From: Sedimenticola sp.
GTDB taxonomy: Bacteria; Pseudomonadota; Gammaproteobacteria; Chromatiales; Chromatiaceae
NCBI GenBank assembly: GCA_002869585.1
Contig: PKUO01000088.1
Location: 62,001 to 126,000 of the forward strand
Length of the DNA: 64,000 nucleotides
Direction: 5' to 3'
This document shows positions 1 through 64,000 of this stretch, in pieces; the stretch's first letter is position 1; each line of letters begins with the position of its first letter. Position numbers and translations under genes: made by a program. Under the pieces are notes generated by a model. The model ran no database searches. It was not told where the DNA came from and worked only from the letters and a program-made list of their open reading frames with translations.

Positions 1-249
1 CGCCCAGCGCTTGAGTTCGCCGTAGCTTTGCGCACCTTCGATTTCGAATCCCCCGATGCGCGTCCAGGGCACCGATCTCACCCCCAGTTTTTGGGCAATC
101 TCCGGGTGCTCGAACAGATTCACGATCTCCAGCCTGCCAAGTGCCCCCTCTTTGACCAGGCGCGTCAGCCCTTCCATGACGGCAGGGCAATAGGTGCATT
201 GCGGGGATATCAGCAGCAGGGCGCTGGGTTTGGGTTTTGTGTCATTCAT
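1..249 (-). CDS. Thioredoxin-fold protein, 3' part cut by window edge
   Basis: The first 83 codons of a minus-strand gene that runs off the left edge. The start is ATG at 249. The protein has a Cys-Thr-Tyr-Cys pair near residue 18-21, after a hydrophobic beta strand, and a later Val-Pro-Trp where thioredoxins carry their cis-proline. This suggests a thioredoxin or glutaredoxin-like fold involved in disulfide exchange. Without the C-terminus the subfamily cannot be set. The sequence after the motif (positions of helix, strand, Pro) fits the small thioredoxin-domain proteins often found near sulfur-oxidation genes, but a link to aprBA is only positional. Confidence 0.7.
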   Translation of the reverse strand, partial: MNDTKPKPSALLLISPQCTYCPAVMEGLTRLVKEGALGRLEIVNLFEHPEIAQKLGVRSVPWTRIGGFEIEGAQSYGELKRWA

Positions 250-758
250 GGTGTGTCGATCGGCAGAACTTTCAGGGGATTTTAAACCATAACCGGGTCA
301 CGGGTGGGTGGCAAAGTCGATTTTATAAAAAAGTTATAGCGGTCCTGGTTCAATTCGACCGGCAAAAGGAGTGTTCAGACCTTGTTGATCGGCGTAAATA
401 CTTAGTAAATTACTGCGAAAAATGAGCGCGCTAAATCGTTATTTTTCATATAGATAGAGACAATAAAGGGAATTTATGGAATGACCAAAAGTATTGTTTG
501 GCACTTTGTCCCGCAAGTCTTTATGGTGAACACCCCTGATTTCAGGTCAATACGTATTATAACGCCTGCGATAGTTTGTCCAGGTGATTGACAGAAACAA
601 GAATTAACGCAACCGGAAATTCCCGGTAGGCGCCCAGGGATGGGTAGAAAAATTGAGAGAAACCGCCAGGCAAACGCCGGGTATTTGGCTCGAATCTCGT
701 TATCATAATAATAGTGATGGCGATTTATCACTGCAGTGAAACTTAGGAGAAAAGCACC
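250..758. other. Long AT-rich leader upstream of aprB
   Basis: About 500 bases with no convincing coding frame. It is AT-richer than the genes around it and presumably holds the aprBA promoter, but I see no clean -35/-10 pair. Close to aprB lie two overlapping inverted repeats: AGTGAT (713-718) paired with ATCACT (727-732), and the 12-base palindrome TCACTGCAGTGA (728-739). They could form a leader hairpin or bind a regulator. Confidence 0.4.
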
Positions 759-1232
759 ATGCCAACATTTGTGCGTACTGATAAGTGCGATGGCTGTAAG
801 GGTCAGGACAAGACTGCTTGCATGTACATCTGCCCGCATGATCTGATGAAACTTGACAAAGACGGTTCTGAAACCGGCCATGCCATGAAATCCTACAACC
901 AGGAGCCTGAGCAGTGCTGGGAATGCTATTCATGCATCAAGATCTGTCCTCAGCAGGCTATCGAAGCTCGCCCATATGCTGACATCGTACCTCTGGGTGC
1001 TTCCGTACAGCCTCTGCGTGGTACTGATTCCATCATGTGGACCATCAAGTTCCGTAACGGCACCATGAAACGCTTCAAGTTCCCTATCCGTACAACCCCA
1101 GAAGGTTCTATCGATCCTTACGGTGGCAAGGCTGCTGCAGAAATCGGCAACATCGCAAAGCCCGGTTTCTTTAACCACAATGAGCAGAACGGCTATCGTG
1201 ACGGCAATCCTGCTGAACTGATCCGCAAGTAA
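759..1232 (+). CDS. aprB: Adenylylsulfate (APS) reductase, beta subunit
   Basis: The 157-residue iron-sulfur subunit of dissimilatory APS reductase. It passes electrons between the AprA flavin and the membrane partner, here in the sulfite-to-APS direction expected of a sulfur oxidiser. Two ferredoxin-type [4Fe-4S] motifs are visible: CDGC...C...CP near residues 10-25 and CWECYSCIKICP near 47-58. The rest is the AprB-specific beta sheet and tail that wraps AprA. The start ATG at 759 follows a clear AGGAGA ribosome site. aprA follows after 46 bases, so the two form an operon. Length matches the family. Confidence 0.97.
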   Translation: MPTFVRTDKCDGCKGQDKTACMYICPHDLMKLDKDGSETGHAMKSYNQEPEQCWECYSCIKICPQQAIEARPYADIVPLGASVQPLRGTDSIMWTIKFRNGTMKRFKFPIRTTPEGSIDPYGGKAAAEIGNIAKPGFFNHNEQNGYRDGNPAELIRK

Positions 1233-1278
1233 GCTGGATTCAGGCAAATTAGAACTTTAGATAATTGAGGTATTGAAA

Positions 1279-3285
1279 ATGGCTGAATTCGGAAATCCGG
1301 AAGTCGTCCAGGAAGAGGTTGACATCCTGTTGATCGGTGGTGGTATGGCCTGTTGTGGCGCCGCTTATGAGATCGGTCCCTGGTTGGACGCGGCTAAGAA
1401 AGAAGGTGTTGATATCAAGGTCAAGCTGGTCGACAAGGCCGCTATGGACCGTTCAGGCGCTGTTGCACAGGGTCTGTCAGCAATCAACACATACATTGGT
1501 TCAGAGCAGGATCCGGCTGATTACGCTCGCATGGTCTCCAACGACCTGATGGGCATCACCCGTGATGACCTGGCTTATGACCTGGGCCGTCATGTTGACG
1601 AGTCTGTTCACCTGTTCGAAGAGTGGGGCCTGCCCATTTGGAAGACTGACGAGAACGGCGAGCGTTTCGACGGTTCCAAAGGCATGACTCCTCTGAAAGA
1701 CGGCGGCAAGCCCGTACGTTCTGGTAAGTGGCAGATCATGATCAACGGCGAATCCTACAAGTGGATCGTTGCTGAGGCCGCCAAGAAAGCGCTGGGCATG
1801 GATAACATCCAGGAGCGTATCTTCATCGTCAAGCTGGTTAACGACAAGAACGACAAGAACCGCATCGCCGGTGCCGTCGGTTTCTCAACTCGTGAACATC
1901 AGCTGGTCGTGATCAAGGCCAAGGCCATCCTGCTGGCCGCCGGTGGTTGTGTAAACATCTTCCGTCCACGTTCAGTGGGTGAAGGTCAGGGTCGTGCCTG
2001 GTATCCAGTATGGAATGCCGGTTCTACCTACGCCATGGCTGCAGAGGCCGGCGCTGAGCTGACCATGATGGAAAACCGCTTCGTACCTACCCGTTTCAAA
2101 GACGGTTACGGTCCTGTTGGTGCATGGTTCCTGCTGTTCAAGTCCAAAGCAACTAACGCCTTCGGCGAAGTTTACATGGACCGCAACAAAGAGATGCTGG
2201 ACGACTATCCTCCTTACGGTCAGGCGGCTGTTCCTGCTTCCTGTCTGCGTAACCACCTGATGCTCAAAGAGATGAAGGAAGGTCGCGGTCCTATCTGGAT
2301 GGATACCGTAACTGCACTCGCCAACCTGCGCGAAACCCTGACTCCTCGCGAAGTCAAGCATCTGGAAGCAGAGGCTTGGGAAGACTTCCTTGATATGTGT
2401 ATCGGCCAGTGTGGTATCTGGGCTGGTGAAAACATCGAGCCAGAGAAGAAAAACTCTGAGCTGATGCCTACCGAACCCTACCTGCTGGGCTCACACTCTG
2501 GTTGCTGCGGTATCTGGACTTCTGGTCCTGATGACGTTGGCGCGCCGACTGAAGAGACCGAAGCCGGTGTTCCTGATCACCTGCCGAAGGGCTGGAACTG
2601 GGGCTACCGTGGTATGACCACTGTGTCCGGTCTGTTCACCGCTGGTGACGGCGTGGGCGCATCCGGCCACAAGTTCTCTTCCGGTTCACACGCTGAAGGC
2701 CGTATGGCGGCCAAGGCTATGGTCAAGTATGTCATGGACAACCAAGACTACTCACCAGAGCTGGATACCGACGTTGATTCTCTGATGGAAGAGATCTACC
2801 GTCCGGTTCGTAACTACCTTGAGCACAAGGATTACACCACCGCTATCGACGTCAACCCGAACTACATCACTCCACGTATGCTGCAGTTCCGTCTGCAGAA
2901 GATCATGGATGAGTACGTAGCCGGTGTTGCCACCTACTACACCACCAATGAGCACATGCTCAACCTGGCGGAGCAGAAGTTGGAAATGCTGAAGGAAGAC
3001 GCCCTGAAGATGCGTGCCAAGGACCTCCACGAGCTGTTGCGCGCGTGGGAGAACTATCACCGCATCCTGACGGCTGAAGCTCACATGAAACACATCCAGT
3101 TCCGTGAAGAATCCCGTTACCCGGGCTTCTACTATCGCATGGACAAGAACTTCGTTGACGAAGAAAACTGGAAGTGCTTTGTGAACTCCATCTATGACAA
3201 AGAGACCAAGACCTACAACTGCTTCAAGCGTGCCCATGTGGACATCGTTGACAAGTCCAAGTTGTTCAAGGCCGGAAGTCACTGA
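1279..3285 (+). CDS. aprA: Adenylylsulfate (APS) reductase, alpha subunit
   Basis: The 668-residue FAD subunit that interconverts sulfite plus AMP and APS in the cytoplasm. The N-terminus has the GGGMACCGAAYE dinucleotide-binding loop, and RSGAVAQGLSAIN follows, as in the fumarate-reductase-like flavoproteins. A GCGIWTSGP-like stretch and GVGASGHKFSSGSHAEGR near the C-terminus complete the FAD site. ATG at 1279 is preferred over the TTG two codons earlier because TGAGG sits at the right spacing. Second gene of the aprBA operon, ended by a strong terminator 44 bases downstream. No aprM is adjacent, and the likely electron partner is the qmo-hdr cluster at 6.4-11.5 kb. Confidence 0.98.
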   Translation: MAEFGNPEVVQEEVDILLIGGGMACCGAAYEIGPWLDAAKKEGVDIKVKLVDKAAMDRSGAVAQGLSAINTYIGSEQDPADYARMVSNDLMGITRDDLAYDLGRHVDESVHLFEEWGLPIWKTDENGERFDGSKGMTPLKDGGKPVRSGKWQIMINGESYKWIVAEAAKKALGMDNIQERIFIVKLVNDKNDKNRIAGAVGFSTREHQLVVIKAKAILLAAGGCVNIFRPRSVGEGQGRAWYPVWNAGSTYAMAAEAGAELTMMENRFVPTRFKDGYGPVGAWFLLFKSKATNAFGEVYMDRNKEMLDDYPPYGQAAVPASCLRNHLMLKEMKEGRGPIWMDTVTALANLRETLTPREVKHLEAEAWEDFLDMCIGQCGIWAGENIEPEKKNSELMPTEPYLLGSHSGCCGIWTSGPDDVGAPTEETEAGVPDHLPKGWNWGYRGMTTVSGLFTAGDGVGASGHKFSSGSHAEGRMAAKAMVKYVMDNQDYSPELDTDVDSLMEEIYRPVRNYLEHKDYTTAIDVNPNYITPRMLQFRLQKIMDEYVAGVATYYTTNEHMLNLAEQKLEMLKEDALKMRAKDLHELLRAWENYHRILTAEAHMKHIQFREESRYPGFYYRMDKNFVDEENWKCFVNSIYDKETKTYNCFKRAHVDIVDKSKLFKAGSH

Positions 3286-3328
3286 TCATTGATCGGTCTG
3301 CATAAGGACGTGTAGGAAGTAATAAAGG

Positions 3329-3360
3329 GTCCGGGCGCCGAAAGGTGCCCGGACTTTTTT
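3329..3360 (+). terminator. Rho-independent terminator of aprBA
   Basis: An 11-base-pair stem (3329-3339 with 3344-3354, one G-U pair) capped by a GAAA tetraloop and followed by six T. It lies 44 bases after the aprA stop. Confidence 0.95.
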
Positions 3361-3482
3361 GTTCCTGGATTAGTGCCTGAAATAGCTGATCCATCAGGGT
3401 ACTTGGAAAAATTACGCCAGGCTGAACAGGCGGTGTTTTTCCAACCACCTTCCAAACATTCAGAATTGAATGGAATTTAATC

Positions 3483-3501
3483 TGTACAAATGTTGTACAA
3501 T
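3483..3501 (+). promoter_or_regulatory. Paired TGTACA motifs upstream of the YkgJ-type gene
   Basis: Two TGTACA hexamers at 3483-3488 and 3494-3499 are 11 bases apart, one helical turn. The second overlaps TACAAT (3496-3501), a plausible -10 box, 65 bases before the downstream ATG. No good -35 accompanies it. An operator over a promoter is a guess from spacing and symmetry. Confidence 0.3.
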
Positions 3502-3565
3502 CGCATGACTGTGTATTGTGGCGACCACCGACCGGTGCCGTGCTACTGATTATTGGAGATTATCC

Positions 3566-4450
3566 ATGAGTGAAAAATTCGACCTGCCCCACGAGAGTGA
3601 TATGGTTCCGCAGAAGCTGGAATTGGGCTCCACGATCAAGTTTCATTGTCACAAAGGGGTCTCCTGCTTCAACGCCTGCTGTAAGCAGGCCGATCTAACC
3701 CTGACGCCCTATGATGTGATACGTCTGAAGGACAGTCTCGGGATGTCGAGCGCTGAATTTCTAAAGGCGCACACCGTGCCCTACCAGATGGATCAGCACG
3801 GAGTGCCCGGTTTGAAGATGCGCACTGACGACACTGGCGCCTGCCTGTTTGTCACCGACGAGGGATGCAGTGTCTACGCCAACCGGCCGACTGCCTGTCG
3901 CTATTACCCGCTCGGACACATGGCGATGAAACACAAGGATGCCGACAGCGATGAGACGCACTACTTTTTGATCCAGGAGGATCATTGTAAAGGCCACGAA
4001 GAGCCGAAGGAGCAGACCATCAACGAGTACCGCAAGGAGCTGGGTATAGTTGATTACGACGGCTACAATAAAGAGTGGCTGCAGATCCTGTTGAAGAAAA
4101 AGTCCGCTGGACCTACCGTCGGCCAGCCGCCTGAGAGTAGTCTGCAGCTCTTTTTCATGGCCTCTTACGATATGGACCGTTTTCGCCGCTTTGTGATGAG
4201 CGAGCAGTTCCGCAACACCTATGACATCGAGGAGAGCTCCTACGAGGTGCTTGCCAAAGAGGACATCGCGCTGATGCAGTTCGGCGTGCGGCTCATGAAG
4301 CAGGTGTTTTTTGGTGAGCGTACCATTGCAGAGAACAAGGATGCCTGGGAAAAGCGTGTCGAGCAGCGTCAGCCATTATGGGATATGCAGCGCGAGGCGG
4401 AGATTGCACGCAAACAGCAAGAGGAAGATGAGAAGTACAAGGCGGATTGA
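3566..4450 (+). CDS. YkgJ family cysteine-cluster protein
   Basis: A 294-residue soluble protein of the CxxCxxCC (YkgJ/UPF0153) family, presumed to bind zinc or an iron-sulfur cluster. The N-terminal cluster reads CHKGVSCFNACCKQ, followed by LTPYDVIRLKDSLG, then GCSVYANRPTACRYYPLG, the standard order of this family. The C-terminal third is charged and probably helical. ATG at 3566 has GGAG six bases upstream; a longer frame from 3518 has no ribosome site. Substrate and role are unknown; one branch of this family contains flagellin N-methylases, but nothing here supports that. It stands alone between the apr terminator and a LysE-type gene. Confidence 0.85.
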   Translation: MSEKFDLPHESDMVPQKLELGSTIKFHCHKGVSCFNACCKQADLTLTPYDVIRLKDSLGMSSAEFLKAHTVPYQMDQHGVPGLKMRTDDTGACLFVTDEGCSVYANRPTACRYYPLGHMAMKHKDADSDETHYFLIQEDHCKGHEEPKEQTINEYRKELGIVDYDGYNKEWLQILLKKKSAGPTVGQPPESSLQLFFMASYDMDRFRRFVMSEQFRNTYDIEESSYEVLAKEDIALMQFGVRLMKQVFFGERTIAENKDAWEKRVEQRQPLWDMQREAEIARKQQEEDEKYKAD

Positions 4451-4568
4451 ACTTCTGAGTAACTGAAATTCCCTCCCTGCGCCTACGCATTGATCCAGGG
4501 CGCAGGGTCTGGCGCCCGGCATAACGCCGGGTGTATAGTTCGGCATCGGCACACTGCAGGATAGAGAT

Positions 4569-5195
4569 ATGTCGGATGCGCAATTCTGGACCTTTCTGGT
4601 CGCTATCACACTACTTACCATGTCGCCCGGGGTGGATACCCTGCTGGTGCTGCGCAATACCGCGCGGGGCGGCTGGCGGGACGGTCTGACCAGCAGTCTG
4701 GGCATCTGCAGCGGCCTGTTCGTGCACGCCGTAATCTCTGCTGTGGGAATCTCCGTCATTCTGCTGCAGTCCGCCTGGGCCTTCAGCGTGCTGAAACTGG
4801 CGGGTGCGGTTTATCTGATCTGGCTGGGGATTCAGGGTCTGAGGTCGATGCGCAAGATGCCTGTCGGACAGACTCTAAAGGTGAAGCACGCCGGTTTCAT
4901 TGTATCCCGCTCCCTGCGGGAAGGGCTGCTATCAAATGTCCTCAATCCCAAGGCGGTGGTCTTCTACATGGCCTTTCTTCCTCAGTTTATCGATCCGACT
5001 GGCAACATGCTGATGCAGTCCCTGCTGCTGGCGGCTATCCACTTTGTGATAGGCATGATCTGGCTTTCCGGTCTGACTTACCTTCTTCACCGGGCCAAAG
5101 GCTGGGCGCTGGGCCAGCGATTTGAGACCCTGCTGCAGGGCATGACCGGTGTGGTGATGATCGGAATAGGCGTCAAACTGGCGATAGATCGCTAA
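4569..5195 (+). CDS. LysE/RhtB family amino-acid exporter
   Basis: A 208-residue inner-membrane protein with about six hydrophobic segments. The N-terminus carries the family signature: a first helix, then MSPGVDTLLVLRNTARGGWRDGL, with the next helices at residues 40-60 and 65-85. NPKAVVFYMAFLPQFI in the middle is also diagnostic. LysE/RhtB proteins export amino acids or related small molecules; the substrate cannot be read from sequence. The start ATG has GGATAGAG upstream. The gene converges on glk, whose stop lies 15 bases away. Confidence 0.9.
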   Translation: MSDAQFWTFLVAITLLTMSPGVDTLLVLRNTARGGWRDGLTSSLGICSGLFVHAVISAVGISVILLQSAWAFSVLKLAGAVYLIWLGIQGLRSMRKMPVGQTLKVKHAGFIVSRSLREGLLSNVLNPKAVVFYMAFLPQFIDPTGNMLMQSLLLAAIHFVIGMIWLSGLTYLLHRAKGWALGQRFETLLQGMTGVVMIGIGVKLAIDR

Positions 5196-5209
5196 AATCT
5201 CCGAGTGAT

Positions 5210-6199
5210 TTATCCCTTGCTGGCCAAGTGTGCCTGATAGAGCGCCGGTCCATAGAGTCCACAGCGATCATCCAGAATCACCCGTACAGGCATGGAAGCC
5301 ATCAGTTCAGACATCCTCCCCTTGGCCAGAAAGGTCTGCATGAACTGTGGGCGTTTCAGCCACTCAAGGATCTTCGGTGGTATCCCTCCGGCCAGGTAAA
5401 CCCCACCCTTTGCCATCATCTTCAGGGCATGATTACCCGCCTCGGCGGCATAGAGTCTGATGAACATTGCCAATGCCTCCTGGCAGATGGCGTCCTGGCT
5501 ATCCATCGCCGCCCTGGAGATGGCTGCGCTTTTATCGCCTGTCTGGAACTGCTGCGCCAACCAGTCGGGTGTTTGCTGATCGTTGTGCTGGAGCAGAAAA
5601 TTGTAGATATTGCTCAGCCCCTGTCCGGATACGATGCGCTCCCAACTCACATGATCGTAGCGTTGCTGTAGATAACGCAGGAGCTGGAATTCGATTTCGT
5701 TGCCTGGGGCGAAGTCGGCATGTCCCCCCTCCGAGGCAAACGGATGATGGTCTGCGCCATCCCAGAAGAGACCGGCCTGACCAAGTCCCGTACCCGCCGC
5801 GATTACCAGCCGGTTGCCGATGCCATCGCCTGTGCCTGAATGAAGTGTGTAGAGCTGATCACCGGTCATGGCTGGCAAACCCCAGGCGATAGCCTCGAGG
5901 TCGTTGAGCAGATCCACCTGTGAAATATCCAAGGCAGTTTGCAGTTCGTCTGCATCAACGCGCCATGGCAGGTTGGTGGTTTCGCAGGTGCGGCCATGGA
6001 TCGGGCCGGCGATGCCGAAGCAGGCCCTATCGACCGAGATCTGGTGATCGGCTATGAACAGCCTGGCGATTTCAAGCAATCCGCTGAATTCATTGCTTGA
6101 AAAGATGGTTTCCCGCAGAAGTTCAATACGCCCCTGATCTGCGTTGATGAGGGCGAGTCGTGTATTGGTGCCGCCAATATCCCCTGAAAGTATCAGCAA
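5210..6199 (-). CDS. glk: Glucokinase
   Basis: A 329-residue ROK-unrelated, E. coli-type glucokinase that phosphorylates glucose to glucose-6-phosphate with ATP. Visible motifs are GDIGGTNTRLALI (phosphate loop, residues 6-18), LNDLEAIAWGL (catalytic Asp), AAGTGLGQAGL (second phosphate loop) and ASEGGHADFAP. The start appears to be TTG at 6199, since GDIGGTN must sit at the extreme N-terminus and no ATG is available; the ribosome site is weak. It may work with glycogen phosphorylase at 34-36 kb in reserve-carbon use. It is convergent with the LysE-type gene. Confidence 0.92.
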   Translation of the reverse strand: MLILSGDIGGTNTRLALINADQGRIELLRETIFSSNEFSGLLEIARLFIADHQISVDRACFGIAGPIHGRTCETTNLPWRVDADELQTALDISQVDLLNDLEAIAWGLPAMTGDQLYTLHSGTGDGIGNRLVIAAGTGLGQAGLFWDGADHHPFASEGGHADFAPGNEIEFQLLRYLQQRYDHVSWERIVSGQGLSNIYNFLLQHNDQQTPDWLAQQFQTGDKSAAISRAAMDSQDAICQEALAMFIRLYAAEAGNHALKMMAKGGVYLAGGIPPKILEWLKRPQFMQTFLAKGRMSELMASMPVRVILDDRCGLYGPALYQAHLASKG

Positions 6200-6321
6200 A
6201 AGAGTTGTCCGGTCCGGTGTTGGATAGGTTTAAGGTTATTACAGGTTGGCTTTGATGGCGACTGTTTAGATCACCCATGTCGCCCGATAATAGTCGCTGT
6301 ATAAACGGTCCATGCGCAGTA

Positions 6322-6348
6322 AAGAAAAAGCCCTCGTGTAAGAGGGCT
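6322..6348 (-). terminator. Terminator of the qmoAB-hdrCB operon
   Basis: A seven-base-pair stem (6329-6335 with 6342-6348). On the minus strand it is followed by a T-rich run. It lies about 35 bases past the hdrB stop. Confidence 0.85.
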
Positions 6349-6381
6349 GAATCTTTGCACTGCGTATTGCTTGAGCTGCGT

Positions 6382-7281
6382 TTACTTGTTGGCGATATCT
6401 TCCAGTTTTTTTGCCTTGATGATCTGGCCATTGAGTGCTGCATCAGCGGCAGAACGACCAAAGGCAACGTCCAGCAGCTGGCTGTAGTAAACGACCGGCA
6501 TGTTGAACTTGGTGCCGAATTTCTCGTTGATCTGATCCTGGTAGATCTCAACGTTTGCCTGACACAACGGACATGGGGTTGTGATCAGGTCGGCGCCATT
6601 GTCATAGGCCGCTTCGATGATGCCGTGGATCATCTCCTGGGACTTTTCCGGCTCGGAGAATGCCAGGGCGCCACCGCAGCACTGGACCTTCTTCTCGTAG
6701 GTGCGAATCGATTCTGCGCCCACGCTCTCGACAATGTTGTCCAGATACATGGGGTTTTCGAAGGATTCACCTGCGATACCGAAGGGACGATTGGTCTGAC
6801 AGCCGACATAGCCGGCGATTTTCAGCCCTTCCAGTGGCTTTTTGACCTTTGCCTTTAGGGCATCGAAGCCGATGTCATCGACCAGTACCTCAACCATGTG
6901 CCGAACCTCGGCCTGACCCTTGTACATCAGTCCGGCTTCGGCCAGCGCGGCGTTGGCGTCCTTGAACATCTGCTGGTCATCATGCAGGCGTTCCTTGGCT
7001 TCACGGGTCGCCAGCCAGCACGCGGCGCAGGTGGCCACGATCTGCTGGCCGGGATTGTGCTCCTCGGAGAGGGCAATGTTGCGCGCCGAAAGGGCCAGAC
7101 GCGGCAGTTCGCCGCCACCGCCGTAGCCGATAGATGCGCCACAGCAGTTCCAGTCGGGAATTTCGTTGAGCTGAATGCCCAACTACTCGCACATGGTATC
7201 CACTGAGCGCATCAGGTTGGATGAGGATGCTCCGGTTTGTGAGGAGCACCCGGGATAGAAGGAGACTTCTTTCTTAGCCAT
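6382..7281 (-). CDS. hdrB: HdrB-like CCG-domain subunit, interrupted by in-frame TAG at codon 33
   Basis: A 299-codon HdrB-like protein with two CCG domains that bind noncubane [4Fe-4S] clusters. With HdrC it probably replaces the membrane subunit QmoC as the partner of QmoAB. Start ATG at 7281, 17 bases after hdrC. The frame is open except for TAG at 7183-7185. Cys12 (YPGC) lies before the TAG; NCCGAS, CAACW, YVGC, QCCGGALAF and CPLC lie after it. A TTG directly after the TAG could restart translation, but the product would lack Cys12, a ligand of the first CCG motif. The residue expected at codon 33 is probably Glu or Gln, one base from TAG. True mutation, assembly error and readthrough are all possible. 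Confidence 0.85.
7183..7185 (-). other. In-frame amber codon in hdrB
   Basis: Minus-strand TAG, codon 33 of hdrB, between Met-Cys-Glu and Leu-Gly-Ile. The frame and the HdrB-like sequence continue undisturbed on both sides, so this is a point change or recoding site and not an indel. Confidence 0.9.
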
Positions 7282-7297
7282 TTTGCTTTAACCTCAC

Positions 7298-7921
7298 TTA
7301 ACCTTTGCCTTGCACTTTGGCATCTTCGATTTCCTGGGCCTTCTTGATCATCTTCTGCAGGCCGCTGGTGTCTTTAACGCCATGTCCGCCGAAGAATTCC
7401 ATCGGGTTCATGCGTTTTGCCTTCATCATGTTCTGGCCGAGTTTCTGGTTGGCCATGGCGTTTTTCACGCCCTGCCCAAAGCCGTCCTTGAAATAGAGGG
7501 AGAGACCCAGTTTCAACTCGTTGACACGGCCTTTCTTCATCAGGTTGTCCCAGAAGATCTGCGAGAATTCTGCGGTAGGCTGTTTCTGCGGTGCCAATCC
7601 AAGACGCTTGGAGTAGACCGCGAGGCCATGCATGATATGGGTGATGGGCAGTCCACGCGGACAGCGGGCGATACAGTTATAGCAGGAGGTGCACATCCAC
7701 ATGGAGTCGGATGTCAGCACTTCATCACGCTTGCCGGCGCGAATCATCATGAAGATTTCCTGTGGCGGATGATCCCAGTGCTTGCCCAGGGGACAAGAGC
7801 CGGCGCAAACGCCACACTGCATGCACATCTTTACCCATTCGCCTTCTTCGACGTTCGCCTCAACTTCCCTGAGGAAGCTGGTGCGATACTTTTCTATCAT
7901 TACTTTATTGAGATCACTCAT
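7298..7921 (-). CDS. hdrC: HdrC-like iron-sulfur subunit
   Basis: A 207-residue HdrC-like protein with two ferredoxin-type [4Fe-4S] motifs, CMQCGVCAGSCPLG (about residues 33-46) and CTSCYNCIARCPRG (about 77-90). The C-terminal half is helical and lysine-rich. HdrC passes electrons between the flavin/iron-sulfur subunits and HdrB. Here it should link QmoAB to HdrB, giving a soluble or loosely attached HdrBC in place of the cytochrome-b-type QmoC. The start has a GGAGAG ribosome site, and qmoB ends 11 bases upstream, so the genes are cotranscribed. Confidence 0.93.
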   Translation of the reverse strand: MSDLNKVMIEKYRTSFLREVEANVEEGEWVKMCMQCGVCAGSCPLGKHWDHPPQEIFMMIRAGKRDEVLTSDSMWMCTSCYNCIARCPRGLPITHIMHGLAVYSKRLGLAPQKQPTAEFSQIFWDNLMKKGRVNELKLGLSLYFKDGFGQGVKNAMANQKLGQNMMKAKRMNPMEFFGGHGVKDTSGLQKMIKKAQEIEDAKVQGKG

Positions 7922-7932
7922 TGAGGCTCTCC

Positions 7933-10185
7933 TTAGAACTTGAATGGGCTCAGGCCGATTCGCTCGACGGTTTCAGCCATGTCGTTAATCAGCTTGGGCG
8001 CACGCGTTACGTCGGTGATCGCCACCTCGTAGACTTCGACGCGCTCCGGCTCCAGATTCAGCGACTGCAGGGTGTCGCCCACTTTGCTCATGCGCTCATG
8101 CGCGATCGCTGAGCCGCGAACGAAGTGACACTGATAGTCATCGCCCTTCTGACAGCCCATCAGAACTATGCCGTCGTATCCGCTGTTGAGCGCATCGGTG
8201 ATCCATGACAGGCTCACAGAACCCAGGCAGCGTACCGGGATGATGCGCGCCCATGGGTTGATCTCGGTGCCGTTCATGGATGCCTGGTCAAGTGCAGGAT
8301 AGGCATCGTTTTCGCAGGCGAGTACCAGAATGCGCGGCTTCTCGTCGAACTCTTCCGGCATATCCACATTTTTCAACTGCTGACCAACGGTGTCGATCGA
8401 GTAGTTTTCGAAGGAGATGACACGTACCGGGCAGGCGCCCATACAGGTGCCGCAGCGGCGGCAGCGCGCCTCGTTGAACTGCGGATATTTCTGCTCGTCT
8501 TCGTTGATGGCGCCGAACGGACATTCAACAGTACAGCGCTTACACTGGGTACAGCCTTCTTTGCGGAAGCTCGGGTAGGAGAGGTCGCCCACGCGAGGAT
8601 GCGCTGCGCGGCCCTGGCCAGCATTTTCAGCGGCCTGGATCGCCTTCATGGCGGCACCGGCAGCATCATCGGCGGCCTGACGCATATCCATCGGACGACG
8701 CTGTGGACCGGCGGCATAGATGCCGGTACGGCGGGTCTCGTAGGGGAAGCAGATGAAGTGGGAATCGGTAAAGCCGTAACGCAGATGCGGAAGGTCGGTT
8801 CCCTGACGGTAGTCCAGGTTCAGGATGGAAGGTGGTGCAACATCCAGTTCCGCCTTGAGCTTGGCCTTTTCGACTTCGTCTTCGGTCTCTTCATAGGCGA
8901 GCTGTGCATAAGGATCGGGTCCGGTGTTGGGCACCATGCCGACATCCAGTACCACCAGGTCGGCCTGCATGCTGGTATCTTCATTCAGGATAAGATCCTT
9001 GAATTTGACTTCCAGAGTGCTGCCGGGGACTACCTCGCCCACATTACCCTTGGTGAAGGTAACCATCTTCTGCTGGCCGGAGCGATAGAAATCCTCGCCA
9101 GCGGCACCGGGGGTGCGCAGGTTGTCGAAGAAAATGGTGGTATCGCAGTCGTCACCGTTCAGCTCTTTCAGATACAGCGCCTGCTTGATGGCGATCAGGT
9201 CGCCAATGCCGTTGTGGTAAGGCAGCTGCCCATCCGCTTTAGAGTTCTGACCCACATTCTGAACGAAGGCAACCGCAGTCACCGGCTTGCCATCAGATGG
9301 TCGTTTGATCGGTCCGCCGTTCGCCTCTTTCGCCAGCTTTTCCATCTCCTCGTTGGTGATGATGTCGGCGCTGTTGGCATAGTTGAACTGGCTCAGGTTA
9401 CTCGGATCGTACAGGTTGAAGCCGGTAGCCTGGATGATCGCACCGATGCTGAGGTTGGTCGTGGAGCCTGATTCGGTAGCCAGGTCGACACTGAAACGGC
9501 CCGGTGCACCATCGGTTTTGGTGATGCTGCTATTCAGATAGACGGTGATCAGATCATTCGCTTCGATATCGGCGATCATCTTCTCAACGCCGGTATCCTG
9601 CGGGTCGGCATAGGGGGAGCGTGTCGGGATCGATTTGTAGTAGTTGGCCGCATGACCACCGAGAGCGCCGGTTTTTTCAACCAGATGTACCGGATAGCCG
9701 GCGGTGGCCGCTTCGATGGCCGCAGTCATTCCTGTGATACCGCCACCGACAACGAGAATGTTCCGGTTCAGTTGCTGCTCACTGGAGCCTGAAGGCTTGG
9801 TCATATACTTGACTTCGGCGCAGGCCATGCGGATGTAGTCGTCGGCCATCTCCTGCGTGGTTTCCTGGTGTTCCGGGGCGTCCGGGCGAACCCAGATCAC
9901 GCCTTCACGCAGGTTGGCGCGGGACATGGCGACATCGGTGAAGTTGAATGCTTCCACCTTGGCGCGGCGCGAGCAGGCGGCGATCATGATGTGCGTGGCG
10001 CCAACGTCGGCGATGTCATCACGAATCATCTGTACGCCTTCGGCGCTGCACAGCATTTCGTGCTGTTTGCAGCTCTGCATCTTGCCTTCACGGGTGGCAA
10101 TCATCTCCAACTGACTGGCATCGAGTCGATCGCCAATGCCGCAACCGGTGCAGATGTATCCGGCAAATTTCTTTTCATCAGCCAC
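7933..10185 (-). CDS. qmoB: Quinone-modifying oxidoreductase subunit QmoB (HdrA/MvhD-like)
   Basis: A 750-residue flavoprotein. Order of parts: N-terminal CTGCGIG motif (residue 12), FAD-binding loop VVGGGITGMTAA (about 145), two ferredoxin motifs CTQCKRCTVECPFG and CRRCGTCMGACPVR (about 543-585), and a C-terminal MvhD-like domain with LACEND, VRCLGS and LMGCQKGDDYQCH. This fused HdrA plus MvhD layout defines QmoB. GTG at 10185 is the chosen start: GGAGGG precedes it, and it lies four bases after the qmoA stop. The ATG at 10266 would overlap qmoA heavily and adds residues without family features. The complex is expected to take electrons from AprBA to the quinone pool. Confidence 0.95.
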   Translation of the reverse strand: MADEKKFAGYICTGCGIGDRLDASQLEMIATREGKMQSCKQHEMLCSAEGVQMIRDDIADVGATHIMIAACSRRAKVEAFNFTDVAMSRANLREGVIWVRPDAPEHQETTQEMADDYIRMACAEVKYMTKPSGSSEQQLNRNILVVGGGITGMTAAIEAATAGYPVHLVEKTGALGGHAANYYKSIPTRSPYADPQDTGVEKMIADIEANDLITVYLNSSITKTDGAPGRFSVDLATESGSTTNLSIGAIIQATGFNLYDPSNLSQFNYANSADIITNEEMEKLAKEANGGPIKRPSDGKPVTAVAFVQNVGQNSKADGQLPYHNGIGDLIAIKQALYLKELNGDDCDTTIFFDNLRTPGAAGEDFYRSGQQKMVTFTKGNVGEVVPGSTLEVKFKDLILNEDTSMQADLVVLDVGMVPNTGPDPYAQLAYEETEDEVEKAKLKAELDVAPPSILNLDYRQGTDLPHLRYGFTDSHFICFPYETRRTGIYAAGPQRRPMDMRQAADDAAGAAMKAIQAAENAGQGRAAHPRVGDLSYPSFRKEGCTQCKRCTVECPFGAINEDEQKYPQFNEARCRRCGTCMGACPVRVISFENYSIDTVGQQLKNVDMPEEFDEKPRILVLACENDAYPALDQASMNGTEINPWARIIPVRCLGSVSLSWITDALNSGYDGIVLMGCQKGDDYQCHFVRGSAIAHERMSKVGDTLQSLNLEPERVEVYEVAITDVTRAPKLINDMAETVERIGLSPFKF

Positions 10186-10189
10186 TTTC

Positions 10190-11485
10190 TTAACCCTCCG
10201 TTCTGGCGACGCGATTGACAACCTGAACCGCGCGCAGTGCAGCGCCTGTGGCCTGCTGTACAGCACGGTTCACGTCCAGTGCGTCTGATGCGCAACCAGC
10301 GGCGAATATGCCGCCGTTTTCAGGTGCGGGCTCGATGAAACCCTCTTCGTTGACCACGATATCGACAGGGAAGCTTCCCTTGTCAACGCTGGGTTCCATT
10401 CCCACTGCAAGCACCACCAGATCGTATTCGTCAGCGTAGCGGTTGTAGCCTTCAGTATCTACACCATGAAGAATGGGGTTGCCGTTTTCACGGTTTTCGA
10501 CAATCGAGGCGACCTTGGATTTGATGAACTTGACGTTCGGGTTTTTCCGGACGTTCTGGTAGAAGTCCTCAAACCGGTCGATAGCGCGGATGTCGATGTA
10601 GTAAATTGTGGATTTACCTTCGTCACCCCAGGCCTCTTGCACGAAGTGGGTCTGTTTCAGGGAGGCCATGCAGCAGATGCGTGAGCAGTGCAGCAGGTGA
10701 TTGTGGTCGCGAGAGCCGGCGCACTGGATGAACGCCACGTTTTTGGCCTCTTTGCCGTCTGAAGGCCGGACCAGCTTGCCGCCGGTGGGACCCTGGGGGT
10801 CGGCCATGCGCTCGAATTCGACGTTGGTGATCACATTCGCGAAACGGTCGTAACCATAGGGCTGAATCTTGTTGGCGTCGTAGGGTTTCCAGCCAGTCGC
10901 CCAAACCACCGCGCCGGCCTTGAAGGAGATGGTCTCTTCCTGCATGTCCAGATCGATGGCGTTGTATTTACAGGCGGCCTTGGCCTTCTCGGCATCATCG
11001 GTGCCAATCATCGCAGGATCAATGACGTAACGCTGCGGATGCGCCATCTTGTGCGGCAGATAGGCCCCCTTGCGCTTGCTCATCCCGGCCAGGCCATAGT
11101 TGAAGTCGTTGTCGAACTCCGACTCGATGGCGTTGGCGCAGTCGCCGCAGGCGGTGCAGTTGTCGTTGACATAGCGGGGGCTGATTTTTACCGTGGCGGT
11201 ATAGTCGCCTGCCTCACCGGCAATGTCGGTCACCTCTGCCATGGTCAAGATCACCACATTGGGGTTCATCTTGGCGCGGCGCTGGTTGATTTCCAGACCA
11301 CAGGTCGGAAAACACAGTTTGGGGAAATATTTGTACAGTTGGGTGATACGTCCACCAACAAAGGGGCGTTTTTCAACCAGCACGACCTTCTTGCCAGTTT
11401 CAGCGGCTTCCAGGGCTGCGGTCAGACCGCTGATCCCACCACCGACTACCAGGATGGTCTGGTTGGTTGCGATTACTTCCGTCAT
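10190..11485 (-). CDS. qmoA: Quinone-modifying oxidoreductase subunit QmoA (HdrA-like)
   Basis: A 431-residue HdrA-like flavoprotein. The N-terminus has VVGGGISGLTAALEAAETG (FAD loop) followed by CFPTCGLEIN, a QmoA/HdrA cysteine motif; NDNCTACGDCAN lies near residue 115 and CAGSRD plus CSRICCMASLKQ near 255-275. It is the first gene of the minus-strand qmoA-qmoB-hdrC-hdrB operon. ATG at 11485 has a strong GGAGGA ribosome site. QmoA is the subunit thought to contact AprBA. The operon is convergent with aprBA, not continuous with it, with three unrelated genes between them. Confidence 0.95.
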   Translation of the reverse strand: MTEVIATNQTILVVGGGISGLTAALEAAETGKKVVLVEKRPFVGGRITQLYKYFPKLCFPTCGLEINQRRAKMNPNVVILTMAEVTDIAGEAGDYTATVKISPRYVNDNCTACGDCANAIESEFDNDFNYGLAGMSKRKGAYLPHKMAHPQRYVIDPAMIGTDDAEKAKAACKYNAIDLDMQEETISFKAGAVVWATGWKPYDANKIQPYGYDRFANVITNVEFERMADPQGPTGGKLVRPSDGKEAKNVAFIQCAGSRDHNHLLHCSRICCMASLKQTHFVQEAWGDEGKSTIYYIDIRAIDRFEDFYQNVRKNPNVKFIKSKVASIVENRENGNPILHGVDTEGYNRYADEYDLVVLAVGMEPSVDKGSFPVDIVVNEEGFIEPAPENGGIFAAGCASDALDVNRAVQQATGAALRAVQVVNRVARTEG

Positions 11486-11925
11486 GGATTTTCCTCCGTC
11501 GCGGAAAGGGCTCTCGGCTCATCGGTACTTCGGTCCGGTTAGGGATTTCAGTACTGGGCGTTACATGAAAAAAGCGGGAATTCCCGTCTCTATTTTAGAA
11601 CTCAATAAGATACTCTTATTCCTCTGTTATCGCTATAAAAAAGCCTTAATAGATGGATTGAAATTACCAATGGTGTTGCTTCCCGGTCTGTTCGCCCTGC
11701 AGACGCTTCTGGCGCGCCGGACGGTTGGCTGTGGTAGTCTTTGATTATGCGCAATGATGATGGTTTAGCGGCTATACTCAGGGTGTTGCCTGGTTCTTTT
11801 GTTGGCCTGGGGGAGGGTGGGTGCGCCTATGGCCATGGCAGATGGGCGTGTTTTGCCGGGATTGTAGTTCGCAGCCTGGACATTCGGGGGAAATGTCCCC
11901 GTCAATATAAGAAGGAGTTTCTCTA
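11486..11925. other. Divergent intergenic region between qmoA and the PilZ-type gene
   Basis: About 440 bases without a credible gene. In the qmoA leader, the palindrome CGGGAATTCCCG (11575-11586) is followed on the minus strand by six T, resembling a weak terminator or attenuator 90 bases before qmoA. On the plus strand TATACT (11773-11778) is a possible -10 box, and a seven-base-pair hairpin (11878-11884 with 11892-11898) precedes the PilZ-type gene. Confidence 0.4.
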
Positions 11926-13806
11926 GTGACCCGATCCAGTAATTCTTTCCTGTTGCCTTCGCGCAAAAAAATAATATCGGGACAGACAGGTTTCGAGCAG
12001 AAGCTGTTCAAGCAGTGGGTCGAAGATCTGCCGATTGGCAACGTCGGGCTGACGGCCCGCCTGCTGTATGACCGGCTCCACGAGATGAACCGTCTGGAGT
12101 TTCCGCCCGTCGAACGTTTTCGCGCCCTCGAGATGATCATGGAGCCCTTGCAGTTCGTGCTTGGGTCATTGTCCAAGGATCTTATCAGAGAGCCCCTGCC
12201 GCTTTCCAAGCGAAATGTTCTGATCGCCGAACTGGTGACCAAGCTCGATGTGCTGATCATCCAGGCCTATAAGACGGTGCTGGATCAGTTTCATCACGAC
12301 TCTATTGCCGGCATGGTACTACACAAGGGGTGCCGCGCAGAGGCCCTGCATCGGGTGCTCTATTTCTTTGGCCGTGCGCTGTTGACCGCCTACCAGCTCT
12401 ACCAGAGCCCGCCCAGGCACATCTGGCAGGAGATCCATGGCATCTATCACTATGCGGTTGAATCGAAACTGCATGACAAGCTGCTGGATAACGAGGAGCA
12501 GGGGGATGTTCGCAAATCCACCGCCACTGACCTGTACAAGCAGATTCTGCTGCTCTCTCTTGCGGGTCCCTATCGTCTGCAGCCGGGTGAAATCGGCAAG
12601 GTTTATCACGCGCTGTTGCGCTGGGTGTCCAAGGTGCGGCTGATCAACCTGGCCCATGCGGGGCCGGATGACGGGCTGTTTCTGGTGGACATCTCGGCGG
12701 ACATAGCCCCCAAATACCGGGCCATGCTGGGGGATGAGATCATCAAGATCGGCTGGGTGCTTGATACCTCCGGTTTGGCGGCCGAACTACTCAAAGAGCA
12801 TGAAGAGCTGACTGCCAAGTCGGGGGGTAAAGAGGCCATTCGTCCTCTCAATCACCCGTTGGCTGTCGGCGGTGATCTGCTGGCGCAACTGATGATGTGC
12901 TGGGGGGTCGGGCCCCAGCGGGCGGATGATCGGGTTGCGGTAGGCGGGCATGTCACGCTGACCTGCGGCATCGATACCCTGTACACCCTGTTTGGCGGTG
13001 AAGATCTGCCCGAGCTGTCCCAATCCAACTATCGGGTGGGGTCGCTCACTGGTGACAAGTAGAAGGCGGTTTCCCATGAACCGGTTTCCAGGTCACGCCT
13101 GGCCGCGGATGAATACCTGGTGGATAGTGGATCGGATCTGGAGGCATTCATCAAGCATCAGTTGAACAAAGAGGACGCTGAAGCGGAAGATGCAGAGGAA
13201 GAGGATAAGAGCGAAAAGCTCCACTCCTACATTATCGACGAAACAGACGAACTCAAAGGGGTATGCATCAAGCGTTGCGCCATCTACAACCAAAGCGCCA
13301 ACGGCTACCACCTCTCATGGAGCGGCGAGAGTGACACCCGCGCCCACGTCGGCGAACTGGTCGGGGTGAAACGCGATGATGGCGATGGGCGATTTCAGGT
13401 TGGTGTGATTCGCTGGATCAAGTCCAGCGTGGGCAATGCTATCGAATTTGGCGTGGAGCTGTTTCAGGGTGAAATGACGCCGATTATCATTTCCAGAAAG
13501 AAGCTGCTGCAGAATACGGCAGACAGCTGGCGGGGTTTTCTGCACCGTACCTCGCAGAATGCCGAAACCCTTTTTGCGCCGCTGTTCTATGCAGGTAATG
13601 ATGATCAGATCTTCATTCGAGTGGGCACCGAAGAGAGGCCGGTTGTACTGGGTCGGGCGCTGGAGAGCTCGGCCTCATTCGTGCAGTTTCAGTTCGACAC
13701 CCAGTCCCCACCGGAAGAAGCGCAAAAATCGCCCCAGCAGCCTGGCATTGCTGATCGGGTAGAGGATGCGCTGGACTTCGAGGGTATCTGGAACGACATC
13801 AAATAA
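11926..13806 (+). CDS. Large protein with degenerate PilZ domain, interrupted by in-frame TAG at codon 379
   Basis: One 626-codon frame from GTG at 11926 (AAGGAG upstream) to TAA at 13806, broken only by TAG at 13060-13062. The first 378 residues are helical with no motif I can name. After the TAG come 19 open codons, an acidic linker, and a domain with NQSANG, which fits the (D/N)xSxxG half of the PilZ c-di-GMP motif, ending in a WIKSSVG...FGVELF stretch typical of PilZ C-termini. The RxxxR half is not obvious; an Arg-rich stretch lies just after the TAG. A separate second gene starting at GTG 13120 is possible but has no ribosome site. GGDEF proteins and PilU elsewhere in the window make c-di-GMP signalling plausible. 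Confidence 0.65.
13060..13062 (+). other. In-frame amber codon in the PilZ-type gene
   Basis: TAG codon 379, flanked by Lys codons on both sides. The same frame remains open for 57 bases to the next possible start (GTG 13120) and then to 13806. Confidence 0.85.
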
Positions 13807-13848
13807 CATGAAAGCCAAACAATAATATAGAGAGACGAGGAGGTGTGT

Positions 13849-14478
13849 ATGCGAATTTACAGATGGATGGGCGTAGGATTGCTTTGCGCTGCTACGGGTA
13901 TGGTGCAGGCGCAATCCTACTATCCACAGGCGCGACAGTACCGGGCGCCGGCCCAGGCTCCCGTGCAGGCGCCGGGGCCGGCCATGGTGTTACGCCACGG
14001 CCTGAACAAGCTGATGGCGTTTGTCGCCCAGGACGAACCGCCGGCCAGCGGGGAGATGATGCTGTTTCTCGAGAAGGAGATCAGCCCTTATTTTGACTTT
14101 GAGTACATGGCGCAGTGGGTCGGTGGTGGCAACTGGCAGCGTATGTCGCCCCAACAGCAGCAACAGATGTCCGCGCAACTGCAGCAGATGTTCCTGACTG
14201 CGTTGTCTCAGAAGCTGTCGAAATTTGGCGGACAGGGGTTCAAGGTGCTGCGCGCCCGTCCAGGTCAGGGCGGCGAGGTTACGGTTCCCGTTGCTGTGCA
14301 GAATCCCGGGGGATATCCATCCCGGCTGAACTTCCGATTTTATCGCAGTCAGTCCGGTGGCTGGCGGGTGTTCGATGTATCCGCCAATGGCTCCAGCGCG
14401 CTGGTCTACTATCGTCAGCATTTCAATCGTACCGGGTATCCCTCCCGACAGGGACGTCCCATCCAACGACGTAACTGA
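13849..14478 (+). CDS. MlaC/Ttg2D-like periplasmic protein
   Basis: A 209-residue exported protein. A signal peptide of about 20 residues ends at AQA-QSYY. After a Pro/Ala/Gln-rich linker comes an MlaC-type domain: YFDFEYMAQWVGGGNWQRMSPQQQQQM, a run through LSKF, and ALVYYRQHFN near the end. MlaC family proteins carry phospholipids across the periplasm to an MCE-type ABC transporter, or have related hydrophobic ligands. No mla transporter genes lie beside it. ATG at 13849 follows GAGGAGG. It may be cotranscribed with the PilZ-type gene 42 bases upstream. Confidence 0.75.
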   Translation: MRIYRWMGVGLLCAATGMVQAQSYYPQARQYRAPAQAPVQAPGPAMVLRHGLNKLMAFVAQDEPPASGEMMLFLEKEISPYFDFEYMAQWVGGGNWQRMSPQQQQQMSAQLQQMFLTALSQKLSKFGGQGFKVLRARPGQGGEVTVPVAVQNPGGYPSRLNFRFYRSQSGGWRVFDVSANGSSALVYYRQHFNRTGYPSRQGRPIQRRN

Positions 14479-14607
14479 TCAGCTCCGGCAGATTTCATGA
14501 CAGGCAGGGTGTTTGATCCTGCCTGTCCGTTCTCCTGCCATGGGAACTCTGCTGAGATTATCCTGACCAAACAAGTGGCGGGTTAATAAATTCAGCAGGC
14601 TCTATTT

Positions 14608-15141
14608 ATGTCCTCACATCTACCGGATCAATCAACGGGTCAGCGGCGTCTGGGTAAGTGGCTGATGCTGGCGAGCTGGATTTCTCTGATCATTCTGCTG
14701 ACTATGCTGTTCCGCTCCTTACTCGACGATCAATACAATCCCAACACCTCTCCGGTGGTGATGTCCGCCGAGGAGGGGGCGCGCGAGATTGTGTTACAGA
14801 GAAACCGTCATGGTCACTATGTTGCCACCGGAAAGATCAATGGCCATGACGTGGTGTTTCTGCTGGATACAGGCGCGACTGCGGTAGCCGTGCCCGAACA
14901 GTTGGCTGACCAACTTGGCCTGCAACGGGGCATGCCGGGTGTCAGTAGAACCGCCAATGGCAATGTGCAGGTCTGGTCTACCCGTATTGAACGGATCAGT
15001 CTCGGCGGGATAGAGCAGCGTAATGTGCGGGCCAGTATATTACCGAACATGCCAGCCAATGAGGTGTTGCTGGGGATGAGCTTTCTCAAGCATCTGGAGT
15101 TGCTGCAAAGAGGCGATCAACTCACGCTGCGGCAGTATTGA
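14608..15141 (+). CDS. Membrane-anchored retropepsin-like aspartic protease (TIGR02281 type)
   Basis: A 177-residue protein with one N-terminal membrane helix (about residues 20-40) and a single retropepsin-like domain facing the periplasm. The catalytic loop is LLDTGATAVAVPE (about residues 88-100), and NEVLLGMSFLKHLE near the C-terminus is the family's closing motif. Proteins of this clan AA type dimerise to form the active site; their natural substrates are unknown. It lies 130 bases after the MlaC-like gene and ends at a bidirectional terminator shared with the HU-type gene. Confidence 0.88.
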   Translation: MSSHLPDQSTGQRRLGKWLMLASWISLIILLTMLFRSLLDDQYNPNTSPVVMSAEEGAREIVLQRNRHGHYVATGKINGHDVVFLLDTGATAVAVPEQLADQLGLQRGMPGVSRTANGNVQVWSTRIERISLGGIEQRNVRASILPNMPANEVLLGMSFLKHLELLQRGDQLTLRQY

Positions 15142-15160
15142 TTGCAGGGTGTGGGTCAAA

Positions 15161-15192
15161 CAAAAAGGGCGCCTTCCGAGACGCCCTTTTTG
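15161..15192. terminator. Bidirectional terminator
   Basis: A perfect 11-base-pair stem (15161-15171 with 15182-15192), A-rich on the left and T-rich on the right, so it works in both directions. It separates the convergent protease and HU-type genes. Confidence 0.93.
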
Positions 15193-15196
15193 TTGA

Positions 15197-15646
15197 TCAG
15201 TTCAAGGTGTCTTTCAATGCCTTGAGCGGAGCCACCTTGATAACGGTGGAGGCTGGCTTGGCAGCGATTTTGATCGCTTCGCCGGTAGCCGGGTTACGGC
15301 CCATTCTGGCCTTGCGGGCGGGTTTCTTCACGCGACGGATTTTAACGCCGGTGTCAGGGATGATGAACTCGCCTGATCCACGACGCTGCATGTGACGCTG
15401 AATGAGCTGACCCAGATTGCTGAAAACATCGGCAACCTGTTTTCTGGTAAGACCGGTATCTTCGGCGATTGCCTGAAGGATTTGGGTTTTGGTCTGCTTG
15501 GTGTTGATTGACTTGAGGGTCGCTGGCGCGGCTGCTTTCTTGGGTGCAGCAGTTTTCTTAACTGTTGCTTTCTTGACTGTTGTTTTGGCTCTTGCGGGTG
15601 CTTTCTTTACCGCAGTCTTTTTTGCTGCTTTTTTCTTTACGGCCAT
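15197..15646 (-). CDS. HU/IHF-family DNA-binding protein with lysine/alanine-rich tail
   Basis: A 149-residue nucleoid-type protein. Residues 1-50 are a histone H1-like tail of Lys, Ala, Pro and Thr (repeated KKA, VKK and KKTA patterns). Residues 55-149 form an HU-like domain: TKTQILQAIAEDTGLTRKQVADVF, then RRVKKPARKARMGRNPATGE, the DNA-intercalating arm with the GRNPATGE motif. Such tailed HU proteins are common in gammaproteobacteria. ATG at 15646 (AGGAGT upstream) is chosen over an upstream extension that lacks a ribosome site. The AT-rich 250 bases upstream are the likely promoter region. Confidence 0.92.
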   Translation of the reverse strand: MAVKKKAAKKTAVKKAPARAKTTVKKATVKKTAAPKKAAAPATLKSINTKQTKTQILQAIAEDTGLTRKQVADVFSNLGQLIQRHMQRRGSGEFIIPDTGVKIRRVKKPARKARMGRNPATGEAIKIAAKPASTVIKVAPLKALKDTLN

Positions 15647-15897
15647 GTAAGACTCCTGGGTTTGCTGAAAGGGTGCGGCGTTAACATAGCATATATTCTG
15701 ATTTTTCAAATAGTAATAAACAGTAAAATCACTGTGTTTTTAGCATAAATGTGCTGTTTTTCAATGAAAATGCGGGCTTTTGTGCAGAATCGGGCGAGTC
15801 TGCCTTGGCAATTGAAACCCTGTGGCTGGAATGCGCAGGGCGATAAGGCAATGGAATTGTGACTGTCCAGATCCTCTTTCGACTGAGAAAACACTGG

Positions 15898-17463
15898 TTA
15901 AACCGATATGCACACACCGCCACGCCGGCTGTCGCCATGCCCGCTGAGTCGGCCCTTGCTGTCGCGTATCACGGTATGTGCTCCACCAAAGAAGAGGTTT
16001 TTTTCAGGCCAAAGCCGGTGTTTCGGAAAGTGCATCTCCAACTCTTTGATCACCTGTTCAGCGGGACCGGTTTCAATGTTTAGCAGATCATTTTCAAAGT
16101 GTACCCGCGGTTGTTCAACCGCATGCTCGGCGGTCATTGCATAGTCCACCATGTTCACCAGCACCTGCAAAATTGCACTGCGGATTCGGTTCGATCCACC
16201 AGAGCCTGTGACTATGGCGTTATTATCCGGGGAAAAAACCAGGGTCGGAGACATCATCGAGGCGATGCGCTGATTGGTTGGCCAGTTGTGGAAGCCGTGT
16301 GGATTGATATCCTCTTCGCCCAGCATGTTGTTCATCATGATGCCGGTTTCCGGTATGACATATCCGGCGCCTTCGCCATTCGAAAGCGTCATGCTGGCCA
16401 GGTTGCCCTCGCTGTCGGCAATGCTGATCTGGGTTGTGCCGCGTGAAAATACCGCATGATTCTGCATGCTTTCCAGATAGTCCTGCAGATACTCGCCCCT
16501 GAGAATTTCACGGCTGGTGTTTTCGTCCAGATGCAGATCAATCCTTTTCTCCTGACGCAGTTGCTGTGCCAGTTGCTGGGCCCTGGCCACTCTATACAGA
16601 TGCTGCTGACTGTTGGCCGGCCAGTTATTGAGTTTCTCCGGTTCGAGTAACGACAGTGCAAAGGCGATCAGTGTGCCGCCCAGCGATGGGGCAGGGTTGG
16701 TGAACATCTTCGCGCCGTGATAATCAAGTGCCAGCGGCTTGCGCTTGATCACCTCATAGCGCAACAGGTCCTGCTCAGTCAGGCAGCCGCCGTTTTCCTG
16801 TGAGTCATGCACTAGCCGCGCGCCGATTTCACCGCGATAAAAGAGCGCTTCCCCTTCATGGGCCAGACCGTCGAAGCAATCGGCCATCTCGATCTGGGTA
16901 ACGGCTTCGCCCGGCTGTGCAAGGGTATCTGCCGCGCTGCCGCCAAGTGGGGTGTGAAGGTTCAGCGCTGCCTGACTCGATTTGATGATCGGTGAAATGA
17001 TCTCGGAGATATAGTGTTGGAAACTGTTGACGATGACGCCGTTGCGCGCGGCTTCACGGGCGGGTTGGACGATCAGCTCCATCGGCATCCTGCAGTGATT
17101 GCGGTGAACTTCGAATATACCTTTCACCACGCCGGGAGTGGCGATCGAGCCCATGCCAATGTGGAACTCCTGCTGGGCGGTGCCGAAATCGGCGACAATC
17201 GGGTAAAAATCAACCGCGTCGATCTTTGGCCGGTTGATCGGTGTCTGGGTAAAGAAATCATACAGCAGAGGACTTTTATTATTCGCATGCGCCAGCAGGA
17301 AGCCCCCTCCGCCGAGTGATGAGAGAATCGGTTCGGCCACGCAACTGGCGAACAGCGCCGCCAGGGCAGCGTCGAAGGCGTTGCCACCGGCACGCAGGGT
17401 TTCCGCTGCCGCATTGGCGGTGACCTCGTGACCGGCAGCGACTATGCCTCTGTGGTTTTTCAT
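15898..17463 (-). CDS. ggt: Gamma-glutamyltranspeptidase family protein
   Basis: A 521-residue Ntn hydrolase of the GGT family, which removes or transfers the gamma-glutamyl group of glutathione and related compounds. The N-terminus has GHEVTANAAAETLRAGGNAFDAALAA. Self-cleavage and catalysis should use the first Thr of GTTQISIAD, preceded by a pro-region of roughly 350 residues; GEGAGYVIPETGIMMNNMLGE and GSGGSNRIR follow as in active GGTs. No signal peptide is obvious from ATG 17463, so it may be cytoplasmic. A longer frame to 17532 adds no recognisable features. The gene stands alone between the HU-type gene and the divergent giant gene. Confidence 0.88.
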   Translation of the reverse strand: MKNHRGIVAAGHEVTANAAAETLRAGGNAFDAALAALFASCVAEPILSSLGGGGFLLAHANNKSPLLYDFFTQTPINRPKIDAVDFYPIVADFGTAQQEFHIGMGSIATPGVVKGIFEVHRNHCRMPMELIVQPAREAARNGVIVNSFQHYISEIISPIIKSSQAALNLHTPLGGSAADTLAQPGEAVTQIEMADCFDGLAHEGEALFYRGEIGARLVHDSQENGGCLTEQDLLRYEVIKRKPLALDYHGAKMFTNPAPSLGGTLIAFALSLLEPEKLNNWPANSQQHLYRVARAQQLAQQLRQEKRIDLHLDENTSREILRGEYLQDYLESMQNHAVFSRGTTQISIADSEGNLASMTLSNGEGAGYVIPETGIMMNNMLGEEDINPHGFHNWPTNQRIASMMSPTLVFSPDNNAIVTGSGGSNRIRSAILQVLVNMVDYAMTAEHAVEQPRVHFENDLLNIETGPAEQVIKELEMHFPKHRLWPEKNLFFGGAHTVIRDSKGRLSGHGDSRRGGVCISV

Positions 17464-17733
17464 TCTTTTACTATCCTGGAATATAGGGATTGCCCCAGGC
17501 CGAACTGCCGATTGGCGGGCAGGACGACGCAATCCTGCTAAATTTCTTTGAAAACAGGGACTATTCAGTCAAGATATGATGCGGAAGTGCCGATAAAGTC
17601 ACTGTTTGAACACAAAAAAGCGCTCTAACCTGTTCAGCTCTGCCTCAAATCGATACATTATTGCTCAGTGATTGTACCTGTTATCGGGGTTGGAGAAGAA
17701 GTCGCTTAAAACTTGAATGCCGAGGTTTAAGGA

Positions 17734-20700
17734 ATGGCGGTTGCGCCAAAACAGAGTGGCCTGAATATTCTGCGGAGACTGGTTCCGCTAAACACCCTGT
17801 CAGACGATGTGCTGCAGGGGTTGATGGACAAGGCTGTTTTCGAAAAGCTGAATCGCGGTGACCATGTCTTCGAAAAAGGCGACACCGATCACTTCAATGT
17901 CTATCTGTTATCCGGCCGGGTGGCCATGCTCAATGGCAGCCGTGAAGTGGACGCCGTGGATGCCGGCAGTGATATGGCGCGCTTTCCCATAGCCCATCAG
18001 ATCCCCAGAAAATTCACCGTTGTTGCCAGATCCAAGGTGGAGATTGTACGTATCGATAATCGTCTGCTCGGCGAGCTGCTGGCCAAGGCCGGTAACGCCA
18101 CCTACGAAGTTTCGGAATTCGCCGCGGAAGAGACCGATGACTGGATGAGCCAACTGCTCAATTCCCGTGTCTTCCAGCAGATACCCGCCTCCAATATCCA
18201 GAGCGTGATGATGCGCATGCAGGAGCAGGAGGTCGTGGAAGGCGACATCATCATCAACTATGGCGATGACGGAGACTATTTCTACCTGATCAACAAGGGA
18301 CGCTGCAGTGTGCAACGTCCCTCTGATGACGGCAGTGATTCTACCGAAGTGGCGCAACTGGGGCCCGGTGATAGTTTTGGTGAAGAGGCGCTGCTTTCCG
18401 ACAAGCCACGCAGCAGTACCGTAGCGATGTTGACTGATGGCGTGCTGCTACGGTTGAGCAAGGATGATTTCGTTCAGTTCGTCAAACATCCGCTGGCCAA
18501 AAAGGCCAATGTGGAGGATGCGCTGTCCCAGGCCCAGCAGGGCGTAGTACTGCTTGATGTACGCTCATCCGAAGAGTACGAGAAGTACCACCTTCCCGGA
18601 AGTCTGAGTCTGCCCTTTGGCTCGTTGCGTTATCAGGCTGCGAGTCTCGATCCCGAACAGACCTACATCGTCTATTGCAGCGATGGACAACAGAGCGCCG
18701 CCGCCTCCTATCTGCTGATAGAACAGGGCTTTGATGTTTCCGTGCTGGAAGGCGGAATCGCCCAGGCGCAGAACGAATTCGAGAAGATACAGCCCACACA
18801 CTCAGAAAATGTGGTGGCGCTGCGCCCTGATCAGGAGCGGGATCAGGAGCGGGAACAGGAACGGGAACAGGATGGCGGGGAGCAGGTGCGCAAAAGCGGT
18901 GACGCCAAGGCCGTAGAGTTCCTCAAGAAGGAGCTCTCCTCGGCCCAGATCAAAGTGCGTGACCAGAAACAACAGATCAATAATTTCAAGCTCGCATTCG
19001 ATGAAGCCAAGGAACTGTTGGCAAAACATCAGGATGGAGAGAAAAAGGCCCAGCAGCAGCACAAACAGCTCGATCAGCAGTTGCAGCAACTGAAGGGAGA
19101 ACTGCAGGAAAAGGCCCAGGAGCTGGAAGCCCTGCGCGCCCTGAACCAGAAGCTTGATGAGAGTGAAGGTCGGCTCAAGGCGTTGAACTCCAGCCTGGAT
19201 GATGCCCAAAACCAGATCAGCCAGTTACAGGCGGAAAACAGCACATTGCATGATCTGGTTGAACAGGGCGAGCAGACGCTTGGCGAGAAGCAGAGTGCCT
19301 TTGCGGCGGTGATGGATGAGTTGGGCGCCTTCAAAACCGACGCAGAACGTTTGCAGTCAGAGTTGGCGAGCAAGACCGAGGCGGAGCACAAGGTCGCCTC
19401 GGAGCAGCAACAACAGCTCTCGGCGTTAACGCAACAATTGGAGACACTGACCGGGGAGCTGGAGAGCGCCAAGGGTCAATTGGCGGCCGTTGAAAAAGAG
19501 CGTGAGGATCTGCAACTTGCCCAGGGTGATTCCCGTCAGACCATCGACAATCTCCAGACACAGATAGCGGATGCGGAACAGACATTCCATGCCGAAAAGC
19601 AGCAGCTGGACCAATCTCGTGCCGATCTTGAGGCAGAGCTGAATAAGGCCGCCGAGGCCCTATCGCAGTCCCAGCAGAGTGCGGAGCAATTACAGCAGAA
19701 CCTGACGGATTCCAACGCACGCATCGAAGCGCTGGAAGGCCAGCTGACCCAGCGGGATGGTGATCTCGCTGAGAAAAACAGCAGCTACGAGAAGCAGCTG
19801 AAAGATCTGCAACAGATTGCCGACGAGCGCGACAGCCTGCAGGGCCAGCTGCAAGAGCTGCAGAAGCTCAGCGAAGAGCACGCCGGTCTGCAGGAACAAC
19901 TGAAAGATTTCCAGCTAATTACCGACGAGCGCGACAGCCTGCAGGGCCAGCTGCAAGAGTTGCAGAAGCTCAGCGAAGAGCACGCCGGTCTGCAGGAACA
20001 ATTGAAAGATCTCCAGCAGATCACCGAAGAGCGCGACAGCCTCCAGGGCCAACTGCAAGAGCTGCAGAAGCTCAGCGAAGAGCACGCCGTTCTGCAGGAA
20101 CAACTGAAAGATCTGCAACATATTACCGACGAGCGCGACAGCCTGCAGGGCCAGCTGCAAGAGTTGCAGAAGCTCAGCGAAGATCATGCCGTTCTTCAGG
20201 AACAACTGAAAGATCTGCAACAGATCACCGACGAGCGCGACAACCTGCAGGGTCAGTTACAGGAACTGCAGAAGCTCAGCGAAGATCATGCCGTTCTTCA
20301 GGAGCGGTTGCAGGATCTGCAGCAAATTACCGAAGAGCGGGACCAGCTGCTGGGACAGTCACAAGAGACGCAACAGCTCAGATCTGAACAGGAGAATCTC
20401 CTGCGTCAGATCGCAGGCTTCGAGCAGGAGAAGGAGCGCCTCGCCGCTGAACTGGCGGATGCCCAGATTCAGGCTGAGGCGCTTGAGTCCAGGCTCAATG
20501 GCCAACTGACCGAGACGACGGCAAGCAATGATCAGCTGAAAACAGAACTCAGTGCGGCACAGCAGAGTCTGGATGAAGTGCAGCAACGCGAGCAGGCCGC
20601 CCAGGAGAAATTGCTCTCGGTCGAACAGGCGCTCGAAAAGAGATCCGGTGATCAGGCCGAGCAGGCCCAGAGGGAGAGCGCCCTTGAAGCCGATGTGCAG

Positions 20701-22908
20701 CGCCAGGCAGAAGAACTCGAACAGTCCCGCCAGCGCATCCAACAGCTTGAATCCGAGCTTGATGGCCATTCTGCAACAAGCCAGCAGATTGATGAACTGA
20801 ATCAGCAATTGGCGGCAGCGGAACAGGCACGCCAGACCGCTGAGGAGGCCCTGGAGAAATCAAAAAGGACCAGCGCGACTACCGCTGGCGGCGATGCCAA
20901 AATCCTCCAGGCTGAACTGGATACGCTGACTGACGCACTGGAAGAGGCCGACAAGTCCTATGCCGATCTGAAGCAGGAGCTTGACGAGGTTCGCCTGCAG
21001 CGGGATAAGCAGCAGGCCGAACTGGAGTCACTGCAGGCGCAGCTGGCCCAGAGCCAGGCGGCTGAAGTCACGCCGGAAGCTGCGAGTGAACTGGAGGCGG
21101 CGGTTGCTGCTGAACGCGAGCGCCGGGAAGCGGCCGAGCGAGAGGTAGAGCATCTGGGTACGGAGGTCACAGAGCTGCGCTCGGTGATGCAGACCTATGT
21201 CGAGCAGATACAGTCCGCCCGGAACGACTCTGGCGATGAACCTTCGGCCGTGCAGGCGGAAGTGGCGCTGGTCAGGGAACAGGCGGAGGCGGATATTGCC
21301 CGTTTGCAGGAGGCGTTGGATCAGGCGCTTGCGGCGGCCAAGGAGCGTGAACTCAGCGATTCCGTGGATACCTCGGAGAACCGCGCCCTCAAGGAGGATC
21401 TGGAAAAGCTGCAACGGACACTCTCGGAGCATCAGACCGAAATAGAGCTGCTGACCCGCGACAAGTATCAGATCCAGGAAAAGGTCGAAGAGCGCAACAG
21501 CGAGATCGAACGGCTCAAGAATGCCCTGGAGATGGCGCAGGTGGATGCCGACGAGGCGTTGTTCAATCGCGACGAGGCGTTGGAAGCCAAGAAGCTGGTC
21601 GATGACGCCCTCTACAAGCTGCAGCAGGATCTGGAGCAGGAGCGCCGCCCGCAACAACTGGCGGATAATCGACTGGCTACATCTGGTACGCCCAGGGCAC
21701 TGGATTTCTCTGCCTTGGCGGGGAGTGGCATGCTTTTCAAGGGCCTTGTGCTGGGTGCCCTGCTGGCATTTGGGGCGGCGGAAGTGATGTCCGTCATGGC
21801 GGGCAAGGGGGAGCTGATCAGCGGCTTCATGGCGGCAGGCGAGGATAGCTCCGGCAAGCGCTCTGCGGCTGAGGATGAGCTGGCGTTGCAGCGCAACCAG
21901 GCAGTCGATAAAGGCCTGACCCTGGAGGAGACCCAGCAGGTGGTTGAACAGGCGTCAGTCACCGCGGTGTCGGACAAGAGTTCCGGAATTTTTGTGCAAG
22001 GCCCGGTCAATGATGAGTTGCAGCCGGAAGCGGTAGAGATCAAGAGGCCCGAAATCGGCCAGCCACCGGCCGCGGTCCAACCCAGGGTTAGCGAGCCGAA
22101 AGTGGAGGCCCCCCAGCCAGTCGAGCCGAAACAGCCGCCGCCCAGGAAAATTCCTGCACGCAGCGAACCTGAGACAGGCAGTGCAATCCGGGATCGACTT
22201 ACCTCAACCAGCATGGGGCCGGAGATGGTCTACATCCGGGGTGCTGAATTCACCATGGGCAGTGATCGCAGCCAGCTGCAACCCGAGGAGCGCCCGGCGC
22301 ACAAGGTGAAACTCAAGAGTTTTGCCATCGGCCGCTATGAGGTGACCTTTGATGAATATGCCGAATTTGCCAACGCAACCGGTCGTAGCGTACCGGATGA
22401 TCTCGGCTGGGGTGGCGATCGTCGGCCGGTGATCAACGTCAGCTGGGAAGATGCCACGGCCTATGCCGAATGGCTCTCGGCTGAAACCGGAAGGCGCTAT
22501 CGTCTGCCGACCGAGTCTGAGTGGGAATTTGCCGCCGCGGGTGGTAGTGAGAGTTACTACTGGTGGGGCTACGATCTGGACCCGGGCAAGGCGAACTGCT
22601 TTAACTGCGGCAGTATCTGGGATGGCGCTTCCACCGCGCCCGTCGGCAGTTTCGAGGGAAATGGCTTCGGTCTGCACAACACCGCCGGCAATGTCATGGA
22701 GTGGGTTGCGGATTGCTACTTTCCGAGTTACCAGGGCGCGCCCGATGACGGCTCCGCCTGGGTGGAGGATGATTGCCGCGAACGGACCATTCGGGGCGGC
22801 GCCTTCAATAAGCCTGGTGATGCCTTGCGAACCACAAACCGTTCAAGACATGACTATGACGCCAAGCTGTTCATCCTGGGATTCCGGGTTGCACGGGATG
22901 TCAGATAG
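17734..22908 (+). CDS. 1,724-residue mosaic: two cNMP domains, rhodanese, long coiled coil, membrane helix, FGE/SUMF1-like domain
   Basis: Order by approximate residue: first cyclic-nucleotide-type domain (12-120, degenerate), second cNMP domain (143-252, with GDSFGEEALLSDKPRSSTVAML), rhodanese domain (268-352, loop YCSDGQQS with its Cys), charged linker, coiled coil (about 390-1305) with six 34-residue repeats at 689-892, one hydrophobic helix (1330-1350), Pro-rich linker, and a C-terminal FGE/SUMF1-like domain (1494-1724) with MGSDRSQ, RLPTESEWEFAAAGG, GNVMEWVADC and IRGGAF. The catalytic Cys pair of true formylglycine-generating enzymes is not visible, so the last domain is probably structural or binding. 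Topology suggests a cytoplasmic sensor joined to a periplasmic domain. TAG is the natural stop. A PfkB kinase follows after 29 bases. Confidence 0.9.
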   Translation: MAVAPKQSGLNILRRLVPLNTLSDDVLQGLMDKAVFEKLNRGDHVFEKGDTDHFNVYLLSGRVAMLNGSREVDAVDAGSDMARFPIAHQIPRKFTVVARSKVEIVRIDNRLLGELLAKAGNATYEVSEFAAEETDDWMSQLLNSRVFQQIPASNIQSVMMRMQEQEVVEGDIIINYGDDGDYFYLINKGRCSVQRPSDDGSDSTEVAQLGPGDSFGEEALLSDKPRSSTVAMLTDGVLLRLSKDDFVQFVKHPLAKKANVEDALSQAQQGVVLLDVRSSEEYEKYHLPGSLSLPFGSLRYQAASLDPEQTYIVYCSDGQQSAAASYLLIEQGFDVSVLEGGIAQAQNEFEKIQPTHSENVVALRPDQERDQEREQEREQDGGEQVRKSGDAKAVEFLKKELSSAQIKVRDQKQQINNFKLAFDEAKELLAKHQDGEKKAQQQHKQLDQQLQQLKGELQEKAQELEALRALNQKLDESEGRLKALNSSLDDAQNQISQLQAENSTLHDLVEQGEQTLGEKQSAFAAVMDELGAFKTDAERLQSELASKTEAEHKVASEQQQQLSALTQQLETLTGELESAKGQLAAVEKEREDLQLAQGDSRQTIDNLQTQIADAEQTFHAEKQQLDQSRADLEAELNKAAEALSQSQQSAEQLQQNLTDSNARIEALEGQLTQRDGDLAEKNSSYEKQLKDLQQIADERDSLQGQLQELQKLSEEHAGLQEQLKDFQLITDERDSLQGQLQELQKLSEEHAGLQEQLKDLQQITEERDSLQGQLQELQKLSEEHAVLQEQLKDLQHITDERDSLQGQLQELQKLSEDHAVLQEQLKDLQQITDERDNLQGQLQELQKLSEDHAVLQERLQDLQQITEERDQLLGQSQETQQLRSEQENLLRQIAGFEQEKERLAAELADAQIQAEALESRLNGQLTETTASNDQLKTELSAAQQSLDEVQQREQAAQEKLLSVEQALEKRSGDQAEQAQRESALEADVQRQAEELEQSRQRIQQLESELDGHSATSQQIDELNQQLAAAEQARQTAEEALEKSKRTSATTAGGDAKILQAELDTLTDALEEADKSYADLKQELDEVRLQRDKQQAELESLQAQLAQSQAAEVTPEAASELEAAVAAERERREAAEREVEHLGTEVTELRSVMQTYVEQIQSARNDSGDEPSAVQAEVALVREQAEADIARLQEALDQALAAAKERELSDSVDTSENRALKEDLEKLQRTLSEHQTEIELLTRDKYQIQEKVEERNSEIERLKNALEMAQVDADEALFNRDEALEAKKLVDDALYKLQQDLEQERRPQQLADNRLATSGTPRALDFSALAGSGMLFKGLVLGALLAFGAAEVMSVMAGKGELISGFMAAGEDSSGKRSAAEDELALQRNQAVDKGLTLEETQQVVEQASVTAVSDKSSGIFVQGPVNDELQPEAVEIKRPEIGQPPAAVQPRVSEPKVEAPQPVEPKQPPPRKIPARSEPETGSAIRDRLTSTSMGPEMVYIRGAEFTMGSDRSQLQPEERPAHKVKLKSFAIGRYEVTFDEYAEFANATGRSVPDDLGWGGDRRPVINVSWEDATAYAEWLSAETGRRYRLPTESEWEFAAAGGSESYYWWGYDLDPGKANCFNCGSIWDGASTAPVGSFEGNGFGLHNTAGNVMEWVADCYFPSYQGAPDDGSAWVEDDCRERTIRGGAFNKPGDALRTTNRSRHDYDAKLFILGFRVARDVR
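19798..20409 (+). repeat. Six tandem 102-base repeats inside the coiled coil
   Basis: Units start at 19798, 19900, 20002, 20104, 20206 and 20308. Each encodes 34 residues built around ERDSLQGQLQELQKLSE. The first five are near-identical and the sixth is diverged. Thirty-four residues keep coiled-coil register only approximately, and the number of units may vary between strains. Confidence 0.95.
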
Positions 22909-22937
22909 ACTCCGCAATATCACAAACCCCTCTTTTT

Positions 22938-23816
22938 ATGCCTCTATTAGCCATCGGTGTAGCCACCCTGGATATTGTCAATCTGGTTGACGTCTATCCG
23001 AAGGAAGATGAAAAGGTGCGGGCCATTGCGCAATCCGTGCGCAGGGGCGGCAATGCCGCCAATACCCTGGCGGTACTCAGTCAGCTTGGCCACGAGTGTT
23101 ACTGGGCCGGGGTGCTGGCCGGTGACAGCGCCAGCCGTTTTATTCGTGAAGAGTTGGATAGTAGCGGTATAGATTGCCGCTACGCGGTTATCCAATCCTC
23201 TGGACAGTCACCCACCTCCTACATCACCCTGAGCAAGGCGACCGGCAGCAGGACCATTGTCCATCATCGCCAGCTGCGCGAGTTTACTGCGGCGGATTTT
23301 CTGACTGTCGATCTGGAGCCGCTTAGCTGGGTGCATTTCGAGGGACGTAATATCCCAGAACTGCCGGGTATGTTCGCACGCTTGGTGAAGTTTCCGGCAA
23401 TACGCACCTCGCTGGAGGTGGAGAAGCCCAGGGAGGGCATAGAGAGGCTGTTTCCCCTCGCTGATCTGCTGTTCTTTTCCCGCGACTATGTCCATTCCAG
23501 GGGCTTTGACGTTGCCGAGGCCTTTCTCAGGCAGGTCAGGCAGGAGTGCCGGGGGGACGCGATTCTCGTATGTCCCTGGGGAGAGCAGGGTGCCTACGCC
23601 TCGGGTAGTGTGGGACAGCTCTGTTACTCACCGGCCTATTCGCCGGACCGGGTGATCGAAACCCTGGGCGCCGGGGATGTCTTCAATGCCGGCGTAATAG
23701 ATGGCCTGTTGCATGGGCTGGGAATCGACAAGGCGCTGGAGAGGGCCTGCCGGCTGGCAGGCAGAAAATGCGGGCAGGAAGGTTTTGATAATCTGGCGGG
23801 CGTTGCGCATGAGTGA
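22938..23816 (+). CDS. PfkB/ribokinase-family sugar kinase
   Basis: A 292-residue kinase of the PfkB family, closest in feel to ketohexokinase-like members. The N-terminus has VATLDIVNLVDVYPKEDEKVRA, then RRGGNAANTLAVLSQLG (substrate motif), and the C-terminus has ETLGAGDVFNAGVIDGLLHG, the PfkB signature with the catalytic Asp and anion hole. The substrate cannot be told. It follows the giant mosaic gene by 29 bases and overlaps the Rieske gene by eight bases, so the three are probably cotranscribed. Confidence 0.9.
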   Translation: MPLLAIGVATLDIVNLVDVYPKEDEKVRAIAQSVRRGGNAANTLAVLSQLGHECYWAGVLAGDSASRFIREELDSSGIDCRYAVIQSSGQSPTSYITLSKATGSRTIVHHRQLREFTAADFLTVDLEPLSWVHFEGRNIPELPGMFARLVKFPAIRTSLEVEKPREGIERLFPLADLLFFSRDYVHSRGFDVAEAFLRQVRQECRGDAILVCPWGEQGAYASGSVGQLCYSPAYSPDRVIETLGAGDVFNAGVIDGLLHGLGIDKALERACRLAGRKCGQEGFDNLAGVAHE

Positions 23817-24168
23817 ACTGTTACTGGCAAGAGCAGACGAGATCGGGGAGGGCGCCTCCAAGGGCTTTTCAGTGAGCTGGCAGGGTGAGTTGATAGAGGG
23901 ATTTCTGGTGCAACAGAACGGTGAGCTATACGCCTACCGCAACAACTGTCCCCATACCGGCGCACCGCTCGACTGGATGCCGGACCAGTTTATGGATGTT
24001 GAGGGCAGATATATCCAGTGTTCCATGCATGGTGCGCTGTTTCAGGTGGAGGATGGGCTGTGTATCTACGGCCCCTGCGTTTCGCGCAGGCTCGAGCCGC
24101 TGCCGATTGAGATTGTCCAGGATGAAATTCGCTTGTTGACCCGCCAGGAAAAACCCCGCAGTCAGTGA
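23809..24168 (+). CDS. Rieske [2Fe-2S] ferredoxin-type protein
   Basis: A 119-residue soluble Rieske protein. Ligands are Cys-Pro-His in NNCPHTGAPLDW and Cys-x2-His in QCSMHGALF, with the usual spacing. There is no membrane anchor or oxygenase domain, so it is a small electron carrier of the NirD or dioxygenase-ferredoxin type. Its ATG overlaps the end of the kinase gene by eight bases, showing translational coupling. Partner enzymes are not apparent. The stop codon lies inside a hairpin that terminates the opposite strand. Confidence 0.9.
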   Translation: MSELLLARADEIGEGASKGFSVSWQGELIEGFLVQQNGELYAYRNNCPHTGAPLDWMPDQFMDVEGRYIQCSMHGALFQVEDGLCIYGPCVSRRLEPLPIEIVQDEIRLLTRQEKPRSQ

Positions 24169-24176
24169 CTGCGGGG
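24149..24176 (-). terminator. Terminator of the small minus-strand gene
   Basis: A perfect ten-base-pair stem (24154-24163 with 24167-24176, three-base loop). Only on the minus strand is it followed by a T run (24149-24153). It overlaps the last codons of the Rieske gene. Confidence 0.85.
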
Positions 24177-24196
24177 TGCATTGCGCCTATCTGATT

Positions 24197-24415
24197 TCAG
24201 CGCTGTTGTTCAAGAAACAGGTGGATATCCACCGCTGTGAGATCCGGTGGAATCCGGCTCGCATCACGAGCTGGCCCGACGCCAATCTCCTGCAATGCGA
24301 GACAGGGGCATGAAACGGTCGGTTGTCGCCATTCCGGCGTCTCGGGTGCACCGGTCTTGGGCTCTTCCATGGAAGAGATCAGGTTGCCAGATGCCATATC
24401 GTAGGTTGTGACCAT
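24197..24415 (-). CDS. Small protein of unknown function, 72 residues
   Basis: Not recognised. The ATG at 24415 has a strong AAGGGGGT ribosome site and the gene ends at its own hairpin terminator 20 bases downstream, so it is probably real. The protein is soluble, Pro-rich in the middle, and has one SCPC pair that could bind a metal or be redox-active. There is no signal peptide. Confidence 0.65.
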   Translation of the reverse strand: MVTTYDMASGNLISSMEEPKTGAPETPEWRQPTVSCPCLALQEIGVGPARDASRIPPDLTAVDIHLFLEQQR

Positions 24416-24512
24416 TTCACACCCCCTTGCTTGACAATTTCCGGGTTGGAAATTCCAGTCTCATACTCTGTATCGGCGCAGATCCGCCGGGCTTGAGTAT
24501 TTTTATCAATGA

Positions 24513-24806
24513 TTATTGTTTGTTCAGGTCCATCTCATCCAGGGGGTTGGAGTGGGTGTCGCCGGCCGGATTGTCGCGATCGACGCCATAGTCCTCGGAC
24601 ATCAGATCCAGGGAGCCGGACCAGTCTTCCGGGGGCTCGGCGGGCCTGGTTTCCAGGATCTCCCATGATTCTAGGTCGTACTCTTCCACCGTGCCGTCGT
24701 AGAACTGGACCTCCACTGTCTCATCCTCCCGGTCCCAGGCGACTACTTCCAGCAGGTCACCCTCTTGGGTGCGATACCAAGCTCCAACTACGGGGGCAGA
24801 ACTCAT
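24513..24806 (-). CDS. Small acidic conserved protein (DUF6763-like)
   Basis: A 97-residue acidic protein. The start region PVVGAWYRTQEGDLLEVVAW, then VEVQFYDGTVEEYDLESWEI and AEPPEDWSGSLD, match what I recall of DUF6763, a gammaproteobacterial family without known function; this assignment is from memory. The fold looks like a small beta barrel (SH3- or Tudor-like) with an acidic tail. ATG at 24806 has AAGGAG at good spacing, which beats the GTG two codons upstream. Confidence 0.75.
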   Translation of the reverse strand: MSSAPVVGAWYRTQEGDLLEVVAWDREDETVEVQFYDGTVEEYDLESWEILETRPAEPPEDWSGSLDLMSEDYGVDRDNPAGDTHSNPLDEMDLNKQ

Positions 24807-24887
24807 AATCACTCCTTCAGTCAGGCATAGAGCGTGAGGTCAGTGCAGTAGAAAAGTGTGCTTTATAATTGTCCATGGCCTCTATTT

Positions 24888-25355
24888 TTAATCATAGTCG
24901 CGAATTACCAGGGTGCCAGCAAGTTTATCGTGCCAGCCCTGTTTGCGGCGATCGAAGGCCACCCAGATCAGCCCCAGCAGCAGGGGAATGATCGAGATGA
25001 AGTAGGCCAGATAGCGGCCGATGAGCTGGCCGGTGCTGGGTGCGGCATAGGTTTTCGCATCGACGATTTTCGCATGAATGAGCATCTTTCCCGGCGTGGC
25101 GGATTTATAGCGCCAGAACAGGATGATGGCCAGCGCGGGCAGCAGGTAGGAGATGATCAAGTCAGAGCTGCCGGCCAGCCCGTGACGGTCAGGCTGAAAG
25201 TATTCCGGCCCGTACACCGCATAGAGCATCGGGGCGGTGACCAGTCCGACAATCACTGAGTCAATCAGGGCCGCTCCCACGCGGGGCCAGAAACCGACGT
25301 ATTCAATGACCGCCTCCCTGGCCTGCCTGGCGGTGTCATCGCTGTTTGCTTGCAT
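24888..25355 (-). CDS. RDD family membrane protein
   Basis: A 155-residue inner-membrane protein with an RDD domain: VGFWPRVGAALIDSVIVGLVTAP (helix 1 with the Arg and Asp of the family), a second helix around residues 70-90, SATPGKMLIHAKIVDAKT, and a third helix before VAFDRRKQGWHDKLAGT. Function is unknown; some RDD proteins affect ion transport or modify membranes. ATG at 25355 is chosen because AAAGGAGG lies just upstream. It begins 14 bases after the aldo/keto reductase and is probably cotranscribed with it. Confidence 0.9.
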   Translation of the reverse strand: MQANSDDTARQAREAVIEYVGFWPRVGAALIDSVIVGLVTAPMLYAVYGPEYFQPDRHGLAGSSDLIISYLLPALAIILFWRYKSATPGKMLIHAKIVDAKTYAAPSTGQLIGRYLAYFISIIPLLLGLIWVAFDRRKQGWHDKLAGTLVIRDYD

Positions 25356-25369
25356 CTCCGGCACCTCCT

Positions 25370-26407
25370 TTAGGGGGCAGGGTTGGGCTGTCTGGCGTGA
25401 ATGGCCTCCAGTTCATCCAGGATCTCCTCGCTCAGGGTCAGGTTGATACTCTCCATATTGCTCTCCAGTTGCTGCATGCTGGTGGCGCCGATGATGGTGC
25501 TGGTGACAAACGGACGGCTGGTGACGAAGGCCAGGGCCATCTGCGCCGGATCGAGCTGGTGCCGCTCAGCCAGGGCGACATACTCGGCGGTCGCCTTGAC
25601 CGACTGGGGGTTTGAGTACCGGGTGTAATCCTCAAACAGGGTGAGGCGGGCATCCGCCGGTCTGGATGTCAGATACTTGCCCGACAGCACCCCAAAACCT
25701 AGTGGTGAGTAGGCAAGCAGTCCGACATCCTCGCGATGGGAGAATTCGGAGAGGCCAATCTCAAAGGTCCGGTTCAGCAGGCTGTAAGGGTTCTGAATGC
25801 TGACAATACGCGGCAGGTCCGACTCGTCAGAGACCTTCAGGTACTGCGCCACACCCCAGGGGGTCTCGTTAGAGATGCCTACATGGCGGATCTTTCCGAC
25901 CCTGACCAGGTCATCCAGCACCCCCAGGGTTTCGAGGATCGACACCGAATTGTCCTGTGCAGGATAGGGGTAGCCGAGTCGGCCGAAGAAGTTGGTTTTG
26001 CGATCCGGCCAGTGCAGTTGGTAAATATCAATGACATCCGTGCCCAGGCGTTTCAGACTCGCCTCGACTGCCGCCTCGATATTGGTGCGGTCAAGGCGTG
26101 GATGGCCGTCACGGTAGTAGGAGACCCGGTCCGCGGGGCCGACCACCTTGCTGCCGATGATCACCTTGTCACGGCAGCCCCGGCTCGCCAGCCAGCTGCC
26201 GATATAGCTTTCGGTCCTGCCCTGGGTCTCCGCCTTCGGGGGAACGGGGTAGAGTTCAGCGGTGTCTATGAAATTGATGCCAGCATCCAGCGCGCGGTCA
26301 AGCTGCTGATGGGCCTCGGCCTCGCTGTTCTGTTCGCCGAAGGTCATCGTTCCCAGGCAGAGTGCGCTGACCTGGATATCTGTTCGTCCGAGACGACGGT
26401 ATTGCAT
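25370..26407 (-). CDS. NADP(H)-dependent aldo/keto reductase (Tas-like)
   Basis: A 345-residue single-domain TIM-barrel oxidoreductase of the Tas/YajO-like group. The catalytic tetrad is visible: Asp and Tyr in DTAELYPVP, Lys in IIGSKVVG, and His in YQLHWPDR. The C-terminal IGATSMQQLESNMES binds the cofactor phosphate. Length and the insertion after LHWPDRKTNFFG match Tas. Substrate is unknown; family members reduce various aldehydes and ketones. It is divergent from the CbiM-like gene across 127 bases that contain TATAAT at 26475-26480. Confidence 0.92.
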   Translation of the reverse strand: MQYRRLGRTDIQVSALCLGTMTFGEQNSEAEAHQQLDRALDAGINFIDTAELYPVPPKAETQGRTESYIGSWLASRGCRDKVIIGSKVVGPADRVSYYRDGHPRLDRTNIEAAVEASLKRLGTDVIDIYQLHWPDRKTNFFGRLGYPYPAQDNSVSILETLGVLDDLVRVGKIRHVGISNETPWGVAQYLKVSDESDLPRIVSIQNPYSLLNRTFEIGLSEFSHREDVGLLAYSPLGFGVLSGKYLTSRPADARLTLFEDYTRYSNPQSVKATAEYVALAERHQLDPAQMALAFVTSRPFVTSTIIGATSMQQLESNMESINLTLSEEILDELEAIHARQPNPAP

Positions 26408-26534
26408 GCTTTACCCCTGGGTGATCTGGTTTTTGATATCGACCGGTTCGCAGTCGAGGCTGATTTTGAAAGGCTATAATTAGACATTCTAACGCACTAT
26501 AGAGAGCAGAAAAGGGCGATTACAGGCAGACTGA

Positions 26535-27200
26535 ATGGAATTAAGCAGTGGACTATTCTCAACCACGGTACTCGGCTGGATCACCGGCCTGTACACCCTG
26601 GTGCTGTTTAACGCCATTCGCCTCGCGCCCTGGCGGCGGCTGATGCAGGGCCATCTGCTGCATGTCTTTCTCGGCAGTTGTGTCGCGCTGGTCCTGCTCT
26701 GGAGCGTCAAGGCGCAGGTCAACAGCGGACTCACCTTCCACCTGCTGGGGGTGACAGCGCTGACCCTGATGTGCGGATGGTCGCTGGGCGTGATCGGCAG
26801 CGGCATCGCGCTGTTGGGGGTGACCATCAACAGCGGCAGCGGTTGGGAGATGTTCGGCCTGAATGCCATCATTCTCGGCGTGATGCCGGTCACCCTGAGC
26901 CAGGTGATACTGGTGCTGGTCAGGTCGCTGCTGCCTAAAAATTTCTTTATCTATGTGCTGATCAACGGATTTCTCACCGCCGGGTTCGTAGGACTGGTGA
27001 GCGGCTACCTGGCGGTTGGACTGCTGGTGCTGAGCGGCGCCTTTTCCATGTTTCAGCTGGAGGAGACCTTCATGCCGTTTTTTCCGCTGATGTTCATGCC
27101 CGAGGCCTTCCTCAATGGCTGGATCATGACGGTGATGGTGGTGTATCGTCCCCATTGGGTCTATTCGTTCAGTGATGAGCTGTACATCAAGGGAAAATAA
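26535..27200 (+). CDS. CbiM-like energy-coupling membrane protein
   Basis: A 221-residue, very hydrophobic protein with about six to seven membrane helices. The sequence pattern (GLFSTTVLGWITGLYTL at the N-terminus, FHLLGVTALTLMCGWSLG in the middle, PEAFLNGWIMTVMVVYRPHW at the C-terminus) fits the distant CbiM group often annotated as energy-coupling-factor transporter permease in gammaproteobacteria. Canonical CbiM needs CbiNQO partners for cobalt uptake; none is adjacent, so the substrate is unproven. The next gene, djlA, starts 12 bases later and may be cotranscribed. Confidence 0.75.
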   Translation: MELSSGLFSTTVLGWITGLYTLVLFNAIRLAPWRRLMQGHLLHVFLGSCVALVLLWSVKAQVNSGLTFHLLGVTALTLMCGWSLGVIGSGIALLGVTINSGSGWEMFGLNAIILGVMPVTLSQVILVLVRSLLPKNFFIYVLINGFLTAGFVGLVSGYLAVGLLVLSGAFSMFQLEETFMPFFPLMFMPEAFLNGWIMTVMVVYRPHWVYSFSDELYIKGK

Positions 27201-27212
27201 CGGGAGTCTGCA

Positions 27213-28025
27213 TTGAGCTGGTGGGGAAAGGTTGTAGGTGGCGCATTTGGGTTTATGCTGGGCGGTCCCCTGGGGGCGTTGCTGGGGGCGGTGCTCGGGC
27301 ATAACCTCGACAAGGGCATCGCCGGAATACAGATTGACGAAGAGCTCTCGCCCGGTGACCGGGAGCGGGTGCAGACGGCGTTTTTCACCGCTACCTTTTC
27401 GGTCATGGGCGCGATCGCCAAGGCTGACGGGCGCGTCTCGCCGGATGAGATCGCCCTGGCCGAGTCGGTCATGCGTGACATGGATCTCGATCCGCAGATG
27501 CGCAAGACCGCCATCAATCTGTTCAACCAGGGCAAGGCGGACGGCTTCCCGCTGGATGATGTGCTGCTGCAGTTTCGCCAGGAGTGTCACCGGCGCAACA
27601 CCCTGATCCAGATGTTCATCGAGATCCAGCTCCAGGCCGCCTATGCCGATGGCCAGTTTGATGCTGCCGAGGATCGCCTGTTGTTGCACATCTGCGCCCA
27701 ACTGGGGATTCCCGAATTCGTATTTCGCCGGCTGGAGAAGATGATCAAGGCCGAACGCCACTACGGTCGGGCCGGTGCTGGCAGGCAGCAATCCCGCCAG
27801 CAACCGAAGGGCCCGACCCTGGCGGATGCCTACGCCATCCTGAATGTGGCCTCCAGCAGCAGTGATGCGGAGGTGAAGAAGGCCTACCGCCGGCTGATGA
27901 GTCAGCATCATCCCGACAAGCTGGTGGCCAAGGGGCTGCCCGAGGAGATGATGAAGATGGCGGCCCAGAAGACCCACGAGATCCGCCAGGCCTATGAGCA
28001 GATCAAGGAGTCGCGCGGGTTCTAG
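27213..28025 (+). CDS. djlA: Co-chaperone DjlA-like DnaJ protein
   Basis: A 270-residue protein with three parts: a Gly-rich N-terminal hydrophobic segment (about residues 5-30) anchoring it in the inner membrane, a TerB-like helical domain (about 55-180, with AKADGRVSPDEI and AYADGQFDAAED), and a C-terminal J domain with the HPD motif (QHHPDKL). DjlA stimulates the ATPase of DnaK at the membrane. The start is TTG at 27213, preceded by GGGAG. TAG is the natural stop, directly after the end of the J domain. Confidence 0.93.
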   Translation: MSWWGKVVGGAFGFMLGGPLGALLGAVLGHNLDKGIAGIQIDEELSPGDRERVQTAFFTATFSVMGAIAKADGRVSPDEIALAESVMRDMDLDPQMRKTAINLFNQGKADGFPLDDVLLQFRQECHRRNTLIQMFIEIQLQAAYADGQFDAAEDRLLLHICAQLGIPEFVFRRLEKMIKAERHYGRAGAGRQQSRQQPKGPTLADAYAILNVASSSSDAEVKKAYRRLMSQHHPDKLVAKGLPEEMMKMAAQKTHEIRQAYEQIKESRGF

Positions 28026-28331
28026 GCCCTGCTTCCGTAGGCGGTTCTTTTCACTGATGCCCTTTTCGCTACCAGATCACTATACCCTTAACCTAACAAT
28101 GCTATGGTTTTGCGCCAGGACTATTTGCGGTTCCGCGATTATAAATATTAAAATATAATAATAAGTAAGATTTATTTCCAATTTGTGGTAAACAGGATAG
28201 GGTACTCCACGTAGCCTTTATCCCATGGACGGGGTAGAAAAAAATAATAATCACCCCGTGTGGTCTTCCAGGCTGGATTGCTTGTGGCATAACCGACCAC
28301 ACCATAAGAACACGGTGTAAATCGATGGCTC
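28026..28331. other. AT-rich intergenic region before the GGDEF-EAL gene
   Basis: About 300 bases without a gene. Positions 28135-28180 are almost pure A/T and probably form part of a promoter, but I see no unambiguous -35/-10 pair. Confidence 0.5.
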
Positions 28332-30275
28332 ATGTCACTTCAAAATCAACCTCTCCAGTCCCTGACTGTGATGCTATTGAAGGGTGGGCTGAATATGGCC
28401 GGTGAAGCTGCGGGCAGACCACAATACCTTCGCTATCTGCTGCTATCTCTGCTGTTGATCTGGGGTGTTGCCGGGCTGCAGCAGCATTTCTCTTTAGAGA
28501 CCTTTCACCCACAATTCTTTGTGTTACCTACCCTGGTGGCGGTGATTACCGGCTTACTTCTGGCACGCCTTACCTACCTCGAGGCCCAGGCCCGGCACCG
28601 ACGGGACCAGTTTCAGGCGATGGCGGATTTCGCCATGGAGTTCACCTATTTGCGCAGGCTGGATGGCACCTATGACTATGTCTCGCCCTCCTGCGAGACT
28701 ATCACTGGCTATCTACCCCAGGAGTTCTATGCCCAGCCGAGCCTGATGGATCAGCTGATTCACCTGGATGATCTCGACAAGTGGAACGGCCACGTACACT
28801 CGATCAACAGCACCGACACCCCGGAAACCCTGGAAATCAGGATTGTCAGGAAGGATGGTGAGGTCGTCTGGGTGGAGCACCTCTGTTGCCCGGTGTTCGA
28901 TGATAATGGCAGGCAGACCGGGGTGCGTTCCACCAATCTGGATATCACCAAGCGGCGCATGGCGGAAGAGGATATCCGGCGCATGGCCTTCTATGATCCC
29001 CTGACCGATCTGCCCAACCGGCGTTCGCTGGAGGTGGAGATCAGAAACCATATTCATTCCAGCATGGAAGGCAGCGGATTTGCCGTGCTGTTCCTGGATA
29101 TGCGCCGCTTCAAGAACATCAACGACAGCTTTGGCCATGCCTTCGGCGATAAGCTGCTGAAAGAGATGTCGGCGCGCCTGGTCAATCTCCCGGAACAGCT
29201 CTACGTCAGCCGCTTCGGCGGCGACGAGTTTGTATTCATTGCGCCGGGGGTGGTGAACAACGATGACGCGCGCCGTCTCGGACAGCTGATCCTGGAGGCG
29301 ATTGAACAGCCGATCACCATCGCCGGTGTCGAGCTCTACCTGTCAGCCAGTCTCGGCATCTCTTTCTATCCGCGCGACGGTGAGGATGTGGATGCCTTGA
29401 TCAGCGCGGCGGATACCGCCATGTACCGCCTCAAGGGCGATCATGACCAGCGGGTGAGCATCTACTCCGGGGTGTTCAGCGATCAGGTGTCGCGTTTTGT
29501 CACCACCGAGCACAGCATCTACAAGGGGTTGCAGGAGCGGCAGTTTGTCAACTTCTACCAGCCGAAAGTAGACCTGCAGAGCGAACGGATCGTAGGGCTC
29601 GAGGCGCTGGTGAGGTGGCAGCATCCGGATCTCGGACTGGTGCTGCCGGGCGAATTTATCGACGTCGCCGAGGAGACCGGGCAGATCGTCGAACTGGGGC
29701 GCATGGTCATGGAACAGGCGGTGCGTGACCTGAGGGACTGGCAGGAACAGGATATTGCCGTACCGGTTTCGGTCAACGTATCCGCCCGGCAGTTTACCAG
29801 CCAGATATTCACCGAACAGTGCGTTCGGCGTTTCGAGACCCACCAGATCGATCCCGCCCTGATTAGCCTGGAAGTGACCGAGCAGGTGTTTCTGGGGGAT
29901 ATCGACCGCGCCAAGCGGCGTTTGCAGAAGTTTAAGGACAAAGGGGTATCGGTCGCCCTGGATGATTTCGGCAAGGGCTACTCCTCGCTCAACTACCTCA
30001 AGCAACTGCCGATCGACACCCTGAAGATCGATCGCGATTTTATCCATGATATCTCGGGCGATTCCCGCGCCCAGGCGATTCTCAAGGTGATCCTGGGCAT
30101 GAGCCACGAACTGGGCCTGGATATCGTTGCCGAGGGGGTGGAGACCGAAGAGCAGCGCAGGCTGTTGCTGGAGATGGGCTGCCGGGTCGCCCAAGGGTTC
30201 TATTTTCATCACCCGATGCCCGCCAGTCAGATCGAGCTGTTGCTCCAGGGGCAGCGGGTTGGCGCCAGGGCCTAG
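28332..30275 (+). CDS. Membrane PAS-GGDEF-EAL c-di-GMP enzyme
   Basis: A 647-residue signalling protein. Two membrane helices (about residues 33-52 and 58-76) are followed by a PAS domain (95-213), GGDEF domain (215-380, intact RFGGDEF) and EAL domain (395-643, EALVRWQHP, plus DDFGKGYSSLNYLKQLPIDTLKID). It could make and degrade c-di-GMP; both active-site signatures look complete. ATG at 28332 gives the longest form; ATG at 28395 has a better ribosome site and would remove 21 residues. Its TAG stop overlaps the TAG stop of the convergent serB within the tetranucleotide CTAG. Confidence 0.93.
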   Translation: MSLQNQPLQSLTVMLLKGGLNMAGEAAGRPQYLRYLLLSLLLIWGVAGLQQHFSLETFHPQFFVLPTLVAVITGLLLARLTYLEAQARHRRDQFQAMADFAMEFTYLRRLDGTYDYVSPSCETITGYLPQEFYAQPSLMDQLIHLDDLDKWNGHVHSINSTDTPETLEIRIVRKDGEVVWVEHLCCPVFDDNGRQTGVRSTNLDITKRRMAEEDIRRMAFYDPLTDLPNRRSLEVEIRNHIHSSMEGSGFAVLFLDMRRFKNINDSFGHAFGDKLLKEMSARLVNLPEQLYVSRFGGDEFVFIAPGVVNNDDARRLGQLILEAIEQPITIAGVELYLSASLGISFYPRDGEDVDALISAADTAMYRLKGDHDQRVSIYSGVFSDQVSRFVTTEHSIYKGLQERQFVNFYQPKVDLQSERIVGLEALVRWQHPDLGLVLPGEFIDVAEETGQIVELGRMVMEQAVRDLRDWQEQDIAVPVSVNVSARQFTSQIFTEQCVRRFETHQIDPALISLEVTEQVFLGDIDRAKRRLQKFKDKGVSVALDDFGKGYSSLNYLKQLPIDTLKIDRDFIHDISGDSRAQAILKVILGMSHELGLDIVAEGVETEEQRRLLLEMGCRVAQGFYFHHPMPASQIELLLQGQRVGARA

Positions 30276-31483
30276 CTGACCTCGCGGTCGCGCACTCCCA
30301 GCAGATAGAGAATGCTGTCCAGCCCCAGGGTCGAGATGGCATGTCGGGCGTTCTGGCGCACCACCGGTTTGGCGTGAAAGGCCACCCCGAGTCCGGCCAA
30401 GCTGAGCATCGGCAGGTCATTGGCGCCGTCACCCACCGCGATCACCTGCTGCAGGCTGATGTTCATCTCCTTGGCCATCTGCTGCAGCAGTTCGGCCTTC
30501 TTGGCGCCATCGACGATTTCGCCTTTGACCCTGCCGGTGAGTTTTCCCTCGGCTATATCCAGCTCATTGGCCGAAATGCAGTCGACGCCGAGCCGCTGCT
30601 GCAGGGTCTGGGCGAAGTAGCTGAAACCTCCGGAGAGAATCCCGACTCGATAGCCGAGCTTTTTCAGGTTCGAGATGAGCCTCTCGGCGCCTTCGGTTAT
30701 CGGCAGGCTTTCGGCAATATCGCTGAGCACCGACTCATCCAGCCCCTCCAGTAGGGCCAGCCGGCGGCGGAAGCTCTCCTTGAAATCGATATCGCCGCGC
30801 ATCGCCGCTTCGGTAATGCCGGCCACCTGTTCGCCCACGCCGGCGGCCTTGGCCAGTTCGTCGATCACCTCGACCTGGATCAGGGTGGAGTCCATGTAGA
30901 ACACGATCAGACGCCGGTTTCGCCGGTAGAGATCGTCGGCCTGGAAGGCGATATCCACCTCCTCGGTGCTGCTGATCTCGAGCAGGTCATGGCGCAGGGA
31001 TGCCAGGTCATTGACCTCGCCACGCACCGAAAACTCGATGCAGGCGCGTTTGCCGGCATCGGGGGTCTTCAGGGAAAAGCGTCCGGATAGCCGGGTGATG
31101 CCGTCGATGTTGAGCTGGTGGGCGGAGACGATGTGGGCCACCCGCGAGAGTATCTGCGCGGGCAGTATCCGCCCGAGCAGGGTGATGATGTAACGGGGCT
31201 TGCCCTGAAAGCCGACCCAGCGCTCATACTCGTCATCATCGATCGGCGTGAAGGTGATGTTTAATCCCAGTTGATGGGCCTGGAACAGCAGATCTTTGAG
31301 GATAGGTCCGGACTGGGCCTTGGGCGGTACATCCAGCAGCATGCCGAGGGAGAGGTGATCATGGATCACCGCCTGGCCGATATCCAGGATGTTCACCTGG
31401 TTGTCGGCCAGCACCTGGGTCAGTGCGGCGGTCAGACCAGGATGGTCCTGGCCGGTGATGTTGAGCAGGATAATTTCACGCAT
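30272..31483 (-). CDS. serB: Phosphoserine phosphatase with catalytic Asp replaced by Tyr
   Basis: A 403-residue SerB with N-terminal ACT-like regulatory regions (residues 1-170) and a C-terminal HAD domain, which should hydrolyse phosphoserine to serine. Most HAD motifs are intact: LSGGFSYFAQ, the Lys of GAKKAELL, and AVGDGANDLPM. Motif I, normally FDMDST, reads FYMDST here: the nucleophilic first Asp is a Tyr codon (TAC at 30896-30898, codon 196). A single G-to-T change explains it. If real, the enzyme should be inactive, and serine would need another source. It overlaps the upstream-facing EAL gene by four bases. Confidence 0.93.
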   Translation of the reverse strand: MREIILLNITGQDHPGLTAALTQVLADNQVNILDIGQAVIHDHLSLGMLLDVPPKAQSGPILKDLLFQAHQLGLNITFTPIDDDEYERWVGFQGKPRYIITLLGRILPAQILSRVAHIVSAHQLNIDGITRLSGRFSLKTPDAGKRACIEFSVRGEVNDLASLRHDLLEISSTEEVDIAFQADDLYRRNRRLIVFYMDSTLIQVEVIDELAKAAGVGEQVAGITEAAMRGDIDFKESFRRRLALLEGLDESVLSDIAESLPITEGAERLISNLKKLGYRVGILSGGFSYFAQTLQQRLGVDCISANELDIAEGKLTGRVKGEIVDGAKKAELLQQMAKEMNISLQQVIAVGDGANDLPMLSLAGLGVAFHAKPVVRQNARHAISTLGLDSILYLLGVRDREVS

Positions 31484-31488
31484 GGCGG

Positions 31489-31812
31489 TTAAAACCTCTG
31501 CTCGCCTTCGTAGAGATAGGGTTCCAGTTTCGGCGGCATCTGCAGGAAAAAGCCCTGATCACGCAAGCTCGCCATCACCCGGGTCGTATCCTCGCGCGCC
31601 AGCGATAGCGCCGGGTGGAGCTGCAGTTGCATGACAAACTGGGGTTTACCAAAGCCTTTGAGCAGTGCCGGAGGCAGCTGTTCGAAGGCATCCTGATGGG
31701 CCAGGTAGAGATACATCTCCTGTTTCAGGCTGCTGCGATAAATCCAGCAGGGCAGTTGGTCGGGTGTCGATGGATCCATGGAAGGGCCTGTGTCTGTTGC
31801 CGCGTTCGGCAT
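31489..31812 (-). CDS. YcgL domain protein
   Basis: A 107-residue (or 96-residue from Met at 31779) protein of the YcgL family. Core features are CWIYRSSLKQEMYLYLAHQDAFEQLP near the N-terminus, followed by LKGFGKPQFVMQLQLHP. The function is unknown; the family is small and gammaproteobacterial. Neither possible start has a strong ribosome site. It lies between the GIY-YIG gene and serB with only a few bases on each side, so the three are probably one transcript. Confidence 0.88.
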   Translation of the reverse strand: MPNAATDTGPSMDPSTPDQLPCWIYRSSLKQEMYLYLAHQDAFEQLPPALLKGFGKPQFVMQLQLHPALSLAREDTTRVMASLRDQGFFLQMPPKLEPYLYEGEQRF

Positions 31813-31813
31813 T

Positions 31814-32080
31814 CTAACTGAAACGGGCAGCGGAAATCAGCGCCAGCTTGTCGCCCGCCGTCATCTGCTTGATGCGGTATTCACGCTTGCAGGCCGCGGC
31901 CCGGCATTCGACGGTCTCGACATAGACCAATTCCACCGGCCGGCGCGCTCGGGTGTAGCGGGCGCCCTTGCTGCTGTGGTTGTGTTCCTGCATGCGCCGT
32001 TGCGGGTCGGTGGTGATGCCGGTGTAGAGGCTGCCGTCATTGCAACGCAACACATAGACATACCATGCCCCAGGGCCCAC
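31814..32080 (-). CDS. GIY-YIG domain protein (UPF0213)
   Basis: An 88-residue single-domain GIY-YIG protein: YVYVLRCNDGSLYTGITTDPQRRMQEH, with Tyr-Val-Tyr and Tyr-Thr-Gly as the two halves of the signature, then the conserved Arg of TDPQRR. Related UPF0213 proteins are predicted nucleases whose cellular role is unclear. GTG at 32080 is chosen since AGGAAG sits just before it and the gene then begins 17 bases after gdhA; a longer frame would lie inside gdhA. It ends one base before the YcgL start region. Confidence 0.85.
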   Translation of the reverse strand: MGPGAWYVYVLRCNDGSLYTGITTDPQRRMQEHNHSSKGARYTRARRPVELVYVETVECRAAACKREYRIKQMTAGDKLALISAARFS

Positions 32081-32097
32081 TACTTCCTGTCTGCTGC

Positions 32098-33432
32098 TCA
32101 GGGCCAGATTCCCCGCACCAGGGTAAGGTGCGCCACCCGCTCGATGGCGACCACCATGGCGGCGGTACGCAGATCGGTTCGGATATCCGAACCCTCGGGG
32201 GTCTCTGAGGGAAAGCGACGCCAGCGGTCGATGACGGCATCGGTGGCGTGGAACATCTTGTCGCGCAGTTTGCGATTGACATCCTCCAGGGGCCACTCCT
32301 GGTTCTCGTTGTTCTGTACCCATTCGTAATAACTGACCGTGACGCCGCCGGCGTTGGCGAGGATATCCGGCAGGATATAGACGCCGCGTTCGGTGAGTAT
32401 GTCATCCGCCTCGGGGGTGATCGGACGGTTGGCCGCTTCGACGATCAGCCGGGCCTTGATCTGGTCGGCGTTATCCGCCTTGATCTGGTTGCCCAGCGCG
32501 GCCGGGATCAGTATGTCACACTCCTGGGACAGCAGGTCCTGGTTGGTGATGGTCCGGGTTTCCGGCAGGCCGACCACGGTTCCGTGTTCTCGCTTCCAGG
32601 CCTCAACTGCGGGAACATCCAGGCCACCGTTCAACGAGGCGATACCGCCCTGGGAATCGCTCACTGCAATGATCTGTGCGCCGGCCTCTGAAAACAGTCG
32701 CGCGGCAAACGACCCCACCTGACCATAGCCCTGAATGACCACCCGTGTGCCCTGCAGGCTACCCAGGCCCTCGATTGGGGAGAGCGACAGGAAGCGTTCG
32801 GTGACATACAGGCAACCCCGTGCGGTGGCGTCCTCGCGGCCGGGCGACCCGCCCATCTCCAGCGGTTTGCCGGTGACCACCGGGCGGTTGTTCTTGCCCG
32901 GGTGCATCATGTCATAGGTGTCATAGATCCAGGCCATGGTCTGGGCATTGGTGTACATGTCCGGCGCCGGGATGTCGGTGTGCGGGCCGATATTGTCACC
33001 CAGTTCCGTGATGAAACGGCGGGTGATGCGGCGCAGCTCCCCCTGGGAGAGCGCCTTTGCGTCGCAGGCGACGCCGCCCTTGGCGCCACCGAAGGGGACC
33101 TTTACCAGGGCGCACTTCCAGGTCATCAGGGTGGCCAGGGCGACCACCTCGTCCTCGTCCACGCAGGGGTGAAAGCGCATACCGCCCTTGCCGGGGCCGA
33201 GCACAGTGTTGTGCAGCACCCGGTAGCCGTGAAAGGTCTGCACCGAGCCGTCATCCATCTCCACCGGAAAGCAGGTGCTGATGACGCGTTTCGGGTAGCT
33301 GAAAAAATCGATCAGCCCCTGTTTCAGACCCTCCAGATGCCGGGTGGCGCGTTCGAATTGCTGGTGGCTGATATGGTAGGGCGAAAGATCCTCATCGCTG
33401 CATCCAGTATCTGGCGAGAGCTGTTTTTGCAT
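32098..33432 (-). CDS. gdhA: Glutamate dehydrogenase
   Basis: A 444-residue Glu/Leu/Phe/Val dehydrogenase. Motifs: GPGKGGMRFHP, WKCALVKVPFGGAKGGVACDA (catalytic Lys in the latter), HTDIPAPDMYTNAQTMAWIYDTY, and the Rossmann loop VVIQGYGQVGS. It interconverts 2-oxoglutarate plus ammonia and glutamate. The hexameric size class of about 450 residues suggests a catabolic or NAD-type enzyme, but cofactor choice is not certain. Together with glnK-amtB at 44 kb it fits ammonium handling. It starts the minus-strand run that continues into the GIY-YIG, YcgL and serB genes. Confidence 0.94.
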   Translation of the reverse strand: MQKQLSPDTGCSDEDLSPYHISHQQFERATRHLEGLKQGLIDFFSYPKRVISTCFPVEMDDGSVQTFHGYRVLHNTVLGPGKGGMRFHPCVDEDEVVALATLMTWKCALVKVPFGGAKGGVACDAKALSQGELRRITRRFITELGDNIGPHTDIPAPDMYTNAQTMAWIYDTYDMMHPGKNNRPVVTGKPLEMGGSPGREDATARGCLYVTERFLSLSPIEGLGSLQGTRVVIQGYGQVGSFAARLFSEAGAQIIAVSDSQGGIASLNGGLDVPAVEAWKREHGTVVGLPETRTITNQDLLSQECDILIPAALGNQIKADNADQIKARLIVEAANRPITPEADDILTERGVYILPDILANAGGVTVSYYEWVQNNENQEWPLEDVNRKLRDKMFHATDAVIDRWRRFPSETPEGSDIRTDLRTAAMVVAIERVAHLTLVRGIWP

Positions 33433-33532
33433 GGACTACCCCTGGTTGGCGGATGTTCGGCTGCGTGAAACGGAAATCAGATTCTATACTCTAACTATAT
33501 GCAGGATTAGGCAAGTTTTGACAGGAGCAGTC

Positions 33533-34066
33533 ATGAATTACCCGATATCTGGACGCTTGTTGGTGTTACCGTTCTTGGCGCTCATAGTGGCAGGCTGTGC
33601 CAGCCAGTTGCCCAAATCGATTGAGGCGGTTGATGTCGTGATGGCCGATGTGCGCGCCGTTCGCGATCAGCCTGGGGCATTCGTCGGCAAGCGGGTTCGC
33701 TGGGGCGGGCAGATCATCTCGGTGGAGAACCTGAAGGATCATTCGCTGGTAACGGTGCTGGCGCGTCCGCTGCAGAGCAACGGCCGGCCGGATAACGACC
33801 GTCAGAGCGCAGGGCGTTTCATTGCCCACCTGAGTGGGTTTGTCGATCCGGCAGAATATGCCAAGGATGCCCAGCTCACCGTCCTGGGGCGTGTCACCGG
33901 CGCGGTGAAGAAGCCGGTGGGTGAGTACCCCTACCTCTATCCCCAGGTGGGGGTTGAGGGTCACTATTTATGGCCACCCCTGCCGGAGCGCGAGGTGATC
34001 TACTACGATCCCTATTTCGACCCCTGGTATCGCCCCTGGTGGCACCGTTACCCCTATTGGCGATGA
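33533..34066 (+). CDS. slp: Slp family outer-membrane lipoprotein
   Basis: A 177-residue lipoprotein. The signal peptide ends at the lipobox IVAGC (Cys about residue 22). The mature part has VRDQPGAFVGKRVRWGGQIISVEN and FIAHLSGFVDP, typical of Slp, followed by a Tyr/Trp/Pro-rich C-terminus. Slp proteins are starvation- or stationary-phase-induced in enterobacteria; their function is not defined. ATG at 33533 follows ACAGGAGCAG; the longer frame back to 33431 has no ribosome site and overlaps the divergent gdhA. Confidence 0.9.
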   Translation: MNYPISGRLLVLPFLALIVAGCASQLPKSIEAVDVVMADVRAVRDQPGAFVGKRVRWGGQIISVENLKDHSLVTVLARPLQSNGRPDNDRQSAGRFIAHLSGFVDPAEYAKDAQLTVLGRVTGAVKKPVGEYPYLYPQVGVEGHYLWPPLPEREVIYYDPYFDPWYRPWWHRYPYWR

Positions 34067-34110
34067 CTGAAAGATCTATGAATTCCGGCGTCTAGAGGCG
34101 AAGGGTGTTG

Positions 34111-34147
34111 TGCGGATCCGGGGAGCGGGATGCACCTCGGATCCGCA
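34111..34147. repeat. Ten-base inverted repeat between slp and glgP
   Basis: Perfect arms (34111-34120 and 34138-34147, 17-base loop) in the convergent gap between slp and glgP. No T run follows on either strand, so a terminator role is only possible. Confidence 0.5.
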
Positions 34148-34150
34148 TTC

Positions 34151-36679
34151 TCATTCGACGGGATAGGCGGCAACCGCCTGCATTTGCCAGATCTCGCGGT
34201 TGTAATCCTGCATGGTGCGGTCGGTTGAGAATTTGCCGCTGCAGGCGGTGTTCAGGATGGAGCTGGTGATCCAGGCATCCTGGTCCCTGTAGGCATCGGC
34301 GGCCCGCTCCTGGGCCTGCACGTAGCTGGTGAAGTCCGCGGCGACCATCCACGGGTCCTGGGGGCTGAGGATGGCATTCAGGATGGGGTCGAATATGCCG
34401 GGCTCGAACTGGTTGAAGTGCCCGGTCTCGAGCAGTGATATCACGCGTCCCAGATTGGCGTCGTTGCGGATTATGCCTTGGGGGTTGTAGCTCCTGCGCG
34501 CCTCTCCCACCTCCTGTTCGGTCAGACCGAACAGGAAGAAGTGCTCATCGCCGACCTCTTCGCGAATCTCGATGTTGGCCCCGTCCAGGGTGCCGATGGT
34601 GAGCGCCCCGTTCATCATGAATTTCATGTTGCCGGTGCCTGAGGCCTCTTTGCCGGCTGTGGATATCTGCTCTGACAGGTCGGTGCCGGGGCAGATCACC
34701 TCCATGGCGGAGACGCGGTAGTTGGGCAGGAACACCACCTTGAGCAGGTCGCCCACCTGCTTGTCCCGGTTGACCACGGATGCGACGTTGTTGATCAGCT
34801 TGATAATCAGCTTGGCCTGGGCATAGCCGGGCGCTGCCTTGCCGCCGATCAACACGCAGCGCGGCGTCCAGTTTTTGGTGTCGCCGGCCTTGATGCGCGC
34901 GTACAGGTGGATCACATGCAGGATGTTGAGCAACTGGCGCTTGTACTCATGGATGCGCTTGACCTGCACGTCGAACATCGCGTCGGTATTGAACCGGACG
35001 CCACAGCAAGGTTCGATCATTTCGGCCAGCCGCTGTTTATTCTCCTGCTTGACCTGGTACCATTTTTTTCTGAACTCGGGATCCTTGGCAAAGGGGATGA
35101 GCTTATGCAGCTGGTCCAGGTCGCTGATCCAGCCTTCACCGATGCTGTCACTGATCAGCTGGCGCAGACCGGGGTTGCAGTAGGCCAGCCAGCGGCGCTG
35201 GGTGACGCCGTTGGTCTTGTTGTTGAATTTCTCGGGCCAGAGCTCGTAGAAGTCCCGGAATAATCCCTCTACCAGCAGTTTCGAGTGGAGTTCGGCCACG
35301 CCATTGACCGAAAAACTGCCGATGATGGCGAGATAGGCCATGCGCACCTGGGGCTCCGGCCCCTCCTCGATGATCGAAAGACGCCGTTGGCGGTCGGTTT
35401 CCCCTGGCCAGCGTGCTGCCACTTCGCCCAGAAAGCGGGCATTGATCTCGTAAATGATCTCCAGCGGCCGCGGCAGGAGCTGTTTGAACAGCCGGACCGG
35501 CCAGCGCTCCAGGGCCTCGGGTAGCAGGGTGTGGTTGGTGTAGGCCATGGTTTTCTGGGTGATTGCCCAGGCCTCATCCCAGTCCATGTCATGTTTGTCG
35601 ATCAGTTGGCGCATCAGTTCGGCGACGGCGATCGTGGGATGGGTGTCATTCAACTGGAAACAGTTCTTCTCGGCGAAACCGGTCAGGTCATTGCCTTTGC
35701 GGCGTTTCCAGTCGCGGAGGGCATCCTTGATACTGGCGCAGGCGAGGAAGTACTGCTGCTTCAGTCGCAACTCCTTGCCGCATTCGCTGGCGTCGTTCGG
35801 ATAGAGCACCATGGTGATGTTTTCAGCGCTGTTTTTCGAGCGCACCGCCTCGGTGTAGCTGCCGGCGTTGAACTCGTCCAGATCGAACTCATCGGTGGCG
35901 GCCGCCTGCCACAGCCGCAGGGTGTTCACCGTGCCGTTGCGATAGCCGGGAATGGGGATGTCGTAGGGGACGGCGAGCACGTCGTGGGTGTCAACCCAGC
36001 GCACATGGCTGATGCCCTGTTCATCTCGGACAAATTCGGTGTGCCCGCCAAAGGGAATGCGCTGGGTGTACTCGGGACGCTCCATCTCCCAGGGGTTGCC
36101 GTCGCGCAGCCAGTGATCGGGCTCTTCCACCTGGTAGCCGTTTTCCAGCAGCTGGCGGAACATGCCGTATTCATAGCGGATGCCATAACCCTGCACCGGC
36201 AGCTGCAGGGTGGCGCAGCTATCGAGAAAACAGGCGGCCAGCCTGCCCAGTCCACCGTTGCCGAGACCGGCATCGGCCTCGCTTTCCGCCACCTCTTCCA
36301 GCTCTATGCCGAGGTCATGCAGCCCGTCGGTGGTGCTGTCGGTGACATCCAGGTTGAGCATGGCGTTGCCCAGGGCACGACCCATCAGGAACTCGAGGGA
36401 GAGGTAATAGGTGCGCTTGCAGTCGGCTTCAGTGTAGGCCTTCTGGGTCTTCAGCCAGCGCTCCATCAGGCGGTCGCGGATGGCGTAGGAGAGGGCCTTG
36501 TAGGGGTAATGGATGGTATAGGCATCACCGTTTCTGCCCAGGGTGTGGGCAAAGTAGTGACGGAAACTGTCGCTGATGCTATCGGCATCCATACCCAGTG
36601 CGGGAAGGGTGGTCAGCTTTTTATTCGGTTTGCTCTTTACCATCGTGGTGAAGTAGCTTTCGGTCTTGTTATTGTCCAT
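34151..36679 (-). CDS. glgP: Glycogen/starch/maltodextrin phosphorylase
   Basis: An 842-residue PLP enzyme that releases glucose-1-phosphate from alpha-glucans. The family's N-terminal YYLSLEFLMGRALGNAMLNLD and GLGNGGLGRLAACFLDS are present, and the PLP region EASGTGNMKFMMNGALTIGTLDGANIEI contains the Schiff-base Lys. Length is standard. In a sulfur oxidiser it mobilises glycogen made under sulfide- and oxygen-rich conditions; glucokinase at 5.2 kb could return free glucose. It lies alone, convergent with slp. Confidence 0.96.
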   Translation of the reverse strand: MDNNKTESYFTTMVKSKPNKKLTTLPALGMDADSISDSFRHYFAHTLGRNGDAYTIHYPYKALSYAIRDRLMERWLKTQKAYTEADCKRTYYLSLEFLMGRALGNAMLNLDVTDSTTDGLHDLGIELEEVAESEADAGLGNGGLGRLAACFLDSCATLQLPVQGYGIRYEYGMFRQLLENGYQVEEPDHWLRDGNPWEMERPEYTQRIPFGGHTEFVRDEQGISHVRWVDTHDVLAVPYDIPIPGYRNGTVNTLRLWQAAATDEFDLDEFNAGSYTEAVRSKNSAENITMVLYPNDASECGKELRLKQQYFLACASIKDALRDWKRRKGNDLTGFAEKNCFQLNDTHPTIAVAELMRQLIDKHDMDWDEAWAITQKTMAYTNHTLLPEALERWPVRLFKQLLPRPLEIIYEINARFLGEVAARWPGETDRQRRLSIIEEGPEPQVRMAYLAIIGSFSVNGVAELHSKLLVEGLFRDFYELWPEKFNNKTNGVTQRRWLAYCNPGLRQLISDSIGEGWISDLDQLHKLIPFAKDPEFRKKWYQVKQENKQRLAEMIEPCCGVRFNTDAMFDVQVKRIHEYKRQLLNILHVIHLYARIKAGDTKNWTPRCVLIGGKAAPGYAQAKLIIKLINNVASVVNRDKQVGDLLKVVFLPNYRVSAMEVICPGTDLSEQISTAGKEASGTGNMKFMMNGALTIGTLDGANIEIREEVGDEHFFLFGLTEQEVGEARRSYNPQGIIRNDANLGRVISLLETGHFNQFEPGIFDPILNAILSPQDPWMVAADFTSYVQAQERAADAYRDQDAWITSSILNTACSGKFSTDRTMQDYNREIWQMQAVAAYPVE

Positions 36680-36752
36680 GGGATTTTGTGTCTGTGATGA
36701 AGAATGGGGGGATTATAATGCAAATAGCCGGCCGGTTTCGGTGTTGGCGTGG

Positions 36753-37100
36753 CTATTCGCCGAAATACAGTCCGTAGGGTCGTTCCAGTTCGCTCGCCAG
36801 CTGGGCCGGGGAGAAGCTGCGCGATTTGCGGATAAACTCCTGACCATCAAGGAAAATCAGCAAAGTCGGGACGCTGAATACCTGTTGTTGCGCAGCCGCA
36901 TCCGGTGTGGCGGCGCAATCGATCTGCGCCAGCGCAAGCTGTGGATAGTGTTCGGCCATCAGTTGCCCGATCTTGGGCTTCAGATCCTGACAGACCCGGC
37001 AGTCCGGCCCGGTGAACCAGATCAGCACCGCAGGGTGCTCGCGGATGCACTGATTCAGGGCGTCCAGAGAGTCCAGGGGAGTGAAGTGGTAATCGGTCAT
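36753..37100 (-). CDS. Thioredoxin family protein
   Basis: A 115-residue cytoplasmic thioredoxin-fold protein. The active site is CRVC in WFTGPDCRVCQDLKPK, and the cis-Pro follows in FSVPTLLIF. CxxC composition and the flanking sequence differ from classic thioredoxin (CGPC), so it is a thioredoxin-like reductant or chaperone. There is no signal peptide. It is the gene after pilU on the same strand, separated by 56 bases. Confidence 0.92.
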   Translation of the reverse strand: MTDYHFTPLDSLDALNQCIREHPAVLIWFTGPDCRVCQDLKPKIGQLMAEHYPQLALAQIDCAATPDAAAQQQVFSVPTLLIFLDGQEFIRKSRSFSPAQLASELERPYGLYFGE

Positions 37101-37156
37101 CCGCCTATGATAGCGGATGACCTGGTGGGGGTGACAACTCCGGAAACTTGTAGCGA

Positions 37157-38269
37157 CTAGAAAAAATCTTCTTCGTTGATCGACAGCCCGCTGTTGGCCT
37201 GGACATTGCCCGTCTCATCCAGGCGGATCTTGAGCGACAGGTTGTTGCGCGAGTCGGCGTGGGAGAGTGCCTCGTCGAGGGTGATCCGACCCTCCTTGTA
37301 GAGCTTGTAGAGGGCCTGGTCGAAGGTCTGCATGCCGCGCTCCGTGCCCTGTTCCATCGCCTCTTTGACAGCATGGATATCGCCTTTCTGGATCAGTTCG
37401 GCCACAAAGGTGCTGAGCAGCATCACCTCTACCGCCGGCATGCGCTTGCCATCCTTGCTCTTCACCAGCCGTTGCGAGACCACCGCCTTGAGGTTCAGCG
37501 ATAGATCGAGATAGAGCTGATGGTGCGCGGTGTCAGGGAAGAAGTTGATGATGCGGTCCAGGGCCTGGTTGGCGTTGTTGGCGTGCAGGGTCGAGAGACA
37601 CAGGTGTCCGGTTTCGGCATAGGCGATGGCGTGCTGCATGGTCTGGCGGTCACGGATTTCACCGATCAGGATCACGTCGGGCGCCTCACGCATGGCATTT
37701 TTCAGGGCAACCTCATAAGAGAGGGTATCCAGCCCCACTTCGCGTTGGTCGACCACCGATTTTTTGTGGGTGTGAAGAAACTCGACTGGATCCTCGATGG
37801 TAAGGATATGCCCGGTCGAGGTGGCATTGCGGTGATCGATCATCGAGGCAAGAGAGGTCGATTTACCCGATCCGGTGGAGCCGACCACCAGGATCAGCCC
37901 GCGCGGCATCATGATCAACTCTTTCAGAATCGGGGGCAGGTTGAGCTCGTCGATGCTGGGGATTACGCCCTTGATATAGCGAATCACCATCGCGGCATCA
38001 CCGCGCTGGCGGAATACGTTGACACGGAAGCGTCCCAGTCCGTTGATCGAGATGGCCAGGTTGCACTCCATGGTGCGCTCTAACTCGGATACCTGGTCGT
38101 CGCTCATGATCGAGTAGGCGAGCTTCCTCACCATGCCTGGTCCCATCGGACTGTCACCAATCGGCATGGTGCGTCCTTCCGCTTTCAGGTTGGGCGGTGC
38201 TCCGGTACTGAAAAAGAGGTCTGATCCGTTTTTCTGAACCATCAGCTTCAGATAGGGAATGATTTCCAT
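37157..38269 (-). CDS. pilU: Type IV pilus retraction ATPase PilU
   Basis: A 370-residue PilT/PilU-type hexameric ATPase. Walker A is VVGSTGSGKSTSLASMIDHRN, Asp box/Walker B region ends ILIGEIRDRQTM, and STLHANNANQALDRIINFFP is the PilT-family His box. The N-terminus MEIIPYLKLMVQKNGSDLFFSTG and the acidic C-terminal NEEDFF indicate PilU instead of PilT. PilU assists PilT in pilus retraction at the cytoplasmic base. ATG at 38269 is supported by CGGAG; the longer reading to 38347 lacks support. No pilT is adjacent. Confidence 0.93.
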   Translation of the reverse strand: MEIIPYLKLMVQKNGSDLFFSTGAPPNLKAEGRTMPIGDSPMGPGMVRKLAYSIMSDDQVSELERTMECNLAISINGLGRFRVNVFRQRGDAAMVIRYIKGVIPSIDELNLPPILKELIMMPRGLILVVGSTGSGKSTSLASMIDHRNATSTGHILTIEDPVEFLHTHKKSVVDQREVGLDTLSYEVALKNAMREAPDVILIGEIRDRQTMQHAIAYAETGHLCLSTLHANNANQALDRIINFFPDTAHHQLYLDLSLNLKAVVSQRLVKSKDGKRMPAVEVMLLSTFVAELIQKGDIHAVKEAMEQGTERGMQTFDQALYKLYKEGRITLDEALSHADSRNNLSLKIRLDETGNVQANSGLSINEEDFF

Positions 38270-38483
38270 GTGCAATAACTCCGGCGATTTTGCGTCTTCT
38301 CTGAGGTCATCCGCAGCAACGGCTGGGAATTTAGGGCTTAAACCCAATTATTTTGTGACGCGGCGCACAGCGCGGCCCGGCGAGTGTCGGCTTTAGCGGC
38401 GCTTCGATTTGCTGCATAGGTGTGGACTCCGGTGTTATGCTGATCCTGTGACATCGCAAGCAACCCTTTAGAGAGGATGGCGT

Positions 38484-39296
38484 GTGGCAGGGATAGTACT
38501 GAGTGGACTGTTTTTTTATCCGGTGAAATCACTGACCGGGCTGGGCCTGGAGCGGGCGCCGGTGGATGAGCGGGGGATCCGGTATGACCGCCACTGGATG
38601 CTGGTGGATGGGCAGGGCCGGTTTCTCTCCCAGCGTGAACTGCCGGCAATGACCCGGATCAAGACCCAACTGGCGCCCGGTGTGTTGCGTCTCAAGGCCC
38701 CGGGCATGCCGGACCTGGATCTCGACCTGGATGGCGAGCGGGGAAAACGGCTGGATGTTCAGGTCTGGCGGGACAGTTGTCAGGCCTACTTCGAGGGTGC
38801 GAGCGCCGCCAACTGGCTCTCCCAGTACCTGGAGGTCGATTGCCGTCTGGTCTCCATGCCCAGGCAGACGCTCAGGCCGGTGGATCAGCGCTATGCCGAG
38901 CCCCGGGATCAGGTCGGCTTTGCCGATGGTTTTCCCTTTATGCTGATCTCCCAGGCCTCCCTGGATGACCTGAACAGCCGACTGGATGCGCCGCTGCCGA
39001 TGCGCCGCTTCCGTCCCAACCTGGTGGTGGCAGGCTGCGAGCCCTATGCCGAGGATCGCTGGAAACGCATCCGTATCGGTGGAATCAGTTTCCGCGTGGC
39101 CAAGCCATGCTCGCGTTGTGTGATCACCACCATCGACCCCGATACCGCGCTGAAAGGTCAGGAGCCGCTGCGCACCCTGGGCGGCTATCGTCGTGAGGGC
39201 AACCAGGTCTACTTCGGCCAGAATCTGATCCACGATCAGCCGGGTGAGTTGCATACCGGCATGCCGGTGGAGATTCTGGAGAGCGCTGATGAGTGA
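38484..39296 (+). CDS. MOSC domain protein
   Basis: A 270-residue protein with an N-terminal MOSC beta-barrel (YPVKSLTGLGLERAPVDERGIRYDRHWMLVD) and a C-terminal MOSC domain. The conserved Cys that binds the molybdenum cofactor's metal sits in KPCSRCVITTIDPDT. Proteins like YcbX reduce N-hydroxylated compounds using molybdenum cofactor. There is no attached ferredoxin domain here. GTG at 38484 has GAGAGGAT upstream. It overlaps the next gene by eight bases. moaC at 58 kb shows the cofactor pathway exists. Confidence 0.9.
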   Translation: MAGIVLSGLFFYPVKSLTGLGLERAPVDERGIRYDRHWMLVDGQGRFLSQRELPAMTRIKTQLAPGVLRLKAPGMPDLDLDLDGERGKRLDVQVWRDSCQAYFEGASAANWLSQYLEVDCRLVSMPRQTLRPVDQRYAEPRDQVGFADGFPFMLISQASLDDLNSRLDAPLPMRRFRPNLVVAGCEPYAEDRWKRIRIGGISFRVAKPCSRCVITTIDPDTALKGQEPLRTLGGYRREGNQVYFGQNLIHDQPGELHTGMPVEILESADE

Positions 39297-39841
39297 TACA
39301 CCCCAGGAACAAACGGTAATCCAGGCCATCCAGCGCTGGATCAGCGATGTGGTGGTGGCGCTCAACCTCTGCCCGTTTGCGGCCCCAGTGGTCAATAGCG
39401 GCCGGATCGCCTACCGTGTCTCGCCGGAGACCGACATCGAGGGGATCTACCGCGACCTGCTGCTTGCCCTGGATGAGTTTCAGCGGCAGGAGAGCGATCA
39501 GGTGGCGACCGGTTTTCTGATCCTCTCCCAGGGGCTGGCGTCGTTCGATGACTATCTCGATTTTCTTGAAATGGCGGACGATATGCTGGTGGAGGCCGGT
39601 TTGGACGGGGTGATTCAGATCGCCGGTTTCCATCCGGATTACTGTTTCAGTGACAGCGATGATACCGATCCGGCCAACTACACGAACCGCTCACCCTATC
39701 CGATGTTTCATCTGATCCGCGAGGATGATCTGGAGGCGGCGGTCGCCAGTCACCCGGATCCGGAAGGCATCCCGGACCGCAACATCCGGTTGTTGCGGGA
39801 GTTGGGCCTGGCCGAGGTGCAGCAGCGTTTGCGGGGCTGTT

Positions 39842-39849
<8 letters not shown>
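39289..39849 (+). CDS. DUF1415 protein
   Basis: A 186-residue protein of the DUF1415 family: W(I/L)xDVVVALNLCPFAAPV near the N-terminus, then GFLILSQGLASFDDYLDFLEMAD and IAGFHPDYCFSDSD.DPANYTNRSPYPMFHLIRE, which is highly characteristic. Function is unknown. It is translationally coupled to the MOSC gene (ATG inside its last codons) and converges on the ABC-F gene with an eight-base overlap. Confidence 0.9.
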
Positions 39850-41749
<1,900 letters not shown>

Positions 41750-41892
41750 GGCGGCGCAGTTTAGCAGTTTGTACCTGATCGCAGAACCGGTTATGTGATC
41801 GTAAATAAGTTAGAGATCGCGGGGTGTATTTTCTTGACGATGGCCCCATAGTTGGGAAGTCTGAATAACAGTTTCGATGGGGTGAGTTCGGT

Positions 41893-42285
41893 ATGGATAA
41901 GAATAAGGGTGGTACGGTGTTGCTGGTGGTGGCCCATGGCAGTCGCAGAGAGAGCTCGAATGAGGAGGTCAGAGCGTTGGCGCAGCAGATCCAGACACTG
42001 GAGGGGTGCAATTTTACTGCGGTGAATGCGGCATTTCTCGAATTGGCCGAACCTTCCATTCCGGATGGCGTCAGTCAGTCGCTCGAATCCGGTGCAGACC
42101 GGGTGCTGGTGATGCCCTATTTTCTCTCCCGCGGGCGGCATGTCGTGGAGGATATACCCGCAGAGCTGGACAAGGCCCGGGCCAAGCATCCTGATGCCGA
42201 GATCGAACTGTGCGGCTATCTGGGCGGGCATGGCGCCATTCCACAACTGCTGCTGACCATGGCGCGGGAACACGGCGCCGGATAA
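41893..42285 (+). CDS. CbiX-like sirohydrochlorin chelatase family protein
   Basis: A 130-residue single-domain chelatase of the small CbiX type. The metal-binding His of AHGSRRESSNEEV and the second His in SRGRHVVEDIP are present, with ELAEPSIPDGV between. Homologues insert cobalt or iron into sirohydrochlorin. In a sulfur oxidiser with siroheme enzymes (reverse Dsr) an iron role is plausible but not shown. ATG at 41893, stand-alone gene, convergent with comM. Confidence 0.88.
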   Translation: MDKNKGGTVLLVVAHGSRRESSNEEVRALAQQIQTLEGCNFTAVNAAFLELAEPSIPDGVSQSLESGADRVLVMPYFLSRGRHVVEDIPAELDKARAKHPDAEIELCGYLGGHGAIPQLLLTMAREHGAG

Positions 42286-42303
42286 GGACTACGCCAGAAT
42301 CGG

Positions 42304-43807
42304 TCAGCGGGCGCGGTCAAAGCGCCGGTAGCCGATGGCCTCGCTGATGTGCTTGGTCGCGATCCCCTCCGCACCTTCCAGGTCGGCGATGGTGCGCGCC
42401 AGCCGGAGGATGCGGTGGTAGGCGCGGGCGGATAGTCCCAGCTGTTCAATCGCCCGTTGCAGCAGTTGTCTGGCCGGGTCGGGGAGCTGGCAGATTCTCA
42501 CCAGTTGCTTGCCCTGGAGCAGGGCATTGGCACAGCCGTTTCTCTCCAGCTGTGTCTGCCAGGCCCTTTCGACTCGGGCCCTGACCATCTGGCTGGTCTC
42601 TTGTTCTTCCATTTGCCCGTCACCCCAGATCGCCGGCGGCAGGCGCGGCACCTCAATATGCATGTCGATACGATCCATCAGTGGTCCGGATATCTTCCCC
42701 CGGTAACGGGCCACCTGGTCTTCGGTGCAGCGGCAGCTTTTGGCGCCGGTGTCGCCCAGGTGGCCGCACGGGCGGGGTTCATCGCGGCGATCATTTGGAA
42801 ACGGGCGGGAAACTCCTCCTGCCGGGCGGCGCGGCTGATGGTGATCTGTCCGGTTTCCAGCGGTTCGCGCAACACCTCCAGCACCTTTCTTTCGTACTGT
42901 CCAGGAAAAGAATTCCGTTGTGCGCCAAAGAGATTTCACCGGGCCGCGGATTGCTGCCGCCACCGACCAAGGCCGCCGCCGAGGCGGTGTGATGCGGTGA
43001 ACGAAATGGCCGGATGCGCCACTGCCCGGCGCTGAATCCCTTGTTGCTGACCGAAAGCACGGATGCGGTCTCCAGCGCCTCTTGCAGATTCATCTGCGGC
43101 AATATCCCCGGCAGACGACTGGCCAGCATGGATTTGCCGCAGCCCGGTGGACCGCTCATCAACAGGCTGTGGCGGCCAGCCGCGGCAATCTCCAGCGCGC
43201 GTTTGGCCTGGGGTTGGCCTTTAACCTCGTCCAGATCGGGGATGGCCACAGGCCGGTAGGAGGATGTTTTCGCTGTGAAGGGGGTCAGCTGATCCCCCTG
43301 GATCAGGTGCCGGCAGATCTCCAGAAGATGCCCGGCGGGCAAGACTGTCAGATCCTCCACCAGCGCCGCCTCCTCGGCGTTCTGCTCTGGCAGCAGCAGG
43401 GCACGCCCTTTTCGGCTGGCGGCGAGGGCGGCGGGCAGAATGCCTTTCACCGGACGTAGCTCTCCCGACAGGGCAAGCTCGCCGATCACCTCATAGCGGT
43501 CCAGTGCATCGGCGGGCAGTTGGCCGGAGGCGGCGAGAATGCCCAGGGCAATGGCCAGGTCAAAGCGACCGCCCTCCTTGGGAAGGTCGGCGGGGGCCAG
43601 GTTGATGGTGATGCGCCGGGCCGGGAACTCGAACTGGGCGTTGAGCAGTGCCCCGCGAACGCGGTCCTTGCTCTCTTTCACCGCGGTTTCTGCCAGGCCG
43701 ACGATGTTGAGTGCGGGCAGGCCGTTGGAGAGATGCACCTCGACGGTCACCAGGGGGGCATGGATGCCGGAGCGGGCGCGGCTGTAGAGAACAGAGAGAG
43801 ACATCAT
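42304..43807 (-). pseudogene. comM: Broken comM (Mg-chelatase-like AAA ATPase), two frameshifts
   Basis: The N-terminal 300 codons are a normal ComM: N-terminal domain, then Walker A GPPGCGKSMLASR and HHTASAAALVGGG. After GILFLD the expected stretch LPEFERKVLEV is damaged: near 42894-42898 about ten bases appear to be missing, changing the frame. The next 40 codons continue in a second frame up to MNP; there one base seems to be missing (about 42773), and [14 protein letters not shown] onward continues in a third frame to the normal end at 42304. ComM is a branch-migration helicase used in natural transformation. The lesions are inferred from the known family pattern and could also be assembly errors. 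Confidence 0.8.
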
Positions 43808-43836
43808 CACCTTCCTTGGTGGTTTTGGCTTGGCTG

Positions 43837-44085
43837 CTACTGCTTTAGCTGATGTTCCAGATCGGCCAGTTGCTTCTCCAGCGCATCGAGTTTTTCCCGG
43901 GTTCTGGCGAGCACTGCGCTCTGCACGTCGAACTCCTCCCGGGTCACCAGATTGAGGTGTGACAGGCCGGATTCCAGGACCGAACGGAAGTTCTTCTGCA
44001 GGTCTTCCTGAATCAACTGCAGGCCCGATGGCACGTTTCCGGCCATGCGTTTGGCGAGGTCATCTAATAGCTTGGGATCAATCAT
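43837..44085 (-). CDS. ubiK: UbiK-type ubiquinone accessory factor (BMFP)
   Basis: An 82-residue protein with an amphipathic N-terminal half (MIDPKLLDDLAKRMAG) and a C-terminal coiled coil (LARTREKLDALEKQLADLEHQL), the layout of BMFP/YqiC proteins, named UbiK in E. coli, which assist late ubiquinone synthesis. It lies 29 bases upstream of the broken comM on the same strand. TAG is the natural stop. Confidence 0.88.
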   Translation of the reverse strand: MIDPKLLDDLAKRMAGNVPSGLQLIQEDLQKNFRSVLESGLSHLNLVTREEFDVQSAVLARTREKLDALEKQLADLEHQLKQ

Positions 44086-44169
44086 CCGGCAACCTTAGCT
44101 GTGTGGAAAGAGGTTGTCCAGTGGTTGTTTATGCAGGCCGCTGGGTCCTTTCCCGGGTGCGATGTGGGT

Positions 44170-44199
44170 TGCACCGAAATGGTGCACCAGCGGGGTGCA
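44170..44199 (+). promoter_or_regulatory. Two overlapping NtrC-type binding sites
   Basis: TGCACCGAAATGGTGCA at 44170-44186 and TGCACCAGCGGGGTGCA at 44183-44199, both matching the TGCACC-N5-GGTGCA dyad. They lie about 95-125 bases upstream of the sigma-54 promoter of glnK, a usual enhancer distance. A further half-site is at 44222-44229. Confidence 0.88.
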
Positions 44200-44293
44200 C
44201 GCCTGTTGCCGGGGTTTTTATTTGGTGCAACGGTTTTTATACGGAAACCGGAAAATCAATCTAACCACTTGTATTAAAAGATAAAGCACATAT

Positions 44294-44309
44294 TGGCACG
44301 GTAGCTGCA
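44294..44309 (+). promoter_or_regulatory. Sigma-54 promoter of glnK-amtB
   Basis: TGGCACGGTAGCTGCA has GG and GC ten bases apart (44295-44296 and 44307-44308), close to the TGGCAC-N5-TTGCA consensus. It lies about 80 bases before glnK and downstream of the NtrC-type sites. Confidence 0.85.
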
Positions 44310-44390
44310 ATAACCATGAAAGCTGATGCTCAGTAAAAACAAACGGTTGGAGATTCAGGCCTTTGCGCGGTCTCCTGAGGAGAAAATGAA

Positions 44391-44729
44391 ATGAAATTGG
44401 TTTCTGCAATCATCAAGCCTTTCAAACTGGATGATGTTCGCGAGGCGATATCCGGGATCGGTGTATCCGGAATCACCGTCGTCGAAGTCAAAGGTTTCGG
44501 GCGACAAAAGGGGCATACCGAACTCTATCGCGGCGCCGAGTATGTGGTGGACTTCCTGCCCAAGATCAAAATCGAGGTGGCGATCGATGATTCGATGCTC
44601 GACCAGGTGATCGAGGCGATCAGCGCTGCGGCCAAGACCGGCAAGATCGGTGATGGAAAAATCTTCGTGTTCAGCCTGGACCAGGCTGTGCGTATTCGTA
44701 CCGGCGAGACCGGCCCTGAGGCGCTTTGA
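44391..44729 (+). CDS. glnK: P-II nitrogen regulatory protein GlnK
   Basis: A 112-residue P-II protein. The T-loop carries the Tyr that is uridylylated (RGAEYVVDF, Tyr51), and [25 protein letters not shown] is the C-terminal signature. P-II senses ATP/ADP and 2-oxoglutarate and blocks AmtB when nitrogen is plentiful. It is cotranscribed with amtB 35 bases downstream, and the NtrC and sigma-54 elements upstream predict induction under nitrogen limitation. The ATG follows GAGGAGAA. Confidence 0.97.
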
Positions 44730-44764
44730 GCGTGTAATCCAAGTCTCTACTGGAGGTAATTATC

Positions 44765-46027
44765 GTGGAAGCTTTAACACAGTTGAGTTACGCGCTCGAC
44801 ACATTCTATTTTCTGGTTTCGGGTGCCCTGGTGATGTGGATGGCAGCCGGTTTTGCAATGCTCGAGGCGGGCCTGGTGCGGGCGAAAAATACCGCTGAGA
44901 TTCTGACCAAGAACGTCGCCCTGTTTGCCATCGCCTGTATCATGTTCATGCTGATGGGTTACAACATCATGTACCCCGGTGATGCGGCCAGCAGCTGGTG
45001 GCCGGGTATCTCCTTCCTGCTCGGTGCAGACAACACGGTGGAAGCCGTGGTTGCCGGCGGCGAAGATGCCCCTTACTACTCCACCATGGCCGATTTCTTC
45101 TTCCAGGTGGTGTTCGTCGCCACGGCCATGTCGATTGTCTCGGGTGCCGTGGCTGAACGCATGAAGCTGTGGAGCTTCCTGGTGTTCGCGGTGTTCATGA
45201 CCGGTCTGATCTACCCGATTCAGGGCTATTGGAAGTGGGGCGGTGGTTTCCTTGATGCCGCTGGTTTCCAGGATTTCGCCGGCTCAGGCGTGGTCCATCT
45301 CTGCGGTGCCGCCGCGGCCCTGGCCGGTGTGATTCTGCTGGGTGCGCGTAAGGGCAAGTACGGACCTAATGGTGAGGTGCGGGCCATCCCTGGCGCCAAC
45401 ATGCCGCTGGCTACCCTGGGTATGTTCATCCTCTGGCTGGGTTGGTTCGGGTTCAACGGTGGTTCCGAACTGAAGATCTCTGATGTCAGTGAGGCCAACT
45501 CGGTGGCGGCGGTATTCGTCAATACCAACATGGCTGCGGCCGGTGGTGTGGTTGCCGCGTTGCTGATGGCGCGTCTGATCTTCGGCAAGGCCGATCTGAC
45601 CATGGCCCTCAACGGCGCTCTAGCCGGTCTGGTTGCCATTACGGCTGAACCCCTAGCGCCCAGTGCGCTGTGGGCAACCGGTGTCGGCGTCATCGGCGGT
45701 ATGCTGGTGGTGTTAGCAATCATTACCCTGGATAAGTTGAAGATCGATGATCCGGTGGGTGCCATCTCGGTACATGGTGTGGTGGGCATGTGGGGACTGC
45801 TCGCGGTTCCTTTCTCCAACACCGATGCGACCTTTGCCGCTCAGCTCACCGGACTGACCGTGATTTTCGCCTGGACCTTCACCGCCAGCTTCATCGTCTG
45901 GTTGGTGTTAAAGATGACCATGGGCATTCGGGTCTCCGAGGAAGAGGAGTACGAGGGTTGTGATATCGGCGAGTGTGGCCTGGAGGCCTATCCCGAGTTC
46001 ACCGGCTCCCGTGGGTCAGCCATCTAG
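44765..46027 (+). CDS. amtB: Ammonium transporter AmtB
   Basis: A 420-residue inner-membrane protein with about eleven helices. The two conserved pore His residues are in [15 protein letters not shown] and [16 protein letters not shown], and the entry region [21 protein letters not shown] is typical. GTG at 44765 is the start, with GGAGGT upstream. The C-terminal tail contacts GlnK. TAG is the natural stop, and a strong terminator follows 25 bases later, itself followed by a group II intron. Confidence 0.96.
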
Positions 46028-46052
46028 CAAACTCCCTGATGGGAAAAGAGCA

Positions 46053-46080
46053 AGGCGAGGGTCACCCCTCGCCTTTTTTT
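46053..46080 (+). terminator. Terminator of glnK-amtB
   Basis: A nine-base-pair GC-rich stem (46053-46061 with 46066-46074), four-base loop, then seven T. Confidence 0.95.
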
Positions 46081-46083
46081 ATG

Positions 46084-48012
46084 GTGCGCCAGGCATGGCG
46101 CGTAGCGCCTTGCCTGGCGCTGTTCTGGTCGCTGTGGTGGTGACTGGATGACTTGGAGGTGCAAGTCCTCTACCGGCCCGGCAAGGGGAACGGTTAGCCG
46201 AACAGCAAGGGTGTCCATCGTGAGGTGGAATCTGAAGGAAGCCGAAGGCAAAGCACTGGCCCGACGAACAGAAACCGCATAGGAGGCGGCCGCAGTGGGT
46301 AAGGAGTCCATTATCTTCAAAGCCCAAAACTTGCACAGAAACTGCGAACGTAGATGCGGCGGGTATAAGTGTGAAGGTCACGCGCATTACCCTGGGAGGT
46401 CTGTCTACCTGCCACTGGCTAGCGCTGTCGTGAGGCGGCGCGATGGGTGGGCAGAAGTCAGCCGAGGCCATAATAGGTTGCTTGACCAGCGACTGAAGGG
46501 CCGAACATGCAACAGGGACTGGGAACCCTGCACCTCGATGATTTCAGGAGTCGCAGACAGAAGGGCAAAGCTCTTCCCCATCGGTGAGGGTGGCGGGCAG
46601 TACCCGCTAGCGTACCCGGCTGGGGCGACAAGGATCACGGCGGTACAGGCCAACTCTCATGAGGGGCCGACATGGGACTGATGTCGGCGGTACTGGAACG
46701 AGGCAACATGATGCGGGCCTATGAACGGGTGCTCCGAAACAAGGGAGCCCCCGGCGTGGACGGCATGGCGGTGGGAGAACTCAAAGCCCACCTGAAAGTC
46801 CATTGGCCCGAAATCAAAGAGCAACTGCTGGAAGGTCGATACCAGCCGCTACCGGTGCGCAAGGTAGAGATACCCAAGCCCGGCGGTGGTCAACGTATGC
46901 TGGGAATTCCCAGCGCACAGGACCGGCTTATCCAGCAAGCCCTGCATCAAATTCTGAGTCCTCTGTTTGAGGAGACGTTCTCGACCCACAGCTACGGCTT
47001 TCGAGCGGGCCGCAGTGCCGCGCAAGCGGTACAGCAGGCCCGTAGCTATATCGAAGAAGGACGCCGCTGGGTGGTGGATGCCGATCTGGAGAAGTTCTTC
47101 GACCGGGTGAACCACGACATCCTAATGTCGCGGTTGGCCCGCAAGGTGGAAGACAAGCGGATACTCAAACTGATCCGAAGTTACCTCCAGGCCGGGATCA
47201 TGGAAGGCGGGATCACGACCGCACGGACCGAGGGCACACCGCAAGGCGGTCCCCTCTCCCCACTGTTGTCCAATATCCTGCTGACCGACCTGGATCGGGA
47301 ACTGGAACGGCGGGGTCACCGCTTCTGCCGGTACGCGGACGACTGCAACATCTACGTCCGAAGCCAACGGGCAGGGGAGCGGGTGCTGGTCTCCATGACC
47401 CACTTTCTGGAGAGCCGCCTGAAACTGCGGGTCAACCGGGATAAGAGTGGGGTGGATCGTCCGTGGAAGCGCAGCTTTCTCGGCTACACCGTCTGCAGCC
47501 GGAAATACAACGTGCGTCTGAAGGTGGCCCCCAAGTCGATTCAACGACTCAAGGGCAATCTCAAGGCGTTGTTCCGTGCAGCGAGAGGCCGCTCCATCAG
47601 GCGAACCCTTGCCGAGCTGGCCCCAAAACTCCGGGGCTGGGCCAATTACTTCCGCCATGCGGGAGTCAAAGGGGTATTCGAGGAACTGGATGGCTGGATA
47701 CGCCGCCATCTTCGTAAGATCCTCTGGCGGCAATGGAAGCGCCCGTTGACACGTGCCAGGAAGCTGATGCGTTTAGGTCTATCTGAGGTCCGCGCCTGGA
47801 CGAGCGCCACCAACGGGCGCGGCCCGTGGTGGAACTCCGGTGCTTCGCACCTGAACCAGGCGCTGACGAAGAAGCGCTTTGATCGCCTTGGACTAGTATC
47901 GCTGATGGATCAGTTCCATCGGCTCAAATGTGTTGTGTGAACCGCCGTGGTACGGAACCGTATGCCCGGTGGTGTGAGAGGACGGAGGGGGTGACCCCTC
48001 CTCCTACTCGAT
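46084..48012 (+). mobile_element. Group II intron with reverse transcriptase/maturase
   Basis: The 5' end matches the GTGCG intron start at 46084, followed by a perfect ten-base-pair helix (46086-46095 with 46111-46120) of domain I. Domains I-IV fill about 590 bases before the maturase gene (46672-47940). A domain V-like hairpin lies at about 47941-47978 and domain VI at about 47985-48008, ending near CCTACTCGAT. The element begins only three bases after the T run of the amtB terminator, a position favoured by bacterial introns that target terminators. It interrupts no gene. Exact 3' end and intron class are uncertain. Confidence 0.85.
46672..47940 (+). CDS. ltrA: Group II intron reverse transcriptase/maturase
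   Basis: A 422-residue intron-encoded protein. Reverse transcriptase blocks are in order: NKGAPGVDGM, IPKPGGGQRMLGIP, SYGFRAGRSAAQAV, GTPQGGPLSPLLSNILL and the catalytic YADD (FCRYADDCNIY). A maturase (X) domain follows with LRGWANYFRHAGVKGVF. No HNH endonuclease domain is present, so it relies on target priming without its own endonuclease. The frame is intact and the active-site residues are present, so the element may still be mobile. Confidence 0.95.
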   Translation: MGLMSAVLERGNMMRAYERVLRNKGAPGVDGMAVGELKAHLKVHWPEIKEQLLEGRYQPLPVRKVEIPKPGGGQRMLGIPSAQDRLIQQALHQILSPLFEETFSTHSYGFRAGRSAAQAVQQARSYIEEGRRWVVDADLEKFFDRVNHDILMSRLARKVEDKRILKLIRSYLQAGIMEGGITTARTEGTPQGGPLSPLLSNILLTDLDRELERRGHRFCRYADDCNIYVRSQRAGERVLVSMTHFLESRLKLRVNRDKSGVDRPWKRSFLGYTVCSRKYNVRLKVAPKSIQRLKGNLKALFRAARGRSIRRTLAELAPKLRGWANYFRHAGVKGVFEELDGWIRRHLRKILWRQWKRPLTRARKLMRLGLSEVRAWTSATNGRGPWWNSGASHLNQALTKKRFDRLGLVSLMDQFHRLKCVV

Positions 48013-48027
48013 TCCTGAAAATCTCTG

Positions 48028-49716
48028 TCAGAGCTTGAAGTGGCCCAGCAGGGTATGCAGTCGGTTGGCAGCGCTGTTGAGTTCTGCGACCTGGGTATCG
48101 GTCTGACGCATATCATCGGCGGTCTCGGCGGCCATCTGGCTGATGCCGTTGAGATTGCGGTTGATCTCCTCTATGACCTGTCCTTGCTCTTCCGCGGCGG
48201 TGGCGATGTGATTGGTCATGTCGGTAATTGATGAGACAGAGCTGGTTACCGTGCTCAGCTGCTCGCCGGCGTGGGTGACCAGTTCCACCGTTTTGTCGAC
48301 CCGGCTCAGGCTCTTCTCCATGGCGCTGACCATCTCCCGGGTGGCGTGCTGCAACTGCTCGGTCATCACCTGGATCTCTTCGGTGGACTCCTGGGTGCGC
48401 CCGGCCAGTGTGCGCACCTCATCGGCGACCACCGCAAACCCACGGCCCTGCTCGCCGGCGCGTGCCGCCTCGATTGCGGCGTTCAGCGCCAGCAGGTTGG
48501 TCTGCTCGGCAATGCTGCGGATCACATCCAGCACCCCGCCGATATTCTGGCTGTCGGTCTGCAGGCGCGCCAGCGCCTCGGAGGCCTTGGCGATATCCTT
48601 GGCCAGTGCCTGGGTGGAGGTGATACTGTCCTCGACAACCTTCTGTCCCTGAAGCGATGCCTGAACGGTTGCCTGGGTGGCGTCAGCGGTATGCGAGGTG
48701 TTCCTGGCGATCTCCTGAGCCGTGGCGGCGATTTCCGTGGCAGCGGTGGCTACATGGGCACAATCCTCCTCCTGCTGATGAACGGTGCGCGTGGTTCGCG
48801 TGGTGATCTGGCTCAGATTGCCGGAAAGTTGGTTGAGGCTTTCGTTGGAGAGCGCCACTTCGGAGATGGTCTGGTGCAGCCTGTCGATAAAGCGGTTGAA
48901 GGCCTTGCCGATTCTGGCCACCTCATGCTCGCCCTCCTGGTCAAGGCGCTGACTGAGATCGCCATTGCCCTGGGCGATTTCACAGAGGGCGTCAACCACC
49001 GCCTCCAGGCGGCAACCGATGGCCTTGCGGTAGATCAGCCACATGGCCGCAAACAGCACGACCAGCAGGAGGATCAGGGCGCCGATCAGGTAGTTACTCA
49101 TAGTCTGGCCGTTGGCCAGTGCCTGTTGGATTGATGTCTCGACCTCGAGCACGCCGCGAACCTCGCCCAGTTTCCAGTCGTTCTTGGGTGTATCGGCCAG
49201 GCTGTTATGGCAGGAGACGCAGGCATCCGCCACCATCAGGTCGGCAATGCCGACCCGTACGATCGGCTCGCCGTTTTTGATCTCGGTGCGCACATAGGTC
49301 TGAGTGGGATTTTTTGCCAAGGTGTCCCAGGCAGCCTGCTGATAGCTATCGAGTTTTCGCTTCTCACGATTGGGGAAGGGGAAGGCGGAATAGAGCTTGA
49401 TGTCGGTGCCCTGATCCTTGAGCAGCTCGCCCAGATCGTGAATCATGGTTGCTGGCAAGGGGATACTGTCCGCTTCGTTACTGTGGTTGAAAGACCCCTT
49501 GAGGTTGGTTTTTTCCACTACCTTGGCGATCACGTTTTTAGTGTAGTAAGCCCTCAACGTCTTGAATTGATTGACGGTTTTGGTGGCGTTCAGGACGGCT
49601 TCCTGTTTCGCGCTGTTTTCCACCATGACCGGTATGTACCATGCCAGGCCGGCCAGGCCGATGATGAATACACCGAAGACCGGGAAGAAAAGACGCCAGA
49701 ATAAAGTCCGTTTCAT
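48028..49716 (-). CDS. Methyl-accepting chemotaxis protein with c-type heme motif
   Basis: A 562-residue chemoreceptor. The N-terminal membrane helix (about 8-28) is followed by a periplasmic DUF3365/Tll0287-like domain that contains CVSCH (about residue 167), a c-type heme attachment motif, then a second membrane helix (about 206-230), a HAMP region and the signalling domain with [43 protein letters not shown] heme in the sensor suggests detection of a redox signal, O2 or NO. No CheW or CheA gene is nearby. The frame intron end lies a few bases beyond its stop. Confidence 0.93.
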
Positions 49717-49855
49717 AGTCATTTACCTGAGTGGAAAGAGAAGGGTAGAGGTATCTTCGGCCAGTTGTTGACAAATCTTTAACCGGATTAGCTGCAGCAT
49801 CCGTGGATTCACCGTACAATTCCTTTACTTCGTAACGCCTTTCGGTAAGTGCCGC

Positions 49856-50536
49856 ATGAGTTCAGAACAGCACGACAAGCCCCTCTGCCCGGTTGAGCAA
49901 CCGGACTGTGCCTACCTGGAGGAGGTGTCGATGCTGCGCGCGAAAACCGAGGAGTTGTCGGATCTGGTGCATACCGACACCCTCACCGGGCTGTTCAATT
50001 TCCGCCACTTCTCCCTGGTCCTGGATCAGGAGATGGAGCGAACCCGCCGCGCTGGTCAGTCAACCGCCCTGGTGATGCTGGATCTCGATCACTTCAAGCA
50101 GGTGAATGACACCTGGGGCCATGACACCGGCAACCGGGTGCTGGTCCATCTGGCGGAGATCATGACCCAGGTGTTGCGCAAGGTGGACATCCCCTGCCGT
50201 TACGGCGGTGAGGAGTTCGCGGTGATTCTCCCGGGCACGCCCTTGCCGAGGGCGGTGCATGCCGCCCAGCGCCTGCGCCTGGCCCTGCAGCAGACCCCGC
50301 TGTTGCTGGATGACGGCCGGCAGATCGATGTCACCGCGAGCATGGGGGTTACCGTCTTCCTGCGCGACAGCAACCTCAGCGCCGATGCGCTGGTCAAAGA
50401 GGCCGATCACTATCTCTACCAGGCGAAAAAGGCGGGGCGAAACCGCGTCGCCTATCCCGACCTCGAGCAGTACCGGCCGAATGGCCAGGTGGGTGCCGAT
50501 GAAAAGGCCGCACTGTTTGGCAGCGATGAGTCATGA
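49856..50536 (+). CDS. Diguanylate cyclase (GGDEF)
   Basis: A 226-residue soluble GGDEF protein with an intact active site RYGGEEFAVI and the DTLTGLFNFRHF start of the domain. The preceding 40 residues are short and hold three Cys (CP, CAY); a sensory partner would have to act in trans. The I-site RxxD is not clearly present. It overlaps the next gene by four bases (ATGA). Confidence 0.93.
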   Translation: MSSEQHDKPLCPVEQPDCAYLEEVSMLRAKTEELSDLVHTDTLTGLFNFRHFSLVLDQEMERTRRAGQSTALVMLDLDHFKQVNDTWGHDTGNRVLVHLAEIMTQVLRKVDIPCRYGGEEFAVILPGTPLPRAVHAAQRLRLALQQTPLLLDDGRQIDVTASMGVTVFLRDSNLSADALVKEADHYLYQAKKAGRNRVAYPDLEQYRPNGQVGADEKAALFGSDES

Positions 50537-51021
50537 ACCGGATACCAGACAGAGTACAGGGTCCGCGCACTGTATGGCGCATGGCGTGCCTGCTCTGCAC
50601 ACTGGCGCTGGCGCCGGCCTGGACCAATGCGGAGGTCTATCGCTGGGTGGATGAAAATGGCCGGATGCAGTTCAGTGACCGCCCGGTATCGGATACTGCC
50701 CAGGAGATCGAGATCAGACAAGCCCCGCCACTGTATAGCGATGACGCACGGCAGGATCAACAGCGTAAGCGCAAGCAGGCGAAGATGCTGGAGATGTTTC
50801 AGGACCAGCGTGATGAGAAGAGCAGACGTGATGCCGAGGAGAAACGCGTTGCCGCAGAACGGCAGAAACGCTGTGCCCGGGTCCGCGATCGCCTGCGCCG
50901 CTACCAGGGCTCGGCGTTGTATGAAAACCTGACCGAAGGCGACCGCCGCTATCTGACGGATGAAGAGCGCGCGAAGGTGATCGCCGAAACCGAGCGGGAA
51001 GTGAAGCATTGGTGCGATTAA
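50533..51021 (+). CDS. DUF4124 domain protein
   Basis: A 162-residue exported protein. A signal-type hydrophobic stretch ends near TNA, followed by the DUF4124 core VYRWVDENGRMQFSDRPVSD. The rest is a charged helical region (QQRKRKQAKMLEMFQDQRDEKSRR). DUF4124 proteins are common periplasmic proteins of unknown function in gamma- and betaproteobacteria. The ATGA overlap couples it to the diguanylate cyclase. Confidence 0.85.
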   Translation: MNRIPDRVQGPRTVWRMACLLCTLALAPAWTNAEVYRWVDENGRMQFSDRPVSDTAQEIEIRQAPPLYSDDARQDQQRKRKQAKMLEMFQDQRDEKSRRDAEEKRVAAERQKRCARVRDRLRRYQGSALYENLTEGDRRYLTDEERAKVIAETEREVKHWCD

Positions 51022-51116
51022 CCTGCGTTTAATCAATAACAGCAATGGATGTGTGCTTGCCCGCACCCGGACCTAGACAGCATAATCGTCCCTTTGGCCT
51101 CGATTGAACTCCGCAC

Positions 51117-52997
51117 ATGAAAACAGACACCCCCACCATTCCGCAGAACTATGGCATCAACCGCTGGGGCGGTGGCTATTTTGGCATCAACTCCCAGGGA
51201 CATGTGACGGTGACCCCCGAGCGGCACAGCCCGGTGCAGGTAGATCTCTATCAGCTGGCCAACGAGGTCAAGGATCAGGGGCTGGCCTGGCCGGTGCTGG
51301 TGCGTTTTGTCGATATCCTGCACGACCGGGTGGCGACGCTGTGCCAGGGTTTCAGCCGGGCGTTTGAGAAGACCGGCTATGAGGGTCATTACAAGGCAGT
51401 CTACCCGATCAAGGTCAACCAGCAGCGCAGCGTGGTGGAGGAAATTCTTACCAAGGGCGGCTCCTGTGTCGGTCTCGAGGCAGGCAGCAAGCCCGAGCTG
51501 ATGGTGGTGCTGGCGCACTCGCCGGCGGGTGGCGTGATCGTCTGCAATGGTTACAAGGACCGCGAATATATCCGCCTGGCGCTGATTGGCCAACGCCTCG
51601 GGCACCGGGTCTACATAGTCATCGAAAAACCCTCGGAGCTGGCGATTGTCCTGAGCGAGGCCGAGGAGATGGGCATAGATCCTCTGTTGGGTGTGCGCAT
51701 ACGCCTGTCGGCCTCGGCCACCGGTAACTGGCAAAACAGCGGTGGCGAGAAGGCCAAGTTCGGCCTGACCGCGGGCCAGTTGCTCGCGCTGGTCAATAAA
51801 CTCAAGGAGCTGGACAAGCTCGACCGGCTGCAGTTGCTGCATTCGCATATCGGTTCACAGATTCCCAACCTGCGCGATATCCGCCGCTGCATGGGCGAGG
51901 CGGCCCAGTTCTATGGCGAGTTGCGGCGTCTGGGGGTGAATATCAATGTGGTGGATGTGGGCGGTGGTCTGGGTGTCGATTACGAGGGCACCAGCTCCCG
52001 GCACTACTGCTCCATCAACTACTCCATCGAGGACTACGCGATCGAGGTGGTGCGCGCCCTGAAGCGTATCTGCAAGGAGTTATCGCTGCCTCATCCGGAG
52101 ATTTTTTCCGAATCGGGCCGTGCCCTGACCGCCCATCATGCGATGTTGATCGTGAATGTGATCGACAGCGAACCGGCGCCGGTCGGCATTGATTCGGTGG
52201 ACCTGCCGGAAGATGCGCCGGATGTGCTGCACACCCTGAAGCTTGAACTGGAGCGCATCGGTGAAAGCTCCACCACCGAGGTGCTGCAGGAGGCTGAACA
52301 CGGCCTGGGCGAGGCGCGCGATCTGTTCCAGCAGGGGATCATTACCCTGGAGGAGCGCGCCATCGCGGAGGGTCTCTTCTATGCGATCTGCCGGCGTCTG
52401 CAGCCGCGGCTGCGTCCGGAGTCGAGCCGTCACCGCGAGCTGATCGACCAGCTCAACGAACGCCTGGCCGATCGGCTGTTCTGTAATTTCTCCCTGTTCC
52501 AGTCACTGCCGGATGTCTGGGCGATCGACCAGATCTTCCCGGTGATGCCCTTGCAGCGGCTCAACGAGGTGCCGACCCGCAACGCGGTGATCCATGACCT
52601 GACCTGCGATTCGGACGGCTGCGTCGAGAATTACGTCGATCAGGACGGGGTCGAGCGCAGTCTGCCGGTGCATGAACTGCGGGCGGATGAGCCCTATCTG
52701 CTGGGCATCTTCATGGTCGGCGCCTATCAGGAGATTCTCGGCGACATGCACAACCTGTTCGGGGATACCGATGCGGTCAATCTGGAGCTGGACGGCAAGG
52801 GCGGTTACAGCCTGACCCAGCACGAGAGCGGCGACTCGGTGGATGAGCTGATCCGCTATGTGCACTACTCCCCGGAGGCGATGCTGGAGAGCTACCGCAA
52901 GAAACTGCTGGCGTCCGATTTCGACCGCAACGAGACGCGCAAATATTTCCTCGAGCTGGAGGCCGGTTTGCACGGCTACACCTATTTCGAGGATTGA
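51117..52997 (+). CDS. speA: Biosynthetic arginine decarboxylase
   Basis: A 626-residue PLP enzyme of the alanine-racemase-fold type that makes agmatine from arginine, the first step to putrescine. The PLP Lys is in YKAVYPIKVNQQR, and LLHSHIGSQIPN, GGGLGVDYEG and the C-terminal active-site Cys region (HDLTCDSDGC) are present. Length fits SpeA. It lies alone between the DUF4124 gene and the HAD gene; polyamine genes are not adjacent. Confidence 0.96.
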   Translation: MKTDTPTIPQNYGINRWGGGYFGINSQGHVTVTPERHSPVQVDLYQLANEVKDQGLAWPVLVRFVDILHDRVATLCQGFSRAFEKTGYEGHYKAVYPIKVNQQRSVVEEILTKGGSCVGLEAGSKPELMVVLAHSPAGGVIVCNGYKDREYIRLALIGQRLGHRVYIVIEKPSELAIVLSEAEEMGIDPLLGVRIRLSASATGNWQNSGGEKAKFGLTAGQLLALVNKLKELDKLDRLQLLHSHIGSQIPNLRDIRRCMGEAAQFYGELRRLGVNINVVDVGGGLGVDYEGTSSRHYCSINYSIEDYAIEVVRALKRICKELSLPHPEIFSESGRALTAHHAMLIVNVIDSEPAPVGIDSVDLPEDAPDVLHTLKLELERIGESSTTEVLQEAEHGLGEARDLFQQGIITLEERAIAEGLFYAICRRLQPRLRPESSRHRELIDQLNERLADRLFCNFSLFQSLPDVWAIDQIFPVMPLQRLNEVPTRNAVIHDLTCDSDGCVENYVDQDGVERSLPVHELRADEPYLLGIFMVGAYQEILGDMHNLFGDTDAVNLELDGKGGYSLTQHESGDSVDELIRYVHYSPEAMLESYRKKLLASDFDRNETRKYFLELEAGLHGYTYFED

Positions 52998-53009
52998 TTT
53001 TGCGGGGGC

Positions 53010-53690
53010 TCAGGCGGTCGACTCTCCCAACACTCCGACCAGTTCAGTGAGCCCGGTGATGGTTGCGCTCGGCTCTATCCCCCAGGGGTCGAACAGCGCG
53101 CTGGCCTGACGCTGTACCCAGGCGGTGTGGAAACCGCAGTGGTGCGCACCCAGGATGTCGAAGGGATTGCTCGATATCAGCCAGGTCTCCTGCGCCTCGG
53201 ACTGGGTACGCTGGTTGAACAGCCGGTAGACCGCCGGGTCCGGCTTGAAGCTTTTTATCTCATCCACGCTGATCACATCCAGCAGGTAGTCGCGGATGCA
53301 GGCGTGTTGCAACAGGTTTTCCACATCCCCGGGCAGGCCGTTGGAGAAGGCGTAAAGCCGATGCTGAGTCTGGCTCAGCATCTCGAGTGCCTGGCGTGCA
53401 TCGTCGAAGGCAGGCAGTACCCGGTATGCGTCAAGCAGCGCCTGGGACTGGGCGCCGGTCAGGCCAAGGTCGAACTCGCGGCAGGTGTAGCTCAGGGCAT
53501 CGCGGGTGCAGATGGAAAAATCCCGGTAGGCCCCCATCAGACCACGGCGGAAGCTGTATTCAAGCTGTTTCTCCCGCCAGCGTGAGGAGAAGGCCGCCGC
53601 CCGCTCACCCAGGTGCGGGCGCAGTGCATCCACCACGCCGGCGGTGTTGATCAGGGTTCCGTAGACATCAAAGGCGAGGGTATATGGCAT
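53010..53690 (-). CDS. Haloacid dehalogenase type II (HAD)
   Basis: A 226-residue HAD hydrolase. Motifs: AFDVYGTLI (nucleophile Asp), FSNGLP, KSFKPDPAVY and SSNPFDILGAH. This matches the L-2-haloacid dehalogenase subgroup. Physiological substrate is not known; most such genes outside halo-degraders have unproven roles. ATG at 53690 is chosen because motif I must be near the start. It is divergent from polA. Confidence 0.9.
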   Translation of the reverse strand: MPYTLAFDVYGTLINTAGVVDALRPHLGERAAAFSSRWREKQLEYSFRRGLMGAYRDFSICTRDALSYTCREFDLGLTGAQSQALLDAYRVLPAFDDARQALEMLSQTQHRLYAFSNGLPGDVENLLQHACIRDYLLDVISVDEIKSFKPDPAVYRLFNQRTQSEAQETWLISSNPFDILGAHHCGFHTAWVQRQASALFDPWGIEPSATITGLTELVGVLGESTA

Positions 53691-53850
53691 GGGCTGACCT
53701 TGGCTGTTGGGTTTCTCGGGGGTGTTGTTCGATTCTAGCCGGTCTGGCCGTAGGTTTGTATGTCCAGTTGCGGTATCCTCTGGGCTATTATCAACAACAG
53801 GGTTGGGGTCGGACTGCACCGGCTTTGGCTCCTGGCTCCCAGGGAAATCG

Positions 53851-56577
53851 ATGAGTAAAAAAAGCCCCTTCATTCTGGTGGATGGTTCCTCCTACCTGTT
53901 TCGCGCCTATCACGCCTTGCCGCCGCTGACCAATTCCCGAGGCGAGGCCACCGGCGCCATCCTGGGTGTGATCAATATGCTGCGCAAGCTGATTGACGAT
54001 TACCGGCCCGAGCACATGGCGGTGGTGTTCGACGCCCCCGGCGGCACCTTCCGCAACGAACTTTATGAGCAGTACAAGGCGCATCGCCCACCGATGCCGG
54101 ATGATCTGCGTGCACAGATCGAGCCCCTGCACCAGATCGTCAGGGCGATGGGGTTGCCGCTGCTGGTGGTGCCCGATGTCGAGGCCGACGATGTCATCGG
54201 CACCCTCGCTCATCAGGCGGCAGAGCAGGGAATGGAGACGGTGATCTCCACCGGCGACAAGGATCTGGCCCAGCTAGTCAATGGCCACATCACCCTGGTC
54301 AATACTATGAACAACACCCTGCTGGACCGTGCGGGAGTGATGGAGAAGTTTGGCGTGACACCAGAGCAGATTATCGATTATCTGACCCTGGTGGGGGATT
54401 CTGTGGACAATATCCCCGGGGTGCCGAAGTGCGGGCCGAAGACCGCCGCCAAGTGGCTGGCGGAGTACGGCACTCTCGATCAACTGGTCGCCCATGCCGA
54501 CGAGATCAAGGGCAAGGTGGGCGATAATCTGCGGAACAGCCTGGATCAGTTGCCCCTGAGCCGGGAACTGACCACCATCAAGCGGGATGTCGAGCTGGAT
54601 CTGCAGCCCCGGGAGCTGAAGCCGGCCGAACCGGATCTGCCGCTCCTGCGCTCACTCTATGAGCGTATCGAATCGAAAAGATTGCTGGCGACCCTGGATG
54701 GCGGCGGCGATGATGCCGGGAGTGGCGGGATCGAGCAGCAGGAACCTCCGGAAGAGGCAGTGGCAACCGAGTATGAAACCCTCCTCGATCAGCCGTCGTT
54801 CGAGCGCTGGCTGAAGCGGCTGAAACAGGCCAAGCTGTTTGCCTTCGATACCGAGACCACCAGTCTGGATTACATGCAGGCGGAACTGGTCGGCGTCTCG
54901 TTCTGTATCGAGGCGGGCAAGGCCGCCTATCTGCCAATGGCGCACAGCTATCCCGGCGCCCCGGAGCAGCTCCAGCGTGATCAGGTCCTGGCCCAGCTCA
55001 AGCCGTTGCTGGAGGATTCCGGGCATCTGAAGGTTGGGCAGAATCTGAAGTATGACATGAGCGTGCTGGCCCGCTATGGCATCGAGATGCAGGGCCTGGG
55101 CTTCGATACCATGCTCGAATCCTATGTGGTCGACTCCACCGCCACCCGCCACGACATGGATTCTCTGGCCGCCAAGTACCTGAATCACCAGACCATCAAG
55201 TTTGAGGATGTGGCGGGGAAGGGTCCCAAACAGCTCACCTTCGACCAGATTCCCCTGGAGCAGGCCAGCCCCTACGCGGCCGAGGATGCGGATATCACCC
55301 TGCGGTTGCATGAAAAAATATGGCCTATTCTGGAGAGTGAAGACTCACTGACAAAACTGTTCAGGGAGTTCGAGATGCCGTTGGTGCCGGTGCTGTCGCG
55401 CATCGAGCGCACCGGGGTCAAGATCGACAGCCGGATGCTCAAGCGCCAGAGCGGGCAGTTGGCCGAGCGCATGCACCAGCTGGAGCAGCAGGCCTATGAG
55501 ATCGCAGGCCGCTCTTTCAATCTCGGCTCGCCGAAGCAGATCGGCCAGATCTTTTTCGAGGAACTGGAGTTGCCGGTGATCGCCAAGACCCCCAAGGGGG
55601 CACCCTCCACCGCCGAATCGGTCCTCCAGGATCTGGCCGAGCAGGGGTTTGAGCTGCCGGCGCTGATTCTCGAACACCGTGGCTTGTCCAAGCTGAAATC
55701 GACCTATACCGACAAGCTGCCGCTGATGGTCAACCCTGAAACCGGGCGGGTGCACACCTCCTATCACCAGGCGGTGGCGGCCACCGGGCGGCTCAGCTCC
55801 TCCGACCCCAATCTGCAGAACATTCCGGTCAGGACCGAGGAGGGGCGGCGTATCCGCCAGGCGTTTATTGCCGAGGAGGGCTACCAGATGCTGGCCGCAG
55901 ACTACTCCCAGATCGAGCTGCGGATCATGGCGCATCTCTCCGGCGATGCGGGGTTGCTCAAGGCCTTCTCCGAGGGTCAGGATATTCACCGGGCAACCGC
56001 GGCCGAGGTGTTTGGGGCCGCCTCGCTGGACAAGGTGAGCGCAGAGCAGCGTCGCTCCGCCAAGGCGATCAACTTCGGCCTGATCTATGGCATGTCCGCC
56101 TTCGGGTTGGCGAAACAGCTGGGAATCGAGCGCTCTGCCGCCCAGGAGTATGTCGATCTCTATTTCAACCGCTATCCGGGGGTTAAGGCATTCATGGAGC
56201 GCACCCGCAGCGAGGCCCACGACAAAGGCTATGTCGAAACAGTCTTCGGCCGCAGGCTCTACCTGCCGGAGATTGGTGCGCGGAATCAGCAACGCCGCGC
56301 CGCGGCGGAGCGAACCGCCATCAATGCGCCCATGCAGGGCACCGCCTCGGATATCATCAAGCGCGCCATGATCACCCTGGACGGCTGGATCGGGAAGGAG
56401 CAGCCGCCGGTGCGCATGATCATGCAGGTGCATGATGAGCTGGTGTTCGAGGTGGAGAAGGAATTCGTGAAGCAGGCCGAGGCGCAGATCCGCGAGGCGA
56501 TGGAATCGGCCGCTGCGCTGAAGGTGCCCCTGCTGGTGGATGTCGGGGTAGGTGATAACTGGGATGAAGCCCATTAG
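53851..56577 (+). CDS. polA: DNA polymerase I
   Basis: A 908-residue Pol I with all three parts: 5' nuclease ([16 protein letters not shown] to [17 protein letters not shown]), an apparently active 3'-5' exonuclease ([11 protein letters not shown] with its acidic residues), and polymerase ([42 protein letters not shown]). ATG at 53851 gives the normal N-terminus; a frame from 53707 adds nothing recognisable. TAG directly after NWDEAH is the natural end. engB lies on the opposite strand downstream with a structured gap between them. Confidence 0.97.
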
Positions 56578-56621
56578 CTGGGCGCAGGCATGTGGTGAAA
56601 ATAAGTAACTATTTGATTTTG

Positions 56622-56643
56622 CTGTAATAAAAAATTATTACAG
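56622..56643. repeat. AT-rich perfect inverted repeat downstream of polA
   Basis: Arms CTGTAATAA (56622-56630) and TTATTACAG (56635-56643) around AAAA. It may be an operator for the transcript that ends at 56801, or a 3' hairpin of polA. Confidence 0.7.
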
Positions 56644-56689
56644 CCAGTGATGAACTAAAACTGAGTAAAACAGTCATATTAAGTAACGT

Positions 56690-56801
56690 CGACTGACGTC
56701 CGGTCACCTTCCCCAGTGGCCGGGGCTTGGCAAAACACGCTGCTGAGCAGTCAGACCCCGGTAACCACTCCCCCTTAATCAGTTACCGGGGTCTTTTTTT
56801 T
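56690..56801 (+). ncRNA. Candidate small RNA in the polA-engB gap (Spot 42/ErsA position)
   Basis: The gap between polA and engB encodes the small RNAs Spot 42 in E. coli and ErsA in Pseudomonas. Here it holds an AT-rich stretch with promoter-like sequence, then a GC-richer segment, and ends in a strong plus-strand terminator whose right arm overlaps engB. The 5' end is not defined; TATTAA near 56676 is a weak -10 candidate. polA's own terminator is the alternative explanation. Confidence 0.4.
56754..56801 (+). terminator. Strong plus-strand terminator overlapping the engB end
   Basis: A 12-base-pair stem (56754-56765 with 56782-56793) followed by eight T. The right arm codes for the last residues of engB on the other strand. 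Confidence 0.92.
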
Positions 56802-57398
56802 GTCCCATTCCAGCCATTTGTCCAGCACTGCATGGGCGCTATCTATGCCTTCATGCTTGGTCGATGAGAACAGCTGGATGCTGACCCTCTCACCGTACCC
56901 CTTGAGGGCATTCCGGACCTGCATCAGGGCGTTCTTCCCCGCCCCGCGCTTCAGTTTGTCGGACTTGGTGAGCAGGATATGCACCGGCAGTTCGATGTGG
57001 CTGCTCCACTCGAGCATCTGTACATCGAACTCCTTGAGCGGGTGGCGGATATCCATCAACAGTATGATGCCCTTGATCGACTGACGGTGCTCCAGGTAAT
57101 AGGCGAGCTCCTTCTGCCACTGCAGCTTCACCGCCTCGGCAACCTTGGCAAAGCCGTATCCGGGCAGGTCCACCAAGCGCCGTTCATCATCCAGGCTGAA
57201 GAAGTTCAACAGCTGGGTGCGGCCGGGGGACTTGCTGGTGCGCGCCAGACTCTTCTGCTGACAGAGTGCATTGATGGCACTGGATTTTCCGGCATTGGAG
57301 CGACCGGCGAAGGCCACTTCATAGCCCAGATCGGCAGGGGCCTGGTCGAACTTTGCCGCGCTGGTGAGAAATTTTGCCTGGTGATAGATCGGATTCAT
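56775..57398 (-). CDS. engB: Ribosome biogenesis GTPase EngB (YsxC/YihA)
   Basis: A 207-residue GTPase needed for 50S subunit assembly. G1 is [15 protein letters not shown]3 DLPGYGFA, and G4 TKSDKL. Start ATG at 57398. The neighbourhood polA-engB is conserved across gammaproteobacteria. The last codons double as one arm of a terminator on the opposite strand. Confidence 0.96.
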
Positions 57399-57490
57399 GG
57401 ACGGCGTTTAAGTCGTGTGGCGGATCGGGTCCGTGATCTTACTCCATTGCCGTGCCTGAATCGAAATTTATCCCCTGGATTGCGATCGGA

Positions 57491-57955
57491 TCAGCCGTGC
57501 AGATTCCCCCACAGGCGTTTCACCCAGGATTTCTTTTGCAATTTCGGCTGGGCGCCGGTCGCCAGGAAGAATCCGCTGTACTGCTGGTCCTCCTCCATGA
57601 TGTGGCGGGTCAGCCAGAGTTTGAGAAAGTGCATCAGCTCAAAGCCGATGGATGTCTTGCCGGTCGCGACCTTGTTCTTCAGATCGACAATGTGCTCAAC
57701 CAGCTCTTCATGAATGTCGCGATGCTCCTCATAGCCGGGGTAGTTGAGGATACGCATCAGGCTCTCTTCGACGGCGAAATGGATTCGGGTGTAGTCGGTC
57801 AACTGCTGAAGAATATCCTGCACCACATCGCTGCCGTGGCGATGGTGAATGGCATCGTGCATTTTGTTGACCAGCGAGACCAGCATCTTGTGCTGCTCGT
57901 CAATCTCCTCAATTCCAACGCTCAATTCGTCAGACCAGGCGACAAAATCGCTCAT
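57491..57955 (-). CDS. Bacteriohemerythrin
   Basis: A 154-residue O2-binding di-iron protein. Iron ligands are recognisable in DEQHKMLVSLVNKMH, IHFAVEESLM (HFxxEE), EEHRDIHEEL and LTRHIMEED. A basic C-terminal tail (KLQKKSWVKRLWG) follows. ATG at 57955 has GGAG upstream; a longer frame to 58033 is not supported. A perfect FNR-type box lies 160 bases upstream, predicting control by low oxygen. Hemerythrins bind, carry or sense O2. Confidence 0.95.
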   Translation of the reverse strand: MSDFVAWSDELSVGIEEIDEQHKMLVSLVNKMHDAIHHRHGSDVVQDILQQLTDYTRIHFAVEESLMRILNYPGYEEHRDIHEELVEHIVDLKNKVATGKTSIGFELMHFLKLWLTRHIMEEDQQYSGFFLATGAQPKLQKKSWVKRLWGNLHG

Positions 57956-58109
57956 TAGGGACTCCGCTTTATCAGGTGTTGAGAAACCAATCCCTGGAAG
58001 AAAAGGCGTCCAGCTCATACCTGTTAGCGGCAACTGCAGTTTGCCCTTGATTCCAGGGGGCGGAGATTAGCCTGTTTTTGTGAAACAGTTTTTAACAATT
58101 GACGTTAAT

Positions 58110-58123
58110 TTGATCAATATCAA
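58110..58123 (-). promoter_or_regulatory. Perfect FNR/ANR box upstream of bacteriohemerythrin
   Basis: TTGATCAATATCAA exactly matches TTGAT-N4-ATCAA. The only gene it can serve is the minus-strand hemerythrin, since moaC ends beside it. If the site sits at -41.5, transcription would start near 58075. A second dyad, AGGAAT-ATA-ATTCCT, adjoins it (58123-58137). Confidence 0.85.
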
Positions 58124-58153
58124 GGAATATAATTCCTGGTTTTGGCGCTGAAT

Positions 58154-58633
58154 CTATTCTTGGCGGGTCCAGTGTCCCGACTTGCCACCGCTCTTTTCCA
58201 CTAGCTGGACCTGCTCGATGCTCATGCCGCGGTCGATGGCCTTGCACATGTCATAGATGGTCAGCAGGGCGATCTGGGTGGCGCACAGGGCTTCCATCTC
58301 GACACCGGTCTGCCCTACCGTCTCCACAGTGGTCAGGCAATAGACGCTGTTCTGTTCGGGTTCCGGGACCAGGTCGATATTGACGTGGGTGAGAAACAGG
58401 GGGTGGCAGAGGGGGACCAGCTCGGAGGTCTTTTTCGCGGCCATGATACCGGCGATGCGGGCAATACCCAGTACGTCGCCCTTTTTGTGTCCGCCCGCCT
58501 GGATCAGACTCAGTGTCTCGGGCAACATGCGAATCCGGCCTTCGGTCACGGCGATGCGGCGGGTGCTCTGCTTGTCGCCGACATCCACCATGTGCGCCTC
58601 GCCGGACTGATTGAAGTGGGTCAGATCACTCAT
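58154..58633 (-). CDS. moaC: Molybdenum cofactor biosynthesis protein MoaC
   Basis: A 159-residue MoaC, which with MoaA converts GTP to cyclic pyranopterin phosphate. CHPL (ligand/active-site region), [14 protein letters not shown] and the terminal KSGGKSGHW match the family. ATG at 58633 has AGGA upstream and lies two bases after the stop of the phosphodiesterase gene, so the two are translationally coupled. The TAG stop is natural. Confidence 0.95.
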
Positions 58634-58635
58634 GC

Positions 58636-59187
58636 TTATCCTGCCATGCTGTGTGTTTGCTGTTGTTCGATGCTCTTGGATATTTCGCGGAATTCGAACG
58701 TCATGTTGGCAAGGTCGGCGATCACGTAGGTCGCCTTGGCCGAGCCAACACCACCGACCGTGCCCGGATTGAGCAGGGGAGTGGTGCCACCCTTGATGTT
58801 GGGTAGTTGCTCCACGATGGTCTTGTGGGTATGGCCGCAGCACACCAGGTCCCAGTCGCCGGTGGTCGCCATGGCGCGGGCATAGTGGGGATAGTGGACC
58901 AGGAATATCCGTCGGCCAGCCAGTTCGACACCCGCATCCATGCCGTGATACTGAATCATGTTATCGGGTTGGCTGACCAGCTGTCCCAGGGTGTAGAGAT
59001 CCCCGGTGTTGTTGCCGTGGATCACATGTACCGGCAGGTGATATTTGTTCAGGCACTTCAGGGTGCTGGGCGCCACCACGTCACCGCAGTGCAGAATCGC
59101 CTCGACGCCCAGGCTTTTGGCTTCCGCCACAGCCGCATCGAGGAGGGGGATATGATCATGGCTGTCGGAGAGGATACAGACTTTCAT
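58636..59187 (-). CDS. YfcE/MJ0936-type metallophosphoesterase
   Basis: A 183-residue phosphodiesterase of the YfcE family. Metal ligands: SDSHDH (Asp, His), HCGDVV (Asp), HGNN (Asn), and CGHTH near the C-terminus. Natural substrate is not known. It is the gene after ppa on the same strand and is coupled to moaC. Confidence 0.92.
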
Positions 59188-59270
59188 AGGATGGATTCGA
59201 TAGAATACTGCGTTGTCGGGCCAGGGTTCCACTGTAACACGAAACCCTGGGCCGCAATGCCATGCCGTGC

Positions 59271-59819
59271 TTAGAAATTCGGCTTTTCCGGGGCGTCTTT
59301 GTACATCTGCAGGCTGTTGGTGATCTCCTGCTTGGCCTCGTCGATCCCGTACCAGCCATCCACCCGCACCCATTTGCCCTCGTCTAGATCCTTGTAGTGC
59401 TCGAAGAAGTGGGAGATGCGGTTCAGCACCTCGCCCGGCAGGTCACGAAAGGTCTGCACGTTGCGATAGGTCTTGCACAGCTTATCCACCGGTACGGCGA
59501 GCACCTTGGCGTCGTCGCCGGATTCATCGGTCATTTTCAGCACACCGACCGGACGGCACTTGATCACCGAGCCTGAAATCAGCGGGTAGGGGGTGAGGAC
59601 CAGCACATCCACCGGGTCGCCATCGGACGACAGGGTATGGGGCACGTAGCCGTAGTTGCAGGGGTAGTGCATGGCGGTGGACATGAATCGATCGACGAAC
59701 ATGGCGCCGGTGGTCTTGTCCAGCTCGTATTTGACCGGATCGGAGTTGGCCGGGATCTCAATGATGACATTGATGTCGTTGGGAATATTTGCGCCTGAGC
59801 TGACTCGGTCCAGGTTCAT
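59271..59819 (-). CDS. ppa: Soluble inorganic pyrophosphatase
   Basis: A 182-residue family I PPase. [15 protein letters not shown] and the YNYGYVP-like stretch (NYGYVPHT) with active-site acids are present. It hydrolyses PPi to phosphate in the cytoplasm without saving energy, so it competes with the neighbouring HppA and PPi-PFK for PPi. Confidence 0.96.
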
Positions 59820-59950
59820 AGTCGAGGGTCCTCGGAAACGTGAAAAGGGCTATTATACGCAGCGCTTGTGTCCGGGTGCCAACTATGGATGCGATCGCAT
59901 CGAAATTTATAGAATACCGCTGGGATTGCGAAGAATGTTGCTGAAGCAGA

Positions 59951-59980
59951 ATAAAACAAGGGGGCGCGAGGCCCCCTTGT
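59951..59980 (-). terminator. Terminator of hppA
   Basis: A perfect ten-base-pair stem (59956-59965 with 59971-59980) followed on the minus strand by a T-rich tail, 23 bases past the hppA stop. Confidence 0.9.
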
Positions 59981-60002
59981 CCGTTATACCGATGAGGTCG
60001 GA

Positions 60003-62042
60003 TTACAACAGGGGCACGATCAGCAGTGCGACGATGTTGATAATCTTGATCAGCGGGTTGACCGCAGGACCGGCGGTATCCTTGTAGGGGTCGCCTACGG
60101 TGTCGCCGGTTACGGCTGCTTTATGGGCGTCTGAACCCTTGCCGCCGTAGTTGCCGTCCTCGATGTACTTCTTGGCGTTATCCCAGGCACCACCACCGGT
60201 GGTCATGGAGATGGCCACGAACAGGCCGGTGACGATGGTACCGATCAGCAGGCCACCCAGTGCCTTCGGGCCGGCTTCCGGTCCCATCAGCGCGGCCATG
60301 CCCAGCGCCACCACGATCGGGGCGAGAACAGGCAGCAGGGACGGGATGATCATCTCGCGAATCGCCGCCTTGGTCAGCATGTCCACCGCACGGCCGTAGT
60401 CGGGCTTTTCGCTGTGGTCCATGATGCCGGGCTTTTCTCTGAACTGGCGGCGCACCTCGTTGACGATACCGCCAGCCGCGCGGCCCACCGCTTCCATGGC
60501 CATGGAGCTGAACAGGTAGGGGATCAAACCACCCAGGAACAGGCCGATCAGTACCGCCGGATCACTCAGTGAGAAGCTGACCGCCTTGCCGGCGCTCTCC
60601 AGGGAGTGGGTGAAGTCGGCAAACAGTACCAGTGCCGCAAGACCGGCAGAACCGATGGCATAGCCTTTGGTGACCGCTTTGGTGGTGTTGCCCACGGCAT
60701 CCAGTGGATCGGTGATGTTGCGGATCTTCTCATCCAGTTCAGCCATCTCGGCGATACCGCCGGCGTTATCGGTGATCGGACCGTAGGCGTCGAGGGCGAC
60801 GATGATACCGTTCATGGAGAGCATCGAAGTGGCGGCAATGGCGATACCGTATAGGCCGGCCAGGTCATGGGCGCCCCAGATGGCAGCGCAGACCACGAGT
60901 ACCGGTGCGGCTGTTGCTTTCATGGAGACACCCAGACCTGCGATCACGTTGGTGCCGTCACCCGTGGTGGATGCTTCGGCAATATGGCGAACCGGGCTGT
61001 ACTCGGTTGAGGTGTAGTACTCGGTGATCACCACCATAGCAGCGGTCAGAACCAGACCAATCATCGCTGAGCCTAACAGCTGCATGGTGTTGAAACCGGC
61101 AACCCCGCCCATCATGTAGTCGGTGACGAAGTAGAAGGATACACCTGCCAGCACGCCGGCCACGATCAGACCGCGGTAAAGCGCAGGCATCACATTGGTG
61201 TCGGTATCCTTCGCCTTGACGAAGTAGGTGCCGATGATCGAGGCGATGATGGAGACCCCACCCAGTACCAGCGGATAGAGAATCGCAGTGGCGCCCGCAT
61301 CCTTGAGCAGGAGACCGCCAAGCAGCATGGTGGCCACAACCGTTACCGCGTAGGTTTCGAACAGGTCGGCGGCCATACCGGCGCAGTCGCCCACATTGTC
61401 ACCGACGTTGTAGGCGATGACGGCGGGGTTGCGTGGATCATCCTCCGGGATGCCGGCTTCAACCTTGCCGACGATATCCGCGCCCACATCCGCACCCTTG
61501 GTGAAGATGCCACCGCCCAGCCGGGCAAAGATGGAGATCAGGGAGCCGCCGAAGGCGAGACCAACCAGGGGATGCAGCGGATCGGTAACGCCCATGGCAA
61601 CCAGCACGGCGTAGTAGCCTGCGACACCCAGCAGGGCGAGGCCGACCACCAGCATGCCGGTGATAGCGCCACCACGGAAGGCGATCTGCAGGGCAGCGTT
61701 AATGCCCTTGTTGGCTGCTTCCGCGGTGCGCAGATTGGAGCGGACCGAGATGTTCATGCCGATATAGCCGGTGGCGCCGGAGAGGATTGCGCCAATAGCG
61801 AAACCGACAGCCGTATAGGTGTCCAGAAAGTACCAGAGCACGGCGCAGAGGATGATGCCCACGATGCCGATGGTGGTGTACTGACGATTCAGGTAGGCAC
61901 TGGCGCCCTCCTGAATTGCACCGGCGATTTCGCGCATGCGATCATTGCCTTGCGGCTGTTTAATAATCCATTTGACCGAAATTGCGCCGTATAACAGCGC
62001 TGCGCCTGCACATAGCAGGGCAAACCAGAGTTCAACAGTCAT
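60003..62042 (-). CDS. hppA: K+-independent proton-translocating pyrophosphatase
   Basis: A 679-residue membrane PPase with about 16 helices. The catalytic motif is [35 protein letters not shown]. In [10 protein letters not shown] a Lys occupies the position that is Ala in K+-dependent enzymes, which marks the K+-independent H+-pumping type. The enzyme saves part of the PPi energy as proton gradient, or could run in reverse to make PPi. It lies between pfp and ppa on one strand, each gene with its own terminator or gap. Confidence 0.96.
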
Positions 62043-62346
62043 AATTTGATATCTCCTAAATTGTTTTTCTGTGTAATTAGTTCGTTTTTAATCTGGCGCG
62101 GGACATAGTGCATAGAGAATCCACACGTCATCGTCGGTACTGCTTTCGGGTAAGAGTCAGAGGATATCCAGGATGCCTCTCTCGCTTTGCTTTCCCCCTG
62201 GGGAGGCGTTTCTGGCGAACTACCTGGCCCACTGTAGCGTATCACCCCTCCACTCTACAGCCATTTTGGGGTTATCCATCTTTGACTCGTGTCAAGTGAA
62301 TGAAAAAAGGGGACTGTAAAGTCCCCTTAATTTTTCTATGCCCGGA
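62043..62346. other. Intergenic region between pfp and hppA
   Basis: About 300 bases with no gene. It holds the pfp terminator and presumably the hppA promoter. I see no other clear element. Confidence 0.6.
62303..62328 (-). terminator. Terminator of the PPi-PFK gene
   Basis: An eight-base-pair stem (62307-62314 with 62321-62328, six-base loop). It is followed by six T on the minus strand, and by an interrupted T run on the plus strand. Confidence 0.88.
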
Positions 62347-63603
62347 TTAAACTTCAAACCCCGGAAGTTTTTTCGCTACCCCGGCAAGCTTCAGGGTGAC
62401 GTACTCCGGCATGCCGTTTTCATCGTAGGGCGGGTAGGCCTCGCCCTTGATCAGCGGGTAGAGATACTCCTTGCACTTGGCGGTAATTCCAAAGCCATCC
62501 TCGGTGATGAAATCCATCGGCATCATCTTCTCCACGTTGGCCACCTCGGAGAGAGGCGCCTCGCCGATGCTCCACTTGTAGGGACTGGAGGATTCACGGA
62601 CCACGGTCGGCATGATCGAGTTCTTGCCTTCCAGCGCCTTCTCCACAGCGGCCTGGCCCAGGGCATAGGCCTGTTCTACATCGGATGCGGAGGCCAGATG
62701 ACGCGCGGCGCGCTGCAGGTAGTCGGCCACCGCCCAGTGGAACTTGTAGCCGAGGGCCTCCTTGATCATGTTGGCGACAACGGGAGCGGCGCCACCCAGC
62801 TGGGCGTGGCCGAAGGAGTCGCGGGTGCCCTGCTCGGCCAGGAATGTGCCGTCCGGCCAGTGGCAGCCTTCTGAGACACAGATGGTGCAGTAGCCGTGTT
62901 CCTTGACCTTGGCATCCACAGCGGCCAGGAACTTGTCCTTGTCGAATTCGATTTCGGGGAACAGGGTAACCACTGGAATACCGTAGTCCTCAACCAGCGC
63001 GCCGGCCGCGGCGATCCAGCCTGCATGACGGCCCATCACCTCGATGACGAAGATCTTGGTCGAGGTCGCGGCCATCGAGCGCACATCGAATGACGCCTCC
63101 AGGGTTGAGACAGCGATGTACTTGGCAACCGAGCCGAAGCCGGGGCAGTTGTCGGTGATCGGCAGGTCGTTGTCCACGGTCTTGGGTACGTGGATTGCCT
63201 GAACCGGGTAGCCCATCTTCTCGGAGAGTTGGGAGACCTTGTAACAGGTGTCTGCCGAGTCGCCGCCGCCGTTGTAGAAGAAATAACCGATATCGTGGGC
63301 CTTGAACACCTCGATCAGGCGTTCGTATTCACGCTTGTTGGCCTCCAGGCTCTTCATCTTGTAACGGCAGGAGCCGAAGCCACCGGATGGTGTGTGCTTG
63401 AGTGCAGCGATGTCCTCTGCGGACTCCTGGTTGGTGTCGATCCGCTCCTCGGTAAGAGCACCGATGATGCCGTTGCGCCCGGCATAGACGGTTCCGATCT
63501 TGTCGGCATGTTTGCGAGCGGTTTCAATGACGCCGCAGGCTGACGAATTGATAACTGCGGTTACGCCGCCAGACTGTGCATAGAAGGCATTTTTTTTGCT
63601 CAT
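62347..63603 (-). CDS. pfp: Pyrophosphate-dependent 6-phosphofructokinase
   Basis: A 418-residue PPi-PFK. The catalytic PKTVDNDLP and the phosphate-site NGGGDSADT are clear; Asp-Ser in place of the GGDG of ATP-PFK, and the Lys of PKTVDND, point to PPi as phosphoryl donor. In methanotrophs and sulfur symbionts this enzyme is thought to work also on sedoheptulose-1,7-bisphosphate and fructose-1,6-bisphosphate in the Calvin cycle, yielding PPi for HppA. Neighbourhood with hppA supports that here. Confidence 0.93.
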   Translation of the reverse strand: MSKKNAFYAQSGGVTAVINSSACGVIETARKHADKIGTVYAGRNGIIGALTEERIDTNQESAEDIAALKHTPSGGFGSCRYKMKSLEANKREYERLIEVFKAHDIGYFFYNGGGDSADTCYKVSQLSEKMGYPVQAIHVPKTVDNDLPITDNCPGFGSVAKYIAVSTLEASFDVRSMAATSTKIFVIEVMGRHAGWIAAAGALVEDYGIPVVTLFPEIEFDKDKFLAAVDAKVKEHGYCTICVSEGCHWPDGTFLAEQGTRDSFGHAQLGGAAPVVANMIKEALGYKFHWAVADYLQRAARHLASASDVEQAYALGQAAVEKALEGKNSIMPTVVRESSSPYKWSIGEAPLSEVANVEKMMPMDFITEDGFGITAKCKEYLYPLIKGEAYPPYDENGMPEYVTLKLAGVAKKLPGFEV

Positions 63604-63664
63604 GGTTACTTCCTTAGTTTTGTTCAGATTCTTGATCTTGGTTGTTTTCAGCCGTGGCTGTGTC

Positions 63665-64000
63665 TCATTTCAGGTCTCCGCGCTCCTTGGCCACGTGGTC
63701 GGCCTGAGCCTGCAGCAGGGAGACAATGCATTCGGTAATGTCGGTGTATTCATGCACGCCAGTGCCGTACTGCTGGTAGGGCTTGAAGAAAAACTGGCAG
63801 CGGTAGTTGCGGTCACCGGTCTTGAATATGATGAAATGGCAGTTTTCCACTTCCCAGTACCATACCGGGCAGGAGGTGATATGGCGGTCTGAGGGGCGCA
63901 GGCGAATTTCCGAGTCTGCAATCTGCAGCTCGATCTCCTGGTTGTAACGCTCCTTCAATGTGGTCTTTATCACCCAGGTTTCGCTGTCGGTGATATCGGG
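63665..64000 (-). CDS. Unknown protein upstream of pfp, 5' end outside window
   Basis: At least 111 residues, running off the right edge; the stop is TGA at 63665. I do not recognise it. The part seen is soluble, has many Tyr and Phe in alternating strands (CPVWYWEVENCHFIIFKTGDRNYRCQ contains the strongest pattern, three Cys), and ends in a short helix. GTG at 63973 could be a start but has no ribosome site. It precedes pfp by 61 bases on the same strand, so a shared transcript is possible. Confidence 0.65.
   Translation of the reverse strand, partial: PDITDSETWVIKTTLKERYNQEIELQIADSEIRLRPSDRHITSCPVWYWEVENCHFIIFKTGDRNYRCQFFFKPYQQYGTGVHEYTDITECIVSLLQAQADHVAKERGDLK

Follow-up and report, generated by a model that had tools for sequence, protein, structure and literature searches.

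The Qmo-Hdr operon and its interrupted hdrB frame

In the window, meaning the whole stretch of 64,000 nucleotides that was analysed, the genes are arranged on the minus strand in the order qmoA-qmoB-hdrC-hdrB, with hdrB being the last and with aprBA located nearby on the opposite strand. The HdrA-like qmoA (10190-11485), the likewise HdrA-like qmoB, which has an FlpD domain (7933-10185, the start being set where the relatives start), and hdrC (7298-7921) are all intact. On the plus strand, aprB (759-1232) and aprA (1273-3285), encoding the beta and alpha subunits of the APS reductase, match TIGR02060 and TIGR02061, respectively, above the cut-offs, and no aprM-like gene is seen among the open frames immediately upstream of aprB. 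The QmoAB-HdrBC arrangement is known in sulfur oxidisers with a Qmo-linked APS reductase (PMC2211403, PMC10504309), and this variant of the Qmo complex is found in the sulfur oxidisers and in some sulfate reducers (PMC10504309; PMC2211403). The host is a Sedimenticolaceae-type sulfur oxidiser.

The hdrB gene (6382-7281, minus strand) runs from the ATG at 7281 to the TAA at 6382-6384, giving 300 codons including the final TAA, with a single internal stop, the TAG at 7183-7185 on the same strand, which is codon 33. The in-frame TAG in an otherwise open frame, as reported in the preliminary description, is thus confirmed, and since the frame is that of an otherwise intact conserved gene, the stop represents more than a chance occurrence in an open frame. 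The family-like sequence that had been described on both sides of the TAG is also found: the 266-codon portion 3' of the stop matches the HdrB-type NCBIfam models, with scores under the equivalog cut-offs, and the Pfam CCG (cysteine-rich) domain, and the frame, when codon 33 is given as X, can be aligned with the solved HdrB chains, e.g., 5odc_B. Together with the operon context, these matches uphold the gene call. It is noted that the CCG domain, the similarity to HdrB, the adjacent hdrC, qmoB and qmoA and the nearby aprBA are all present, and that what hdrB lacks in the assembly, owing to the TAG at codon 33, is an uninterrupted frame that contains Cys12, the first cluster cysteine. If the stop is an error, such an uninterrupted frame would be present in the organism. 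In the genome (3.93 Mb in 109 contigs, with a completeness of 100% as estimated by the tool) only one match to hdrB was found, and a backup by a second copy of hdrB was therefore rejected.

Directly 3' of the stop there is an in-frame TTG (7180-7182, minus strand), which is a candidate restart codon, and it can be conceived that the TAG is real and that a working shorter HdrB is made from TTG 7182 via restart after the termination. Such a product, as pointed out in the preliminary description, would lose Cys12. This cysteine, in the motif YPGC, aligns with the first cysteine of the solved HdrB and sits within the N-terminus that is conserved in the alignment of the relatives; moreover, the ribosome-binding context is weak, with only a ribosome-binding-like GAG upstream of the TTG. 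A working product of the restart is thus regarded as very unlikely.

Codon 33 and the state of hdrB in the relatives

The preliminary description had suggested aligning the homologues of HdrB at position 33. In total, 110 aligned copies of hdrB cover this codon; two of them represent the locus of the window itself, leaving 108 relatives to be counted. The residue is Glu in 100 of them, Val in three, Asp in two and Tyr, Leu and Thr in one each, with the Glu being encoded mostly as GAG and otherwise as GAA, and in none of the 108 relatives is there a stop. In the single same-genus relative compared (G010) the codon is GAG. The simplest history of codon 33, as read from these sequences, would be a single G>T change that turned GAG into TAG. 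The stop is private to the Sedimenticola assembly among the copies examined.

Besides codon 33, hdrB shows no deviation at the 147 sites that are at least 95% conserved, and at the 463 such sites of hdrB, hdrC and qmoB taken together the window also shows none. Any lesion would therefore be very recent, with no long decay of hdrB. This is what would be expected if a real nonsense mutation had arisen very recently in the strain that was sequenced. Translation would then stop after 32 residues, no HdrB or only an inactive piece of it, started at TTG 7182, would be made, and the APS reductase would lose its QmoAB-HdrCB link. In support of such a mutation, the TAG is present in the assembled sequence, the operon is without other decay, and the module can be lost in the family, with hdrB unmatched in 20 of the 57 family genomes and with the hdrC-hdrB junction looking degraded in the relative G031. 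Weighed together with the evidence from the rest of the genome given below, a real mutation is regarded as unlikely, though having an appreciable chance.

Three relatives show irregular copies of their own. In G031 (L160, C7:60001-80000; 8011-8919) the first part of hdrB is unrecognisable, hdrC was not matched in the interval separating qmoB from hdrB, and some 9 kb off (about 16905-17144) there is a degenerate piece of hdrB, all of which is possibly a real decay of the hdrC-hdrB module. In G007 (L155, C27, 17779-18195) there is, about 3 kb past hdrB, a 138-aa frame in which the C-terminal third of that gene recurs together with a short N-terminal piece of it, apparently identical to the neighbouring copy. 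In G013 (L161, C64), a genome that is 40% complete, hdrB is frameshifted in its last third, which probably reflects the assembly quality.

Lone stops elsewhere in the genome

In 0.9 Mb of the 3.93 Mb genome, a sample standing for the whole, stops flanked on either side by coding in the same frame were sought, and the results were checked against the relatives. Most of the stop matches in the two-way tblastn were judged to be out-of-frame or antisense and were excluded, as were adjacent genes sharing one frame in the scans by codon usage. In the sample, about 12 conserved genes are intact except for a lone in-frame stop, with TAG, TAA and TGA all being used. The genes are named from sequence resemblance, except tmk, which is above its NCBIfam cut-off. 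Besides hdrB, the clear cases are thiC (C36:41596, GAG>TAG), an acetolactate-synthase-like gene (C53:230881, GAG>TAG), cheB (C53:94457, TCG>TAG), tmk (C66:23823, minus strand, TAA where the relatives have Glu), a TauE-like gene (C53:16952, Ser>TAA), the gene at C66:63155 (Ser, TCA, to TAA) and a sensor kinase (C96:80180, GGA>TGA). A TAG is also present in mltG (C66:24202, minus strand), at a residue that is Asp or Glu in most of the relatives; this gene is a neighbour of tmk, and the two stops are 379 bases apart in frames that are otherwise intact.

Four cases are weaker, having an ambiguous ancestral residue or a single homologue. Those in an MCP, a znuC-like ABC ATPase and a DNA ligase, which are kept outside the clear set because the residue varies among the relatives, are likely to be further lone stops; the PDB search with the ABC ATPase fragment gave paralogues only. 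The fourth, which the preliminary description does not mention, is another lone in-frame TAG within the window (13060-13062, plus strand); it splits a conserved gene of 626 codons adjoining qmoA (11926-13806) into 378 and 247 codons. This gene has no Pfam match, and its homologues are uninterrupted in G010, G036 and G003, with Glu in G010 by the alignment. As a control, 1.28 Mb of the relative G036 was scanned, giving one weak match of 41% identity that is judged to be an antisense artefact, as compared with two convincing cases given by the matching test in the 0.9 Mb of Sedimenticola, a contrast that is indicative only.

All eight clear cases are compatible with G>T or C>A, the codons replaced being those of Glu, Ser or Gly. 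Judged from the codon usage of the genome, 36.5% of the nonsense opportunities are G>T/C>A and 25% are C>T/G>A, and on the assumption that all substitution classes are equally frequent, the probability of eight out of eight is 0.365^8 = 3e-4. The change C>T, which is usually the commonest natural one, is found in none of the clear cases, and this argues against the real nonsense mutation at hdrB. As a point against an error, the missense differences from G036 are without an excess of G>T/C>A (82, versus 89 of the reverse), though only about 6 extra would be expected by our estimate, too few to be seen.

If the hdrB stop were a real mutation, the remaining stops would likewise have arisen by recent mutation, in a strain rich in G:C to T:A changes. 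By contrast, both MutY and MutM are intact, being above their cut-offs with open frames, so that loss of mutY or mutM as the mutator cause was rejected and no obvious source of G:C to T:A mutation is seen in this check of the two genes. A matching stop is, moreover, present in tmk. This gene is single-copy in the Sedimenticola genome and has one TAA inside, ahead of most of the enzyme, at a site which is Glu in 20 of 20 matches from the relatives, several of these being overlapping loci from one genome. Thymidylate kinase is essential in bacteria. Because tmk is single-copy and essential, with Glu everywhere examined and with the stop early in the frame, it is unlikely that this stop is fixed in living cells, and given the like signature, the hdrB stop probably shares its origin.

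The stop codons used bear also on whether full-length HdrB is made by readthrough of the TAG, or by its decoding with a suppressor tRNA or as pyrrolysine. For this, TAG is the commonest interruption (seven out of 13 in the final scan) and several of the interruptions are in core-metabolism genes. A phenomenon of TAG only was nevertheless rejected: the accepted cases were initially all TAG, and the wider scan then brought TAA and TGA, which one suppressor would leave unexplained. No match to PylS was found above the cut-off, the best one having 30 bits versus the cut-off of 178. None of the 44 tRNAs found has the anticodon CUA (one truncated tRNA reads as Pro CGG by eye), in an assembled set that is not quite complete, Ile-GAT and Ala-TGC being also not found, and widening the tRNA search to E = 10 gave only four extra matches, all below the gathering score. 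In addition, RF1 is intact and TAG terminates 118 of the 565 open frames of at least 200 aa, i.e., about a fifth of them. With the PylS and CUA tRNA searches being negative, pyrrolysine and other amber suppressors were rejected, and decoding of the TAG is considered extremely unlikely. That the stops exist in the cells and that many genes are translated across them, TAG, TAA and TGA all being inefficient terminators in a gammaproteobacterium having a normal RF1, is given a chance close to nil.

Origin of the hdrB stop and comparison with known systems

Based on these data, we consider it likely that the TAG in hdrB is an error in the consensus sequence. This explanation is favoured because other genes, the single-copy tmk among them, likewise carry TAG, TAA or TGA stops that are compatible with G>T/C>A. 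The cause is probably oxidative damage of the 8-oxoG type, since oxidised guanine arising in the sample or in the library preparation is an established source of G>T artefacts (PMC12390751). The first G of GAG would have been read as T through 8-oxoG formed in the handling of the DNA or in the library preparation, and the living population would carry an ordinary intact hdrB giving the HdrB subunit of QmoAB-HdrCB, a complex that is thought to accept electrons from the APS reductase in the oxidation of sulfite. We thus infer that the changes go back to the sampled DNA or to the base calls, not to the cells, with oxidation being the cause. Against an error, it should be noted that the assembly is of good quality in other respects, as seen from the number of contigs and the completeness given above, and that the implied rate of about 2 in 10,000, as a rough estimate, is high for a well-covered draft.

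Among the three explanations that were put forward in the preliminary description, i.e., a recent nonsense mutation, an assembly error and amber readthrough, it is thus the error that is favoured, by the stops found genome-wide, while the readthrough is left unsupported. If the stop proved to be real, the strain would have lost the HdrB of the apparent electron partner of its APS reductase. Most likely, the hdrB stop is an error of base calling or DNA damage rather than a new reading of the genetic code. Caution is in order for similar cases, in that lone in-frame stops in assemblies can mimic recoding or gene loss, and the substitution class taken genome-wide, together with an essential gene, can help to separate these readings without the reads. 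A literature search on premature stops in metagenome assemblies found nothing.

The case can be compared with three known systems. With the decoding of amber codons as pyrrolysine it shares the in-frame TAG within an otherwise intact gene, and it differs in that no PylS and no CUA tRNA were found and that the other stop codons are hit too. With the G>T/C>A artefacts of 8-oxoG (PMC12390751) it shares the lone changes, compatible with G:C to T:A, that are spread across unrelated genes including a presumed-essential one; by contrast, those artefacts are usually variants in a low fraction of the reads, whereas the changes in Sedimenticola stand in the consensus. With the known HdrB of QmoAB-HdrBC it shares the gene order qmoA-qmoB-hdrC-hdrB near aprBA, the CCG domain, the conserved cysteines and an identity of about 72-91% to most of the relatives along the frame, and it differs from that HdrB solely by the in-frame TAG at codon 33 in the present assembly.
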